Source: Acidaminococcus intestini DSM 21505
Lineage (GTDB): Bacteria > Bacillota > Negativicutes > Acidaminococcales > Acidaminococcaceae
Direction: 5' to 3'
Length of the DNA: 52,058 nucleotides
Assembly (NCBI RefSeq): GCF_000425045.1
Contig: NZ_AULA01000013.1
Location: forward strand, 1-52,058
Positions 1 through 52,058 of this stretch are shown one piece after another. A program made the position numbers and the translations under genes. The notes beneath the pieces were generated by a model. That model made no database searches. It was not told where the DNA came from and saw nothing but the letters and a program-made list of their open reading frames with translations. Within the stretch, counting starts at the first letter, position 1, and each line of letters starts with the position of its first letter.

Positions 1-251
1 TGACAGGCGACAGCCATCATTGACTGTCCGGCATTTACTTGTGAAACCAATTCAAGTTTCTCCTCTGGGGACCATGCCTTGTAATGTGCTTTGTGACACA
101 ATGCTTCCGGTCCGCCAGCCTGTTCGATACGATTCCAAGTACGAATCTTGTTACGAAAATTTGCTGTTTTAATTCCTTTAGGTGTTTTTACCCACTTACC
201 TTGACGATAAAGTTCTACACACATCAGCTTAAATTCAGTCGTATAACGCAA
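1..251 (-). CDS. IS3-family transposase OrfA, N-terminal part
   Basis: Partial gene that runs off the left edge; about 83 residues are visible. The product begins LRYTTEFKLMCVELYRQGKW and continues through WSPEEKLELV, the helix-turn-helix pattern of IS3/IS150-group OrfA proteins, which bind the element ends before OrfAB-mediated transposition. The start is a TTG at 251-249 preceded by AAGGAGG seven bases upstream. No ATG lies between this ribosome site and the conserved sequence. It was recognised from the translation; completeness and activity cannot be judged here. Confidence 0.65.
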   Translation of the reverse strand, partial: MRYTTEFKLMCVELYRQGKWVKTPKGIKTANFRNKIRTWNRIEQAGGPEALCHKAHYKAWSPEEKLELVSQVNAGQSMMAVAC

Positions 252-253
252 AA

Positions 254-291
254 TGTACCCTCCTTACTGGGTGTCCAGTAAAGAGGGTACA
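254..291 (-). repeat. Palindromic IS end that includes the transposase ribosome site
   Basis: The 38 bases at the IS end form a near-perfect inverted repeat: arms of 17 bases with 16 matches around the loop ACAC. The 3' arm contains the AAGGAGG ribosome site of the OrfA gene. In a transcript reading in from outside the element the site would be paired; a transcript starting inside the 5' arm would leave it open. The pairing is seen in the sequence; the regulatory consequence is inferred. Confidence 0.6.
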
Positions 292-357
292 TTTCAAGAA
301 GCCGATGCTCTCTTAGGTCCCTTTTTCTTATCATATTCTTTTCAGCAATTCAGAGTC

Positions 358-376
358 ATCCCAGCTATGCTGGGAT
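358..376. terminator. Stem-loop downstream of the first helix-turn-helix gene
   Basis: Perfect 8-bp inverted repeat ATCCCAGC/GCTGGGAT with a 3-base loop, about 40 bases past the stop of the gene at 416-607. A second small hairpin (AGGCAT/ATGCCT, 398-413) lies closer to the stop. Neither has a clear U-tract on the minus strand, so termination is only a possibility. Nothing else is recognised between 292 and 415. Confidence 0.3.
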
Positions 377-415
377 AAAGTTTTCTGCCTCATTTTTCCC
401 AGGCATTTATATGCC

Positions 416-607
416 TCAAGTAAAACTGCTTTTTCCTGAGCTAATCCATTCATCAATGGATGCTTTTTTGAAACGCCATTGCCGCCCAATTCGCACAGCC
501 GGGATTCCCCTTCCCGACCGGATCCAAAAATGGACAGTTACGGAGCTTACCCCTAGATATTTTGCTACTTGTTCGATTGAAATCCATTGATCTTTAACGT
601 CTGCCAT
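416..607 (-). CDS. Small excisionase-type helix-turn-helix protein, copy 1
   Basis: 63-residue protein that is essentially one MerR/excisionase-type DNA-binding domain (HTH_17, TIGR01764-like). It starts WISIEQVAKYLGVSSVTVHF, then WIRSGRGIPAVRIG, the wing RQWRF and a C-terminal DEWI helix. The start at 607 is chosen because GGAGG lies ten bases upstream; the longer frame back to 697 has no ribosome site. Such proteins bind DNA as recombination directionality factors or as small regulators. No recombinase or other gene is co-transcribed, so the target is unknown. It is the most divergent in sequence at the recognition helix among copies 1-3. Confidence 0.8.
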   Translation of the reverse strand: MADVKDQWISIEQVAKYLGVSSVTVHFWIRSGRGIPAVRIGRQWRFKKASIDEWISSGKSSFT

Positions 608-1140
608 ATGTACCAATCCTCCATATTCTCCAAATTCCTTTTCTGCATTGCATAGAACGTGCACCAGAATTCCACTATTACAGTACCATACCGACATCTA
701 TTTTTCACTTCTCAATTTCTTACATTATTTTGTAATAGTTTTTATTCAAAAAATTGATTTTCTCTATATCCTTGTCCAAATAAGGACGTTCTGGGCAATC
801 AATTTCCGGTATGTTCATTTTTTCTTTATCTTTTACGGGATCTATCGTTTTTTATGCACGTTTTTTTCTTTTCCCCCATCAAGTGAATCTTTTTCCTATC
901 TGGTTATACCTAATACATCTACTAGTTGATTTCTCTAATCGCAGCGCCTCTTTTCATGGAAACGCCAAAGCGCTTCGTAATCATCTCTTTATTTTACTAA
1001 ACAAAGAGACTTTATTATTATACTATAGTTCGAATTGTATGGGACTTTAAAAAAATTGAAAAATACGCTATAACAAATAAATATTACTTGCAATAACTTT
1101 TTTATCAAAAAGTTAGGGTTAACCATTGGGTTCTCATAAG
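608..1140. other. AT-rich intergenic region, no gene recognised
   Basis: The roughly 530 bases between helix-turn-helix copies 1 and 2 are very AT-rich, with only short frames that lack ribosome sites or recognisable domains. An AACTTTTT/AAAAAGTT hairpin lies at 1096-1115. The region presumably carries the promoter of copy 1, but I could not pick a convincing -35/-10 pair. Confidence 0.5.
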
Positions 1141-1184
1141 AAAAAACTCCCCACAGAAGACGTTACCATCCTTCTTTGGGGAGT
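1141..1184 (-). terminator. Rho-independent terminator of helix-turn-helix copy 2
   Basis: Read on the minus strand, an AACTCCCC...GGGGAGTT stem extended by AAGAAG/CTTCT pairing is followed directly by a run of T. It lies about 45 bases past the stop of the gene at 1231-1422 and makes that gene a single-gene transcript. Confidence 0.8.
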
Positions 1185-1230
1185 TCCTACATGAGGGGAC
1201 CGGCAGCAAACCAACATCCACCCATTCATT

Positions 1231-1422
1231 TCAACTGAAATAGCTTTTTCCCGATTTAATCCATTCATCAATATCCGAGATCCGAAAACGCCATTGACGG
1301 CCAATACGGACAGCAGGGATGTCCTTTCCCGAGCGGATCCAGAAACGTATGGTCACAGCGCTGATGCCAAGATATTCAGAAAGTTCCTCAATGGAGATCC
1401 ACTGTTTCTCAATCTTTGACAT
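1231..1422 (-). CDS. Small excisionase-type helix-turn-helix protein, copy 2
   Basis: 63 residues, single HTH_17/MerR-like domain: WISIEELSEYLGISAVTIRF, then WIRSGKDIPAVRIG, RQWRF and IDEWIKSGKS. The start at 1422 follows AAAGGAGG with a seven-base gap, one of the best ribosome sites of the set. The core is nearly identical to copy 3 (one difference over about 40 residues), which points to recent duplication. It is monocistronic, with its own terminator at 1141-1184. A regulatory or directionality role is inferred from the family only. Confidence 0.82.
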   Translation of the reverse strand: MSKIEKQWISIEELSEYLGISAVTIRFWIRSGKDIPAVRIGRQWRFRISDIDEWIKSGKSYFS

Positions 1423-1832
1423 AGAGCATCCTCCTTTCCGTGATTTGATGGGCCATGCCTTCGCAAAGTAAGCAGAAATCATTATAGCAGATTTATATTT
1501 CCTTTTCAATTGATTTTAATATATTATTTGATATTTATATTTATTTTATTATTAAATCAATTATCAATTATATAATTTTTTCTTTATACTGAAATTGTTT
1601 ATTCTTATTCCATCTTTCACTATGATTCTTTTATTCTATTTGTAAAAGATGAAAATTTCATGAAGATTTTACTCTTGCCAATTCATCATCGCGATTTTCT
1701 TCTGTTTTCTCTAAATCTCTTTTGTTTTTACCTTTTTATTGTAGTGAATGCATCCTATCAAAACAACAAGTTCCAATCTATAGGAATAGCAAGATCTACA
1801 AAATCATAAGAAAAAAATTATTTATGAATGCA
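1423..1832. other. AT-rich intergenic region, no gene recognised
   Basis: About 400 bases of AT-rich sequence upstream of copy 2 and beyond the terminator of copy 3. No frame with a ribosome site or recognisable product is seen on either strand. It should hold the copy 2 promoter, which I could not place. Confidence 0.45.
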
Positions 1833-1866
1833 TGAAAGAAGCGGGGCCTATTCTCTTATGCCCCGC
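1833..1866 (-). terminator. Rho-independent terminator of helix-turn-helix copy 3
   Basis: Minus strand GCGGGGC-loop-GCCCCGC stem followed by TTCTTTC, about 40 bases past the stop of the gene at 1907-2092. Placement and structure match the terminators of the sister copies. Confidence 0.7.
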
Positions 1867-1906
1867 ATTTATCATCCGATACGAATCAGCAGCCATTTTC
1901 AGGCTG

Positions 1907-2092
1907 TCATACGAGTTCACTTCTTCCGGATTCAATCCATTCATCAATCTCTTCAATCCGAAAGCGCCATTGACGGCCAATCCGGACAGCCGGAATATCT
2001 TTTCCCGAACGGATCCAAGAGCGAATGGTCACGGCACTGATACCAAGATACTCAGACAGCTCTTCAATGGATATCCACTTATGGTCCACCAT
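1907..2092 (-). CDS. Small excisionase-type helix-turn-helix protein, copy 3
   Basis: 61 residues (MVDHKWISIEELSEYLG...), the same single DNA-binding domain as copies 1, 2 and 4. Two ATG codons are adjacent; the second (2092) is preferred because GGGAG lies six bases upstream, against three for the first. The core differs from copy 2 mainly at one recognition-helix position (Ser for Phe after VTIR) and in the C-terminal tail (EEIDEWIESGRSELV). That could change DNA specificity while the scaffold is kept; this is inference. Confidence 0.8.
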   Translation of the reverse strand: MVDHKWISIEELSEYLGISAVTIRSWIRSGKDIPAVRIGRQWRFRIEEIDEWIESGRSELV

Positions 2093-2142
2093 CATCCTCT
2101 CCCATCTCTTTCCGTATTGATAACCATGATACAGCTTCATGT

Positions 2143-2169
2143 TTATTACGGTTATTATGGTTATTATGG
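2143..2169. repeat. Three tandem 9-bp units upstream of copy 3
   Basis: TTATTACGG, TTATTATGG, TTATTATGG lie in direct tandem about 50 bases upstream of the copy 3 start. The position suits an operator or a slippage-prone promoter element, but this is suggestive only. The rest of 2170-2341 is AT-rich with no gene seen. Confidence 0.6.
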
Positions 2170-2341
2170 TATTTATTTTCTTTAGTTGGTATTATACTAC
2201 AAAAAGAAATATAATAAAAGTTGCAATTTTCTTACTTATTATCAAAAAAAACGCTAATATATTAAATTATATAAAATTATACGAAATTATATAGGATAAT
2301 ATATATATTTTCTTTTTCCTTATAGTTTTTATTATTCGCAC

Positions 2342-2396
2342 AAAAAAGAGACCCCTAAGCTTAATGATGCTTACTGAACCAGCCTCAGGGTCCCTC
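2342..2396 (-). terminator. Rho-independent terminator of the dead helix-turn-helix copy
   Basis: Minus strand stem GACCCTGAGGCT...AGCTTAGGGGTC followed by TCTTTTTT. It lies about 70 bases past the stop of the pseudogene at 2466-2660, so the whole gene-plus-terminator unit was duplicated or conserved even though the gene is broken. Confidence 0.7.
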
Positions 2397-2465
2397 ACTT
2401 TTTACCCGATTCTATAAAAAGTCTTCCGATCCTGTAGACGGAGGAATATGTGCACACGCCTTTGT

Positions 2466-2660
2466 TCAGGCGCTGAAATTGCTTCTTCCTGATTGGGTCC
2501 ATTCATCGACGTCCTCGATCTTGAAGCGCCACTGACTGCCAACCCGAACAGCTGGAATATCCTTTTTCGAACAGATCCAAGAGCGATTGGTCACGGTACT
2601 GACATCAGGATATTCAGAACGTTCTTCAATGGATATCCACTTTCTTTAAATTTGAGATAT
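2466..2660 (-). pseudogene. Dead copy of the excisionase-type helix-turn-helix gene
   Basis: Translating the minus strand gives KWISIEERSEYPDVSTVTNR, then SWICSKKDIPAVRVGSQWRF and DVDEWTQSGRSNF, clearly homologous to the four neighbours. The position of their start codon is ATA instead of ATG, and codon 5 is TAA. The helix-turn-helix core has lost conserved residues (LG to PD, RSG to CSK, GRQ to GSQ). A good AAGGAG ribosome site is still present upstream of the lost start. The reading frame is otherwise open, so decay looks recent or the remnant is tolerated. Confidence 0.75.
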
Positions 2661-3059
2661 AGCCAGCCTCTCCTTACATGAAATCCATGAGTGACTGAGA
2701 AGAAGACGCATCTCGATTTCCTTGGCATCCTGAGAAAAGCCTGACGCGCATTTATGAGCAGATGGCAATCCTTTTGACCTCTTATTCATGGCGTATTCCG
2801 CAGCCCAGCAAATCGTATAAAAAGATGAAATCAGTCCCCACCTTTCGTCATCGTGTCCGAATCCCAAGTCCTCATCAAAAAGAAATCATCTTTCTTATGA
2901 TTCTTCATATCTACTTTTTCTTATCATTCTATTCATCCTTTGATGATTTAGATTGTACTAAAATTTAAATTACATGTAAATTTAGTATTTTCTAATTATA
3001 GCGATATCCATAGTAGATAAGGATCCACCCGCAGGATACAAACACATTGTCTTCATCGC
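2661..3059. other. Intergenic region, no gene recognised
   Basis: Short frames here have no recognisable product. The longest minus-strand frame (2867-2646) merely runs through the former ribosome site and the TAA of the pseudogene. No RNA gene is recognised. Confidence 0.4.
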
Positions 3060-3091
3060 AAAAAAGACCCTGCCCTTTTTCAGGCAGAGCC
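3060..3091 (-). terminator. Rho-independent terminator of helix-turn-helix copy 4
   Basis: Minus strand GGCTCTGCC-loop-GGGCAGGGTC stem (with G-T pairs) followed by TTTTTT, about 30 bases past the stop at 3124. Confidence 0.75.
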
Positions 3092-3123
3092 TTCTTTCCC
3101 ATGGAAAAAGAGGAAAAAATCGG

Positions 3124-3318
3124 TCAATCATCGAAATTGCTTTTTCCTGATTTGATCCATTCATCAATATCCTTGATTCGGAAACGCCACTGCCGCCCCA
3201 CCCTTTTTCCAGGCAGGTTCTTTCCACTGCGCAGCCAGTAGCGAACCGTCACAGGACTGACACCGATATATTCGGCGACTTCTTCAATATTGATCCAACG
3301 CTCTTTATTTTCATTCAT
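3124..3318 (-). CDS. Small excisionase-type helix-turn-helix protein, copy 4
   Basis: 64 residues starting MNENKERWINIEEVAEYIGV; one MerR/excisionase-type domain ending DIDEWIKSGKSNFDD. The start at 3318 is set by alignment with the sister proteins; the upstream GAGGG is a weak ribosome site. The recognition region (SPVTVRYWLRSGKNLPGKRV) differs from copies 1-3, so its DNA target may differ. It is the last member of the array before tRNA-Leu and has its own terminator. The function beyond DNA binding is unknown. Confidence 0.8.
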   Translation of the reverse strand: MNENKERWINIEEVAEYIGVSPVTVRYWLRSGKNLPGKRVGRQWRFRIKDIDEWIKSGKSNFDD

Positions 3319-3677
3319 AAGCCCTCGCAATCTACGGCCGCCAGAAAAATCAATTCTGGCTCCTACCGCCCTGCACAGTTCATCCTTATGGAAGGTATGA
3401 ACCCCTACGACGCTCACCGTATCTCTTTCAGGAATCGTGCTGCGATTTATTTTTTGAATGATGACGATTTATCTTTCATTGAATCATTCTTATATCAAAT
3501 ATATTATATAGTAAATATTTTATAACTTAAAGTTTTGTCCTTTATATCACGATGTTAAAGTAATATTAAGTACCAAGTTTTACAATTTATAAAAATCTAC
3601 ATCTTTTATTTATCAATTTGATAACAAACCCTCCAAATTGTAGACAACTCTTCTCCACGCCTTCCCAAAATCAACAT
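3319..3677. other. AT-rich intergenic region, no gene recognised
   Basis: About 360 AT-rich bases between helix-turn-helix copy 4 and the tRNA-Leu promoter. I see no gene. It presumably holds the promoter of copy 4 on the minus strand. Confidence 0.45.
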
Positions 3678-3706
3678 TTGCAATTCTTGTCATTTTAGAT
3701 TATAAT
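3678..3706 (+). promoter_or_regulatory. Promoter of tRNA-Leu
   Basis: TTGCAA (3678-3683), a 17-base spacer and a perfect TATAAT (3701-3706), 40 bases before the tRNA 5' end. Typical sigma-A-type spacing. Confidence 0.8.
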
Positions 3707-3745
3707 CTTTCATATCCCTGTGTGGCTTGACGCGGGGATCTTTAT

Positions 3746-3829
3746 GCGGATGTGGCGGAATTGGCAGACGCGCTAGACTTAGGATCTAGTGTCTTCGACG
3801 TGCAGGTTCAAGTCCTGTCATCCGCACCA
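3746..3829 (+). tRNA. tRNA-Leu (anticodon TAG)
   Basis: 84-base gene with a 7-bp acceptor stem (GCGGATG/CATCCGC), anticodon stem CTAGA/TCTAG around loop CTTAGGA, the long variable arm of class II tRNAs, a TTCAAGT loop and an encoded CCA end. Anticodon UAG reads leucine CUN codons. Confidence 0.95.
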
Positions 3830-3832
3830 AAA

Positions 3833-3867
3833 AAGGACCTATCGCTTTGAGCGACAGGTCCTTTTCC
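3833..3867. terminator. Bidirectional terminator between tRNA-Leu and luxS
   Basis: AAGGACCT...AGGTCCTT stem with A-rich and T-rich flanks, so it can terminate tRNA-Leu on the plus strand and luxS on the minus strand. The two genes converge on it. Confidence 0.85.
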
Positions 3868-3875
3868 TTTTTCAT

Positions 3876-4352
3876 TTACACCAAACGACGTTCATAGGGA
3901 TCACTGCTGATTCCCTTTTTTAGGATTTGTTTGGCCCATTCCTGGGCGCAAAAGAGGGAATGGTCCTTATAGTTGCCGCATTCCTTTTCCTTTGTTCCCG
4001 GCACGTCTTCCCATTTTGTCGTTACAATAAGTTCCAACGCTTCCTTGAGGGCTTTTGCCACGTCCCTGGGATCATGGTGGCCCCAGCACAGGAGATGGAA
4101 ACCTGTGCGGCAGCCAAAGGGAGAGCAGTCAAGATATCCTTTGATGCGAGGGCGTAGATAAAGGGCCAAAAGATGCTCTAAGGTATGCATGCCCCCTGTA
4201 GGGATTTCTTCTTTGTTTGGCTGGGCCAGGCGGACATCAAAATTGGAGACAATATCGCCGTGTTCCCCTTGTTCTTCCCCAATGAGACGTACATAGGGGG
4301 CAATGACCTTTGTATGGTCAAGGGTAAAGCTTTCGATGATAACTTTTTCCAT
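3876..4352 (-). CDS. luxS: S-ribosylhomocysteine lyase LuxS
   Basis: 158 residues. LuxS cleaves S-ribosylhomocysteine to homocysteine and DPD, the precursor of autoinducer-2, in the activated methyl cycle. The metal site is visible: HTLEH at residues 56-60 (His56, Glu59, His60) and Cys125 in ECGNY; the catalytic Cys81 is in GCRTGF. Length is normal for the family. The start at 4352 follows AAAGGAAC; the longer frame to 4397 has no ribosome site. A terminator (4403-4433) lies about 50 bases upstream and beyond that is the prophage edge, so luxS may depend on a weak local promoter that I could not identify with confidence. Confidence 0.95.
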
Positions 4353-4402
4353 GATTGTTCCTTTCCGCGTTATCGCATGACAGCAAAAGTCGTACATAAA
4401 TC

Positions 4403-4433
4403 AAAACTCCCCACCCTCTTTGAGGATAGGGAG
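4403..4433 (-). terminator. Strong terminator upstream of luxS, probably the displaced end of the tRNA-Lys operon
   Basis: Minus strand CTCCCTATCCTC-AAA-GAGGGTGGGGAG stem (12 bp with G-T pairs) followed by TTTT. If the prophage is removed at the proposed att sites, this hairpin would lie 13 bases after the CCA end of tRNA-Lys, the expected place for a tRNA operon terminator. The structure is seen; the ancestry is inferred. Confidence 0.75.
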
Positions 4434-4446
4434 CTTACAGTTGAAG

Positions 4447-4452
4447 TGGTGA
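4447..4452 (+). other. Proposed attL core (TGGTGA)
   Basis: The same six bases occur at 36695-36700, where they are the antisense of the TCACCA 3' end of tRNA-Lys. Joining the outer flanks of the two copies rebuilds tRNA-Lys followed closely by the terminator at 4403-4433, a sensible native arrangement. The core is short, as is normal for large serine recombinases, so the assignment stays tentative. Confidence 0.5.
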
Positions 4453-4539
4453 ACTTACCCATACCACATACGAACCTCACCGTACTGGTATCACAGGACT
4501 TTTTTACAGTCCGGATCCGTCGGGAAGTCGCATGAAAAT

Positions 4540-4573
4540 AAAGGCCATAGCACAAGACACGGCTATGCCTTTA
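4540..4573 (-). terminator. Terminator of the prophage late operon
   Basis: Minus strand AAAGGCATAGC-loop-GCTATGGCCTTT stem (one bulged G) followed by ATTTTC. It lies just past the stop of the last prophage gene (4595) and close to the phage end. Confidence 0.75.
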
Positions 4574-4594
4574 TTATATCATCAATCTTCGATT

Positions 4595-4900
4595 TCATAC
4601 ACCCTTGGCAGGTTCTTCTTTTGCGTTCTCCGCCGTTGCTTTCGTCAGTACGGTCTTTACCACAAACACCAGCCCTTCCATGACCAGCGGCAGAACGATG
4701 CCATCACGGACGCGGCACCAGCCGGATTCCTGAGGAGCCTGTGCCTTCACCTTTTCAGAAAAGCCATCTACGGCATTTTCAATGATTGGCATAACTTGTT
4801 CCAGCAGAGTGTTGGTGACCTGGTCTTTCAGTTCATCGGTCACGACATCGACATTCAGCACATCAACAATATTGTCTCTCACATCAGTCCATTTACTCAT
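4595..4900 (-). CDS. Small phage protein of the lysis region, function unknown
   Basis: 101 residues, start after AAAGGAG. The first two thirds are acidic and probably helical; a hydrophobic stretch (DGIVLPLVMEGLVFVVKTVL) follows and the tail is charged (ENAKEEPAKGV). One membrane-associated segment next to an amidase and two small membrane proteins suggests a lysis accessory or holin-like role. No family was recognised, so this is only a contextual guess. It is the last gene of the late operon. Confidence 0.6.
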   Translation of the reverse strand: MSKWTDVRDNIVDVLNVDVVTDELKDQVTNTLLEQVMPIIENAVDGFSEKVKAQAPQESGWCRVRDGIVLPLVMEGLVFVVKTVLTKATAENAKEEPAKGV

Positions 4901-4936
4901 GATTATTTTCTCCTTTTCAACTTTCGCAGCATACGG

Positions 4937-5488
4937 TTACTGGATGCTGCATTCATAGTCCGTTACACCTCTGGCAATTGCCCTGGCAAAATCATCCTGC
5001 TTTTCTTCCAGCAGCTGTTCATCATCATCATTGGAAATGAAAGCCAGCTCAACAAGGACCGCCGGAGCATCGGTGTTAGTCAGTACATAGAGCCCATTGA
5101 CACCGGGCGTAGCCGTTTTAACGCCGCGGTCTACAGTCCCCAATGCGTCAACAATCTGATTCTGGATGCAGGCTGCCAGAGCATGACCGGCAGAGCTGCC
5201 TGCACACGCCCATGTTTCTGTACCGGTTGCGGAAGCTGCTTCTGCGGAATTGCAGTGGATAGAGATGAAAAGATCTGCACCACTGGCATTCGCCTGATCA
5301 CAGATTTCTTCAAGGCTGTCGCACTGGAAGACGTTCGTCACACCTACACCAGCAGCCTTGAGATAGTGAGCAACAAGGTCACCCACTGCCAGTGCTACAT
5401 CGCACTCACGCAGCCCAGTATTGCCGTTCACCGCGCCCGGGTCCGGATTGCCATTGGGTGCATGGCCAGGATTAATAAATACGTTCAT
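4937..5488 (-). CDS. Phage endolysin: N-acetylmuramoyl-L-alanine amidase (Amidase_3)
   Basis: 183 residues, one Amidase_3 domain with no separate cell-wall-binding module. It hydrolyses the amide bond between muramic acid and the stem peptide. Zinc ligands are visible at His9 (NPGH), Glu28 (LRE) and His78 (SIHCNS), with catalytic Glu147 (VELAFISN). The start follows AAAGGAGGTGA. It overlaps the upstream holin-like gene by four bases (ATGA), the normal order for a lysis cassette. No signal peptide is present, so export depends on a holin. Confidence 0.92.
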   Translation of the reverse strand: MNVFINPGHAPNGNPDPGAVNGNTGLRECDVALAVGDLVAHYLKAAGVGVTNVFQCDSLEEICDQANASGADLFISIHCNSAEAASATGTETWACAGSSAGHALAACIQNQIVDALGTVDRGVKTATPGVNGLYVLTNTDAPAVLVELAFISNDDDEQLLEEKQDDFARAIARGVTDYECSIQ

Positions 5489-5691
5489 TTATTGTCACCT
5501 CCTTTCGGTGTGGAGCCCTTGATTGTGCCGCCGATGTATCCCAAAAGGCCGGTCACAATGCTCATGGCCAAATTATCGAGCCCATAAAAAATAGCCATTA
5601 TCAGGCTCGCTGAAAGAGCAATAATGACTAGAATGTTTTCGATATCAATTTTTTCAAACTGGAACAACTCAACCACCGCCTTACACGTCAT
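5485..5691 (-). CDS. Holin-like small membrane protein
   Basis: 68 residues with one clear membrane segment (NILVIIALSASLIMAIFY), a second weaker hydrophobic stretch (MSIVTGLLGYIGG) and a charged C-terminus (KGSTPKGGDNK). This is the size and layout of small phage holins, which make holes that release the endolysin. It overlaps the amidase by four bases. The family was not identified precisely; the call rests on topology and position. Confidence 0.6.
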   Translation of the reverse strand: MTCKAVVELFQFEKIDIENILVIIALSASLIMAIFYGLDNLAMSIVTGLLGYIGGTIKGSTPKGGDNK

Positions 5692-6016
5692 CCGGAAGCT
5701 TGTGCGGAAGGCTGCTAAAGCGCTTATAGATTCCGCTTACAATACCGTTCCCTCCAAGGTCACAGTATGCGGCATACATTGAGCCCATGATTTCCACCGT
5801 ATTAATCGGGGCATATCCTTTTTCAAGGCATGTCTCCATTCCAGTGATAAGACGGTCGCGTAGCAGGGCCTGCACTCCCTTGACCAAAGCTTCATTTCGT
5901 ACTTCCTTTTCGTCTTCTTGCTCTTTAATGCGTTTTCGCTGCTGTTTCCACTCATACAACAGGATGCCTGAAAATAAGGATGGCACGCCTGCTAAAAGAA
6001 TCTGCCACCAATCCAC
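5681..6016 (-). CDS. Phage membrane-anchored protein of the lysis cassette
   Basis: 111 residues. An N-terminal hydrophobic segment (WWQILLAGVPSLFSGILLY) is followed by a basic, probably coiled helix (EWKQQRKRIKEQEDEKEVRN) and a soluble domain. The start is GTG at 6016, fixed by AAGGAGG seven bases upstream and by coupling: its GTG shares the G of the TAG that ends the preceding gene. It could be a second holin component or a spanin-like accessory. No family was recognised. Confidence 0.6.
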   Translation of the reverse strand: MDWWQILLAGVPSLFSGILLYEWKQQRKRIKEQEDEKEVRNEALVKGVQALLRDRLITGMETCLEKGYAPINTVEIMGSMYAAYCDLGGNGIVSGIYKRFSSLPHKLPDDV

Positions 6017-6174
6017 TATTTAGCCTCCTTAGTTGTGCTGTCGGCGGTCTTGCCCGGTTCAGCATCCTTGGGCGCTTCTTCCTGGTAAAGGCAGCACTTC
6101 GGATTCTGGCAGGTACCGTCATCACGTAAAACCTTCAAGCAACGAACACATCTCTTCTTGAGTTTAAATGCCAT
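6016..6174 (-). CDS. 52-residue cysteine-rich phage protein
   Basis: The product begins MAFKLKKRCVRCLKVLRDDG and contains Cys9, Cys12, Cys22, Cys27 and Cys28, a plausible zinc site of the C-x2-C...C-x4-C type, followed by an acidic low-complexity tail. The start at 6174 follows AAAGGAGG. The stop TAG overlaps the GTG of the next gene, a sign of translational coupling. It has no recognised family and lies between tail-fibre accessory and lysis genes. Confidence 0.6.
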   Translation of the reverse strand: MAFKLKKRCVRCLKVLRDDGTCQNPKCCLYQEEAPKDAEPGKTADSTTKEAK

Positions 6175-6190
6175 GATTGTGGTCCTCCTT

Positions 6191-6643
6191 TTATTCGTTC
6201 AATGCTTTCATATCCGAATCAAACTGTGCATCGAGATTTGTCAGTTCAGTTCTGAGTTCGTTCTGAGTATCCGCATCACCGGCAAGAGCCGCAGCCAGAT
6301 AATACTTCATGAGTTCTTCTTTGTCAGATTCATACGTAGACTGCAGCTCTGCCTGTTTTTTTGCTTTCTGCTCCTCGGCTGTTGGCTCCGGTGCAATGTA
6401 TGCGGTCGGCTTACCATCTGCACCTCGTACATATTCGCCAGTCAGGTACTGGTTATAATCTGCTGCGGAAATGACATCTACGACAGCTGCATCCTCGAAC
6501 AAATCTTTAGCCTTTTCCGTTAAGGAAGCCAGCTTTCCTGTATTCTTGTCCTTGCCAGGGTCAAAGTCGCAGATCAGCGAACCAACGCGCTTGCCATCTG
6601 CATCGAACCCCGCCACGTAGTAATCAACGTTCGTACCGTTCAT
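6191..6643 (-). CDS. Tail-fibre-proximal phage protein, function unknown
   Basis: 150 residues. The N-terminal part (MNGTNVDYYVAGFDADGKRV) looks like a small beta domain. The C-terminal 60 residues are rich in Lys, Glu and Ala and probably form a coiled coil (EEQKAKKQAELQSTYESDKE). Proteins of this layout are common just after tail-fibre genes and often act as fibre assembly chaperones or accessory tail proteins, but no specific family is claimed. The start follows GGAGG at an eight-base gap. The tyrosine recombinase and cassette array lie between it and the fibre gene. Confidence 0.6.
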   Translation of the reverse strand: MNGTNVDYYVAGFDADGKRVGSLICDFDPGKDKNTGKLASLTEKAKDLFEDAAVVDVISAADYNQYLTGEYVRGADGKPTAYIAPEPTAEEQKAKKQAELQSTYESDKEELMKYYLAAALAGDADTQNELRTELTNLDAQFDSDMKALNE

Positions 6644-6659
6644 TCATTAATCCTCCTAT

Positions 6660-6691
6660 AGTAAAATGGCCTCCGTAAAGGAGGTTTTTTA
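6660..6691 (+). promoter_or_regulatory. Hairpin covering the ribosome site of the tyrosine recombinase
   Basis: GGCCTCC-GTAA-AGGAGG followed by TTTTTT lies immediately before the ATG at 6694. The 3' arm is the AAAGGAGG ribosome site, so folding would hide it; the hairpin plus six T also looks like an intrinsic terminator. Either reading implies low or conditional expression of the recombinase. The structure is seen; the effect is inferred. Confidence 0.55.
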
Positions 6692-6693
6692 TT

Positions 6694-7719
6694 ATGCGTA
6701 AACCAAATGGATACGGCTGCATCAAACGGCTGTCCGGTAACCGGAGGAGGCCGTTTGTTTTTGTAATATCGGAGAATGGTAAGCAAAGACCTGTTGAATA
6801 TTTTACCAACCAGATTGACGCTGAAATCTTTCAAGCTGATTACAACAAAACTCATAACCATCGCTCCCTTCCTGGTCATCAAATCACATTGGAAGAACTG
6901 TACCATCGGTGGCTGCCAGCACACACGGCAGATACCTCGCCATCAAAATCGACACTGTGCAGCTATGAAAATTCATTCAAGCATCTCTCATCCCTGCACC
7001 AGGAACCGTTTGCCAGTCTGAAATACATGGACTATCAAAGAATCATAGATGATATGAGAAAAAGCGGGCTGTCGTACAGCTCGCTTAAAAAAGTACGGTC
7101 ACTCATTTCATTACTTTCTCAGTATGCCAGTAAAATCGAGCTAGCCAACAAGAACTATGCTCCTCTCTTATCCATCGGAAAGAACAAGCAGGTCCGCCCG
7201 CACAAGCCGTTTAGTCGGCAGAAGATAAACCGTTTATGGAAAGCAGTTTGCAATGATAACGTTGATACTGTGCTGATATTGCTTTATACGGGTATGAGAG
7301 TCGGAGAACTGCTCCATCTCCATAAGTCAGACGTCAACATCCGGCAGCGTTTCATCCGGATCACCAAGAGCAAAACCGTTTCCGGCATCCGGATTATTCC
7401 CATCCATCCCAGAATCCTTCCATTGATAATTGCCAGGATGGATTCTCCCGGAACCACTCTTCTGAGTGACACCAACGGGAATCCATATGACTACAGTCGC
7501 TATTGCATCATCTGGCGCTCAGTCATGCAGCTCATCAACGCTGCCGGCCATACAACACACGATTGCAGGCATACTGTCACAACCCTGCTTGACAATGCCG
7601 GGGCCAACGAAACTGCCAAGCGGCGCATCTTAGGGCACGCGGGCGGCGATGTCACCGAGCGCGTCTATACCCACAAAAATATTAGGCAGCTCCGGAAATG
7701 CATTGAACTATTAAAATAA
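6694..7719 (+). CDS. Tyrosine recombinase, probable tail-fibre invertase (Rci-like role)
   Basis: 341 residues with an N-terminal SAM-like core-binding region (about 60-160) and a C-terminal phage-integrase catalytic domain. The catalytic set is visible: Arg in TGMRVGE, His and Arg in HDCRHT, His in ILGHAG and the nucleophile Tyr in ERVYTHK. It is transcribed against the late operon and sits directly beside the array of alternative tail-fibre ends, far from both prophage ends, while a serine recombinase sits at attR. That context argues for local DNA inversion (as Rci does for plasmid shufflons) rather than prophage integration. The role is inferred from position; the family assignment is firm. 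Confidence 0.85.
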   Translation: MRKPNGYGCIKRLSGNRRRPFVFVISENGKQRPVEYFTNQIDAEIFQADYNKTHNHRSLPGHQITLEELYHRWLPAHTADTSPSKSTLCSYENSFKHLSSLHQEPFASLKYMDYQRIIDDMRKSGLSYSSLKKVRSLISLLSQYASKIELANKNYAPLLSIGKNKQVRPHKPFSRQKINRLWKAVCNDNVDTVLILLYTGMRVGELLHLHKSDVNIRQRFIRITKSKTVSGIRIIPIHPRILPLIIARMDSPGTTLLSDTNGNPYDYSRYCIIWRSVMQLINAAGHTTHDCRHTVTTLLDNAGANETAKRRILGHAGGDVTERVYTHKNIRQLRKCIELLK

Positions 7720-7744
7720 TGTTACTAATACGATACTGTAAAGC

Positions 7745-7927
7745 AGATGGCAACCACGATTTCACTATATATTTTGTGATTTCGTGGTTGTTACTACTGT
7801 TTCCAGCAAATCTGATGAAAATACGGTGATTCCAGAATTACTGATTCCCAGAAATGTCCACAACCAGCGTAAATGCTGGATTGCAATAAAAGAAAATCTT
7901 TTCAGGGACCGTGCATATTCTCCATAG
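7745..7927 (+). pseudogene. Possible degenerate fourth tail-fibre cassette
   Basis: After CAG-A-TGG (7744-7750), a one-base-insertion variant of the CAGTGG site core, the frame from TGG stays open for about 59 codons and stops at 7925-7927, shortly before the next good site (7954). It includes KSDENTVIPELLIP and RKCWIAIKEN. Size and position match the other cassettes. Against it, the site is imperfect, a strong hairpin (CAACCACGA/TCGTGGTTG, 7751-7790) that may terminate the recombinase gene lies inside, and similarity to the other cassettes is weak. Confidence 0.3.
7751..7790 (+). terminator. Stem-loop after the tyrosine recombinase gene
   Basis: CAACCACGA and TCGTGGTTG pair perfectly, with inner TCAC/GTGA pairing, about 30 bases past the recombinase stop. 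There is no clear T-run after it (TTACTACTGTTT), so termination is plausible but unproven. Confidence 0.45.
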
Positions 7928-7953
7928 TTCTCTCCTCCAAAAGCAACCAGTAT

Positions 7954-7961
7954 ACAGTGGG
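7954..7961 (+). repeat. Inversion site B (ACAGTGGG)
   Basis: Core ACAGTGGG within TATACAGTGGG, 11 bases identical to the site in the expressed fibre gene but on the opposite strand. The reading frame through the core is A-CAG-TGG-G, the same as at the other sites. Confidence 0.7.
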
Positions 7962-8170
7962 TATATCCAAGAAGCAATAACGCGTTCAGCTTCCCTATCG
8001 CATTTACATCTAACTGGACGCTAATTCCATGTTCAGAAGCTCCTGGCACTGGATATTATACTTTTTTGGAAGTTGTTCGGAATGGTATGACAGGAGCAAC
8101 AATCAATACATACTCTGGCAGTGGTCAGATATTAGATCATACAATTAGGGCTATCGCCATAGGATGGTAA
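7955..8170 (+). other. Silent tail-fibre C-terminal cassette B
   Basis: Open frame without start codon or ribosome site, read from CAG-TGG in the site core: QWVYPRSNNAFSFPIAFTSN, then NWTLIPCSEAPGTGYYTFLE, ending HTIRAIAIGW and TAA at 8168-8170. FPIAF and a terminal IAIGW are typical of the last domain of phage tail fibres. It lies on the strand opposite to the expressed fibre gene. Inversion between 7954 and 8527 would fuse it in frame to the fibre N-terminus. Its stop is one base before site C, so cassettes are packed end to end. Confidence 0.7.
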
Positions 8171-8178
8171 ACAGTGGG
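8171..8178 (+). repeat. Inversion site C (ACAGTGGG)
   Basis: Core within ACAGTGGGGAA, 11 bases identical to the site in the expressed gene (opposite strand). It is a direct repeat of site B and inverted relative to site A. The three sites share the looser pattern K-T-A-W-ACAGTGGG-K-A-W. Confidence 0.7.
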
Positions 8179-8351
8179 GAAGTAGTTATGAATCGCAAAC
8201 TCTTACGCTACCGATACAAAGCAAGATATTGGTCATTATCGGGATGCACGAAGGCACTACAAAACAAACGGTTTCTTACTCACAATCGGAGAATAAATGG
8301 GTTGGTTCAGATAGCTCTCTTTATTTGTTTTATATTGCTATTTGCAAATAG
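8172..8351 (+). other. Silent tail-fibre C-terminal cassette C
   Basis: Open frame of 59 codons plus stop from the site core: QWGSSYESQTLTLPIQSKIL through KWVGSDSSLYLFYIAICK. It has no start codon of its own. It resembles the expressed end (QWG..., then S/T-x-T-L-P-L/I, ending AICK). Its stop codon and the stop of the expressed gene lie in one 16-bp palindrome (8337-8352), so the two cassettes are tail to tail. Inverting the 357-bp block 8171-8527 would exchange them exactly, keeping the frame and both stops. Confidence 0.75.
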
Positions 8352-8352
8352 C
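8337..8352. repeat. 16-bp palindrome encoding the ends of two opposed cassettes
   Basis: GCTATTTGCAAATAGC is a perfect palindrome. Read on either strand it gives Ala-Ile-Cys-Lys-stop, the final residues of the expressed fibre (minus) and of cassette C (plus). Confidence 0.85.
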
Positions 8353-8913
8353 AAGAAAGGAAAGCGTTTCAGGTTCTTTATTAAGGCTAGATGTGACCAT
8401 CGTCCCACTCAGACCGTTATACTGCGCTGAAACGCCGTAATGCTGGATATACCCATTAAGCATAGTGGAGGACAGCGGTAATGTGAAAGAACCAGAGCCA
8501 TTGATGATTTGGAAAATTCCCCACTGTATAATTAGCCCGCCGAAAAAGGAGCCCAGGCAAACATACCCATTTTGTGCGATATTGTACTTCACTCCGGATG
8601 CCGTCAGCACCATCTTGAGAAGCTGCCCGAACCAGCTACCTGTTTCAAGCGCCGTAATGGCTGTGATGGCCGTAGTGAGGGCCAGCTTTTTGATGATGTC
8701 ATCACCGAGTGTTGCGATTTTCTCAAACAGCTTAAACCGGTTTTCGTGAGCAGCGTCTGATTCGTCGTGCCCCTTCAGCGCCTTTCCTCCGGATTCATCT
8801 AATTCTTGAGCCTTTGCGTCGATTGCGTCCATATTGGCATTGATATCAGCAATGTCAGCAGCATCGTTGTAATCCGGCTTAATCAAATTTAAAAAAGCAG
8901 TTCTCAGTGCCAT
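8338..8913 (-). CDS. Tail fibre protein, currently expressed form
   Basis: 191 residues. The N-terminus (MALRTAFLNLIKPDYNDAAD) is the baseplate-attachment type seen in PBSX-like tail fibres; a helical region to about residue 85 follows, then a collar-like segment (AQNGYVCLGSFFGGLIIQWG) and a C-terminal domain ending LSFLAICK. The C-terminal part after QWG (about 60 residues) is the switchable portion: the site ACAGTGGG (8520-8527, minus) encodes Gln-Trp at the junction. The start at 8913 follows AGGAGG. It should bind the host receptor, so swapping this end would change host range. The fibre function is inferred from position and sequence style. Confidence 0.8.
   Translation of the reverse strand: MALRTAFLNLIKPDYNDAADIADINANMDAIDAKAQELDESGGKALKGHDESDAAHENRFKLFEKIATLGDDIIKKLALTTAITAITALETGSWFGQLLKMVLTASGVKYNIAQNGYVCLGSFFGGLIIQWGIFQIINGSGSFTLPLSSTMLNGYIQHYGVSAQYNGLSGTMVTSSLNKEPETLSFLAICK
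8520..8527 (-). repeat. Inversion site A inside the expressed tail-fibre gene
   Basis: ACAGTGGG on the minus strand at the codons for Gln-Trp-Gly. It is in opposite orientation to sites B and C, as required for inversion. It marks the boundary between the constant N-terminal and variable C-terminal parts of the fibre. Confidence 0.75.
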
Positions 8914-8924
8914 TGATTTTCCTC

Positions 8925-9551
8925 CTATTCAACATCTTTAATCATCGAGTCTTTCCAAGTCCTCGTCTTCATATATTCCCAGTCATGGCGCAAGGCATAG
9001 TTATCAGCCCATTCGATTCCTTGTTCTTCCTCCCAAGTTCTAGCCTTCAAGTTTTTCCAAAATAGTGGATAGTAAAAATTCCGCCAGACGTTATAGTCAT
9101 AGCGGAATTCATAATCAATATGAGCTGGTTTAATTTGGTCGACAGCTGCGACAAGGTCGTCAGTATAAGGGGCTGGTTCCAAATAATGCCGAAATGCATA
9201 TGTAATCGTCGCGTCTCCATCGTATTCTGCGAGACAATCTCCTGTGTAGATTCCGTCGCAAATTTGCTGTATAACCGTCATCGACGCAAATCGCTTCGCT
9301 AGCCAGGCAGACTGGATATTCACCCGTCGAGCATCCAATGTTGCGTCTTTGCCAGGCCTAAGCCCCAGGTCTTTTTCTAAGACGCTGCAGCCATGCTCAT
9401 CCAGGCGGTCAAAAAACATGTTGTTGTAGTCCTGGTCTAATTTTTCGTTTGCGCTTTTCATATCTGTATCAACGGCGGCATAAAGGGCTTTAACCCACGG
9501 GTCCTGCCTATACCACGCATGCAGCGCACGCAGCATGACTTTATCAAGCAT
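8925..9551 (-). CDS. Baseplate/tail protein, YmfQ-like (XkdU, DUF2313)
   Basis: 208 residues. The DUF2313/YmfQ family of contractile-tail phages, which links baseplate wedge to fibre, is recognised from the helical N-terminus (DKVMLRALHAWYRQDPWVKA), the LGLRPGKDATLDARR segment and IKPAHIDYEF near residue 140. An extra aromatic C-terminal stretch (WRNFYYPLFWKNLKARTWEE) follows the usual end. The second ATG (9551) is preferred because AGGAG lies nine bases upstream. It overlaps the end of the baseplate J gene slightly. Confidence 0.8.
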   Translation of the reverse strand: MLDKVMLRALHAWYRQDPWVKALYAAVDTDMKSANEKLDQDYNNMFFDRLDEHGCSVLEKDLGLRPGKDATLDARRVNIQSAWLAKRFASMTVIQQICDGIYTGDCLAEYDGDATITYAFRHYLEPAPYTDDLVAAVDQIKPAHIDYEFRYDYNVWRNFYYPLFWKNLKARTWEEEQGIEWADNYALRHDWEYMKTRTWKDSMIKDVE

Positions 9552-10605
9552 AGGTAACATCTCCTAACACTGCGACCGATTCTTTCGGGATGACGATATT
9601 TGATGTCCCGCCGTTCACCTGCAGGTCTGCATAGTCAAGGACGCCCGTGGTTCCAATGATGGCAGCGCCAATTCTGGCGCAACTTATATAGTCTGTTTCA
9701 GCCTCTGTCGCGGCGAATGCCTGCGACTTAATGTACTGCTCAATCGCAGCCGTAATATTTTGTTTGATTTCCTCTAAGTCTTCAGATACAGATACAGATA
9801 CAGATACAGATACAATATCAGCAGCCTTCACTGTACAGACTGCACCGACTGGAGCCTGTCCATCCCCGCGCCCTGTTTGGCCAGGGTCAATATAATCCTG
9901 CACCGCCTTCACGAGAGTTTCCGACGCCGGCTTATTGTCGTTCCCGATGATTACGACCTTAACAGTATTCTTACCAGCCCAATGCGGAAAAACGCGGGCA
10001 TGGCCGACACCGTCCACAGCCTTCGCCCAAGCTAGATAGTGATATTTGTTGCCACATGTTGCAGGAATCTGTAGTTTTTCGTAATAGCGCTTCCGAAATT
10101 CGTCATCAGTTTCGACGGCATATCCACCTTCAGCCGGCGCCGGATTCGTAACGGCACCGATGCCGTTAATTGTAACGGGCATCTTAACAATCGTGTCTGC
10201 TGCGACATTTCCCTCTGTCCCTGGGCTGAGTGCCTTAACAATCACGGTATCACCCTGGGCAACTGTTTTAGTTTCGGCAGCAGCAAATTGCACCCCGTCT
10301 TCGGTTTCAAAAAGATCTCCTCGGATGATTCGACCCGTGCCAGCAATGATTTTTACAGTTGCTGTCGCACTAACCGCGGCGTTGCGCATGATTCCAACTC
10401 GTTGCATGCACCAAGCATCTAATTCAGGACCTTCTAGATTATCAACGTTCTGTTTCTCCTCGATTAGGAAGGCTTTTTTCCACAACTGATACTGCCCGAA
10501 AGAAACTCCGCGCGTAATGTCGTAGGTTGGGAATCCTTCAGTTTTTTGATAGTCGTCCGACACACCTTTCAGAATCGTATTGTGAATTTGGTTAATCGTA
10601 TACAT
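9544..10605 (-). CDS. Baseplate J-like protein (XkdT)
   Basis: 353 residues with the Baseplate_J layout: an N-terminal segment ending in LWKKAFLIEEKQNVDNLEGP, GIMRNAAVSATATVKI, the central ETDDEFRKRYYEKL motif and a C-terminal VNGGTSNIVIPKESVAVLGD. It forms the wedge of the contractile baseplate. The start at 10605 (second Met) sits nine bases after GAGG. A CAGATA-type hexamer repeat encodes a Ser-Val run (SVSVSVSVS) near residue 280. Its 5' end overlaps the DUF2634 gene. Confidence 0.9.
   Translation of the reverse strand: MYTINQIHNTILKGVSDDYQKTEGFPTYDITRGVSFGQYQLWKKAFLIEEKQNVDNLEGPELDAWCMQRVGIMRNAAVSATATVKIIAGTGRIIRGDLFETEDGVQFAAAETKTVAQGDTVIVKALSPGTEGNVAADTIVKMPVTINGIGAVTNPAPAEGGYAVETDDEFRKRYYEKLQIPATCGNKYHYLAWAKAVDGVGHARVFPHWAGKNTVKVVIIGNDNKPASETLVKAVQDYIDPGQTGRGDGQAPVGAVCTVKAADIVSVSVSVSVSEDLEEIKQNITAAIEQYIKSQAFAATEAETDYISCARIGAAIIGTTGVLDYADLQVNGGTSNIVIPKESVAVLGDVTYA
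9783..9812. repeat. Five tandem CAGATA units inside the baseplate J gene
   Basis: Five perfect hexamers. On the coding strand they give alternating Ser and Val codons in frame, so gain or loss of units changes the protein by two residues without shifting the frame. Confidence 0.85.
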
Positions 10606-11050
10606 TCTCATTCACCTCAATTTCCGTTCCGTCATGCATCACTGCGGTGAAGCTGAAAATGCCTGTCTGTCCGGAAAATGTCCAATCCTTCGTTTCCTTC
10701 ACGACAGGGCATGTTTTCAGCAGGTCATCAGATATTTGTCGTTTGATCGTTGCAATAGCGACTGAGCGCGGCAGTCGATAGCCAACCAATCCGTTGGTGT
10801 CGACCCCAAAATATCTGTCGTAAATTGCATATTTGTTTTTAACCGTATTAATGAACAACCTGATATGCTGCTGAATGCTCTCTGTCAGCGTGCATTCACG
10901 GTTAAATCCTGAATTAAAGATGAATCGTCTCTTTCTCCAATCAAAATAGGGGCTTCGACCTAATGTCGTTGCCCCTATTGTTGCTTTAACGGTCGACGTT
11001 TCCATTGATGCAACCGCCAAATCATTTAAATCAATGTCAGATGGAAACAT
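10592..11050 (-). CDS. Baseplate protein, DUF2634 family (XkdS-like, gp25 position)
   Basis: 152 residues. DUF2634 proteins occupy the place of the T4 gp25-like wedge subunit in PBSX-type tails. Recognised from the central GFNRECTLTESIQQHIRLFI and KYAIYDRYFGVDTNGLVG, plus gene order between the DUF2577 and baseplate J genes. The start follows AAGGAGG. A short overlap with baseplate J suggests coupled translation. Confidence 0.82.
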   Translation of the reverse strand: MFPSDIDLNDLAVASMETSTVKATIGATTLGRSPYFDWRKRRFIFNSGFNRECTLTESIQQHIRLFINTVKNKYAIYDRYFGVDTNGLVGYRLPRSVAIATIKRQISDDLLKTCPVVKETKDWTFSGQTGIFSFTAVMHDGTEIEVNENVYD

Positions 11051-11062
11051 TGCTCCACCTCC

Positions 11063-11467
11063 TTACACGATGATATCAACGATGAAGAACCGTTGATTGT
11101 CTGTTGTAGGCGCTACCATCACACGGTTCCCTGGCTGCCAGTCATCAATGGGATGCAGCGTGACATGCCCGTTCGCTGAGTTGGATGTTGAGTAGCTGCT
11201 GCCACCGTGAGAAAACCCGCCGGAACATGGCCCCGTCGTCAAATTCCCGTTTTGAGATTCCTGGTCAATCGTAAAGTCGCTTGAGCGTTGCAGAATATGC
11301 CGGCAGATGTATCCGTTACGTTTGTCAATAATATAAGCGCCATCTTGGATTGATATCTTCCAGTCATCTCCTATCTGCAGAATCACCCCAATGCAATTAG
11401 AAATAGGCTTCGGATTGTCCCGCTTCTTAAATTGATTAGCAATGTCTTGAGCCCATGTATCAGCCAT
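11063..11467 (-). CDS. Tail protein, DUF2577 family (XkdR-like)
   Basis: 134 residues starting MADTWAQDIANQFKKRDNPK. DUF2577 proteins are small baseplate components with an OB-like beta fold; the C-terminal GNRVMVAPTTDNQRFFIVDI fits. A Gly/Ser-rich loop (GGFSHGGSSYSTSNSANG) lies at about 83-100. The start follows AAGGAG; the end is separated from the DUF2634 gene by a short ribosome-site gap. Confidence 0.75.
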   Translation of the reverse strand: MADTWAQDIANQFKKRDNPKPISNCIGVILQIGDDWKISIQDGAYIIDKRNGYICRHILQRSSDFTIDQESQNGNLTTGPCSGGFSHGGSSYSTSNSANGHVTLHPIDDWQPGNRVMVAPTTDNQRFFIVDIIV

Positions 11468-12485
11468 TTTCTACCACTCCTTCTGCATTGTCCTTTGTTG
11501 ACTGAATTTCAAGCGTCATGAAGTGATTGAGATTGTCGTATGTGTGATAAGCAGATAGAACTAAAAAATCTCCGACTAGACCGAGTTCCGCACTATTAAA
11601 GCTCAAGACGCGCCCAGACCGCACTTCATCAGATCCGAAAAGATTCAGCCGTTTGCTGATTTTCTTTCTGCAGAGCTCCTTCAGCTTTTGGTTCGCAATC
11701 TTCTGAGCATCTGCTTTTTTCTTGTCAGTTACGTTCTCGTAATGAACGACTTCGCCGTATACCCTTGCTGCGTCCTTGTTTTCGGCAGTTGCGATAACAG
11801 CGGCATCTTTTTCGTGACCGGATGTGATAACGACCTTGGTCACAATGTCTTTGACGCTGCTTTCCGCGGTGTAGTCTCCGATGACGTCTGTCACATCAAA
11901 AGGCGTCTCATTCGGAGCAATTTGGTATGTTGCCTTTACCTTCAGCTCATCCCGCTTCGTGATGCAGAGCTTATCCATCCTGACTTCCATCCGGTATTCA
12001 ACCCCTGTCGCAGCAGTTTCCTGTGCAATGATATCCTTCAAGGCCTTGGAAATATCGTCCCCGTTGTAGATCTTATTAATCACTGTATTCATTTCCGCAA
12101 GTTCTCCGATTTGGATGCCCTTGCTGTCACAAATCCTTCTGATGCCGTCTGATGCCGTACAATCAATTAGCTGCACGAACACCTGATCCTTGTTCAAAAA
12201 CCAAGCGTAGTCATATGCCTTGTATTTAAACTTTGATAGTCCTTCTTGAGATTCTTCCTCGATGATTCCAGTGAAAACAGTAACTCCGTTGTTTTCAAAG
12301 CAAATCTTTCCGCCGAACTCCAAAAGGTTTCCCTGGTAATTACCGTCCAATGGATTCTCGATCAAGTCAAACGTAAACTCCTCGCCCAGTTGGTCAATCT
12401 GATCACTCCGTGAATAGTTGCTTGTTATTGCCGTGATATCTTTAGTCATGCCACCATAGGAGTAAGTCAGTTTAAAATCATTCAT
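11460..12485 (-). CDS. Baseplate hub protein, XkdQ/gpD-like
   Basis: 341 residues of the late-control-D/XkdQ type. The N-terminal beta region (LTYSYGGMTKDITAITSNYS) and VTVFTGIIEEESQEG with YKAYDYAWFLNKDQVF are typical of hub proteins that form the trimer through which the tail tube ejects. It starts inside the end of the upstream gene (ATGA overlap) and itself overlaps the DUF2577 gene by eight bases. Confidence 0.85.
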   Translation of the reverse strand: MNDFKLTYSYGGMTKDITAITSNYSRSDQIDQLGEEFTFDLIENPLDGNYQGNLLEFGGKICFENNGVTVFTGIIEEESQEGLSKFKYKAYDYAWFLNKDQVFVQLIDCTASDGIRRICDSKGIQIGELAEMNTVINKIYNGDDISKALKDIIAQETAATGVEYRMEVRMDKLCITKRDELKVKATYQIAPNETPFDVTDVIGDYTAESSVKDIVTKVVITSGHEKDAAVIATAENKDAARVYGEVVHYENVTDKKKADAQKIANQKLKELCRKKISKRLNLFGSDEVRSGRVLSFNSAELGLVGDFLVLSAYHTYDNLNHFMTLEIQSTKDNAEGVVENG

Positions 12486-13021
12486 TCAATCACTCCTTCG
12501 GCTGCTTGATCATCAGCAATATTCACCGACGGTTTCTTATATTCGCGGAAGTCAATCTGGAACTTTATGTCATTATTCCTTTCTTGGTGATATGTGAAAT
12601 TATCGATCGTGCAAAGCATGTCTAGCTTCACCGCCCCAATCGTTTCGACGAACATCAAGCGGAAAACGACTCCTTGCCGGCGCCATTTTTCTATCCAGTT
12701 GACGTAATCCCAGCCATTCCTGAATGTTGCCCCTGCTCTGATGAAGGAGTAGTTTTTACTGACAGGGAAGATGCTGGAGAATGAGAGCGTGCGGAGCTTA
12801 GGAGCTCCAATCACATTGATGTCTCCCGTGACAGAGGCAAACGTATCGTTCGCCTGTGGACTATTGACTTCAGGCAGGTCCCCCGGAATAACTGGGAAGA
12901 TGATACTGTCTCCAATATTGTCGACCTTCAGTACGATATTAATTCTAGAGCGCAGGACAGAAGTGAGGTCAGAATATGCTGCGCCGGTATACTGCCTCAA
13001 GATGTCCATCAAGATACTCAT
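12482..13021 (-). CDS. Baseplate/tail protein, XkdP-like without LysM
   Basis: 179 residues. The DSIIFPVIPGDLPEVNSPQA, GDINVIGAPKLRTLSFSSIF and FREYKKP segments match the N-terminal part of XkdP-type proteins found between tape measure and hub genes. Classical XkdP carries a C-terminal LysM peptidoglycan-binding domain; here the protein ends after the conserved N-terminal part. The start follows AGGAGG. Short versions exist in other phages, so this need not be a truncation. Confidence 0.75.
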   Translation of the reverse strand: MSILMDILRQYTGAAYSDLTSVLRSRINIVLKVDNIGDSIIFPVIPGDLPEVNSPQANDTFASVTGDINVIGAPKLRTLSFSSIFPVSKNYSFIRAGATFRNGWDYVNWIEKWRRQGVVFRLMFVETIGAVKLDMLCTIDNFTYHQERNNDIKFQIDFREYKKPSVNIADDQAAEGVIE

Positions 13022-13032
13022 GCCCTCACCTC

Positions 13033-14943
13033 CTAGCTATTATCAATGGCATCGCGGACCTTTTTCGCGATATACTCGCCCGTCTGCCGCATATACTCTC
13101 TATTTCCAATGACGTTCCCTTGGACCGTTAGATTAACCGTTACGCTTCGCCCACCGCCACCATTATTAACGAGCTGCAGAAGTTCTTGATGCGGCATGAT
13201 CTGGCTGCCAGACGGTAGCGTGATAAGTTCGCCGCCGTTTTCGTTGACGTAGGTCGGCCCACCTCTAAAAAACGGCGTTCCAAGGGCATTATGATCCGGA
13301 CTATCTCCAGCTCCTCCGCCTCCGCCGAACGATGGGAACTTAATGGAGCTGATTTTAGAAGCGATCCTATCGATTATATCAAGGATGAAGTTGAGTGGAG
13401 CCATTGCAATATCTTTTAGCCCTGTGAATATTCCAGAAAAGATTTCAACGATATTAGTCCAAGCGCCCTCCCAGTTCCCGGTGAAGACATTCACGATAAA
13501 GTCAATGACACTAGCGCTGATATTGATCACATCGCTCAAAACAACGCCAATGACATCAACGGCAGCTCCAACAATGGCGGTAATCAACGCCCATTGTGCC
13601 TCCATTACTGGAGCAAGGACACCCGCAACGATTTCAGCTAACTCAAGGAGTCTTGCGCCGAACTGATTCACCGCATTCCGAAAAGGCTCACTCTGCGTAT
13701 AGAGTGTGTAGAAGGCAACGGCCAAAACGCCGATTGCAGCCGCAACCAAGCCAATGGGATTAAGCATTGATGCAAATTGTAAAAGTCCGCCGGCTGCCTT
13801 GATGCCTGTGAATAGTTTTTGCAGCGTCGTGACCTTGCCAATAATACCGTTGATAACGTTAAAGGCAGCAAACCCCGTCGCGATTCCCGCAATAATTGGT
13901 CCAACATTTTTGACCAGCTCCATAAAATCTTGGAAATGCGTCACTAGAAATTCAATGCCGCTTGCAATGCTTTCTACGATGCCAGGCAATTGCGCAGCAA
14001 GATTTGTTGCGAACTGCTGGATTGTCGGCAGCATTTTCTCAAACTTCTCGGTCAATGAATCAAGGACAGGCTCCAGAGCCTTTCCCAGTGGCGTGGTTAG
14101 GACAGCGAAAGCGTTCATAAGCTTCGTCTGCATTTTAACGAGCTTTTTCCCGACCTCTTCCTGCATATCGCCGTAATCGTTCATGATGGCAGCTGCCTGA
14201 CCGGCGTCGGTCTTCCTCATGGCTTCATTGACGCCACCAACGTTTTGAGCAAGGACTTCCGCAATCATGGCAGCACGTTCATCCGCCGTTCCAACCTTGA
14301 TTATTTCCTTTTGATAGTCATCAAGAGAAATGCCCACACGCTGCAGAGCGCCAACGTTGCCCATCATAACCTTACCAATCATATTTGCGACGTTCACAGC
14401 GTCTTCCTGCGTCGCGTTTAACCCTTTTTGATTGACAAGTAGGTCTAGCATACCACCGGACACTTTTTTAATCTGTTCCTCAGTCATCTGGAACGTTCCT
14501 AGCTGTGCCATGCCGGCAATGGTTACTTCGTCTCCTATGACGCCGACCGTTTGCAGCTGAGATGCGTAATTCTGAAGGGATTTAGCCGCTTTTTCGGCAG
14601 CACCCGCTCCTTGTACCTGGATATCCTTTACGTTTCCAAGGATTGTCACTAGTTTTGTTTCTGCAGCAATTTGAGCATTTGCCTTTTCGATAGATTCCTC
14701 GGCAAAGGACTTGATGCCAGCGATAGCAAGTCCAGTTCCAATCGCTGCCAGTCCAGCTCCAAATTTTGCAACGGAGTCAGCCAAGGAAAGGAACTTTTGA
14801 TTCGCTCCGCCCGCAAAGGAATTAACCATATTGGTTGCATTTTTAATTTGTCTCGTTGTCTTTTTGGTTTCGGCAGTCATTTTCCTGAGCGGCTGCGAAA
14901 ATTTGTCGACTAGCGTCAAAAGGACGTTAATACCTCTGGCCAT
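13033..14943 (-). CDS. Tail tape measure protein
   Basis: 636 residues. It starts MARGINVLLTLVDKFSQPLR with a long helical N-terminal region, has several hydrophobic segments in the middle (LVAAAIGVLAVAFYTLY and others) and ends with NENGGELITLPSGSQIMPHQ, a common tape-measure motif. It sets tail length and helps DNA entry. At this length a short tail is expected. The start follows AAAGGAGG. It is the largest late gene, as usual. Confidence 0.9.
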   Translation of the reverse strand: MARGINVLLTLVDKFSQPLRKMTAETKKTTRQIKNATNMVNSFAGGANQKFLSLADSVAKFGAGLAAIGTGLAIAGIKSFAEESIEKANAQIAAETKLVTILGNVKDIQVQGAGAAEKAAKSLQNYASQLQTVGVIGDEVTIAGMAQLGTFQMTEEQIKKVSGGMLDLLVNQKGLNATQEDAVNVANMIGKVMMGNVGALQRVGISLDDYQKEIIKVGTADERAAMIAEVLAQNVGGVNEAMRKTDAGQAAAIMNDYGDMQEEVGKKLVKMQTKLMNAFAVLTTPLGKALEPVLDSLTEKFEKMLPTIQQFATNLAAQLPGIVESIASGIEFLVTHFQDFMELVKNVGPIIAGIATGFAAFNVINGIIGKVTTLQKLFTGIKAAGGLLQFASMLNPIGLVAAAIGVLAVAFYTLYTQSEPFRNAVNQFGARLLELAEIVAGVLAPVMEAQWALITAIVGAAVDVIGVVLSDVINISASVIDFIVNVFTGNWEGAWTNIVEIFSGIFTGLKDIAMAPLNFILDIIDRIASKISSIKFPSFGGGGGAGDSPDHNALGTPFFRGGPTYVNENGGELITLPSGSQIMPHQELLQLVNNGGGGRSVTVNLTVQGNVIGNREYMRQTGEYIAKKVRDAIDNS

Positions 14944-14945
14944 GC

Positions 14946-15119
14946 TTATCCTCCTTTCCCTGGCATATTGTTCAAAACTTTTTGCTGTTCCCCTGCCACC
15001 ATATCTGCATGCAGTTTAAAAAACTCCCATTCCAGAGGAGTCAGCGATTCCAATTCCCTAATACTGTGGCCGCGCTCAATATAATAGCGGATGATGATGA
15101 GGTCGCGGTCCACATTCAT
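14946..15119 (-). CDS. Small tail assembly protein (XkzB-like position)
   Basis: 57 residues (MNVDRDLIIIRYYIERGHSI, ending NNMPGKGG), found between the XkdN-like gene and the tape measure. The ATG overlaps the TGA of the upstream gene (TGATG), so it is probably translated by re-initiation instead of the ribosomal frameshift used by many phages to make the long tail chaperone. It occupies the place of xkzB in PBSX. The ribosome site of the tape measure gene lies in its last codons. Confidence 0.65.
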   Translation of the reverse strand: MNVDRDLIIIRYYIERGHSIRELESLTPLEWEFFKLHADMVAGEQQKVLNNMPGKGG

Positions 15120-15499
15120 CAGTTTTTTAGTTGATCCGTTCCGGCCCCGTTCATGTAGAATTTTGACAAGATTGCCTGCCCAAAATTAACAATCCCCTCG
15201 ATGTTGTCGCCGAAAATAAGTGGTACGACATCATACGGCTCAACCACGCCAGCACGCAGTTTATCGTCATGCAGCAAGGGAACACTGTCGTAAATCAATT
15301 GCACAATAGCTTCGTAGTTGTCCTTGAGTTCTCGGCTCCCTTCAGACAGGGCATTTGCAACATCCAAAACCTTGTCGATTGGTAGCTTCTGGACCATAAA
15401 GGTCATGCCAATCTCAGGCGCCTCAATCGGAAAAAAGGAATTTCTGTCATTTTCGCTCTGCAGTTTTCTGCGGAGCAGTTCATCTAAGGTTGCTTTCAT
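15119..15499 (-). CDS. Tail assembly chaperone (XkdN-like)
   Basis: 126 residues beginning MKATLDELLRRKLQSENDRN. Helical, with the PIEAPEIGMTFMVQKLPIDK segment seen in XkdN/phage TAC proteins, which coat the tape measure during tail assembly. The start follows GGAGG. Downstream overlap with the 57-residue gene is consistent with a two-part chaperone. Confidence 0.78.
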   Translation of the reverse strand: MKATLDELLRRKLQSENDRNSFFPIEAPEIGMTFMVQKLPIDKVLDVANALSEGSRELKDNYEAIVQLIYDSVPLLHDDKLRAGVVEPYDVVPLIFGDNIEGIVNFGQAILSKFYMNGAGTDQLKN

Positions 15500-15508
15500 G
15501 TTTTCCTC

Positions 15509-15541
15509 CGGTCAAAAAGAAAAGCGGGTTTCCCCGTTTTC
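15509..15541 (-). terminator. Weak hairpin between tail tube and chaperone genes
   Basis: Minus strand CGGG-GAAA-CCCG followed by CTTTTCTTTTT. A partial terminator here would give more tail tube than chaperone and tape measure, a common arrangement. The stem is short, so the effect is uncertain. Confidence 0.4.
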
Positions 15542-15549
15542 AATCAAAT

Positions 15550-15990
15550 TTAGTTAAAGTCATTCATAGTGTCCGTGTTTTCGTATCCGCCGGCACGGAA
15601 AGGAATGGACTCTTCCCCGACCTTTGAGTTCTCGAAAGAAGCCATATTGAATTCGTCGAACGTTACATTATTGAGCCTGACGCGCTCCATACCGGTAACG
15701 CTCGGGTCTGAAATTTTCGATACCAGGTTGATTTCCGGCATGTCCATCGATGTAACCCCATCGTCAAGCAACTTCAAAACGGTGGAATCAACTTTGTGCA
15801 GAACCATGGTTCCTTCGATGGATGCTCCGACATAGCGACGCTGTTTGATGGGGTTTCCGTTTTCATCAATGTCTTCATATTCAAGTTTAACCTTGCATTC
15901 AAAGCTCTTGACATTAGCTAGCAGCTTGTCGTTCATCCAGAGTCGTCCATTGGTACCCCGAATGATTTTGTTGGTAACTCCTTTGTTCAT
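15550..15990 (-). CDS. Major tail tube protein (XkdM-like)
   Basis: 146 residues of the phage_tail_2/XkdM type: NKIIRGTNGRLWMNDKLLAN near the start, the QRRYVGASIEGTMVLHKVDS region and a final PFRAGGYENTDTMNDFN. It forms the inner tube inside the contractile sheath. The start follows AAGGAGG; it lies directly after the sheath gene. Confidence 0.88.
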   Translation of the reverse strand: MNKGVTNKIIRGTNGRLWMNDKLLANVKSFECKVKLEYEDIDENGNPIKQRRYVGASIEGTMVLHKVDSTVLKLLDDGVTSMDMPEINLVSKISDPSVTGMERVRLNNVTFDEFNMASFENSKVGEESIPFRAGGYENTDTMNDFN

Positions 15991-16002
15991 GCTTTATCCT
16001 CC

Positions 16003-17145
16003 TTATTCCATTGTGATAACAAATTTGAGGTCTTCGATAGCATCAAGGATCTTCACAGTTGCAGCCAAAAAGATGGTCGTTTTAAATGCCATGCTGCGGA
16101 CCTTTTCTTCCGTCCAGTCGACAGCTTCGCTCTTGCCAACGGACAGCCATGCGTTTCGCTGAGCTTCCACATCGATGAAAGCCTGGTTGCCTTTTGTTCC
16201 GGCAATGTCATTGCCGGTGTAATCAGGATCCATGATTTCTTCCTTCGCCAACTCCTTAAAATATGCATTTACTGAGTCAATAAAGAGTTTCTGGTTCGAA
16301 AGGTAGTTTTTATATTTTCCCTGATATTTCTGTTTAAACGTTGTCGCAATATCCTCAATGACAAGGTTCATGGACTCCACGATGATGATATGACTCATGT
16401 CTTCCGTGTCCGTGCTAGTGAACGTCGTCAAGCTGTTCACACCTTTAGCGATTTTAACTTCATCATCGTCAACAATCAGGACGAAATAGCCTTTGTCAAT
16501 CCACTCGTCAGTACTGACTTCATCGGTTTCGATGTCTGCAACATCGGCAAGATCCTCGAGGACGTAAGACGTGCAGGACCGATTCATCGGAAGGTTCGCC
16601 AGCAAAGCGCAGAGGCGCGGCAGATATTCATTCATCGGCACAACGACATTGCTCTTTATGCCTTTTGCGTCCGTTTGAATCTCAGTTACCGTAGGATTCT
16701 TCGCGTTGATGACGTATTTAGAATCGGCCGTTGTCGCGTCGAAGACAACGGCGACCGTATGCTTCATCTTGCCTTTTTTGGTTTCGTTGTAATCAACCAC
16801 ATAACTGGCAAGGGGCTGCTGTTCGCCAGGGTCAGTCGTGCAGACGTAATTGTATTTGCATTTAGCCAGGACCTTCAAGGCATCCTTGAAATCTCCTTCA
16901 GTTGGCAGACTAATGACGATCACCTTGTTCACCGCAACAAGAAAGCAGCGTTCGATGATCCTCATATTTTCTGCAGTATAGTCTTTAGAAATCAAATCCA
17001 TGGAAGAGCGATACACTTTTTTGGTAATCGCATCGCTCCTGAGTGTGTCATCACGAATGATGATGGCTGCAACGCCACGTTCAGACCGCTTGATAGCAGA
17101 ACGAGCAAGTTGCTTAAAAATAACTTCAATTGTTGGCAGTCCCAT
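16003..17145 (-). CDS. Tail sheath protein (XkdK-like)
   Basis: 380 residues. It begins MGLPTIEVIFKQLARSAIKR and has the sheath C-terminal region VDWTEEKVRSMAFKTTIFLA. The family forms the contractile sheath of myovirus tails, which establishes that this phage has a contractile tail. The ATG at 17145 is preferred over an in-frame GTG at 17154 because GGAG lies eight bases before it. Confidence 0.88.
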   Translation of the reverse strand: MGLPTIEVIFKQLARSAIKRSERGVAAIIIRDDTLRSDAITKKVYRSSMDLISKDYTAENMRIIERCFLVAVNKVIVISLPTEGDFKDALKVLAKCKYNYVCTTDPGEQQPLASYVVDYNETKKGKMKHTVAVVFDATTADSKYVINAKNPTVTEIQTDAKGIKSNVVVPMNEYLPRLCALLANLPMNRSCTSYVLEDLADVADIETDEVSTDEWIDKGYFVLIVDDDEVKIAKGVNSLTTFTSTDTEDMSHIIIVESMNLVIEDIATTFKQKYQGKYKNYLSNQKLFIDSVNAYFKELAKEEIMDPDYTGNDIAGTKGNQAFIDVEAQRNAWLSVGKSEAVDWTEEKVRSMAFKTTIFLAATVKILDAIEDLKFVITME

Positions 17146-17150
17146 TTCGT

Positions 17151-17702
17151 TCACTCCTTATCTAAATCTTCTTTCTTGTAAACGGCATCTTTCTCGTCAC
17201 CAATCACATTCCCAGAGCTCCGTCCCAAATCAGTTGACGGTCTGACATTTGGGACAAACTCGATCTCCGTGATGTAATCAGCGTCTGGCAGTCTGTCATC
17301 ATTCTGGACGAGCAGGACCGTGAAAGCAATTTGGAGGGCCTTATCCCTCTGACTGATTTCAGCGTGCAGATCATCATTTGCCTGGATGACAAAGTCATAG
17401 AGTTCATCTTCTTCGTCGTCGCTCAGTCGCGTCGTACCCTGCAACATCCTAATCAACTCGTCCCGTTTGTGAATCAGGTCAATATAGCCGGTATATGTGT
17501 TGGCAGCAAAGTAATAGAGCCTCATCTCAAGGGCATCGCGATAGTAAGTTCCCACACGACTCGTATCGACATCTTCCAGGTCGATAAAAAAACATGGCCG
17601 GTCAAATCCTTTGCTAATATCTGTATTTGTGACGTCAATCTTCGGATAGGTGGCATTCAGCAGCTTTGTCAACCTCTTAATCACTTGAATCGGGGAGATC
17701 AT
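17151..17702 (-). CDS. Probable tail terminator protein
   Basis: 183 residues between the HK97 gp10-like gene and the sheath. The IQVIKRLTKLLNATYPKIDV start and a central RPCFFIDLEDVDTSRVG are in keeping with tail-terminator/DUF6838-type proteins of PBSX-like phages. The acidic C-terminus (VYKKEDLDKE) is less conserved. It starts inside the stop of the upstream gene (four-base overlap). The call relies strongly on gene order. Confidence 0.6.
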   Translation of the reverse strand: MISPIQVIKRLTKLLNATYPKIDVTNTDISKGFDRPCFFIDLEDVDTSRVGTYYRDALEMRLYYFAANTYTGYIDLIHKRDELIRMLQGTTRLSDDEEDELYDFVIQANDDLHAEISQRDKALQIAFTVLLVQNDDRLPDADYITEIEFVPNVRPSTDLGRSSGNVIGDEKDAVYKKEDLDKE

Positions 17703-18151
17703 AGGAATCCACCTTCTTCCAGAAGCTTGTCAACATAAGCGTCCGCCATGCCTTCAAATTCGCTCTGGAATGCTGTTTCCGCTTTGGCCATGGTATGTCT
17801 TCCCTTAACCATACGTTCAGTCTTTACCGCATGCTTTTCCCCTGGCAAGTGCCGCCAAAGAACATGTCCATGCTCATACAGATGCGCATGAGGAGCCTTG
17901 TTCACAACACGAACAGAAAATTCATTATTTCCATAAATATAGGGCCGCCCCCTGGACAGCCCTTTGACAAGATTCCCCGTTTTGGAATGCTTAATTTCCG
18001 AGCGATATGCAGCCCTTGCAGATGCTCGCATCCGATTCCCTGCACGTCCCATGAACGACTTTGTCTGCTTAGGGAACTTGTCCTTAGCCAGTTCCAGGAA
18101 GTCGTCGCTCAGCTTAGTAAACTCCTTCAAATCAAAATGGATTTCCATCAC
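17699..18151 (-). CDS. HK97 gp10-like tail completion protein
   Basis: 150 residues. The KSFMGRAGNRMRASARAAYR helix and HAHLYEHGHVLWRHLPGEKH are typical of the HK97 gp10/XkdI group at the head-tail junction. Four-base overlaps on both sides show a tightly coupled connector operon. Confidence 0.78.
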   Translation of the reverse strand: MMEIHFDLKEFTKLSDDFLELAKDKFPKQTKSFMGRAGNRMRASARAAYRSEIKHSKTGNLVKGLSRGRPYIYGNNEFSVRVVNKAPHAHLYEHGHVLWRHLPGEKHAVKTERMVKGRHTMAKAETAFQSEFEGMADAYVDKLLEEGGFL

Positions 18152-18498
18152 TGAATCACTCCTTCCGTGAAGATTTCTAATCGTTCGTGGTTTGCATAAG
18201 GGTCCAAGATGTAGACAATGTCGAAACGTTGCCCGCCGTACATGATATACATATCTGTCGTGAGGTCCGGACGATAGCGAATCACAAATTTGTGAGTTAC
18301 CCGCGTAAGTACCGTATCAGCGACACGTCCCTGAAGCATGTTCCCCGTTTGCGGAATGATGGCCGCATATACGACATCAACCAATTCAGCGGCTATGTCA
18401 TACTGCCCGAGTTCATTTTCCATTCCTTCCACCGTACGAAAGATTTCGATTTGCCGATTGAGCATACTGGTAAGATTAGCGGTTTGCTTTCTGTGCAT
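18148..18498 (-). CDS. Head-tail joining protein (phage_H_T_join type)
   Basis: 116 residues from MHRKQTANLTSMLNRQIEIF. The QGRVADTVLTRVTHKFVIRY and MYIMYGGQRFDIVYILDPY segments match head-tail adaptors that plug the portal side. The start at 18498 follows AAGGAGG; the frame extends further upstream but without a ribosome site. It overlaps the connector gene upstream. Confidence 0.8.
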   Translation of the reverse strand: MHRKQTANLTSMLNRQIEIFRTVEGMENELGQYDIAAELVDVVYAAIIPQTGNMLQGRVADTVLTRVTHKFVIRYRPDLTTDMYIMYGGQRFDIVYILDPYANHERLEIFTEGVIQ

Positions 18499-18793
18499 AG
18501 TCAGGTCCTCCTTCCAGTCCAGTGTAAGAATGCTGATCCAAAATCGAACGCACCGTCGGATTAACCTCTGCGCTCTGGACCGTAAACTGTCGAACATCGT
18601 AGAGGTCTGCAACAAGCGCCATAACGGCGAGGGTTATGTCTTCGTAGTCATCTAATTGAGCATCCGTAAGACCGGTATAGGATGTGACGTAAGTTACGGC
18701 AGCGGCAAGCATCGGTTTTAGCATCGTGGCAGCGCTGCCGTCCGCTCTGACGTACTCCTGAAGGAATTCAGCTGTCAGCTCCGATACTTTCAT
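18476..18793 (-). CDS. Head-tail connector, HK97 gp6-like
   Basis: 105 residues, all-helical, with MLAAAVTYVTSYTGLTDAQL and the ITLAVMALVADLYDVR helix typical of gp6-like DNA-packaging connectors that form a ring on the portal. The start is ten bases after GGAGG. Confidence 0.82.
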   Translation of the reverse strand: MKVSELTAEFLQEYVRADGSAATMLKPMLAAAVTYVTSYTGLTDAQLDDYEDITLAVMALVADLYDVRQFTVQSAEVNPTVRSILDQHSYTGLEGGPDYAQKANR

Positions 18794-18799
18794 ACGTCA

Positions 18800-19057
18800 T
18801 CAAGCCTCCTTCGCAGCTGGTCTTTTCCTGGACGGCTTCTTTTTTGGCTCATCTTCTACAGGTTCGGGAACATCCGGTTCGGCCCCATCCGGGTCTGTTT
18901 CTTTTTCGGAAGTTGCTTCTTTTATCTCTACTTCCCCTTCAATTACTGCGAACCCGGCCCGAATTAAATCACGTCCGGTTTCTTCAGTAACGTCCCTTAC
19001 TTCGCCAGGAATCATGGTTATGATTCCAGAAAAGCTGCACAATGCTTTGATTAACAT
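18800..19057 (-). CDS. Small phage protein with acidic/basic tail, function unknown
   Basis: 85 residues. A short folded N-terminus (MLIKALCSFSGIITMIPGEV) is followed by an acidic Pro/Asp/Glu-rich linker and a Lys-rich end (PKKKPSRKRPAAKEA). Genes of this size and composition often lie between capsid and connector genes in siphovirus- and myovirus-type phages; their role is unclear. The start follows AAGGAGGTGA. Confidence 0.65.
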   Translation of the reverse strand: MLIKALCSFSGIITMIPGEVRDVTEETGRDLIRAGFAVIEGEVEIKEATSEKETDPDGAEPDVPEPVEDEPKKKPSRKRPAAKEA

Positions 19058-19071
19058 AAAGACTCACCTCC

Positions 19072-20199
19072 TTATTCATGCATGGTGAGCTTTGCAACCT
19101 TTTGTTCTTCAACGATTTTGCTGTCAAATTCGCCCCAGGCAATGACTCCGTAGACGTGTTCGTCAGCATATCTTTCCTTCAGAACCTGGACGCTGATGCC
19201 TTCAGCAATTTTGACGTAGAGACCAGAAAAATCGCCGTAATAGATAACCGCCTTCCCGGCTTCCATCTCAGGCATGGCATCGGACGCATATACAGGTCTT
19301 CCGAGCAGTGTCCACCCGAATCCGTTGGCAAGGTCACGATTCAGCAAATATTCACCGTCTGCATTTTTGAGTTTGCGGATGGCTTTGAATGTCCCGTTGC
19401 TCATGATCCATGCGGCATCCTTCTGGAAACGCTGTTGCACTGCGGACTGAAGGTCGATGAGTTCATCAACCGTAATAACGGACGTTGTTGCGGCGACAAT
19501 GCCCTGGCTGCAGGAGGCAAGTCCTGTCATTTTACCGTTCGTGCCGGCAAGCAATTCTTTTTCAAGGAATTCTGCCATAGCTTCGGCAATCTTAGTAACG
19601 ACGTATCCACTAAGATTGAAATTAACATTGTTGATGAGGGAAACGGAAACCTTCGTCAACGCGCCAACAAGATAGCCAGTCAGTGTAATTCCCTTGAAGG
19701 AGCCAGATTTAGACGTCAAAGCCGTGAACTCCTCGGCATAAGTTGCGACAGGACCAGTCGTATCATCATAAGACGGGAAAACAAGGTCTCCCTTCACGTT
19801 AAACTTAGAAGCCATCGCATAAATCGGACAAATCTCTTTCAACGTTTCAATGATTTTGCTTGCGATTGTCTTCGGAATGACAACTCCATTGTCGGTCTTC
19901 GTCATGCCACCATCGCGGAGTTCTTCAAGGTTCCCGCGGATAAATGCGGAAAATGCCCGACTTTCAGTTTCTTCAGCAGACTTCTGTCCCGGAGTCTTTT
20001 CGACAATCTTCCCCATGTCCTCGTTCGCTCTCAGTTTTGCGATGGTTTCGTCAATGGAGCGGATTTCTGCAGTAATAGAATCAAAGTCTTTGTTTTCGTC
20101 TTCCGTCATGGCTCGGGTTTCTGCTTCTGCTGCCTTAACGATGGCATCCAGTTTGTCGACCAGTCTGTTACGTTTTTCAATAAGTTCCTTAATAAACAT
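19072..20199 (-). CDS. Major capsid protein, HK97 fold
   Basis: 375 residues. The first 85 or so residues are a charged coiled-coil scaffold (delta) domain (MFIKELIEKRNRLVDKLDAI), then the HK97-type coat with TKTDNGVVIPKTIASKIIET, the A-domain segment AAWIMSNGTFKAIRKLKNAD and GVIAWGEFDSKIVEEQK near the end. The scaffold domain would be removed by the protease encoded just upstream. The start follows AAGGAGG. Confidence 0.92.
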   Translation of the reverse strand: MFIKELIEKRNRLVDKLDAIVKAAEAETRAMTEDENKDFDSITAEIRSIDETIAKLRANEDMGKIVEKTPGQKSAEETESRAFSAFIRGNLEELRDGGMTKTDNGVVIPKTIASKIIETLKEICPIYAMASKFNVKGDLVFPSYDDTTGPVATYAEEFTALTSKSGSFKGITLTGYLVGALTKVSVSLINNVNFNLSGYVVTKIAEAMAEFLEKELLAGTNGKMTGLASCSQGIVAATTSVITVDELIDLQSAVQQRFQKDAAWIMSNGTFKAIRKLKNADGEYLLNRDLANGFGWTLLGRPVYASDAMPEMEAGKAVIYYGDFSGLYVKIAEGISVQVLKERYADEHVYGVIAWGEFDSKIVEEQKVAKLTMHE

Positions 20200-20211
20200 T
20201 CGTTTTCCTCC

Positions 20212-20799
20212 TTATTTCTTTCCAAAAGATAAAACGATGACTTCCCGTTTTCTTCGCTCCAAAGCACTGAAGATATCATTAACGGAATCCGTTTTGTCGT
20301 CTTCGACTCGAATTTCCTTCAGTGCGGCTTTTTCGTCGCGCGTGTTGATCGACGTCGCGTAATAGGCTGGCGTCACATCAAGGATAGAGACTTCGCCCAA
20401 GCTGATATCGGTCAGTTCTCGGACGCGTCCATTCTCAGGATCTTCCTTCCATGTCTCTCCGTTTGGATTGATGTAAAAGGCAAAAGACCACCCAGACAGC
20501 ATCCCATCACGGCCTTCCTGGACAATTTCTGAATCGTTCACGATTGCACGGGCGTACAGACCGATATTATCTTCCTTGAGCTCTAATGTTCCATTTGCGA
20601 TGCCTCCCAAAGGCCTCAAATGGTTGAACCAAAGTTCGATGTTCGGATTAGCAGCAATCGCTTTAGCGAATGTCCCCGTTTTGACAATCTCCCTAAATAT
20701 TTCTCCATTGATGTCCTTCAGTGGTCTAGAAAGGCGTTCAACGGCGTTGACATAGCCCTCAATGATTGCAGTATTATCACTGCGGATTTCCACCTTCAT
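20212..20799 (-). CDS. Prohead (capsid maturation) protease, U35/S78-like
   Basis: 195 residues from MKVEIRSDNTAIIEGYVNAV. Family signs are the central LWFNHLRPLG (His60), the GMLSGWSFAFY segment (Ser105) and LTDISLGEVSILDVTPAYYA. It cleaves the capsid scaffold domain during maturation. The start at 20799 is nine bases after AAAGGAG; a Met three codons earlier is too close to that site. It starts just beyond the end of the portal gene, with overlap. Confidence 0.88.
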   Translation of the reverse strand: MKVEIRSDNTAIIEGYVNAVERLSRPLKDINGEIFREIVKTGTFAKAIAANPNIELWFNHLRPLGGIANGTLELKEDNIGLYARAIVNDSEIVQEGRDGMLSGWSFAFYINPNGETWKEDPENGRVRELTDISLGEVSILDVTPAYYATSINTRDEKAALKEIRVEDDKTDSVNDIFSALERRKREVIVLSFGKK

Positions 20800-22039
20800 T
20801 CCCTTCATCTCCTTTCGTTGGCGGTTTAATTGGCGGCTCCGAAGCATCATTGATGTTAGCTTTGATGCCCGTATTCGGAGTGTAGATTTCTCCCGTTTCC
20901 GGCTTATACAGGACCGCATCAAGCCCAAGTTTGATGTATTCCATGCCAACCGGCAGCATGTTTTCCTTGACGCGAATATCATCGACCGTTAGCCAGGAGT
21001 TTTTAAGACCAATTTCGTAGCACTGATACCGCGTCATCGTGTCCGCTTCTGTGATTGCGCTGCTGTCTAGGACAAAGAAGAGCTTTCCTTTCTCCGATTC
21101 AAGGAGTATGAATTTGTTTAATGCATTTTCAATTGCCCTGGCGACTGGAAGCACAGCCGTCCGAATCGCCTGTAGGTATACATCAGAAGACGGTTGATCC
21201 GAAAAAAGGCCTGTCGGCAGCCCAAAAAGCGAATAAACGGCGTTATTATTAGCTACTTTGTTGTCGAACAGCTGGTTCTCCATGGCCGTTGTTCCAATTT
21301 CCTGGAAGTCTAGCCCGTCGTTAAGGACAACGACCGGATTATCTCCCGAAAACAGCTTCTCCCACGCAAGACGCAGGGACCCCAAGATATTGTGGTCAAG
21401 ATGTTTGCTTGATTTCAAAAAGCCTCGTTTGGCGCCGCTGCCAATGGTGTTGTGTTCGTATTTCAAAGCTTTGAACATCGTAGAAAAAAGCGATTGATTC
21501 TCTTCCAGGATGCCGTGACCTTCCATCCCGTCAGTGCTGTCCCGCAGAATCCTAAATATCTGGTAATCGTCGTATCTTCTAGCTTGAATCCAGTAAGCAA
21601 CTTGCTTGAAGACTGGGTCCTGATTGCTGATAGCGGATACACTCTCACGAGAAACATAGTTGATGGAGCGAATTCGGTTCCGCTGCCAATTAACAACGGC
21701 ATAACCTTCTCCATCAAGGAGATAGTCCATAACAATCGCACGTTTGAACTGTACAGCGTCAAGCGTATCGCCTGTTTCTCGGTTCAATAGCTCCGTCCGG
21801 TAATCTTCAACCTCTTCTTTTCCTCCGTCCGCCCTCGTCCTGTAGAGTCTGACCGGCATTCCCGAAACAGCGCCGGCAATGAATTGCAACGAAGATGCAA
21901 CGGCGGGCAGCGTCATTGCCTGCCCTTTGGTGCACTGCATGGCTGTTTCACCAGCGACAAAGTCCTGGAAGTCGCTCAGAGATGCAGCCGGATTCTCAAG
22001 GGATCGCTTTTCCCCTTTAAAAAAGTCTAGGAAACCCAT
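20777..22039 (-). CDS. Portal protein, HK97 family
   Basis: 420 residues beginning MGFLDFFKGEKRSLENPAAS. AMTLPAVASSLQFIAGAVSG, the PVRLYR strand and the VYSLFGLPTGLFSDQPSSDV region with its following helix are typical of HK97-type portals, the dodecamer through which DNA enters the head. The start follows AAAGGAGGTGA. The C-terminal tail is Pro/Gly/Glu-rich and overlaps the protease gene. Confidence 0.92.
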   Translation of the reverse strand: MGFLDFFKGEKRSLENPAASLSDFQDFVAGETAMQCTKGQAMTLPAVASSLQFIAGAVSGMPVRLYRTRADGGKEEVEDYRTELLNRETGDTLDAVQFKRAIVMDYLLDGEGYAVVNWQRNRIRSINYVSRESVSAISNQDPVFKQVAYWIQARRYDDYQIFRILRDSTDGMEGHGILEENQSLFSTMFKALKYEHNTIGSGAKRGFLKSSKHLDHNILGSLRLAWEKLFSGDNPVVVLNDGLDFQEIGTTAMENQLFDNKVANNNAVYSLFGLPTGLFSDQPSSDVYLQAIRTAVLPVARAIENALNKFILLESEKGKLFFVLDSSAITEADTMTRYQCYEIGLKNSWLTVDDIRVKENMLPVGMEYIKLGLDAVLYKPETGEIYTPNTGIKANINDASEPPIKPPTKGDEGNEGGNPQ

Positions 22040-22055
22040 TATTTCACCTCCTTTC

Positions 22056-23816
22056 CTAGAACTGCGCACCCCATGTCATAGGCGTGTTCAGCTTAACGTC
22101 TTGTTCTAGCAGATACATGGCATTGATCGTCGCTGCAACGATATCGATCTTCCCGTTAGACTTCTTCTTGTTTACATATCGGTTCATGTTTGTGTCGTAG
22201 ACGCATTTTGCGTTTTCAAAGTTGATTTCCACCATTTTGTTGTTCGCTTCGTAATGAAATTTACCGTCTGCAATAAGCTCTGCGAGCCACTTTGTTGAAG
22301 AATGCAGCACTGAAGAATGCTGCTTGATTTCGACTACGTCGATTCCGCCGGATTCCCACTTTTGAGCTGATGATAAGCAGTTATAGCGATCATACCCAAG
22401 AGCCTTTATCTTGCATCCATGGTGATTAGCGATATTGAAGACATAGTCTTCAACCACTCTGTAATTAATTGTTCTATCGCCGCAAGGAATAATATGTCCT
22501 GCTGCGATATATTCAGCGTAGGGCACTCTTTCAGCCCTCGTCTTTTCATCGATTCTGTCCGCAGGAATGAATACCATCGGGCGGCAATAAACTTCTCCAG
22601 TTTTAGCGTCATAGGTAATGATGCTTACTGATGTATTATCGTTCGTCATCGAAAGGTCAACACCGATATAGACCGTCTGCCCATCTATATCAATCTTTGG
22701 CACCTTTCCTCGCCTCAGATCATCCAGGGAAATGTAGGCTTCGCCATCATATGTTCCAGATGCCATAATATTGCAATGTTTGGTGAGAAAGTTTGTCTTC
22801 GTACTTTCAATATTGAGAGCCCTGGCGTGTTTTTTCTTCAAATCATCCCAAATCTCTTGGATTTCGATGCCGGCAGGATTGCCTTGAGCCATCGCCAGAG
22901 GATTCGTAATCCATTCTTTAGCAATGTCAGAATCCGGTTCATATAACAACGAAAAAATCGCCCTATCCTCCACCTGTCCATCAAGGACATGTTTTGAATA
23001 TGCGACTTCGGCCTCAAAGGGATTATTTACTTTTGGATACTTTGTGCTGATAATGCAGCCTAGCTTGTTTTTAATGTTGAGCTGCCCTGATGCCATGGAT
23101 TCAATGGCGCTGTTATTCGGCAGCGCGCCGACTTCATCTGCGAGAAAAACATTCGGTAGACGGCCGTCAAACTTGTTATTCGTGTAGGCAAGCGGCTTAT
23201 AAGTCGTCTGTGTAAGCGTGCATTTGATGCTGTCCCTCAGCAGCTTGAATCGTTTTAGTCCATTCATGTCGTAGTAGACAAGAGGAGACACGGAAAGCGT
23301 ATTCTGAATAGCGTCCTTTACCTCCTTAGACAAATCAAGATCCGGAGCAACACTAAAAAACTTGGAAAAAGGCGGCTCCGTAAGAAATAGAATGATGAAC
23401 AGCGTGCCTATAGTATATGTTTTAAAATTCTTTCTGCAGATTTCAAGCACGGCCCGTTCATAACGTCGCTTTTCTGGGTCTTTCCTGGAAACCTCCGCAA
23501 GGACCGCTACATAGAATAGCCATTGATAGCTGACAGTGCAGTCATACAATGATTTTCCGAATTGCAATCCTCTTGGCATGATGAGAAGCTTCAGAAGCCC
23601 ATCAATCTGTCGGCACTTGTGGTCGCTGATAACATATTCAGGATCATCACCGTTTGCAACCTTCAGGAAGTCTTCACATTGCTTAACAACGTAAGAAGGT
23701 GCTTTGTAAACCGCCGCAACTTCTGGAATTAAGTTCATCTCGGCAACATTGCCAGAAACAATCGCGCTGGCGTAACGATACGCTGGATGTTTTTTGATAT
23801 ATTCACTCGCTGGCAT
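22056..23816 (-). CDS. Terminase large subunit
   Basis: 586 residues. The ATPase/nuclease packaging motor is recognised from the Walker-A-like CRKNFKTYTIG, Walker B with catalytic Glu in NVFLADEVG and the nuclease start VYIGVDLSMTNDNTSV. The end, KIDIVAATINAMYLLEQD, is typical of Terlarge_1-type proteins. The Walker A position lacks the usual GK[ST] and reads NFKT, as in many phage enzymes of this class. The ribosome site (AAAGGG, ten bases) is weaker than in the neighbours. Confidence 0.9.
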   Translation of the reverse strand: MPASEYIKKHPAYRYASAIVSGNVAEMNLIPEVAAVYKAPSYVVKQCEDFLKVANGDDPEYVISDHKCRQIDGLLKLLIMPRGLQFGKSLYDCTVSYQWLFYVAVLAEVSRKDPEKRRYERAVLEICRKNFKTYTIGTLFIILFLTEPPFSKFFSVAPDLDLSKEVKDAIQNTLSVSPLVYYDMNGLKRFKLLRDSIKCTLTQTTYKPLAYTNNKFDGRLPNVFLADEVGALPNNSAIESMASGQLNIKNKLGCIISTKYPKVNNPFEAEVAYSKHVLDGQVEDRAIFSLLYEPDSDIAKEWITNPLAMAQGNPAGIEIQEIWDDLKKKHARALNIESTKTNFLTKHCNIMASGTYDGEAYISLDDLRRGKVPKIDIDGQTVYIGVDLSMTNDNTSVSIITYDAKTGEVYCRPMVFIPADRIDEKTRAERVPYAEYIAAGHIIPCGDRTINYRVVEDYVFNIANHHGCKIKALGYDRYNCLSSAQKWESGGIDVVEIKQHSSVLHSSTKWLAELIADGKFHYEANNKMVEINFENAKCVYDTNMNRYVNKKKSNGKIDIVAATINAMYLLEQDVKLNTPMTWGAQF

Positions 23817-23822
23817 GCAGCA

Positions 23823-24200
23823 TCAACCCTTTAACGCCTGCAAAAGCGGATCATTTTCAGCCTTGTTCTGCGGGCTTGCTTCTTTCTTTGCTCTTGCCTC
23901 TTCGAGCATTCGGCTCAAGGCTTGAGCGGTCTTGTTGGCGCTGTCCGTCACGCGATTGTAGGAGTTGATTCCAGGGTGAGTATAAATATTTGCTCTGCCT
24001 TTCACGTATTCCTTAGTGACTAGCACGCCATCTTTTTCTAGGCTCTTTTGCAGTTCCTCTGCAAGAGCGACCTGAGTCGTATATCGCCGGAATGTCGTCA
24101 TGAACAAATAGTCGTCAGTCAAACCAAATGCGTCGGCCTTTTCCAGCAGGTCTCGGGCCATCCTATTTAATTTTGTTTGCGTGATTTTCATCGTTGCCAT
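23823..24200 (-). CDS. Terminase small subunit, P27 family
   Basis: 125 residues beginning MATMKITQTKLNRMARDLLE. It has the P27-type pattern YLFMTTFRRYTTQVALAEEL and HPGINSYNRVTDSANKTAQA. It recognises the packaging site and passes it to the large subunit. The start follows GGAGG at a six-base gap. An HNH gene upstream fits a cos-packaging phage. Confidence 0.88.
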   Translation of the reverse strand: MATMKITQTKLNRMARDLLEKADAFGLTDDYLFMTTFRRYTTQVALAEELQKSLEKDGVLVTKEYVKGRANIYTHPGINSYNRVTDSANKTAQALSRMLEEARAKKEASPQNKAENDPLLQALKG

Positions 24201-24269
24201 TCCAGTCCTCCTTTCCAAAAAAAGCGTGTGTGTCTAACGATGGTGTGTTTTGAGGTAGGGCAGTAGGGT

Positions 24270-24674
24270 CTAGGGTTTAGCCGGCTCTTTCAAATCTGGA
24301 AGCCGGGGGGATACTATCGCCAGCTGACGGAGACGGTCTGCCGGAATAATGCCGTGCTCAGCTTCGTCATGATGCCTTGAACACAATGAAATCAGATTGT
24401 TTGTATCAAGTCTCTGACTGAAGTCCCTGTCCAGCGGCGTGATGTGATGGATCTGAAGGTCATTGTTATTCAGTCTGTGTTCATCCTCTAAACAGATGCG
24501 GCAAAGATAATGATCGCGCTGAAGAATTTCCATTCTCTTCTTCTGCCATGCTGCTGAACTCCTGAACCTTTCGTTCTGTCCTCTTTCCTTTCGATACCAT
24601 TTGTGCTTTGGCTTCTTCGGACAGACATACCCCATGGGGTGCATCCGGCCACAGTAGGGGCATGAAATAAGCAT
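24270..24674 (-). CDS. HNH endonuclease beside the terminase
   Basis: 134 residues. The N-terminal C-x2-C (CPYCGRMHPMGYVC) may bind zinc; the HNH core is CRICLEDEHRLNNNDLQIHH, then ITPLDRD, NLISLCSRHHDEAEHG. HNH proteins next to terminase genes assist specific DNA cleavage during packaging in HK97-like cos phages. The ribosome site is weak. A terminator lies just upstream, so this gene starts the late operon. Confidence 0.88.
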   Translation of the reverse strand: MLISCPYCGRMHPMGYVCPKKPKHKWYRKERGQNERFRSSAAWQKKRMEILQRDHYLCRICLEDEHRLNNNDLQIHHITPLDRDFSQRLDTNNLISLCSRHHDEAEHGIIPADRLRQLAIVSPRLPDLKEPAKP

Positions 24675-24707
24675 AGGGGTTTCACTTTCTCTTGTAAGCA
24701 GATAAAG

Positions 24708-24735
24708 AAAAAGCCATGCCCAATGGCACGGCCTG
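24708..24735 (-). terminator. Terminator between the late regulator and the HNH gene
   Basis: Minus strand GCCGTGCC-loop-GGGCATGGC stem followed by TTTTTC. It closes the early operon after the regulator gene and separates it from the late genes. A late promoter should lie nearby, but I could not pick one. Confidence 0.75.
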
Positions 24736-24849
24736 TATTTAGTTTTCGATGCTACCAGTATACCACGGGTTTCCTGCTTTGATCGTACACAGACCGTACA
24801 CGTTTCTGCTCAAAATCTACACGATTCTGCTCAAATCTGCTCAGAACTG

Positions 24850-25365
24850 CTACGGCTCTTTGAAGAACACCATGTTCCCCTGGTGCTGCGGAATGGCATT
24901 CCGTCCGAACATCATGACAGTCAGGGTTTCCAGTGCGACGCCTGCCCGCTTCCGGCAGAAACCCACACTGGAATTCACATGTCTGGCTGTGCTGTCCCAG
25001 GAAGTTTTATCAATGAAGCGGTCAACCAGGATGGTTCTATCCGTCTCAGAAATCTTTCCCATGGCTTCAAGGGATCTGTCCAGCCTGGCCATGATTGGCC
25101 CTAATCTATCCAGTTCAGCGGAATACCGGTCAATCTTATGCTGCAGCTCTTCATGTCTGGCATAAATCCGCTCCTGCTGGCTCTCCTTCTCCCCGCCGCC
25201 GCAGCCACCAGTAGGAGAGATGGATGGTGAAGCAGGTGTTGCCTCCTGGCTCAGCATCGCTCTGCACTCTGCCATATCGGCCTTGACATTGGCAATGTAC
25301 TGGCTAAATTCATGATAGCGGTAAAGGTATTCCCGCACCGCATTGATATAGTCATTATGAAACAT
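24850..25365 (-). CDS. Phage late transcription regulator, RinA/ArpU/sigma-r4-like
   Basis: 171 residues. The middle is Gly/Glu-rich with a predicted coiled coil (ERIYARHEELQHKIDRYSAE); the C-terminal part, LSETDRTILVDRFIDKTSWD-like and VNSSVGFCRKRAGVALETL, looks like a sigma-70 region 4 helix-turn-helix. Such proteins at the end of the early operon switch on late genes. The start follows AAGGAGG. The exact family is uncertain. Confidence 0.7.
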   Translation of the reverse strand: MFHNDYINAVREYLYRYHEFSQYIANVKADMAECRAMLSQEATPASPSISPTGGCGGGEKESQQERIYARHEELQHKIDRYSAELDRLGPIMARLDRSLEAMGKISETDRTILVDRFIDKTSWDSTARHVNSSVGFCRKRAGVALETLTVMMFGRNAIPQHQGNMVFFKEP

Positions 25366-25387
25366 TGGGCCATCCTCCTTATGTTAT

Positions 25388-25421
25388 GAAAGGCATGGCA
25401 GCGCACAAGGCTCTGCCATGC
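25388..25421 (-). terminator. Stem-loop after rusA
   Basis: Minus strand GCATGGCAG-AGC...GC-CTGCCATGC stem followed by CTTTC. It is a strong inverted repeat but has a short T-tract, so partial termination is likely. Confidence 0.6.
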
Positions 25422-25425
25422 TTGT

Positions 25426-25848
25426 CTATGCTTTTTCTTCTGTTACTCTGACTCTGATGTATCCTTCACCCTGGGCCGCATAGAACTTCCTGCAGGTCGC
25501 CGTCACGACTTGTTTGTCGTCTGCGTAAGCGAATTTGTTGAGTCCATCCAAGACAGCCTTGAGTATATTGTCCACGTCCGGCATCTTCGTCGGTCGCAAA
25601 ATATTGTTTTGGCAAAACACCTTTTTCCCTTTTGGAAAAGACTTCGGAATCTTGAAATAGGCATCAACAGATACGCTAACATAGCAGTCATCCGGGACCA
25701 GTTTCCCGCCAGCATCAAGATAAGCTATGCGAATTTGCTGCTCGTACTTTTCAGTTTTCCTCGTCGTGTAGATTCTGCCGCTAAGCCTTGAAAACCTTGG
25801 TCTGTCCTTCCCTTGAGGTTCTCCTTCAACATAAAATACCGTTTCCAT
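25426..25848 (-). CDS. rusA: Holliday junction resolvase RusA-like
   Basis: 140 residues. The RusA signature is clear: METVFYVEGEPQGKDRPRFS at the start and MPDVDNILKAVLDGLNKFAY plus ADDKQVV with the catalytic aspartates. It resolves recombination or replication intermediates of phage DNA. The start at 25848 is nine bases after GAGG. It sits with the other recombination genes in the early operon. Confidence 0.9.
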   Translation of the reverse strand: METVFYVEGEPQGKDRPRFSRLSGRIYTTRKTEKYEQQIRIAYLDAGGKLVPDDCYVSVSVDAYFKIPKSFPKGKKVFCQNNILRPTKMPDVDNILKAVLDGLNKFAYADDKQVVTATCRKFYAAQGEGYIRVRVTEEKA

Positions 25849-25852
25849 TTGG

Positions 25853-26089
25853 TCACGCCTCGTCATCAATTGCCCAATCTCGCGGGTCTATTCGCTCATC
25901 CTTCAGGCACATCACGTCATCCAAGATACAGAAATCGCATGTTTGCTTTGAGCAATAGGCCTTAATCTTCTTGGCAGCTTCCAGGATTTCACGCCGCTCT
26001 ATTTCATCCGTTCTCCACTTGAGAGGCGTGTTTCCAGATAATCCATCAGGATAAATATAAACGTTTGGAAATTCTTTTCCTTTTTTCAT
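25853..26089 (-). CDS. Cysteine-rich small phage protein (YC-x4-C-x2-C family)
   Basis: 78 residues with AYCSKQTCDFCILDDVMC and a C-terminal PRDWAIDDEA. The four cysteines and the PR-x-W motif match the products at 31269-31421, 31431-31613 and 31603-31809 (the first of these lacks PR-x-W). A zinc site is likely. The start overlaps the upstream gene by four bases. The function is unknown. Confidence 0.65.
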   Translation of the reverse strand: MKKGKEFPNVYIYPDGLSGNTPLKWRTDEIERREILEAAKKIKAYCSKQTCDFCILDDVMCLKDERIDPRDWAIDDEA

Positions 26090-26355
26090 TGTTTCATCGC
26101 CTTTCTGAAGGATTCTTCACATTCCAGGCGGCGATTCTCCTGGCAAGTACGCTCATCGTTACATTTGCGGACCCACTGTCCGAATTCGTCATACATCCAG
26201 TGCCATTGTCCGGGATACAGCTTCCGGCCGCAATACGCGCACCAGTGATACTCACCACGATTTTGCAGCAGCTCTTTCCGCAATGCCTGAATGGCCTGCT
26301 CCGTATTCTTCTGCCGCCGTCTGTTCTTTCGCCCCATCAAATTAACGCTGTTCAT
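26086..26355 (-). CDS. Small zinc-finger-like phage protein
   Basis: 89 residues. A basic N-terminus (GRKNRRRQKNTEQ) precedes CAYCGRKLYPGQWHWMYDEF and a second Cys pair (KCNDERTC), suggesting a treble-clef or zinc-ribbon fold and nucleic-acid contact. The start follows AGGAGG. No family was named. Confidence 0.65.
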   Translation of the reverse strand: MNSVNLMGRKNRRRQKNTEQAIQALRKELLQNRGEYHWCAYCGRKLYPGQWHWMYDEFGQWVRKCNDERTCQENRRLECEESFRKAMKQ

Positions 26356-26366
26356 TTTTCACCCTC

Positions 26367-26591
26367 CTATCGGTAAATCTTCCCAGTTCTTTTGTTCTTC
26401 AGAACAATCCTTTCAATCACGTCAAAGCCAGCATCTCCAAGGATGCATTTTGCTCTCTTCAGTGCTTTTTCCATGCGTGCAGCATCAACAGCATTTTGTT
26501 TATCTGCTTCTTCTTTTTGAATCTTTTTGAGGGCATTCCCTGGCGTCGGATCTGCATATCCTTCTTGGTTCTTCATGAATTCATTTTTCAT
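26367..26591 (-). CDS. Small phage protein, function unknown
   Basis: 74 residues, mostly charged helix (KKIQKEEADKQNAVDAARME) with a C-terminal CILGDAGFDVIERIVLKNKR segment. It overlaps the DnaC-like gene by four bases (ATGA), so it is translated with it. It could assist the helicase loader, but that is a guess from coupling only. Confidence 0.6.
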   Translation of the reverse strand: MKNEFMKNQEGYADPTPGNALKKIQKEEADKQNAVDAARMEKALKRAKCILGDAGFDVIERIVLKNKRTGKIYR

Positions 26592-27397
26592 TTCGCACCC
26601 ACCAATCTTTGATTTGCCCCTTGCACAAATAGCCCGTAAGGATTAATCATCTCGAAGATCCTGCTGCCTAGCGCTTCGTCAACGATCGTAATGTCGTTGA
26701 CGCTGTACTCGCTGCTGAAAATCGTCGTCAAGTGATTAAGATATCTCGAGTTGACGATGTCGAAGATGATCCGCAGCTCGTCCCTGTCGACATCCACGAG
26801 ATGCCCTTTCTGCACTTTACCGCTGAGCTTGAAAAGGTCATCAATGAAAAGGTTTTGACAGGTTTTCCACTTGGTCATCGCCCGCTCATAATCTTCAGCA
26901 TAGCTCCGCGCCGCTTTAGTCAGGTTAGGCATCTCTGTGCGATACGAAAAATAATAGTGCAGTTCATGCTTGTCGACGGTCAGTCCGTGACAAACAGCGA
27001 TGCAGATATGAGTCTTCCCCATCCCAGATTTTCCGAAAACCCCAAATCCAGGTCCGCCTTTGACATGATCCTGCAGGTATCGAGTAGCCATGTCCTTCAT
27101 CAGCTTCGCTGCTGGGCTTCTATTCCCGTCGAAGGCTTCCAGCGTATACCTGGCATAGTCCTCTGCGCTAACGCCGGATTTCTTCAGCCGGCTGACAACT
27201 TGTCGCTGTTCCCAGCACTTCGGGCAATGCCCCATAGACTCATGATCTCCGTTTTTGACCAGCACCCAGCCAGTATTGCTGCATCGATCACACTGGATTC
27301 CATCTACTGGAACTTTTGGCTTCGGCTGCTGCTCTGTCTGGCGTTCCTTCATCGTCTTTTTGATGCGCTCCATCATTTGCTTGATATAATCTTCCAC
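26588..27397 (-). CDS. DnaC-like helicase loader (AAA+ ATPase)
   Basis: 269 residues from a GTG start at 27397, chosen because GGAGG lies seven bases upstream; the frame extends further but only into the upstream gene. An N-terminal zinc finger (CDRCSNTGW...CPKC) is followed by Walker A GKSGMGKT, Walker B LFIDDLF and a sensor region SRYLNHLTTIFSSEY. It loads the replicative helicase at the phage origin with the initiator encoded next to it. Confidence 0.88.
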   Translation of the reverse strand: MEDYIKQMMERIKKTMKERQTEQQPKPKVPVDGIQCDRCSNTGWVLVKNGDHESMGHCPKCWEQRQVVSRLKKSGVSAEDYARYTLEAFDGNRSPAAKLMKDMATRYLQDHVKGGPGFGVFGKSGMGKTHICIAVCHGLTVDKHELHYYFSYRTEMPNLTKAARSYAEDYERAMTKWKTCQNLFIDDLFKLSGKVQKGHLVDVDRDELRIIFDIVNSRYLNHLTTIFSSEYSVNDITIVDEALGSRIFEMINPYGLFVQGANQRLVGAK

Positions 27398-27410
27398 TTC
27401 GTTCCCTCCT

Positions 27411-28145
27411 TCAGAACGGTATGGCTTTAACTTCATCCGGGATATCTCTCGGCATGCTGCCGTCCGGTTCGTCGTATCCATCCTGGCTCCATCGCTTTAG
27501 GATGCCTGCGACATATTTTATTGTCCGTTTTCCTCGCAGTACAGCTCGATCAATGGCCTTAATGCACAAATCCTTGCCATATTCTTCTAGCAGCGATAAT
27601 AGCATTTCCGATTCACTTCCACTTTGGAGAGGATGAATTGTTTTTTGAAAATGCTCGACGATTATTTTTTGGTCGCTGCTTTCCTTAGCGTTTATACGTT
27701 TATATGTTTCTTTAGGTATGTGGTCACAGACGCCAATAGATGCGTCACCAACGCCAATAGATGCGTCACCAACGCCAATAGATGCGTCACCAACGCCAAT
27801 AGATGCGTCACCAACGCCAATAGGATTTTCATTGCTTGCGTCACAGACGCCAAAGAAATGAATCGCATAAACAGGAGATTGCCGTCCTCTGCGAGAGACT
27901 TTAATTAATCCAGCTTCTTCCAGCTCTGCACGAGCTCGTTCAATGCTTCTGCGCTTCATATGCGTATCCTGCTCAATTTCGGACATCGAAAGGTTAAAGC
28001 TCTCACGCCATCCAGTCATATTGCAATAATGAAGCAGGGAAAACCAGAGAAGAATTGAATTTGATGATAGTGCATGGTCTTCCAGCCAGGCGTGGAAAGC
28101 ATTTATCTCTGCAATGTAGTTTATCTTCAATCTTCCCTGCGCCAT
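27411..28145 (-). CDS. Phage replication initiator, winged helix plus DnaD-like domain
   Basis: 244 residues. The N-terminal part (about 1-100) is a winged helix: NLSMSEIEQDTHMKRRSIER, ARAELEEAGLIKVSRRGRQS. A linker of repeated IGVGDAS heptads follows (about 108-135), then a DnaD/DnaB_2-type C-terminus (YGKDLCIKAIDRAVLRGKRT, IKYVAGILKRW). It probably binds the phage origin and recruits the DnaC-like loader encoded immediately downstream. The heptads come from a perfect 21-bp DNA repeat and may double as origin iterons. The start follows GGAGG. Confidence 0.82.
   Translation of the reverse strand: MAQGRLKINYIAEINAFHAWLEDHALSSNSILLWFSLLHYCNMTGWRESFNLSMSEIEQDTHMKRRSIERARAELEEAGLIKVSRRGRQSPVYAIHFFGVCDASNENPIGVGDASIGVGDASIGVGDASIGVGDASIGVCDHIPKETYKRINAKESSDQKIIVEHFQKTIHPLQSGSESEMLLSLLEEYGKDLCIKAIDRAVLRGKRTIKYVAGILKRWSQDGYDEPDGSMPRDIPDEVKAIPF
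27730..27823. repeat. 21-bp tandem repeat in the initiator gene (possible origin iterons)
   Basis: Four perfect 21-bp units (27730-27750, 27751-27771, 27772-27792, 27793-27813) and a partial fifth. The length keeps the frame and gives a seven-residue protein repeat. Iterons inside the initiator gene are known for lambdoid origins, so an origin is plausible; variable linker length is the alternative. Confidence 0.85.
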
Positions 28146-28171
28146 TCTGGTTCATCCTCCTTCAAGTAGAT

Positions 28172-28201
28172 AGCCCGACCGGAGTTTCCTCCGGCAGGGC
28201 T
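28172..28201. repeat. Stem-loop after the stop of the gene at 28210-28698
   Basis: AGCCC-GA-CCGGAG/CTCCGG-CA-GGGCT with loop TTTC. There is no U-tract on the minus (coding) strand, so it is more likely an mRNA end-stabilising or processing element than a terminator. Confidence 0.5.
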
Positions 28202-28209
28202 CTGTTTTT

Positions 28210-28698
28210 CTATTTCTTGTCATCGCTGAAAAGAAGTTTTTCTTGAGCGCGTTTGCCATCAATAAAAAGCAGCACTTCCTTCATGAGAAGCTTGAGCTGG
28301 TCAGCCGTCGAAGCGAACATGAATACGGCCTCGTTGATATCCACTTCGGAATCAATCGGCTCGGTCTTTTCCGGCGTGCGAATAGGAACTGTAGCCATTG
28401 CCAGCGGGACCTTAAAATCTGCTTCGATAATCGCACTCATCCGGTCGTTACTGTCATAGTCAAATTTGACCACCCGCGGTCTGATACGATCGTCCATGCC
28501 TTGAAAATCAATTTCCAGAAGGCTGGCAACGTGACTGCGCAGATCAAACATGGCTTTGTATAATTCCGGCCTTGCTTTTTCTGCAGAAATCAAGGTGTAG
28601 GACTCCGTCCCCATATCGCCCGATGCATCATAAGAAATCTTGATCTTACCTTTAGCAACTTGAATAGCAGTGATGATATATTTCCTATCCTTTTCCAT
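28210..28698 (-). CDS. Early phage protein, function unknown
   Basis: 162 residues between recT and the initiator gene. Mixed alpha/beta composition, no membrane segment, C-terminal helix (FASTADQLKLLMKEVLLFID). The start follows AAAGGAGG. Position in a recombination/replication operon suggests a recombination accessory role, but no family was recognised. Confidence 0.6.
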   Translation of the reverse strand: MEKDRKYIITAIQVAKGKIKISYDASGDMGTESYTLISAEKARPELYKAMFDLRSHVASLLEIDFQGMDDRIRPRVVKFDYDSNDRMSAIIEADFKVPLAMATVPIRTPEKTEPIDSEVDINEAVFMFASTADQLKLLMKEVLLFIDGKRAQEKLLFSDDKK

Positions 28699-28709
28699 GA
28701 TTGCCTCCT

Positions 28710-29618
28710 TTAATCAACAAAAGAAGAATCGCCCAATTCTTCCGGCGTAAACGGCGTGTCTGGGTCAATGGTAGTTTCAACCTGCTGGTCTGCAGTTCCC
28801 TCAACCTCAATATCTGCATATTCCATTTCATTGGGTTGGTCAGCCATATCAGGCAAAATGCTGCTCTTAACGGTTTCGTCAGTGGAAATCGCACGGACAA
28901 ATTCGGTTTTAAGAGGGGCGTATTTGAGCAGTTTCTTCAGTACAGTCTTTTTGGCCATCTCTTCGAAATTGGTCTGCCAAGGACTGAAACTCTTCTGAGC
29001 AGCTTTAGAGAACTCATCCCGATGCCTTTCGACATCTTCCTGGCTCATGACCTCAAAGCCACCACCTCCGTCTTTCGTATGATAAACAGCATAGTAAGCA
29101 ACTGGCGTTCCACGGTTAGTCAATGCCGGTTTGTGAACAAGCTTTGGTTCAAAGCCATATTCAAATTCAAAATAATCTCCGCTGTATATGGTATGCGCAG
29201 CAATATCAAGGACCGCCTCAGACCGATAAGCTAAATCAATGAATCCTTTGTACCCAAGCTGAAACTGACATTCAGGAACTTTGCTAACGTTACCCTTCTC
29301 ATCTTTAACATTGCGGTTATACCTAATCAGGTAAGCCTGACCAAGCGGCGTATTAGGCTCCACGCCAAGCTGTGCCGCTTGCATCATCGCGCCCAGGAAA
29401 GATTGCGGCGTGCATTCCTTTAGGTCCGGATTTGTACTAAGCGCTGTAAAGATCATTCGTGTGAAACGTTCTGGAGTCAGGACACTTGGGAGTGCCGCTC
29501 TGATTTGTGGTTCCATGGCTTTGATGAGACCCTTCAAAGTCGCTCCCTTCTGCTGAATTTCCTGCTGTGCTTCCTGCCTTTCTGCCGTTTTTTTCGTCAA
29601 TCCACCTTTAGTGTTCAT
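28710..29618 (-). CDS. recT: RecT-family single-strand annealing protein
   Basis: 302 residues. RecT core: LKGLIKAMEPQIRAALPSVL, PERFTRMIFTALSTNPDLKE, GAMMQAAQLGVEPNTPLGQA and FQLGYKGFIDLAYRS. It anneals complementary strands after resection and works with the exonuclease encoded upstream. The start at 29618 is eight bases after AAGGAG; an in-frame TTG two codons earlier is too close. The acidic C-terminus is typical. Confidence 0.95.
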   Translation of the reverse strand: MNTKGGLTKKTAERQEAQQEIQQKGATLKGLIKAMEPQIRAALPSVLTPERFTRMIFTALSTNPDLKECTPQSFLGAMMQAAQLGVEPNTPLGQAYLIRYNRNVKDEKGNVSKVPECQFQLGYKGFIDLAYRSEAVLDIAAHTIYSGDYFEFEYGFEPKLVHKPALTNRGTPVAYYAVYHTKDGGGGFEVMSQEDVERHRDEFSKAAQKSFSPWQTNFEEMAKKTVLKKLLKYAPLKTEFVRAISTDETVKSSILPDMADQPNEMEYADIEVEGTADQQVETTIDPDTPFTPEELGDSSFVD

Positions 29619-29630
29619 GGTCAAGTCTCC

Positions 29631-29891
29631 TTAATCTTCAGGATTTCTAATATCAACAATCTGTTCATAAGCCCCATAGGCCAGCATTCTTCCCAAATGA
29701 TCTTGAGCTTTTAAGGCTCGGCTCTTGTTATCAAATCTTGCCAAAATAATGTCGGCAGCATTTAATCCAAAATAAATATGTAATTCATAACAGCATGGAA
29801 AATATGCTCCCCCATATTGCAGTTCCGCAATATAAGACCCTGAAATCTTATTCAGTTGATAAAAAGACAGGTCCCCTTTAATGATATCCAT
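29631..29891 (-). CDS. Small early phage protein, function unknown
   Basis: 86 residues lying between recT and the exonuclease gene. MDIIKGDLSFYQLNKISGSY and a Cys pair (FPCCYE) are visible; no family is recognised. The start follows AAGGAGG. Confidence 0.55.
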   Translation of the reverse strand: MDIIKGDLSFYQLNKISGSYIAELQYGGAYFPCCYELHIYFGLNAADIILARFDNKSRALKAQDHLGRMLAYGAYEQIVDIRNPED

Positions 29892-29895
29892 GACC

Positions 29896-30876
29896 TTAGC
29901 CCTCCTTAATCTCTTTGATGGAAAATCTTCTGCTTGCTTTCCCTACCGTCACAAATCCTTGCTCCTTCAACTCTTCATACAGCCCTTCATCTGCTTTCTT
30001 GAGCTTAGAAAGCGAACAGGTTTCTCTTCCTGCAATCGTTTTCCATTGGACCCTGTGAGTTCCAATCCGTCCGGATTCAGCCTCTCCAAGCATTTCCTTC
30101 AGAAAGTTTTGGTTAAGTTTAATCTGCGCCTTGAGCTGGCTCATGATTTCCATGTCGCTGTTAATCCGAGCGATTAATTCAGCCGCCTCGTTCGGGAGCG
30201 CGATTTCCTCTGCCCTGGAGTCTGGGTATCTAGCTGCCAATGCTTGGGAGCAGGAAAGGGATCCATCGACCGGCGGCGCGGTCTTGGTGGTAACTAGCTC
30301 CCAAAAGGCCTTTTCGGCAGCGATAAGGGTCTGGATGTCCTCTTCATTGCGCTCGATTTTTTCCCAGCGGGCCTCATTTCCGCCGATAAGGACTGCAATA
30401 TACCAGGCATCAAGTCCGGTTACGGCCATATAGTGCAGACATTGGCAGTAGTAGGAGTCGGGAATTTCATCATCCTTCCACAGGCTAGCCTGCTGCACGC
30501 CTGCCGTCTTGATTTCAAGGCCCGCGCTCTCGCCAACGACGACCCTATCAATGTTCGCAATCATAAAAGGATGATCCGTGCTTTGCAGCGTTCCGCAGCG
30601 TTCCACCTTTTTGCCCGTTTCCTTGGCGAACCACCTGGCGATGTTTTCCTCATTCACCGTTCCCCAGTAGACCGCTTGATTGCCGCTGAGGTCTTCCGGC
30701 TCCGCCTGCCCCGTCTTCTCCAGCCAAAGCTGATATGGTGACTTGAACGGGCTCAGCCCCATGATGATTCCAGCGTCGCTCCCGCCGATTCCAAGATTTC
30801 TTGTCGCCAGCCACTTGGCGTGGTCCTGGGCATCCTTGACTGACAAGATCAAGGAGCAATTTTTAAATTTTGCCAT
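29896..30876 (-). CDS. YqaJ-like viral exonuclease
   Basis: 326 residues. The lambda-exonuclease-like nuclease fold is visible: GIGGSDAGIIMGLSPFKSPY, WGTVNEENIARWF, MIANIDRVV and GLEIKTAGVQQ with the catalytic Asp/Glu/Lys, then QCLHYMAVTGLDAWYIAVLI. A C-terminal coiled helix follows. It resects double-stranded ends to feed RecT. The second Met (30876) is nine bases after GGAGG and preferred. Confidence 0.93.
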   Translation of the reverse strand: MAKFKNCSLILSVKDAQDHAKWLATRNLGIGGSDAGIIMGLSPFKSPYQLWLEKTGQAEPEDLSGNQAVYWGTVNEENIARWFAKETGKKVERCGTLQSTDHPFMIANIDRVVVGESAGLEIKTAGVQQASLWKDDEIPDSYYCQCLHYMAVTGLDAWYIAVLIGGNEARWEKIERNEEDIQTLIAAEKAFWELVTTKTAPPVDGSLSCSQALAARYPDSRAEEIALPNEAAELIARINSDMEIMSQLKAQIKLNQNFLKEMLGEAESGRIGTHRVQWKTIAGRETCSLSKLKKADEGLYEELKEQGFVTVGKASRRFSIKEIKEG

Positions 30877-30900
30877 TTTCATAGTCCTCCTGTATAATGG

Positions 30901-30958
30901 AGGTGAATCCTGACCACAAGATTCACCTCTGACCCGTCAGCACTGCCATGCTGGCGGG
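30901..30958. repeat. Two consecutive stem-loops upstream of the exonuclease gene
   Basis: AGGTGAATC/GATTCACCT (30901-30928) and CCCGTCAGCA/TGCTGGCGGG (30933-30958, one mismatch). They follow the stop of the gene at 30961-31266. No U-tract follows on the coding strand; the T-run on the plus strand is just the complement of the lysine codons. The role is unknown. Confidence 0.55.
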
Positions 30959-30960
30959 CT

Positions 30961-31266
30961 TTATTTTTTGGTGGATTTGCTAAGGTCAAATGCAACGCTC
31001 GCAAGGGAAACCGTGAGGTTCAGCAGAAACCTCATCGCACGCTCACGCGGCATGTCTTCAATCAAACTATCTACAACAGTTATCAAATGCGCAAACATTT
31101 GAGAATACGAACCTTTTGCCACAAGAGGATGCGCATGATCTTCATCGCCATAATCTGCGAGGGACAATACGATGGTTGCGTCTTTGTACTCACTGATTAG
31201 AGCGGGCAATGCATCCACATGCTCCAACGCTTTAACCCAAATCTCATCAGGGATATACTGTTCCAT
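30961..31266 (-). CDS. Early phage protein, function unknown
   Basis: 101 residues from MEQYIPDEIWVKALEHVDAL. Largely helical with an amphipathic C-terminal half (MRFLLNLTVSLASVAFDLSK). The start follows GAGGAGGAG, which lies inside the end of the upstream Cys-rich gene, so the two are coupled. Confidence 0.6.
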   Translation of the reverse strand: MEQYIPDEIWVKALEHVDALPALISEYKDATIVLSLADYGDEDHAHPLVAKGSYSQMFAHLITVVDSLIEDMPRERAMRFLLNLTVSLASVAFDLSKSTKK

Positions 31267-31268
31267 TT

Positions 31269-31421
31269 TTACTCCTCCTCGTTCACAAACCATTCTTCAG
31301 CCGGGATACAGATTTCGCAAATTTCCTTGCGCGAAAACGGGCAGTCCGGACATCGTGTTTCGCGGCAGTATTTTCGCAGTTTTTCAGCAGCGGCCCATGC
31401 CTCTTTATCACTAATTTTCAT
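31269..31421 (-). CDS. 50-residue Cys-rich phage microprotein
   Basis: MKISDKEAWAAAEKLRKYCR, then ETRCPDCPFSRKEICEIC. YC-x4-C-x2-C plus further cysteines place it in the same small family as its two upstream neighbours. GAGGTGA lies before the ATG at 31421. The end holds the ribosome site of the next gene. Confidence 0.65.
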   Translation of the reverse strand: MKISDKEAWAAAEKLRKYCRETRCPDCPFSRKEICEICIPAEEWFVNEEE

Positions 31422-31430
31422 GGGTTCACC

Positions 31431-31613
31431 TCATTTCACAAATTTCTTCACAAAAAGCTCTGCATGCCCAAGCTGCCAATTTCTCGGCAAATCATCATTC
31501 AGGACGCAAAAGGCATAGGCCTGGATTGCAAAGGGACATTCGTCGCAATTCTTGCGATCGCAATATTCCCTCAACTGATCAGCCATTTGAAAGGCCGTTT
31601 TATCATCTATCAT
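31431..31613 (-). CDS. 60-residue Cys-rich phage microprotein
   Basis: MIDDKTAFQMADQLREYCDR, KNCDECPFAIQAYAFC, then PRNWQLGHAEL. Four cysteines (C-x4-C-x2-C...C) and PRNW. The start follows GGAG and overlaps the upstream gene by 11 bases. Confidence 0.65.
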   Translation of the reverse strand: MIDDKTAFQMADQLREYCDRKNCDECPFAIQAYAFCVLNDDLPRNWQLGHAELFVKKFVK

Positions 31614-31809
31614 CGCGCATCTCCATCTTCAATCGGACTTCGTTCGATCTTGCTTGGTTTAGGTCCCAATTGCGTGGTGAGTGTCCAAACATGCAATCTT
31701 CGTCCTCGTCATCGAAATGAAACGGGCATTGACGGCATTCTTGATCCCAGCAATAATCCTGCAGAATTTCTGCAATTTTAACTGCCATCTCAAAATTTTC
31801 GGTCTTCAT
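31603..31809 (-). CDS. 68-residue Cys-rich phage microprotein
   Basis: LQDYCWDQECRQCPFHFDDE followed by C and SPRNWDLN: the clearest member of the family with the complete YC-x4-C-x2-CPF...C...PRNW pattern. Its ATG overlaps the TGA of the LysM gene (TGATG). Probably zinc-binding; function unknown. Confidence 0.65.
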   Translation of the reverse strand: MKTENFEMAVKIAEILQDYCWDQECRQCPFHFDDEDEDCMFGHSPRNWDLNQARSNEVRLKMEMRDDR

Positions 31810-32102
31810 CAGCGTCCACCCTTCCTCACTCTGACCTTGATTTTCATGCCAGGCTGTAGGCTGCCTGGCTCCTTAATTCCGTTTTCTTCCCTCACCCGCA
31901 TGATGATGGTCTGAATATCCTCATAGCCGCCGTAGCGCTCACAAAGTGACCAGAGGCTGTCGCCAGTGTGGACGACGTGCTCAAATGTGAGATAGTCGGT
32001 TGGTTCCGGCTTAGTCCTCTCGCCCCAGATGGCTCCTGCAGTCAGGATTCCCGCAGTGATAAGGGCCGTTGCGATGATGGCCGCTTTAGCTTTCGGTTTC
32101 AT
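31809..32102 (-). CDS. Membrane-anchored LysM protein, YneA-like
   Basis: 97 residues: basic N-terminus, one membrane segment (AAIIATALITAGILTAGAIW), then a LysM domain (HVVHTGDSLWSLCERYGGYE ... LQPGMKIKV). A small anchored LysM protein is the layout of YneA, the SOS cell-division inhibitor of Bacillus. Here it is in the phage early operon, so it could delay division during induction. The similarity is architectural; the function is inferred. The start follows AAAGGAG. Confidence 0.7.
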   Translation of the reverse strand: MKPKAKAAIIATALITAGILTAGAIWGERTKPEPTDYLTFEHVVHTGDSLWSLCERYGGYEDIQTIIMRVREENGIKEPGSLQPGMKIKVRVRKGGR

Positions 32103-32190
32103 GTCTAACTCCTTTCTCCTTTAACCACGCCTCATATTCGTTTTGATGTTCGACCAGATACCGTCTGATATAGTCAATCAGCTGTTCCAT
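32086..32190 (-). CDS. 34-residue phage microprotein
   Basis: MEQLIDYIRRYLVEHQNEYE, then AWLKEKGVRHETES. One amphipathic helix. Translation would start at 32190 after GGCGGTG and run 17 bases into the LysM gene. Short helical peptides of this kind are common at this place in Firmicutes phages. Moderate support only. Confidence 0.45.
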   Translation of the reverse strand: MEQLIDYIRRYLVEHQNEYEAWLKEKGVRHETES

Positions 32191-32255
32191 GCTAACACCG
32201 CCTTTCTTTGTTCTTTAGCTCCGTGGTATACTCATACCAATGGGAGGCGAGCATA

Positions 32256-32768
32256 ATGTTTGAATTTGTTTTTACTGGAATTGGTTCGGCCTTTTTCAGC
32301 CTGGTTGTATACCTTTATAAAAATTGGCGCAAAACCGTGAATGCTGACAAACAAACCTATCAAAATTATCTTTGGTGGCTTCAGCTGAATGCTGAAATAA
32401 TTAAGAATATGAAATATAGTCAGGCAATCATTGAAACCGCTTGCTCTCAATTTCATCTTCTTGGGCCCTATACATTGAATTACATCGAAATCTTTGATGA
32501 TGCCCTGCGTGCTCAAATGCTTTCTTATGACATCCTGATTCAAGGCGCCTTGGTGAGAAAAGGGATTTCCTCTAAGGATTTAGCTCGATTGGAATTTGTA
32601 TCACAATCGCTCTATCAAACCCTTTCCCAACGCATTAAATTAATTGATGAAATCCTTGGCAAATACGCATTTTCAAGCTTTATTTCGTACTATGGTTTAC
32701 CTAGAGTAATCAAGCGTATCGCGGATAAATACTTAATCCGGAGTAACACTGGCGATATAAAACAATAG
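32256..32768 (+). CDS. Membrane protein encoded against the early operon (lysogenic-conversion candidate)
   Basis: 170 residues. One N-terminal membrane segment (FVFTGIGSAFFSLVVYLYKN) and a soluble helical domain of about 140 residues. The start at 32256 follows GGGAGG; a TATACT at 32227-32232 could be its -10 element. It has its own orientation amid minus-strand genes and lies next to the immunity region, the pattern of a moron expressed in the lysogen (superinfection exclusion or phage defence). No family was recognised. Confidence 0.65.
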   Translation: MFEFVFTGIGSAFFSLVVYLYKNWRKTVNADKQTYQNYLWWLQLNAEIIKNMKYSQAIIETACSQFHLLGPYTLNYIEIFDDALRAQMLSYDILIQGALVRKGISSKDLARLEFVSQSLYQTLSQRIKLIDEILGKYAFSSFISYYGLPRVIKRIADKYLIRSNTGDIKQ

Positions 32769-33047
32769 GGTTCCAAAAATGATTAATCCGACTAAGCAGC
32801 CTAAAGGAGTTATCCAATCACTGCCGATTACGACCTTATACCCGACATCTGCAAGCAGTGCAAAAAGGCATCCCCATAAGAGGTAGATAGGCAGACTATT
32901 TTTGCTCTGAAAGTCTTGTACGAACATCAGTGCAAGCAGTTTTTCAAACCTTTTCCTGTCTTCCAGGCTCATTGAACCCTTGCAGTATTCCTCATATTGC
33001 CTCTGAAATTCTTTTTTCTTCTCCTCGTCATCATTCCAAATTGTCAT
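32733..33047 (-). CDS. Small membrane protein after the Cro-like gene
   Basis: 104 residues: a charged N-terminus (MTIWNDDEEKKKEFQRQYEE), then two membrane segments (LPIYLLWGCLFALLADVGY and PLGCLVGLIIFGTLLFYIA). The third Met (33047) is preferred since GGGAGG is eight bases upstream. It converges with and overlaps the gene at 32256-32768 by about 36 bases. Function unknown. Confidence 0.6.
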   Translation of the reverse strand: MTIWNDDEEKKKEFQRQYEEYCKGSMSLEDRKRFEKLLALMFVQDFQSKNSLPIYLLWGCLFALLADVGYKVVIGSDWITPLGCLVGLIIFGTLLFYIASVTPD

Positions 33048-33118
33048 CGTCATCACCTCCCTCTCTTTGACATACCATGCCTGCTCAGCGCCTTGTTTTC
33101 GGTTTTCCGATTTAAATA

Positions 33119-33133
33119 ATTGCATTACGCAAT
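33119..33133. promoter_or_regulatory. Distant operator-like site downstream of the Cro-like gene
   Basis: ATTGCATTACGCAAT matches the three operators of the divergent control region. It sits within a larger perfect inverted repeat (33114-33138) just past the end of the Cro-like gene. It could bind the repressor and allow DNA looping over the gene. Confidence 0.5.
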
Positions 33134-33136
33134 TAT

Positions 33137-33346
33137 TTAAGCAAAAAAAAAGTCATAGAATTCAAGTTTCGTCAATTTTAACTTAGTCCCAAGCCGTTCG
33201 GCCTCATCCAAATAAATCGGACGCACGCCATTGAGCTTTTGATTAGCTGTGGATTGAGCACAGTCTAATGCATCTTTTCCAGTTAAGTCCTTTTGAGTTA
33301 ATCCAAGTTCAGCCATCCGTCCTTTGATTTTTCTCGTATTAATCAT
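33137..33346 (-). CDS. Cro-like regulator, DUF739 type
   Basis: 69 residues. MINTRKIKGRMAELGLTQKD and a helix-turn-helix with YLDEAERLGTKLKLTKLEFY; this resembles the DUF739 family of small phage regulators. The start follows GGAGG. It is divergent from the CI-like repressor across an intergenic region with three operators, the classical lysis-lysogeny switch. Confidence 0.8.
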   Translation of the reverse strand: MINTRKIKGRMAELGLTQKDLTGKDALDCAQSTANQKLNGVRPIYLDEAERLGTKLKLTKLEFYDFFFA

Positions 33347-33365
33347 TGCAATCCCTCCTCCCTTA

Positions 33366-33380
33366 ATTGCGCAACGCAAT
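33366..33380. promoter_or_regulatory. Operator 2
   Basis: ATTGCGCAACGCAAT, a 15-bp near-palindrome between the cro-side promoter and the Cro-like gene start. Confidence 0.7.
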
Positions 33381-33392
33381 TTTTATAGCTAA

Positions 33393-33421
33393 ATCATATC
33401 ACTTTGTTTTAGAAACGTCAA
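33393..33421 (-). promoter_or_regulatory. Early (Cro-side) promoter
   Basis: TTGACG (minus strand, 33421-33416), a 17-base spacer and TATGAT (33398-33393). It would drive the Cro-like gene and probably the early operon. Operator 3 overlaps its -35 element, so the repressor can block it. Confidence 0.8.
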
Positions 33422-33434
33422 TGCATAATGCAAT
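33420..33434. promoter_or_regulatory. Operator 3 over the early promoter
   Basis: AATGCATAATGCAAT, a variant of the 15-bp site, overlapping the -35 element of the early promoter. Confidence 0.65.
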
Positions 33435-33459
33435 AATTTTATTTTTACACAAATAAAAT

Positions 33460-33489
33460 AATGCGTTACGCAATATTTTATGGTATAAT
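33460..33489 (+). promoter_or_regulatory. Operator 4 and promoter of the CI-like repressor
   Basis: AATGCGTTACGCAAT (33460-33474) lies just before TATAAT (33484-33489), in the -35 region of the repressor promoter. No good -35 hexamer is seen, which would fit a promoter controlled by bound repressor. Confidence 0.65.
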
Positions 33490-33514
33490 GGAAAAACAAA
33501 AGGAGGGAGTAGCT

Positions 33515-33925
33515 ATGTCGATGATTAACGAAGAAATCGGGAAAAGAATAACAGAGGCTCGTGAAAATATAGGGATCACAAGGAAAGAATTGGCAGAAAA
33601 AGTCGGTGTTGCTGCTTCGACAATTACTCGATATGAAAAAGGAAATATCGAAAATATCAAGTTGCCTGTAATTGAAGCCATTAGTCGCGCTCTCAGGGTT
33701 AACCCCATGTGGGTCATTGGAAAATCAGAATGTAGGAATGTAGAAGAGATGCACACCGAAAAAGATTCTTACTACACAAATCCAGAGACCGCAGAATTAG
33801 CTGAACAACTCAGAACCAATGCCGGTTTGCGCATGCTCTTCAAAGCTTCGGCTGACCTTGATCCCGATAAAATGAAAGAAGCCTATAATTACGTGCAGTA
33901 TCTAAAAAGCAAGGAGCCAAAATAA
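33515..33925 (+). CDS. CI/ImmR-like repressor
   Basis: 136 residues. XRE helix-turn-helix at the N-terminus (EEIGKRITEARENIGITRKE, then LAEKVGVAASTITRYEKGN) and a helical C-terminal region (about 90-136). It lacks the S24 autocleavage domain of LexA/lambda CI. It is followed three bases later by a HEIAH metallopeptidase gene, so inactivation probably occurs by that protease as in ImmR/ImmA pairs. The start follows AGGAGGG. Confidence 0.85.
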   Translation: MSMINEEIGKRITEARENIGITRKELAEKVGVAASTITRYEKGNIENIKLPVIEAISRALRVNPMWVIGKSECRNVEEMHTEKDSYYTNPETAELAEQLRTNAGLRMLFKASADLDPDKMKEAYNYVQYLKSKEPK

Positions 33926-33928
33926 AAC

Positions 33929-34201
33929 ATGGTAATCAATGTCATCCAGACGCCCCGCCTCCCTTCCGGGGTTGATGCTCTCTCGGTAATCAACGCCGAC
34001 GACAGCTTAACCATCCTTGTATCCGAAAAATTGCCACCACAAAAAATGCACGCCGCTGTTGTTCACGAAATCGCTCATATCATTAGGGCCGACTTCTGCA
34101 GCGATACTGATGCATCGCAGCTAGAAAAAGACGCCCGTAAGGACGCCTTGACAAAGATTGATTGGGCCGATCTGGATATTCACTATAAGGTGGTTGAATA
34201 G
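33929..34201 (+). CDS. ImmA/IrrE-like metallopeptidase, short
   Basis: 90 residues with VVHEIAHIIRADFC, the HExxH zinc-protease motif of ImmA/IrrE. It is shorter than usual (ImmA is about 120-170 residues): the region before the motif is only about 45 residues. The neighbouring repressor lacks a protease domain, so this enzyme is the likely anti-repressor that cleaves it on induction. No good ribosome site is seen; translation is probably coupled to the repressor. Confidence 0.75.
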   Translation: MVINVIQTPRLPSGVDALSVINADDSLTILVSEKLPPQKMHAAVVHEIAHIIRADFCSDTDASQLEKDARKDALTKIDWADLDIHYKVVE

Positions 34202-34230
34202 AATCATTTGAAAGAAAGGAATTAGGTATT

Positions 34231-35088
34231 ATGAAAGAAATCAAATCGGTTATCCATGCACATGGAATAGACATTAGATTATCTAGTTCTGCTGAATCAG
34301 ACTATATTTCCTTAACAGATATTGCAAAATACCATAACCCTGATGCACCTGCTGATGTTATAAAAAATTGGATGCGAATCCGTGGAACTATTGAATTTTT
34401 AGGGCTTTGGGAGAAATTACATAATCCAGATTTTAAACTGGTCGAATTCGACCAGTTTAAAAATGATTCAGGTCGTAATTCTTTTGTGTTATCCCCTCAA
34501 AAATGGATAAAAGATACAAACGCTATGGGGATTATTTCTCGATCAGGCCGTTATGGTGGAACCTTTGCACATTCTGACATTGCATTTGAATTTGCTTCCT
34601 GGATTTCTCCTGAATTTAAGCTTTATATTATCAAGGATTACCAAAGGTTGAAATCCGATGAAAGCCACGCAAAAGCGCTAGATTGGACTGTAAAGAGAGA
34701 ACTTGCAAAAACGAATTATAAAATCCACACAGACGCCATCAAAGAAAATTTAATTCCTTCGGAAATATCGAAAACAGAGGAGGGCTATACTTATGCCAGC
34801 GAAGCTGATGTAATCAATATCGCTCTTTTCGGTAAAACTGCAAAGCAATGGAGAAATGAACATAAAGGCGAGAAGAGCAATATGAGAGACGCCGCAACAA
34901 TTGAGCAACTCATTATCTTAGCTAATTTAGAAACAATGAATGCAGAATTAATACGAGAAGGCATACCGCAATCCGAACGTTTATATAGATTAAATCGGAT
35001 TGCTATTTATCAAATGAGTTCACTATTACAAAATAAACCAAAAAGTGTTCAACGACTAAAACAACTTCAGAATACCCCTCACTTGTAA
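34231..35088 (+). CDS. KilA-N domain protein
   Basis: 285 residues. KilA-N DNA-binding domain at about 5-130: SDYISLTDIAKYHNPDAPAD, IKNWMRIRGTIEFLGLWEKL and the SRSGRYGGTFAHSDIAFEFA signature, WISPEFKLYIIKDYQRLK. The C-terminal half is a separate helical domain. Proteins of this type act as phage antirepressors or regulators. The start follows GAAAGGA. A 32-bp perfect palindrome lies inside the coding region at 34431-34462. Confidence 0.85.
   Translation: MKEIKSVIHAHGIDIRLSSSAESDYISLTDIAKYHNPDAPADVIKNWMRIRGTIEFLGLWEKLHNPDFKLVEFDQFKNDSGRNSFVLSPQKWIKDTNAMGIISRSGRYGGTFAHSDIAFEFASWISPEFKLYIIKDYQRLKSDESHAKALDWTVKRELAKTNYKIHTDAIKENLIPSEISKTEEGYTYASEADVINIALFGKTAKQWRNEHKGEKSNMRDAATIEQLIILANLETMNAELIREGIPQSERLYRLNRIAIYQMSSLLQNKPKSVQRLKQLQNTPHL
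34431..34462. repeat. Perfect 32-bp palindrome inside the KilA-N gene
   Basis: The half-site TTTTAAACTGGTCGAA is followed by its exact reverse complement with no spacer. It codes for the FKLVEFDQFK stretch of the KilA-N domain, part of a conserved segment. It could form a cruciform or a tight mRNA hairpin, or be a dimer binding site. Confidence 0.85.
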
Positions 35089-35096
35089 AATAAAAA

Positions 35097-35127
35097 TCCC
35101 TGCTGGTACCGCAAATACCAACAGGGA
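35097..35127. terminator. Hairpin after the KilA-N gene
   Basis: TCCCTG-C-TGGTA ... TACCA-A-CAGGGA stem. The T-run lies on the minus strand side, so it should stop minus-strand transcripts better than plus-strand ones. Confidence 0.5.
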
Positions 35128-35146
35128 AAGCGCAATCCACCATCTC

Positions 35147-35187
35147 AAAGGGGCTTGCTATATCATTTTAGCATACTAGCCCCTTTC
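35147..35187. terminator. Hairpin before the serine recombinase gene
   Basis: AAAGGGGCT-TGCTA ... TAGCA-TACT-AGCCCCTTT followed by CT. It ends 25 bases before the recombinase start, so it may isolate that gene from upstream transcription. Confidence 0.5.
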
Positions 35188-35211
35188 TAGCCATAGAAGG
35201 AGGCCATTATT

Positions 35212-36732
35212 ATGCAAAAGAAAATCATTGAGGATAAAGGGAAAGCTGTCATATATGCCAGATACTCGTCCGATCGCCAGCGGGAAGAATCCATTGAAGG
35301 ACAGCTCCGTGTATGTGAAGACTACGCCAAAAGAAACGGTATGACCATCCTACATGTTTACGCCGACAGGGCTCTTTCTGGTCGCAGTGACCAACGCCCC
35401 GAATTTCAAATGATGATTCAAGCGGCCGCTACGCAAGCCTTTGATACAGTCCTCGTTTATAAGCTTAACCGTTTTGCCCGTAATCGCTACGACAGCGCTA
35501 AGTACAAACACAAGTTAAAGAAATACGGCGTCAAAGTTGTCAGTGCCATGGAAAACATCGCCAATGATCCATCAGGCATCCTACTAGAATCCGTCATTGA
35601 AGGAATGGCGGAATACTACTCTGCGGAACTCGCTGAAAACGTCATGAGAGGCATGACGGAGAATGCCCTGGAATGCAAATGGCCAGGTGGAACCGTGCCG
35701 CTAGGATACAAACTCGATGCGGCGCACCATCTTATCATCGACGAACCTGCAGCCAAAACTGTGCGATGGATATACCAAATGGCCCTGGAAGGTCGGCAGC
35801 CATCATCAATCATTCGCGAGCTCAACGCCGCCGGATGCCGCACTGCCTTTGGCAGACCCTTTGGCCGCACAAGCCTCAACACCATTCTAAAGAACGAGCG
35901 ATACATTGGCGCCTTTGTTTGGAATGACATCAAAAAGCCGAATGCAATCCCAGCCATTGTCAATCCTGAAGACTGGCAAAAAGTCCAGGAAATCACGAAA
36001 GCGAAAAAGAAATGCATCGCTAAATCTCGCGGCGAAAACTATCTATTGACTGGGCGGTTATTTTGTGGCCAATGCGGCGGAAGCATGGTTGGCACGGCAG
36101 GGACCTCGAAGATGCAGCGCGTCTATCATTATTACGATTGCGGAAACCATCTGAAGAAAAAAGGATGCACTACAAAGGCGATCCGTGCAGATAAGCTAGA
36201 AGACATTATCTGTAATACGACCACTCAGCTCCTCAGTAATCAAGAGGCTATCAGTGCCATTGCAAAGCAAGCTATCAGCGCTCAAAAAGAGCAAGGACCG
36301 TCCCTGGTCCTTCAGTCGCTGCAGAACCAAAGAACAGAAATTTCAAGGAAACTCCAAAACTGCATAAAAGCTGTCGAGAAAGGCCTTATTAGCCAGACCG
36401 TGACAAATCATATTCAGGACTACGAAAAACAGCTCCAAACCTTAAACGACGATATCAGGAAGGAAGAATTGATGAACCAGGTGCCACGATTGACAGAAAA
36501 ACATATTGAATTCTTTTTCTGGTCCATTTCCCAGCAAATAAAAAAAGCGGACAAGTACAAGAGTATTTTGCTCTCATCCCTCGTCCGCAGTGTCATCATC
36601 TATGGAGATTTTATTGAGATCCAATATAACTACAAAAAAGAACTCCCCATCCTACAGAATCCTGTCAAGATAAAGAGTTCTTATTTGAACAAAATGGTGA
36701 TCCACCCGGGATTCGAACCCGGGACACCCTGA
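35212..36732 (+). CDS. Large serine recombinase (phage integrase)
   Basis: 506 residues. Resolvase domain with the nucleophile Ser in YARYSSDRQREESIEGQLRV, then FARNRYDSAKY; recombinase domain (about 160-270); zinc ribbon LFCGQCGGSMVG ... YDCGNHLKKKGC; coiled-coil region (about 365-430). It catalyses attP x attB integration. The gene abuts attR, as usual. Its last codons (about 12, VIHPGFEPGTP) come from the antisense of tRNA-Lys, so the C-terminus differs between integrated and circular phage. The start follows AGGAGG. Confidence 0.92.
   Translation: MQKKIIEDKGKAVIYARYSSDRQREESIEGQLRVCEDYAKRNGMTILHVYADRALSGRSDQRPEFQMMIQAAATQAFDTVLVYKLNRFARNRYDSAKYKHKLKKYGVKVVSAMENIANDPSGILLESVIEGMAEYYSAELAENVMRGMTENALECKWPGGTVPLGYKLDAAHHLIIDEPAAKTVRWIYQMALEGRQPSSIIRELNAAGCRTAFGRPFGRTSLNTILKNERYIGAFVWNDIKKPNAIPAIVNPEDWQKVQEITKAKKKCIAKSRGENYLLTGRLFCGQCGGSMVGTAGTSKMQRVYHYYDCGNHLKKKGCTTKAIRADKLEDIICNTTTQLLSNQEAISAIAKQAISAQKEQGPSLVLQSLQNQRTEISRKLQNCIKAVEKGLISQTVTNHIQDYEKQLQTLNDDIRKEELMNQVPRLTEKHIEFFFWSISQQIKKADKYKSILLSSLVRSVIIYGDFIEIQYNYKKELPILQNPVKIKSSYLNKMVIHPGFEPGTP
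36695..36700 (+). other. Proposed attR core (TGGTGA)
   Basis: Antisense of the TCACCA 3' end of tRNA-Lys and identical to 4447-4452. See the attL entry; the core is only six bases, so confidence is limited. Confidence 0.5.
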
Positions 36733-36770
36733 TTAAAAGTCAGGTGCTCTACCAACTGAGCTAGTGAATC
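36695..36770 (-). tRNA. tRNA-Lys (anticodon TTT)
   Basis: 76 bases with acceptor GATTCAC/GTGGATC (one T-G pair), anticodon stem CCTGA/TCAGG around CTTTTAA and an encoded ACCA end. Intact despite prophage insertion at its 3' end. Third gene of a His-Gln-Lys operon. Confidence 0.95.
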
Positions 36771-36773
36771 AAA

Positions 36774-36849
36774 TGGCTGGGGCAGCTGGACTCGAACCAA
36801 CGCATGCGGGAGTCAAAGTCCCGTGCCTTACCGACTTGGCTATGCCCCA
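36774..36849 (-). tRNA. tRNA-Gln (anticodon TTG)
   Basis: 76 bases; acceptor TGGGGCA/TGCCCCA, discriminator G, anticodon loop with TTG (GACTTTGACTC), encoded CCA. Three bases from tRNA-Lys. Confidence 0.95.
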
Positions 36850-36865
36850 ATAAGCCCAAAAAAAG

Positions 36866-36942
36866 TGGGGTGGCTAGTGAGGATCGAACTCACGCGTGCC
36901 GGAGCCACAATCCGGTGTGTTAACCGCTTCACCATAGCCACC
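36866..36942 (-). tRNA. tRNA-His (anticodon GTG)
   Basis: 77 bases including the extra 5' G typical of tRNA-His; acceptor GTGGCTA/TAGCCAC, anticodon GTG in GATTGTGGC, encoded CCA. First gene of the operon. Confidence 0.95.
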
Positions 36943-36968
36943 ATGTCGTACTTATCAGCGACTTTGTC

Positions 36969-36997
36969 ATTTTACCACATCTTATAGGGTGTGTCAA
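36969..36997 (-). promoter_or_regulatory. Promoter of the tRNA-His-Gln-Lys operon
   Basis: TTGACA (36997-36992), a 17-base spacer and TAAAAT (36974-36969) on the minus strand, about 27 bases before tRNA-His. Near-consensus. Confidence 0.85.
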
Positions 36998-37068
36998 CAA
37001 AATTGTAAAAGGAAAAACAGGGCGGCAAAGGGAGCCTTCCGGCAACAGCCCATCTTTTAGACTGCGGT

Positions 37069-37497
37069 TCAGTCCACACCGGCAAGGGTCCGATGAGCAA
37101 GGCCAACAGCCATTTCATTGAGGTTCAGAACGCCAACACTCATGAAGATGGCGACGCAGACGTGTTCCCCATAACGAGCAATGCCCACCTTGCCGCCGAC
37201 ATTAAAGCCCGAGGCTTTGGCAATAACCTGGCTTAGGGCTTCATGGGCAGCACCTGCCACAGTTCCAGCCCCGACGTGACTGTCTGAGACGATATGCTGC
37301 CGTTCGGCCGCCACCATGGCACGTTCCACAATCTTTGTGACGCTTGGCAAAAACTCACCGCCAAAATTAACGGCAGCCGTACGGAATCCTTCTTTGGCGT
37401 AATTTGCTTTCAGGCGGTCCTCATCGTCCCTTGTTTCAGACATGGCCATGCGCAGGGCCGCTCTCCCAACATCAATGCTGAAAATTTCTTTTTCCAT
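37069..37497 (-). CDS. HutP family protein
   Basis: 142 residues; HutP fold (SIDVGRAALRMAMSETRDDE, VAGAAHEALSQVIAKASGFN, GEHVCVAIFMSVGVLNLNEM). HutP of Bacillus is a histidine- and Mg-dependent RNA-binding antiterminator of the hut operon. No hut gene is near, so its target here is unknown. The start follows GGAG at a seven-base gap. Confidence 0.85.
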   Translation of the reverse strand: MEKEIFSIDVGRAALRMAMSETRDDEDRLKANYAKEGFRTAAVNFGGEFLPSVTKIVERAMVAAERQHIVSDSHVGAGTVAGAAHEALSQVIAKASGFNVGGKVGIARYGEHVCVAIFMSVGVLNLNEMAVGLAHRTLAGVD

Positions 37498-37525
37498 TGT
37501 TTTGCTCCATTCCTACTTCGATTCA

Positions 37526-37756
37526 TCAATAGGACCGATCACCCATGAGGGGATGATGGACCCGTTTCAGTGTCAGTTTCTTAGCAATCTCCACAGCTTC
37601 CTTGAGGTGAACATCGGTTTTAAAATCCTTGTCCTCAAAAATACACATGGGATCGTCCACACCAATCTCACTGCCCGGCATATATAGATATTGGTCATTA
37701 TCTGGATCACCGAGGATGTACCCAGCTCTCAGTTCTTCTGCAATGATTACGGACAC
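37526..37756 (-). CDS. Conserved small protein, function unknown
   Basis: 76 residues from a GTG at 37756, which follows AAAGGAGG at a seven-base gap. SVIIAEELRAGYILGDPDND and an Asp/His-rich remainder; no domain was recognised. It is 28 bases upstream of the hutP family gene and probably co-transcribed with it. Confidence 0.65.
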   Translation of the reverse strand: MSVIIAEELRAGYILGDPDNDQYLYMPGSEIGVDDPMCIFEDKDFKTDVHLKEAVEIAKKLTLKRVHHPLMGDRSY

Positions 37757-37912
37757 AGCGAGGCCTCCTTTGCTTTTTCTGTCCTACATACTGCATTTAT
37801 TGTAACAGGTGCCGGCCATTCATGCAATGGATTTGCCACGCTCCCCCTATTTCTTTTAGCTGCAGAAAAGGACGCGATCTGCTATACTGGAAAGCATAAA
37901 GGAGGATGCCCT

Positions 37913-40900
37913 ATGGAACTTACGCTGCTGCCTGATGGAATCTATGAGCGCGTCATTTCAGACGAACTCGGGAAGGTGCTTGACGAGGCAAGCAAAGAAG
38001 AACAGATTTGGAAGGAGACGGAGACGGTCGATTCCCAGGAAGGGGCCCGTTATCTATCTGATTATGCCGGCCGCCTCATTCACTGTTGCCTAAAGGAAAT
38101 CGCCGATCAGGATGAAGAAGGAAGTACGGCCCTTAGTAAGGAACTTCATCTTGTCAATGACCTCATCCGGCTTCTTTCAAAACGCATGGAAACCTTAGGC
38201 GAAGGCCACACCGTAAGCCGTGAGGATTTTCTTCTCACCCAGCTGAAACGGCGTCAGAATACCCTCAAGGAAATCATTCTGGAGCGGCCTTTATCGGGGC
38301 TTTCCCATTCCACGCTCTTTACCAACAGCAAAAAGGACGTTTCCCTTGTAACGGAACTGCAGCGGGAAATCCAATCCGCGGACCGCATCGACCTGCTCGT
38401 TTCCTTTATCAAATATTCAGGGTATATTATGATCCGCCCCTATCTCCAGGAATTCACCCGCCATGGAGGAAAGCTCCGCGTCCTTACGACAACCTATATG
38501 GGTGCGACCGATCCCAAGGCCGTAGCCGAGCTGGCGGCTCTTCCCAATACGGAGGTCCGGATTTCCTACAATGTCAAGGAAACGCGTCTTCATGCCAAGG
38601 CCTATATTTTTTACCGCAGCAGCGGCTTTTCCTCGGCTTATGTCGGATCATCAAATCTCTCCCATGCAGCCATCGCCGATGGACTTGAATGGAATATGAA
38701 GATCACCCAGCAGGATATGCCCCTTGTCATGGAAAAAATCCATACGACCTTTGATACATACTGGCATAGTGATGAATTTCAGGACTTTAGCGAAAAAGAC
38801 CGTCCGCATCTTGAAGACGCCATTGATGCTGAACGGGGACGGGGCAAAAAGGAAGGTTCCGCCCTTTCCTATGCTTTCCGAATCCGTCCCTACCCGTATC
38901 AGGAACAGATCCTTGATGCCCTGCAGGCTGAGCGGCAAATCCATCACCGCACGCGCAATCTCGTTGTTGCCGCTACGGGTACAGGAAAAACCGCCATTGC
39001 AGCTTTTGATTACGCTCGCTTTGCCAAAAATAGAAACAAGGAAACCCGTCTTCTTTTTGTGGCCCACCGGGAGGAAATCCTCACCCAATCCCTTTCCGCC
39101 TTTCGTCAAGTCCTCCAAGATCCAGGCTTTGGGGAACTTTCCGTAGGAAACTTCAAGGCCAAACGGGCGGACCATCTTTTTATCTCCATTCAAACCTTTC
39201 AGCACCAGCGTCTATGGGAAAAACTTGATTCCCATTACTATGACATGATCATTGTTGACGAATTCCATCATGCAGCAGCACCGAGTTACCAGAAACTGCT
39301 CTCCTATTTCAAGCCAAGGATCCTTCTGGGCCTTACGGCAACGCCAGAACGCATGGATGGGAAAGACATCCTCTCTTATTTTGATGGTCATATGGCAGCG
39401 GAAATCCGTCTTTCTGAAGCGATTGAAAGACGTCTCTTGGTTCCTTTCCATTATTTTGGCGTAGAGGACCCCATCGACTTGAGTCACGTTGCTTGGTCAA
39501 AGGGGCAGTATGAAACAGATGAGCTTATCCATCTTTATGCTAGGGATCATACGGCAGAGATCAGGGCCAACGCCATCTTAAGGGCTCTCACTCGCTATAC
39601 CAGTGATCTGCGGGATGTAAAAGGCATCGGTTTTTGCGTTGGAATCCAGCATGCCGAATTCATGGCCCGTTTCTTCACCAAGGCGGGGATTCCTTCCCTT
39701 GCCCTATCGGGGGATACACCTGATGAAGTGCGCCGGAAAGCAGCAGCTGACCTAGCTTCCGGCAGGCTGACCTTCCTTTTTGTTGTCGACATCTTTAATG
39801 AAGGCGTCGATATCCCCGCCGTCAATACGGTACTTTTCCTGCGTCCCACGAACAGTCTCACCATTTTTTTACAGCAGCTGGGACGCGGCCTGCGCCTTTT
39901 TGAAGGCAAGGACTGCCTTACGGTCCTTGATTTTGTCGCTCAGGCAAACCGAAAATACGACTTTGCTTCCCGTCTTTTTGCCCTCATGGGGACAAGGAAC
40001 CTCTCCATTCGCCGTGAAGTTCAGCTAGGCTTTCCCCACGCACCCAAGGGCTGCTGCATTCAGCTGGAAAAAGTTGCCCAGCAAAGAATCCTTGAAAATA
40101 TCAACAGCCAGCTAAAAGGCCTTTCCTACTATATGGAAACCATTCGTGAACTTTACGAGATAACAGGGAGCGTACCGACACTTGCGGAATTTTTCAAAGC
40201 TTCCGGCATCGATCCCCACCTTTTTTATAATGGGAAGCGAACCTACACAAGGCTGCTCATGAAGGCCGGCCTCATAGAAGAACGGGAAGAAAGCCTTGAG
40301 GAAAAAGTCCTCATGAGAGCTTATCCGACGCTCCTTTCCCTGGATTCCCCGCACTGGATTTCCTATCTCAAGGAAAACCTGAAAGCTCCTCAACGGCCAA
40401 CAACGATTCTTGATAGGGAATATGCGGCCATGCTGTACCACACTCTTCTTTCAAAGGATCTGGAAGCCCTTGGGATTATTTCCCCAGAAGCGCTCATCTT
40501 GAGCCTTAGCCACTGGCATCCCTTTATCAAGGAACTGGAGGCCTTTTTGACGATGCAGGAAAACGCCCTGTCCTTCCTGCCCCAGTCCCCCGGGGTCCTT
40601 TATCCCTGTGCCCTTGAAGTCTATTGTCACTACACAAGAAACCAAATCTTTGCCGCGCTTGGGTACGATCATCCCAGTTCCATCCGCGAGGGCGTCAAGT
40701 TCATGACCCCAGAAAAGAGTTTTGCTGTCATCCATCCAACGGATGTCTTTCTTGTAACCCTGAATAAATCAGACCGCGACTTTTCGGAGACAACACGTTA
40801 TGAAGACTATTCCATCGATCGGATGACCTTTCACTGGCAAAGCCAAAGTACGACGACACCCCATTCAAAGACGGGGCAGCGTTATGAAAGGCTGTGCAGG

Positions 40901-41104
40901 GAAAAGGAAAAAGCGGGTTATATTCTTCTTTTTGTTCGTGAAAATAAAAAAGATGCCTACGGCGGCACCCAAAGCTATACGTTTCTTGGCCGTGTAAGCA
41001 TCGAGCGTCTTCAAGGCTCACAGCCCATGACCGCGATCTTGAAACTTGCCCTGCCCCTATCTGCCGGCCTCCTCACGGAAACCGACGCAAGCGGCGTCCT
41101 GTAA
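37913..41104 (+). CDS. PLD-like plus superfamily II helicase protein with DUF3427
   Basis: 1063 residues. N-terminal region (about 1-120) unassigned; PLD-like domain (about 130-290) with HAKAYIF and GSSNLSHAA, the first HxK motif only; SF2 helicase with Walker A VAATGTGKT, DEFH box (IIVDEFHHAA), LLGLTATPERMDG and motif VI QQLGRGLR; C-terminal DUF3427-type domain (about 790-1060). Such proteins are predicted nucleic-acid translocases, often found in defence or repair contexts. The start follows AAAGGAGG. It is monocistronic and adjacent to the prophage-tRNA site. Function not known in detail. Confidence 0.85.
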   Translation: MELTLLPDGIYERVISDELGKVLDEASKEEQIWKETETVDSQEGARYLSDYAGRLIHCCLKEIADQDEEGSTALSKELHLVNDLIRLLSKRMETLGEGHTVSREDFLLTQLKRRQNTLKEIILERPLSGLSHSTLFTNSKKDVSLVTELQREIQSADRIDLLVSFIKYSGYIMIRPYLQEFTRHGGKLRVLTTTYMGATDPKAVAELAALPNTEVRISYNVKETRLHAKAYIFYRSSGFSSAYVGSSNLSHAAIADGLEWNMKITQQDMPLVMEKIHTTFDTYWHSDEFQDFSEKDRPHLEDAIDAERGRGKKEGSALSYAFRIRPYPYQEQILDALQAERQIHHRTRNLVVAATGTGKTAIAAFDYARFAKNRNKETRLLFVAHREEILTQSLSAFRQVLQDPGFGELSVGNFKAKRADHLFISIQTFQHQRLWEKLDSHYYDMIIVDEFHHAAAPSYQKLLSYFKPRILLGLTATPERMDGKDILSYFDGHMAAEIRLSEAIERRLLVPFHYFGVEDPIDLSHVAWSKGQYETDELIHLYARDHTAEIRANAILRALTRYTSDLRDVKGIGFCVGIQHAEFMARFFTKAGIPSLALSGDTPDEVRRKAAADLASGRLTFLFVVDIFNEGVDIPAVNTVLFLRPTNSLTIFLQQLGRGLRLFEGKDCLTVLDFVAQANRKYDFASRLFALMGTRNLSIRREVQLGFPHAPKGCCIQLEKVAQQRILENINSQLKGLSYYMETIRELYEITGSVPTLAEFFKASGIDPHLFYNGKRTYTRLLMKAGLIEEREESLEEKVLMRAYPTLLSLDSPHWISYLKENLKAPQRPTTILDREYAAMLYHTLLSKDLEALGIISPEALILSLSHWHPFIKELEAFLTMQENALSFLPQSPGVLYPCALEVYCHYTRNQIFAALGYDHPSSIREGVKFMTPEKSFAVIHPTDVFLVTLNKSDRDFSETTRYEDYSIDRMTFHWQSQSTTTPHSKTGQRYERLCREKEKAGYILLFVRENKKDAYGGTQSYTFLGRVSIERLQGSQPMTAILKLALPLSAGLLTETDASGVL

Positions 41105-41116
41105 AGTCCTGTAAAT

Positions 41117-41163
41117 GAAAGATCCCAACAAACGCGTCACATAGACCATTCGTTGGGATCTTT
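41117..41163. terminator. Bidirectional terminator between the helicase and nrdB
   Basis: AAGATCCCAAC...GTTGGGATCTT stem with A and T flanks on both sides; it serves the plus-strand helicase and the minus-strand nrdAB operon. Confidence 0.8.
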
Positions 41164-41172
41164 TGTGTTATG

Positions 41173-42201
41173 CTATACCAAATCGTCAAAGTCAAAAGCG
41201 GCGGCTTTCGTGTAGTTCGTTACTTTCGCTTCAAAAAAGTCCGTTTTCGTTCCATTGAGATTGGAGAAGCTTTCAATCCATTCCATGGGATTCTGACTGA
41301 TTTCCGGGTAAAGGGGCGCAAGTCCAATGGCTTCAAGGCGGATATTGGCCAAATACTTGATGTACTTTTCGATCAGGCCATTATTGAGCCCCAGAATCTT
41401 ATCATCCGTAATATACTGGCCCCATTTGATTTCATTTTCCGCACCCTGACGGATCATGTCGGCAATATGAGCATCCTGCTCCTTTGTAAAAAGATCGGGC
41501 CGTTCATGACGCAGTTCGCGGAGGATATTCTGGAAGAGAATGAGGTGCGTCACTTCGTCACGGTTGATATATTTGAAGATGGTGCTCGTTGCGGTCATTT
41601 TCCCCTGGCGGGCCAAGGTGTAAAAGAAACTAAAACCTGAGTAGAAATAAATGCCTTCAAGGATATAGTTTGCCACAATGGTATGAAGGAAATTGCCTTC
41701 GTTCGGATCATCGCTGAAGCGCTGATACGCATCGGCAATAAACCGATTCCGTTCCAATAGCGTCGAATCCGTGCGCCATTCATCATAAATCTTATCCCGT
41801 GTAATGGGATTTGTCACCGTATCAAGGATATAGGAATAACTCTGCGCGTGAATTTCCTCTTGAAAAGCCTGGATATTTAAGAGGGACGCCACTTCCGGTG
41901 CCGTGATATAACGACTTATGTTTGGCAGGTTTTCGCTCTGGACGCTGTCAAGAAAGTTCAGGAAAGAAATAATCTTATCGAAGGCACGGCGCTCGCTGTC
42001 CGTAAGGTACGGGAACTGCTTGATATCTTCGTTCAAGGAAATTTCTTCGGGGATCCAGAAGTTATTGAGCATGGTCCGGTAAAGTGTATTGGCCCAATCA
42101 TATTTGATTCGGTTCCATTCGCGCAGGTTTGTCGTATTACCGCCAATCATGGCCTGGGTCCCGCGCTGCCCATGTTCATTAAAAATAAGTTTCTTTTTCA
42201 T
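41173..42201 (-). CDS. nrdB: Ribonucleotide reductase class I, beta subunit
   Basis: 342 residues. The diiron/radical subunit: FLDSVQSENL (first carboxylate), QAFQEEIHAQSYSYI (Glu, His and probable radical Tyr), ANYILEGIYFYSG (Glu) and INRDEVTHLILFQN (Glu, His). It provides the radical that NrdA uses to make deoxynucleotides. It lies 21 bases downstream of nrdA with no terminator between them. Subclass (Ia or Ib) is not decided from sequence alone; no nrdI/H is seen, which favours Ia. Confidence 0.92.
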   Translation of the reverse strand: MKKKLIFNEHGQRGTQAMIGGNTTNLREWNRIKYDWANTLYRTMLNNFWIPEEISLNEDIKQFPYLTDSERRAFDKIISFLNFLDSVQSENLPNISRYITAPEVASLLNIQAFQEEIHAQSYSYILDTVTNPITRDKIYDEWRTDSTLLERNRFIADAYQRFSDDPNEGNFLHTIVANYILEGIYFYSGFSFFYTLARQGKMTATSTIFKYINRDEVTHLILFQNILRELRHERPDLFTKEQDAHIADMIRQGAENEIKWGQYITDDKILGLNNGLIEKYIKYLANIRLEAIGLAPLYPEISQNPMEWIESFSNLNGTKTDFFEAKVTNYTKAAAFDFDDLV

Positions 42202-42222
42202 CTTGCGCTCCTTCTCACACAG

Positions 42223-44505
42223 TCAGGATGAACAGCTCGTGCATTCATCCATTTCAAGGGACTGGTTCCGCACATAGTAAATGGTCTTGATGCCCTGTTT
42301 ATAGGCTTCAATATAGAGGTTCAGTATTTCCGAGGCCTTCATGCGGGGCGTGATATAAAGATTAAAGGATTGGGCCTGATCGATGTGGCGCTGACGGGCT
42401 GCATTGGCACGAATGGACCACTGCTGGTCAATGGTATGAGCTTCCTTATAGAGCCAGAATGTCTTTGGGTTAAGGTCCGGTGCCGTTTTCGGGGTAAAGG
42501 ATCCTTGTTTTTCCTCTATGAAGAATTTCTTGAAAATAGGATCGATGCCAGCCGTTGTATTGGCAATGTTGCTCGTTGAACCGGTTGGCGCCACAGCAAG
42601 GAGATACCCATTGCGCATACCGTACTTGTGGACGTCGGCAGCAAGACGCTGCCATTTTTCACTGGTATAGCCGCGCCGGGTAAAGTATTTGCCCGTATCC
42701 CATTCAGATCCCTTGAAGGCAGGATAAGCCCCCTTTTCTTTGGAAAGTTCCATGGACGCTTTGATGGCATAGTAGGCAATCTTTTCAAAAAGGGCATCAG
42801 CCGCGGCTATGTGTTCTTTTGATTCCCAGCGCAGGCCGTGCTTTACAAGATAATGGTGGTAGCCGCTCGTGCCAAGGCCGATGGCCCGGTATTTGTCACA
42901 AGTCAGCCGGGACTCCGGTACCGGCGTCTGGTTGATGGTAATGACATTATCGAGCATGCGCACCTGAAGGGCAATCTGTTCTTCCAGGAAATCTTCATCA
43001 ATCTTGCCAAGGTTGATGGAATTCAAGTTGCAGGTGACCATATCGCCTGGCGCTGTCACTGTCGTAATGGTCCCATCGTCCTCAAGGATTTCTTTTTTGA
43101 GGTTCGTAAAGCCCACATTCTGTGCGATTTCATGACACAGGTTCGAAGCATAGATCATCCCCGCGTGCTTATTGGGATTGGCTTCATTGACCGTATCCCG
43201 GAAAAAGATGAAAGGGGTTCCCGTTTCAACGGCACTTTTCATGATTTTTTTCATCATCTCAAGGGCGGGGACGCTGATGCCATGGAGACGGGAATCCTTT
43301 TCACAAGCAAGGTAATGCTCCGTAAAGGCTTTATCTTCCTCCGTATCGTAGAAGTCTTCCAGAGCAAAGCCCATGACCGTATTCACTTCATGCGGATCAA
43401 AGAGGGTAAAATTTTCGCGTTTGATGAGGCGCTCCATGAAGAGGTTCGGAACGGAAATAGAGGGAAAGATATCATGGGCCTTGCGCCGATCATCGCCGTT
43501 ATTGGTCCTCAGTTCAACAAATTCATAAAAATCCTTGTGCCAAATATCAAGGGTCACCGTCGCGCCGCCCTTGCGCCTACCGAGCTGGTCAACGGCAACA
43601 GCCGTATCGTTATAGAGCCGGACCCAGGGAATGACCCCTCCGGAAGAGTTCTTGAATCCCCGGATATCACTGTTGAGGGCCCGAACCTTCCCCAGATAGA
43701 TGCCTAGGGCCCCTCCATGCTTGGAAACACGGGAGAACTTGCTGTTCACATCATAAATGGACCAAAGGTTGTCATCGACACCTGCCACAAAACAGCTGGA
43801 CAGCTGATGAAATGGCGTGCCAGCATTAGCAAGGGTCGGCGTTGCCGTTGTCATCTTGAGCTCGCTCATAAGGTCATAGAACTTCTTGGCGTAGGCCACC
43901 TTGTTTTTCCCTTCAACGAGAGCAAGATGCATGGCAATGGCCATAAAGCGTTCCTGCGGCAGTTCATAGACTTCCTTGTTAAATCCCCGTACAAGATAAC
44001 GGTCTGCCAGGAGTTTGAGTCCTTCATAGTTAAAAAGGTAGTCCCGTTTCGGTTTGATATAATCCCCCAATTCCTGGAGCTCATCTTCCGTATAGTCTGT
44101 CACAAAAAAATCAGCATATTTCTTCTTGTCAACCAGCATATGGATGAGATTGGAGAAATTCCCATAACCAAAGGCCTTATAACGGCGCTGGATGGCAGCC
44201 TCTTTATAGAGGTCAAAGAGGAACAGGCGGGCAGCCACAAACTGCCAATCCGGATTCATCTCCTGAAGGGGTACCCCGCCCCCTTCATGACGGGAGGGAA
44301 TGACTTTTTCAATGGCCGTGCGGATCAAGGTCTGCTGGATCTGTTTCGTGGTCATACCATCGACAAACTGAAGCTTGGAATCCATTTCAAGCTCCATGGG
44401 ATCGCATGAATCAAGTCCCAGACAGGCAAAAGCAATCATACGCTTGGTCTTTTCGACGGAAAGGGGTTCAAAATGCCCGTCCCGTTTGCGGATCATGATG
44501 TCCAT
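42223..44505 (-). CDS. nrdA: Ribonucleotide reductase class I, alpha subunit
   Basis: 760 residues. N-terminal ATP-cone (about 3-90, MIRKRDGHFEPLSVEKTKRM), then the ten-stranded barrel with TPTLANAGTPFHQLSSCF (active-site Cys), NLCHEIAQN (radical Asn-Cys-Glu) and MVTCNLNSINLG; the redox tail ends ECTSCSS. It reduces ribonucleotides. An ATP-cone implies dATP inhibition. The start follows GGAAG. Preceded by a promoter and an NrdR box. Confidence 0.95.
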   Translation of the reverse strand: MDIMIRKRDGHFEPLSVEKTKRMIAFACLGLDSCDPMELEMDSKLQFVDGMTTKQIQQTLIRTAIEKVIPSRHEGGGVPLQEMNPDWQFVAARLFLFDLYKEAAIQRRYKAFGYGNFSNLIHMLVDKKKYADFFVTDYTEDELQELGDYIKPKRDYLFNYEGLKLLADRYLVRGFNKEVYELPQERFMAIAMHLALVEGKNKVAYAKKFYDLMSELKMTTATPTLANAGTPFHQLSSCFVAGVDDNLWSIYDVNSKFSRVSKHGGALGIYLGKVRALNSDIRGFKNSSGGVIPWVRLYNDTAVAVDQLGRRKGGATVTLDIWHKDFYEFVELRTNNGDDRRKAHDIFPSISVPNLFMERLIKRENFTLFDPHEVNTVMGFALEDFYDTEEDKAFTEHYLACEKDSRLHGISVPALEMMKKIMKSAVETGTPFIFFRDTVNEANPNKHAGMIYASNLCHEIAQNVGFTNLKKEILEDDGTITTVTAPGDMVTCNLNSINLGKIDEDFLEEQIALQVRMLDNVITINQTPVPESRLTCDKYRAIGLGTSGYHHYLVKHGLRWESKEHIAAADALFEKIAYYAIKASMELSKEKGAYPAFKGSEWDTGKYFTRRGYTSEKWQRLAADVHKYGMRNGYLLAVAPTGSTSNIANTTAGIDPIFKKFFIEEKQGSFTPKTAPDLNPKTFWLYKEAHTIDQQWSIRANAARQRHIDQAQSFNLYITPRMKASEILNLYIEAYKQGIKTIYYVRNQSLEMDECTSCSS

Positions 44506-44542
44506 AAGTGGCTTCCTTTCTTGTTCCTAAAAGTAAGAAAGA

Positions 44543-44558
44543 CCACAAGATATAGTGG
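44543..44558 (-). promoter_or_regulatory. NrdR box upstream of nrdA
   Basis: Minus strand CCACTATATCTTGTGG, close to the NrdR consensus, about 30 bases downstream of the -10 element and about 38 bases before the nrdA start. It is part of a longer AAAGACCAC/GTGGTCTTT repeat, which might also end transcripts from the GH18 gene. A second box, usual for NrdR, was not found. Confidence 0.65.
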
Positions 44559-44588
44559 TCTTTGATTGTTTCTTTGGGTTCCTCATAC

Positions 44589-44617
44589 ATTATACGGGCT
44601 CATAGTCCATAAATCAA
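44589..44617 (-). promoter_or_regulatory. Promoter of nrdAB
   Basis: TTGATT (44617-44612), a 17-base spacer and TATAAT (44594-44589) on the minus strand. Confidence 0.75.
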
Positions 44618-44664
44618 GTAAGAATTATTTTATGATTATTATTATAAAAATAGGAAACAGGACA

Positions 44665-45765
44665 TTATTGTTGGGAAGCATGGGCTCCATTTTTCTGACT
44701 GATTTCAAGAAGGTGCCAGACATCGGGCGTTTCAAAGCCATATCGCCAGGCTGCCGTCCCTGCCAGCTGATACTGTATTGCGAGACGGGACTTATAGTAG
44801 AGGCTCAAGGCATCTTCCTGCCAAAAGACATAATCCCTGCCGCCTTCCGTATAGGAAACCCGAGTCATCTTTTCCTCTGGGAGCCAGGTCTTCCGGAAGG
44901 TCGGAAGGTTCTTTTTATCATGAATGAGCTGCTGGGCCTGCCACATACCAAGGGTTCTCGCCCGATACTCCTTGGTGCCTTCCGGGGCCTCCCATAGGCG
45001 CATATAAAGTGGGAGACCAAATAGAAGTTTTTCCGGGGGAACGCCCTGGGCAAGAGTCTCTTGGACCTTCTTTTCATCCCAATTGAAAGAAGCCGTCGGT
45101 CCCGGCACTTTACTCAGCCGAGAAAATTGATCATACGTCATGAGAACAAGATAATCCACGCTTTTCGTCAAGGCCTTCCGGTCGTAGCAGCGGGACCAAT
45201 TGGGATTGCGGCTGGGAGCTGTGACATCCATACTGAGGATCAGTCCCTTCTTTTGGGATTGACGGCGCAGATAGGCCATGAAGCTTGTGAGGGCATCACG
45301 ATCTTTTTCATAGATGTTCTCAAAATCGATATTGATTCCATCAAAACCGTGCGTTTCAGCCTCTTTCAGGAGCTGGTCAATGATAAAGCGCTGGGCATGG
45401 GGGTCTTGAAGGAATTTATGAGTAAGATCCGGATCAAAGGAATTGGTCACAAGCGGCCAGACCTGGTACCCTTTTTTGTGGGCCCGTTCCGTATACCCTG
45501 GCACAGCCGCGCCTTCCACCTTTCCATATTCCCCCGTTACACGGTACCAACACGGCGAAACAACGGTCAGGCCTGGGACCTTGGGCAGCGATGAAAGATC
45601 CACGCTGGGATCATCCTTATGCTGCCAAACCATACTGATGGGATGCGTCAAGCTAGGCGCCGGTTGGGGCTTAGCTTGGCTGTCCTTTTTAGGGGTGGCG
45701 CAGCTTCCCATCCCTATGACAAAGGTGAGGAGTACAAGTCCCAACAAAAAAGAAATTTTTCGCAT
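44665..45765 (-). CDS. Glycosyl hydrolase family 18 protein, exported
   Basis: 366 residues. A hydrophobic signal (ISFLLGLVLLTFVIGMGSC) ends in a Cys that could be lipidated, although the lipobox (MGSC) is atypical. The GH18 catalytic motif is present as FDGINIDFENIYE, with LVLMTYDQF and FGLPLYMRLW. Members act on cell-wall or spore-cortex sugars (YaaH/YdhD-like). The start at 45765 follows GGAGG at a five-base gap. Confidence 0.85.
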   Translation of the reverse strand: MRKISFLLGLVLLTFVIGMGSCATPKKDSQAKPQPAPSLTHPISMVWQHKDDPSVDLSSLPKVPGLTVVSPCWYRVTGEYGKVEGAAVPGYTERAHKKGYQVWPLVTNSFDPDLTHKFLQDPHAQRFIIDQLLKEAETHGFDGINIDFENIYEKDRDALTSFMAYLRRQSQKKGLILSMDVTAPSRNPNWSRCYDRKALTKSVDYLVLMTYDQFSRLSKVPGPTASFNWDEKKVQETLAQGVPPEKLLFGLPLYMRLWEAPEGTKEYRARTLGMWQAQQLIHDKKNLPTFRKTWLPEEKMTRVSYTEGGRDYVFWQEDALSLYYKSRLAIQYQLAGTAAWRYGFETPDVWHLLEISQKNGAHASQQ

Positions 45766-45807
45766 AGAAGCCTCCTGGATCATTGTTTGTCCTTATTGTA
45801 TCAGGTA

Positions 45808-45870
45808 CGAAAAAAGAGAGGCCATGAAGAAAATGAAATTCTCATTTTTTCACAGCCTCTCGTACATTTT
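45808..45870 (-). terminator. Terminator of ppaC
   Basis: Minus strand GAGAGGC-GTGAA ... TTCAT-GGCCTCTC stem followed by TTTTTT. Confidence 0.75.
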
Positions 45871-46803
45871 TTATTTTCTGAAAGCGTCCGTCAGAGGCGG
45901 AACAATCTGTTTCTTACGGGACAGGACGCCGGGCATATGGAAGTGACCGTCAGCTTCAGGGTTGCCGAAGGCTTTTTCCAGGACGTCGCCGTTCTTGCCA
46001 GCCCAAAGAAGTTCCGTCACTTCCGTCATGATATCCGTAACCATGAGAAGGCTCGTGTCAGATTCACCAGAAGCCACCATTTTTTCCAGTGCGGCCTTCA
46101 ATGCCGGCCATTTTTCCTTGGCTTTTTCGCCGTCCATGACGTTCACTTGGGCAACGGTGACTTTTCCTTGCGGGAAATCAAATTCCTTCATATCACCGTG
46201 GCAGATTTCATCAGGCGTGCTGCTGTTGATGGCAGAACCATGCTGCAGCATATCAAGGGCATAGGCTTTCGGATCCTTGATGCCGGCGATTTCAGCAAGT
46301 TCCAGACCAATCTTGCGGTCCGTTTCCGTTGTTGTCGGAGATTTGAAAAAGAGCGTATCAGAGCTAATGGCAGAAAAGAGCAGGCCTGCATACTGCGGCG
46401 GCAGGGCAATACCATTTTCCTTGGCCAGTTTGGCAATAATGGTAGAGCAGCAGCCCAGCGGTTCAACGCGCATATAAAGGGGTGCAGCCGTCTTCAGGCC
46501 GCCCAAGCGATGGTGATCGATGACTTCCTTTAGGTCCGCATCGGCAAGACCGTCTACAGCTTGGGATTCTTCGTTATGGTCGACGAGGATAAGCTTTTGG
46601 CCCGGTTCGACTTCTTCGATGAGTTTCGGTGCTTCCATCTTGAAGGCATCAAGAACGTATTGGGTTTCCTTGCTGACTTTGCCGGCTCTGCAAGCGACAG
46701 CCGGTACACCGAGCTGCTGTTTGACATAGGTATAGGTCAAAGCGCAGCAGATGGAATCCGTATCAGGGTTCTTATGACCCGTTACAATCGTCATGTTTTC
46801 CAT
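45871..46803 (-). CDS. ppaC: Manganese-dependent inorganic pyrophosphatase
   Basis: 310 residues, DHH family II. GHKNPDTDSICCA (metal ligands), LVDHNE, VIDHHRLGG (DHH) and the C-terminal SRKKQIVP substrate loop are all present. It hydrolyses pyrophosphate. No CBS domains. The start at 46803 is nine bases after AAGGAG; the frame extends into the upstream gene but without a ribosome site. Confidence 0.95.
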   Translation of the reverse strand: MENMTIVTGHKNPDTDSICCALTYTYVKQQLGVPAVACRAGKVSKETQYVLDAFKMEAPKLIEEVEPGQKLILVDHNEESQAVDGLADADLKEVIDHHRLGGLKTAAPLYMRVEPLGCCSTIIAKLAKENGIALPPQYAGLLFSAISSDTLFFKSPTTTETDRKIGLELAEIAGIKDPKAYALDMLQHGSAINSSTPDEICHGDMKEFDFPQGKVTVAQVNVMDGEKAKEKWPALKAALEKMVASGESDTSLLMVTDIMTEVTELLWAGKNGDVLEKAFGNPEADGHFHMPGVLSRKKQIVPPLTDAFRK

Positions 46804-46849
46804 GAATGAACTCTCCTTTTTACCTGTACAGAATTGTATATACACAAAA

Positions 46850-48448
46850 TTATACCACAGTTGGCGCAAATCGTGCCATAAAATGCCGTGCCTCATGGAA
46901 TCCGTCCATAGCGGCACTCGTGATGCCGCCGGCGTAGCCGGCTCCTTCACCGCAGGGGTAAAGGCCGCGGCAGTTCAGGGACTGTCCATTTTCTCCGCGT
47001 ACAATGCGCAGGGGCGCGCTGGTTCTTGTTTCCACGCCTATCATAAGACCTTCCCGGCTGAAACCGGGCAGACGGCGTTCAAAATCACGGAGCCCGTTTT
47101 CCAAGGGATCGGTGACAAAGTTTGGCAGGATCTTTCTCAAATCATAGGGAACAAGGCCGCGCCGATAGGTTGTCTTAAAAGGAACGGATAGATCCGGTGC
47201 CGTATGATCCACAAAGCTGCGGCTTGACTGGGCCGGAGCCCGGTAAGCGCCAGCAGCCCTGTAAGCAAGAGCCTCATAACGGCGCTGAAAGACCATCCCA
47301 CCCAAAGGACCTTCGGGAAAATCGTCGGGTGTCACAGCAACAACAAGGGCACTGTTGGCCCGACCCGTATCCCTTTTGTAGGGGCTCATGCCATTTACGA
47401 CAAGTCCTCCTATCTCAGAGCTGGAGGCAACGACTTCGCCGCCCGGGCACATGCAGAAGGAATAAACAGCCCGGCCGGACGCGTCATGATAGATGAGGGC
47501 ATAGTCAGCAGCCCCCAGCTTCGGATGCGCGGCAAATGGCCCGTATTGAGCCTTGTTGATGAGGGCCTGACTATGCTCAATGCGCACGCCGACAGCAAAT
47601 GCCTTGGCTTCCATATGGACGCCGCGGGAATAAAGGGCTTCATACGTATCGCGGGCGCTGTGTCCGCAGCAAAGGATGACGCCGTTTGTTTCGAGGCGTT
47701 CCCGGCCGTTTAGGGTAACAGCCGTCAGCCCTTTTTTCGAATCCAGATGAAAATCCGTCACCTGTGTTTCATAACGGATTTCCCCACCCGCCTTTTTGAT
47801 GCGATGGATCAAGCCCGTGACCATGATGCGGAGACGGTCCGTCCCAACATGGGGCTTTTGTTCATACAAGATTTCTTCCGGAGCACCGGCGGCAACAAAG
47901 GTTTCAAGGATATGTCCCACAATGGGGTCATTGACCCGCGTCGTGAGTTTTCCATCGGAAAAGGTGCCCGCCCCGCCAGCGCCAAACTGGACATTGCTGA
48001 CAGGATCAAGTTGTCCCGTTTGCCAAAATGTTTCCACATCTTTTACGCGGTGGGCAAGATCCCGTCCCCGCTCCACTACAAGGGGATGGTAGCCGTTTTC
48101 CGCAAGTTCGAGGGCAGCCATCAGCCCGGCAGGGCCAAGTCCCACCACGAGGGGACGCCCGTGCAGCTTTTCGCTTCCAATCTGGGGCTTTGGGGTCTGT
48201 GCCCTTTTATAGGGCAGGATGAGCTGCTTTTTTTCAAGACGGCTGCGTTCCCCATTGGTTAGCTCCAAATCAAGGAGCAGATGATAGACAAAGGTGATAC
48301 TCTTCTTGCGTCGGGCATCGATGGCCTTTTTAAGGAGTGTCACGCGGCGGATCTTTTGGGGAACAATCCCAAGCTGCCGTGCCGCCGCTTCCTCTAGGGT
48401 GCGGCGGCTTTCAAGACCGACGCGGAGGTTATTCATTCTAAAAAGCAT
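46850..48448 (-). CDS. NAD(P)/FAD-dependent dehydrogenase, COG2509 family
   Basis: 532 residues. A short N-terminal domain (about 1-90) precedes the FAD-binding VVGLGPAGLMAALELAENGY. NVQFGAGGAGTFSDGKLTTR is a family hallmark, and the end (GLYPCGEGAGYAGGITSAAM, DGFHEARHF) is typical. The oxidation substrate of this family is unknown. It follows cdaR by three bases and shares its transcript. The ribosome site is AAGGA at ten bases. Confidence 0.85.
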   Translation of the reverse strand: MLFRMNNLRVGLESRRTLEEAAARQLGIVPQKIRRVTLLKKAIDARRKKSITFVYHLLLDLELTNGERSRLEKKQLILPYKRAQTPKPQIGSEKLHGRPLVVGLGPAGLMAALELAENGYHPLVVERGRDLAHRVKDVETFWQTGQLDPVSNVQFGAGGAGTFSDGKLTTRVNDPIVGHILETFVAAGAPEEILYEQKPHVGTDRLRIMVTGLIHRIKKAGGEIRYETQVTDFHLDSKKGLTAVTLNGRERLETNGVILCCGHSARDTYEALYSRGVHMEAKAFAVGVRIEHSQALINKAQYGPFAAHPKLGAADYALIYHDASGRAVYSFCMCPGGEVVASSSEIGGLVVNGMSPYKRDTGRANSALVVAVTPDDFPEGPLGGMVFQRRYEALAYRAAGAYRAPAQSSRSFVDHTAPDLSVPFKTTYRRGLVPYDLRKILPNFVTDPLENGLRDFERRLPGFSREGLMIGVETRTSAPLRIVRGENGQSLNCRGLYPCGEGAGYAGGITSAAMDGFHEARHFMARFAPTVV

Positions 48449-48451
48449 GGT

Positions 48452-49384
48452 TTATTGGTCCTTTTCGTTTTTCACGGTGATTTCAACAATGACATTATGT
48501 GTATCGGCAAGGACCTTGTCAGGAATCTGGAGAGGCATATTAAGCTCCACATTGCTTGTGATATTGTCAAGGACAATGGGGGCCGTCTTGATTTCCTTCA
48601 GTTCTCCCAGGACCTTGGGATCTGCCGTCAGGCGCACGGTCTGGGGCGTGATCTTGGTTCCGACCAGCGTGATGCCACTTGGCAGTTTACCCGAAAGATC
48701 GGCTTTGATAGGAAAATCGTTGGTCCCTAGCTGACGCACGATGGTGACCGTCGTCGAAACCTTGCTGGGCGTCACCTTGACATCGTACATTTCGCGGCCC
48801 AACTGGTCAACGGCCACGGCGGTCGCATCTGTTTCAAAGTTCTTATCGTGGTTTGAGATATCGACCATGACAAGGACCTTGGCCACTTGATTGATGCGCT
48901 CTTCCGCCCCGCTGATTTTCACCTGTAGGGGATTGAGATCCATCCGGCTTACGGTGATGCCGCTATGAGGTACGCCCACAATGCGCGCTTCCAGTTTCAT
49001 CTCTTTTGAGACCTGTGTATCGATTTCAAGCTGGAGCAGACTCGGCGTGATCTCGATGACCTCGCCGTTCTTGACTTGGGCCGTGACGCGGTAGGTATTG
49101 CGTCCTTTGCTGGCCCCCTCAAAATCGATAAAGGCTTTTACATCCGCTGTGCGAAGCGCCGCAATCTGGCTTCGCGTTCCGCTTACGCGCACGTTGACCG
49201 TTTCAGGCAAATCCTTGACGAGCATGTCATCCTGAAGATGCACCGTCTGCAGGGGTACGGTAAAGCTACGGGTGGTGATTGGATTCTGTTCATTCATGAC
49301 ATAGACCCAAAGGATGGACGCAACGATGACGCACATGATCCGGGCCAGCCACGAATTTCTTGTTGGGTGTTTACTGCTTAGCAT
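48452..49384 (-). CDS. cdaR: CdaR, YbbR-domain regulator of CdaA
   Basis: 310 residues. One N-terminal membrane segment (ARIMCVIVASILWVYVMNEQ) and several extracytoplasmic YbbR repeats (about 35-305). CdaR binds CdaA and tunes c-di-AMP synthesis. Three consecutive ATG codons are available; the third has the best spacing (eight bases) to GGAGG. It overlaps the end of cdaA. Confidence 0.9.
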   Translation of the reverse strand: MLSSKHPTRNSWLARIMCVIVASILWVYVMNEQNPITTRSFTVPLQTVHLQDDMLVKDLPETVNVRVSGTRSQIAALRTADVKAFIDFEGASKGRNTYRVTAQVKNGEVIEITPSLLQLEIDTQVSKEMKLEARIVGVPHSGITVSRMDLNPLQVKISGAEERINQVAKVLVMVDISNHDKNFETDATAVAVDQLGREMYDVKVTPSKVSTTVTIVRQLGTNDFPIKADLSGKLPSGITLVGTKITPQTVRLTADPKVLGELKEIKTAPIVLDNITSNVELNMPLQIPDKVLADTHNVIVEITVKNEKDQ

Positions 49385-50231
49385 CATCATCGCCTCCTTT
49401 GCTGCGATCCTTGAGGCTCAGAAGCTTTGCCTTGATGGAATCTTTCCAGTTGAGCATGGGTTCCTTCATGACAGGACGCAAAAGGTCCTTCACGTCGCGG
49501 TGGGTCAGATAGCGCTGGAGTGCGCCGCCGCGGGCAAGGGAAATTGCCCCTGTCTCTTCACTTACGACAAGGATCAGGGCATCAGTCTGTTCCGATAGAC
49601 CAATGGCCGCACGGTGCCGCGTCCCCAGCTCCTGGCTGAGGTTCCTCGCTTCCGTCAAGGGCAACAGGCAGCTTGCAGCTGCAATGCGGTCGCCGCGGAC
49701 AATGACAGCTCCGTCATGGAGCGGAGTATTCGGAATAAAGATATTTTCAAATAGGGCCGTGCTGATCAGTCCGTCAATGCGGACGCCCGTTTCAATATAA
49801 TCGTCAAGGCCTGTTTCCCGTTCAAAGACAATCAGGGCCCCAATCTTGTTGCGGGACAGATCATCAGCCGTCAAAGCCACCGATTCAAGCATGTTTTCTA
49901 CCTGCATCTCATTAAGGACCGTGCTGCGGCGGAACAGTTTGCCTCGGCCAATCTGCTCTAGGGCACGGCGCAGTTCGGGCTGGAAAACAATAGGCAGGGC
50001 AAACATGACAATGGTCATGAATTTTTCAAGGAGCCAGTTGATCACATACAGATTCAGCCATTTGCTGACGAGCATGACCAAAAGCAGCATCAAAAGGCCC
50101 TTGACAAGGGACGCCGCCCGTGTGTTTTTCAGCATTTGGTAGAGCTTATTGAGGAAATAAGCAACCACCAAGATATCGATGACATCCAGGAAGGTGATGG
50201 TATGGATGAGATCTAGGACATGGGATTCCAA
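49371..50231 (-). CDS. cdaA: Diadenylate cyclase CdaA
   Basis: 286 residues. Three N-terminal membrane helices (to about residue 85) and a DAC (DisA_N) domain with the catalytic LHDGAVIV and GTRHRAAIG motifs. It makes c-di-AMP from ATP, which controls potassium and osmolyte balance and cell-wall state. The start is TTG at 50231, eight bases after GGAGG. The operon order M20-cdaA-cdaR-COG2509 lacks glmM. Confidence 0.95.
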   Translation of the reverse strand: MESHVLDLIHTITFLDVIDILVVAYFLNKLYQMLKNTRAASLVKGLLMLLLVMLVSKWLNLYVINWLLEKFMTIVMFALPIVFQPELRRALEQIGRGKLFRRSTVLNEMQVENMLESVALTADDLSRNKIGALIVFERETGLDDYIETGVRIDGLISTALFENIFIPNTPLHDGAVIVRGDRIAAASCLLPLTEARNLSQELGTRHRAAIGLSEQTDALILVVSEETGAISLARGGALQRYLTHRDVKDLLRPVMKEPMLNWKDSIKAKLLSLKDRSKGGDDDAKQ

Positions 50232-50261
50232 GGGTTTCGCCTCCTCAAGGTTCTGGATTGG

Positions 50262-51518
50262 TTAAATATTCCGTTCGACCAGTTCTTCAACCGGTTCATC
50301 CGTCTTTTTAAAAGGAATGTCTCCTTCATAAGCAAGGAAGGCCAAGGCATAACTGACGGCCATGGCAGAGCCCATCATGAGGCCCCTTTCGTCCATATCA
50401 AATTCCGGCGTATGGTGATTGGCCCCGCATCCAAGGTCCGTATTTTGAATGCCTGTAAAGGAAAGGACCCCTGGATAGAGCTTTTGGAAAAGGGCGAAGC
50501 TTTCGGACGCCATCCAAGGCGCCGCGTCAACGACAGCGTCTTTTCCAAGATCCCGCACAAGAGCCTTTCGTCCCAGCGCCGCGCAGGTTTCATTATTGCG
50601 CACCTCATAAAGGGCCTTGGGCATGTGGGTGATTTTATAGGAACATTGATAAAGGGCCGTAAGATGATCCAAGGTCTTTTTTAGATAGGTCTCAAAAAGG
50701 GACCCCGCTTTTTCATAGCTGAAGAAACGAGCCGTACCGCCAAAGGTGAGAGTACCGGGAATGACGTTGTACTGGTCACCACTATGGACAAAACCCAAGG
50801 AAATGGTCAGGCATTCAAAGGGGTCGACACGGCGCATCCGGAAGCTTGAAAGCTCACTATAAATCGCGTGAAAACAGTCAATCGGGCTCCGGGCAAGATC
50901 GGGCCGGGCTCCGTGACCAAACTGACCAGAAAGCTCGACAACAAAAGCGCAGCCTCCACTCATGACAGGACCAGGACAAAGCGATACGGTTCCAGCGGCC
51001 ATATCCCAGCGCACATGGGTCGCATAGCAGCCATCGATGGAAAGCTTCAGGTCATGAACGATGTAGGGCAGGAGATTCCTAATGTCTCCACTTGTTTCCT
51101 CACCGCGTTCAAAACAAAAGACAATCTTGCCGACAAATTCATCCTTATGGGCGGCAAGGATGCGTGCCGCCGTAAGGGTCATGGCCATATGGCCATCGTG
51201 CCCGCAGGCGTGACTGACACCGGGGATCTTGGAAATACAGGCTTTGGGTTCTTGCAGGTTTTTCTCACTTTCCTTAATGGGAAGCGCGTCTGTATCACTG
51301 CGCATGAGGAGGGTTCTCCCCTTTTTCCCGCTGTCAAGGATGGCCAGAAGGCCCCCGTCAGGGACATTCACGGTTTCAAGGCCGAGGCCCTTGAGATACG
51401 ATTCGAGGAAGGCAATGGTCTTTTCTTCTTCATTGCTTAGTTCCGGATATTCATGAAAATAACGGCGCAGACGGACCGTTTCCGCAAATTCCGCCTTTGC
51501 CTCGCTGAGGATGTTCAT
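50262..51518 (-). CDS. M20-family amidohydrolase/peptidase
   Basis: 418 residues; M20D-type aminoacylase: RRYFHEYPELSNEEEKTIAF, SHACGHDGHMAM (metal ligands), CFERGEETSGD (catalytic Glu), TARFFSYEKAG-type lid and a final GANHHTPEFDMDE. It cleaves N-acyl amino acids or similar amides; the substrate is unknown. The start at 51518 is six bases after AAAGGA. It lies 30 bases upstream of cdaA and is likely co-transcribed. Confidence 0.88.
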   Translation of the reverse strand: MNILSEAKAEFAETVRLRRYFHEYPELSNEEEKTIAFLESYLKGLGLETVNVPDGGLLAILDSGKKGRTLLMRSDTDALPIKESEKNLQEPKACISKIPGVSHACGHDGHMAMTLTAARILAAHKDEFVGKIVFCFERGEETSGDIRNLLPYIVHDLKLSIDGCYATHVRWDMAAGTVSLCPGPVMSGGCAFVVELSGQFGHGARPDLARSPIDCFHAIYSELSSFRMRRVDPFECLTISLGFVHSGDQYNVIPGTLTFGGTARFFSYEKAGSLFETYLKKTLDHLTALYQCSYKITHMPKALYEVRNNETCAALGRKALVRDLGKDAVVDAAPWMASESFALFQKLYPGVLSFTGIQNTDLGCGANHHTPEFDMDERGLMMGSAMAVSYALAFLAYEGDIPFKKTDEPVEELVERNI

Positions 51519-51720
51519 AGGCGTTCCTTTCATAATAAGACGCTGCTTGGCAGCTTATGAAGGTGCCCGTAGGGCCCTTCCGGAGACATAAAATTACAGT
51601 TTATTATACCATGAATTGCCGATTCTTCCATGCCTTTAGCCTCTTTGCCCCGCAAAAGTTCCATAAAAAGACACAACCTCCTTCCATAGGAAAAGAGACA
51701 CTCACCGGTGCTTTTATTTT
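51519..51720. other. Intergenic region upstream of the M20 gene
   Basis: About 200 bases before the IS boundary. It should hold the promoter of the M20-cdaA-cdaR operon, but I could not choose a clear -35/-10 pair. No gene was recognised. Confidence 0.4.
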
Positions 51721-51738
51721 GGTTCTATAATAAATGTT

Positions 51739-51767
51739 GGGGTGAGGAAATATTCTTTCCTCACCCC
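51739..51767. terminator. Stem-loop between IS end and transposase
   Basis: GGGGTGAGGAAA-TATTC-TTTCCTCACCCC, a perfect 12-bp stem followed by ATTTTTG. It would stop or weaken transcription entering the transposase gene from outside. Confidence 0.7.
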
Positions 51768-51848
51768 ATTTTTGCATAAAAAAGTGGACATAGACGGCAT
51801 CCACTCTTACAATTAAATCGCCAAACCTAAATGAAAGGAAGATGGCCT

Positions 51849-52058
51849 ATGTCCACATTTGATTATATAGCAAATTCCTTGAATGTCAAAGGTAACGTAA
51901 TAAAAAAATGCATCCACAGTGAGCAACAAATTGAATTTATTATGGAACTGAATCGAGCTGTTGTCCAATGCCCTAATTGTCATGCGAAGACCGATAGAAT
52001 CAAGGATTACCGTTGGCAAAGGATTGCTATCGGATCCATTTTGCACCAACAGGCTTTT
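51849..52058 (+). CDS. ISL3-family transposase, N-terminal part
   Basis: The first 70 residues are visible, starting MSTFDYIANSLNVKGNVIKK. A zinc ribbon begins with VQCPNCHAKTDRIKDYRWQR, and the pattern CPxC followed by KDYR is characteristic of ISL3 transposases. AAAGGAAG lies before the ATG at 51849. The gene runs off the right edge, so its integrity is unknown. Confidence 0.8.
   Translation, partial: MSTFDYIANSLNVKGNVIKKCIHSEQQIEFIMELNRAVVQCPNCHAKTDRIKDYRWQRIAIGSILHQQAF

Follow-up and report, generated by a model that had tools for sequence, protein, structure and literature searches.

A probable tail-fibre shufflon beside a tyrosine recombinase in a prophage of Acidaminococcus intestini

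The window analysed here (the whole stretch of 52,058 nucleotides, contig NZ_AULA01000013.1 of Acidaminococcus intestini DSM 21505) carries a prophage locus that is very probably a small phage tail-fibre shufflon driven by the tyrosine recombinase encoded at 6694-7719. In the mechanism that we propose, this recombinase would recombine short sites of the form TnnACAGTGGkkA lying in opposite orientation; inversion of 8171-8527 would put silent cassette C, and inversion of 7954-8527 silent cassette B, in the place of the expressed cassette A, joined to the constant N-terminal part of the fibre, and one prophage lineage would make virions with three alternative tips. The preliminary description of this DNA had likewise seen a receptor-binding tip varied by DNA inversion, a reading supported by inversion at such sites between related prophages and by the association of the recombinase with arrays. 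For the Acidaminococcus strain itself, represented by one assembly with one arrangement, we infer that inversion takes place, presumably with the 6694-7719 protein as the catalyst.

The word ACAGTGGG occurs at 7954 (plus strand), 8171 (plus) and 8527-8520 (minus), each copy being read A-CAG-TGG-G, and belongs to a longer consensus, TnnACAGTGGkkA, with three copies within 7951-8530, two on the plus strand and one on the minus. These are the distal site 1 (7951-7963, plus; TATACAGTGGGTA), site 2 (8168-8180, plus; TAAACAGTGGGGA) and the proximal site 3, which lies within the fibre gene (8518-8530, minus; TATACAGTGGGGA). All three open the same reading phase onto tail-fibre ends of 59-71 amino acids, and the crossover site overlaps the codons of the conserved QWG motif. 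Silent cassette B (7955-8170, plus) encodes 71 amino acids and a stop (QWVYPRS...IAIGW), its TAA at 8168-8170 directly adjoining site 2; silent cassette C (8172-8351, plus) encodes 59 amino acids and a stop (QWGSSYE...IAICK); and expressed cassette A (8338-8526, minus) encodes 62 amino acids and a stop (QWGIFQI...LAICK). Upstream of the sites the frame is open for 9 codons at cassette B, 3 at cassette C and 134 at cassette A, with no ATG in the stretches before B and C. The site coordinates, reading phase and ends given in the preliminary description were thus recovered, as was its statement that B and C lack a start codon. It had also placed the stops of cassette C and the expressed fibre tail to tail in a palindrome, which is present, although its length, read by eye, is 20 bp (TTGCTATTTGCAAATAGCAA, 8335-8354) and not 16 bp.

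When any 8-mer was admitted that opened three same-phase cassettes of 55-100 amino acids, on both strands and within 650 bp, this type of array was present in the real 3-kb stretch and in none of 500 dinucleotide shuffles or 41 other 3-kb tiles of the window. The 2.28-Mb genome has 12 copies of the pattern TNNACAGTGGNNA, compared to 9 of a reversed-pattern control; three of the 12 are the array sites and the remaining nine are spread over nine other contigs. Across the whole window, the motif with up to two mismatches is not enriched (7 found vs. 7.06 expected). As a separate observation, 8224-8245, inside cassette C, resembles 37686-37707 (a 22-nt near-repeat, 95%); the partner copy lies just past the serine integrase end of the prophage, and the likeness is possibly due to chance.

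The tail-fibre gene (8338-8913, minus) encodes 191 amino acids, with a constant N-terminal part of 129 codons (8527-8913, minus) followed by the 62 codons that start at ACAGTGGG, and it comes after a Mu Gp48-like gene (PF10076, slightly under the cut-off) and a Baseplate_J gene. Past the distal site lies the proposed invertase gene (6694-7719, plus; 341 amino acids), whose product matches PF00589 (E 1.8e-17), confirming the earlier assignment of a tyrosine recombinase alongside the array. Residues R202, K227, H289, R292, H315 and Y325, which we take to be the catalytic residues, are invariant in 12 aligned recombinases, and residues 1-80 have no Pfam match, yet this stretch is conserved in the family. 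The separate serine recombinase attributed to the prophage was also found, near its other end, as a large integrase (35212-36732; PF00239, PF07508 and PF13408). These data bear on whether a formerly active shufflon is now locked in this strain, with cassettes B and C as remnants. Such a reading could draw on the small size of the array, which has just three cassettes in one arrangement with no second copy in its genome, and on relative G339, in which the recombinase frame next to an array is interrupted by a TAG. However, the recombinase frame of the window is intact and keeps the family-invariant residues, all three sites retain the TnnACAGTGGkkA form, and the silent frames are open across 59 and 71 codons; a locked array is therefore unlikely.

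A rearrangement was found in IMG/VR 2883940520_000001 and 2883940520_000002 (L047 and L050; records G100 and G101), two prophages of one genome that are 98.2% identical over 17,008 bp. Their arrays consist of 100%-identical blocks in different order, and exactly two inversions at opposite sites turn the first array into the second with 0 mismatches over 2859 bp, while no single inversion does so. The exchange falls inside the shared site, and all five cassettes are retained, so that the deletion between direct sites predicted in the preliminary description is unsupported by this pair. The two arrays are more alike than their flanks, suggesting a recent exchange followed by inversion. A one-contig genome (G334) has two such prophages at ~0.43 and 0.94 Mb with equal site spacings, which argues against a contig artefact. 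Between L162 and L164, from genomes of two species, the expressed and silent cassettes are swapped, and one inversion turns three alignment blocks into a single block of 3697 columns that is 80.9% identical; similarly, the cassette expressed in L039 is silent in L071 (95.8% identical). Comparison of related prophages, proposed earlier as a check, thus yielded the same cassettes both reordered and swapped. In the 380 genomes of the class, with two candidates scored per genome, there was no match to the cassettes of the window beyond one 31-bp stretch. Separately, the expressed and the most distal silent cassette of L083 (6358, plus, and 8422, minus) have 213 identical bases in common, and one tip seems to be duplicated inside that array.

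The closest recombinase found (95% amino acid identity) is that of Allisonella histaminiformans DSM 15230 (Dialister histaminiformans in the taxonomy used), which belongs to another order than the Acidaminococcaceae and whose locus has five sites and five cassettes, all different from those of the window. In a DNA comparison covering 6000-9600 of the window, similarity near the array extends over 6363-7961, to the base where the core of the distal site ends, and then returns only at 8514-8630; the two prophages thus have the recombinase end and the lead-in in common but not the cassettes. The first of these stretches includes the constant distal flank from the recombinase to the array, with the site 1 core (7720-7961, plus; 93% identical); the second lies around and upstream of site 3 (8514-8630, minus; 72.6%) and is common to an otherwise different fibre gene. 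As to the host, family f1 of the genome of the window includes G010, in which the match has coordinates equal to those of the Phascolarctobacterium faecium locus L007, in line with a host from the Acidaminococcaceae.

Altogether, 165 loci yielded 112 distinct recombinases; the family is represented at E <=1e-60 in 53 of the 380 genomes surveyed from the class, and a viral scan kept 80 of 154 relatives at 78 loci. Relatives are built in the same way, with 2 to 13 cassettes, the largest being L071 with 13 sites. Sites were tallied with eight site words at 111 recombinases, L050 being left out as a duplicate place and record L039/L070 being counted twice, once as a partial protein; this tally misses the other site types of L005, L059, L061 and L182. 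Among the recombinases at least 57% identical to that of the window, 18 of 31 have at least three sites, in all 18 cases in both orientations, and four have two sites. Eight of the 13 lacking an array of at least three sites have less than 2 kb of sequence on that side, another (G095) has a 921-N gap exactly at the array position, and four have neither a short flank nor an N gap, one of these being a two-site locus. The short flanks and the gap suggest that assemblies often break at such arrays, and tail-tip diversity may thus be under-counted. Arrays were found at 10 of 16 recombinases with 40-57% identity and, by the eight words tested, at 5 of 64 below 40%. Five loci of remote recombinases were viewed by annotation only, four being annotated without an array and one having no annotation, and no match turned up among 50,697 phage records searched at the DNA level.

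An initial k-mer detector was too permissive, its control tiles scoring 4.0-5.5, equal to small true arrays, and was replaced by a stricter one, in which control tiles reached at least three in 2 of 10 cases and at least four in 0 of 10. The strict detector misses the array of the window because its three sites have only 8 bases in common. A GCAGGAGCAGC repeat near the L060 recombinase was considered as a site array and dropped, as it looked like coding repeats. Two further arrays are recorded as found: at L061 (~5680-7930) the sites are near-perfect palindromes (CCACCCTGCTATCAGGGTGG) and the cassettes, on both strands, start PCYQGG, and in G339 (L180; G339:C1:663043-664050) the locus whose recombinase frame has one internal TAG carries six cassettes (ACAGGGTGGA) and is possibly decaying.

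Among 51 ACAGTGGG sites at 11 loci, T is found at -3 in 94% and A at +9 in 100%, both positions being outside the site-selection criterion, and the core is followed by G (84%) or T; the variants ACAGTGGA and ACAGTGGT likewise open cassettes. In silent cassettes, this T at -3 does not belong to the coding sequence. Eight of the 12 site labels code for QW(G) or QGG, and the codons vary by recombinase clade (CAGTGG, CAGGGG, CAAGGG and CAATGG). On a tree of 47 recombinases, taken from the 112 distinct proteins plus Rci and with site labels set by hand, the labels need 15 changes compared to a shuffled mean of 28.3, with 0 of 200 shuffles as low. The match of word to clade is imperfect, as ACAGTGG alone needs 4 changes and CCAGGGGGG needs 2. 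On this tree the site sequence follows the recombinase clade, and a five-member CCAGGGGGG clade inside the ACAGTGG types indicates that site specificity has shifted.

The fibre of the window has no Pfam match at E 0.001 and has weak matches to tail fibres in PHROG (E 0.009 and 0.03). The fibres of ten relatives match Gp53-like_C (PF21882) above the Pfam cut-off in four cases and below it in four, and Gp10_C in two. A profile built from the window fibre and 79 related rows matched, among solved structures, gp53 of phage AP22 (E 1.3e-11) and, at best 3.6e-5, R-pyocin fibres. The structure model of the fibre lends weak support (mean pLDDT 75.1, pTM 0.48); AP22 gp53 and R-pyocin entries took the top ranks in Foldseek at a best E of 2.2e-3, with no match at E <=0.001. 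Judging by this profile and by the fibres of relatives, the cassettes appear to belong to the Gp53-like or R-pyocin-foot family of fibre ends. Fibre ends of this family bind receptors, and the alternative tips may differ in the receptors they bind and may change the host range.

The same genome holds a second shufflon-like array, at 6895-8384 of L005 on contig C9, with four CCACCGATGA sites adjoining a recombinase 42% identical to that of the window. Its three cassettes read TDE...W(K/R)RTA, the full-length fibre matches Gp10_C, and a fibre of the Gp10_C type is also present in G095. The presence of this related recombinase, which has an array of its own, raises the question of whether inversion in the window is catalysed in trans by another enzyme such as this one. 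Against this, the sites of the contig C9 array have another sequence, and the recombinases of relatives adjoin their arrays, leaving catalysis in trans with hardly any credibility; the adjoining 6694-7719 recombinase is the preferred candidate. The second array also bears on the proposal that there is no site-specific inversion at all, the word being QWG coding sequence, the silent ends duplicated gene fragments and the recombinase an ordinary integrase. QWG is a conserved coding motif, since Q130 and W131 do not vary across 80 aligned rows, although these rows were themselves collected by that site; and distant relatives of the recombinase carry integrase annotations, those in named phages resembling ordinary ones and some lying in lysogeny regions. 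However, this proposal is very unlikely, since the exchange in the rearranged 2883940520 pair falls inside the shared site with 0 mismatches, the conserved T at -3 is not coding in silent cassettes, the codons used differ among recombinase clades, arrays also occur on another motif and fold (Gp10_C), and the prophage has its own serine integrase.

As a tail-fibre shufflon, the locus resembles several known systems, and the kind of system is therefore not new; what is new lies in its host group, its recombination site, the lineage of its recombinase and the coupling of the site to a coding motif. Closest among the known systems is the Rin shufflon, described in prophages of Bifidobacterium (PMC6109161) and Eggerthella lenta (PMC8778435). 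In the sections of those articles that deal with Rin, as here, a prophage carries a constant receptor-binding or fibre part with silent cassettes for the C-terminus, short repeats in either orientation and an adjacent tyrosine recombinase apart from the prophage integrase, and related prophages have inverted arrangements. The Rin hosts in these sections belong to another phylum and class than the host of the window; the Bifidobacterium rix repeat is TTCCCTAACCC (PMC6109161), compared to TnnACAGTGGkkA here; and Rin is described there as lacking an arm domain, residues 1-80 here having no Pfam match and yet being conserved in the family. The cassettes are likened there to the lactococcal TP901-1 receptor-binding protein in Bifidobacterium and to H-type lectins in Eggerthella, and are Gp53-like here. 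This comparison of the Rin and window recombinases is by the articles' description and not by protein sequence.

The preliminary description had named Rci of plasmid R64 and Gin/Cin as precedents, which holds for the kind of logic; it did not name Rin, and Rci is remote (26% identity over 142 amino acids, E 6e-6, on a long branch of the tree). R64 shares with the window locus a tyrosine recombinase, several short sites in both orientations and alternative C-termini of an adhesin, PilV, but its shufflon varies a pilus tip rather than a tail fibre. A scan of R64 gave seven copies of GTGCCAATCC, and its sfx sites (GTGCCAATCCGGT...) differ from those of the window; among the seven matches listed by tblastn of 72,556 plasmid records, none was R64-like. 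Gin, Cin and Min (Mu, P1 and p15B) also exchange tail-fibre ends by inversion, Min having several cassettes according to the part of PMC6109161 that mentions it. They are serine recombinases, whereas the neighbour of the fibre here is a PF00589 protein, and the serine recombinase of the window is 26 kb from the fibre array, has large-integrase domains and is not a neighbouring invertase. The inversion in phiCh1, a haloarchaeal virus, in which Int1 is said to have a role, was reportedly described by Rossler et al. in 2004 (listed among the references of PMC8371274); it resembles the present case in that inversion changes structural proteins in a tailed virus that has tyrosine integrases, but the virus is archaeal and the likeness is one of description, not sequence. 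The earlier remark that no described example could be named in this host group agrees with a search of open-licence PMC articles, made by class and not by single genera, with preprints and most subscription papers outside it, which found no tyrosine-recombinase tail-fibre shufflon in Negativicutes. With the present locus, phage shufflons with tyrosine recombinases, found described in prophages of two actinobacterial genera, extend to this class.

A broader proposal, for and against which we see about equal weight, is that one lineage of Negativicutes phage tyrosine recombinases has specialised as tail-fibre invertases, with a recognition site that has repeatedly moved from the codons of one conserved fibre motif to those of another (QWG, QGG and the TDE/VGE-L-P of the unrelated Gp10_C). 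Because such a site coincides with a conserved protein motif, recombinase and cassettes may form a portable module that could be grafted onto different fibre backbones and hosts. With its 12 site labels, the family gives a natural set of recombinase-site pairs for studying the evolution of site specificity. Elsewhere in the window, four similar small open reading frames lie in a row on the minus strand at 416-3417 (416-697, 1231-1509, 1907-2140 and 3124-3417) and by eye resemble helix-turn-helix or excisionase-type proteins, and a 21-bp tandem repeat (GVGDASI) was found at 27723-27853 within a replication-region gene (27411-28145).
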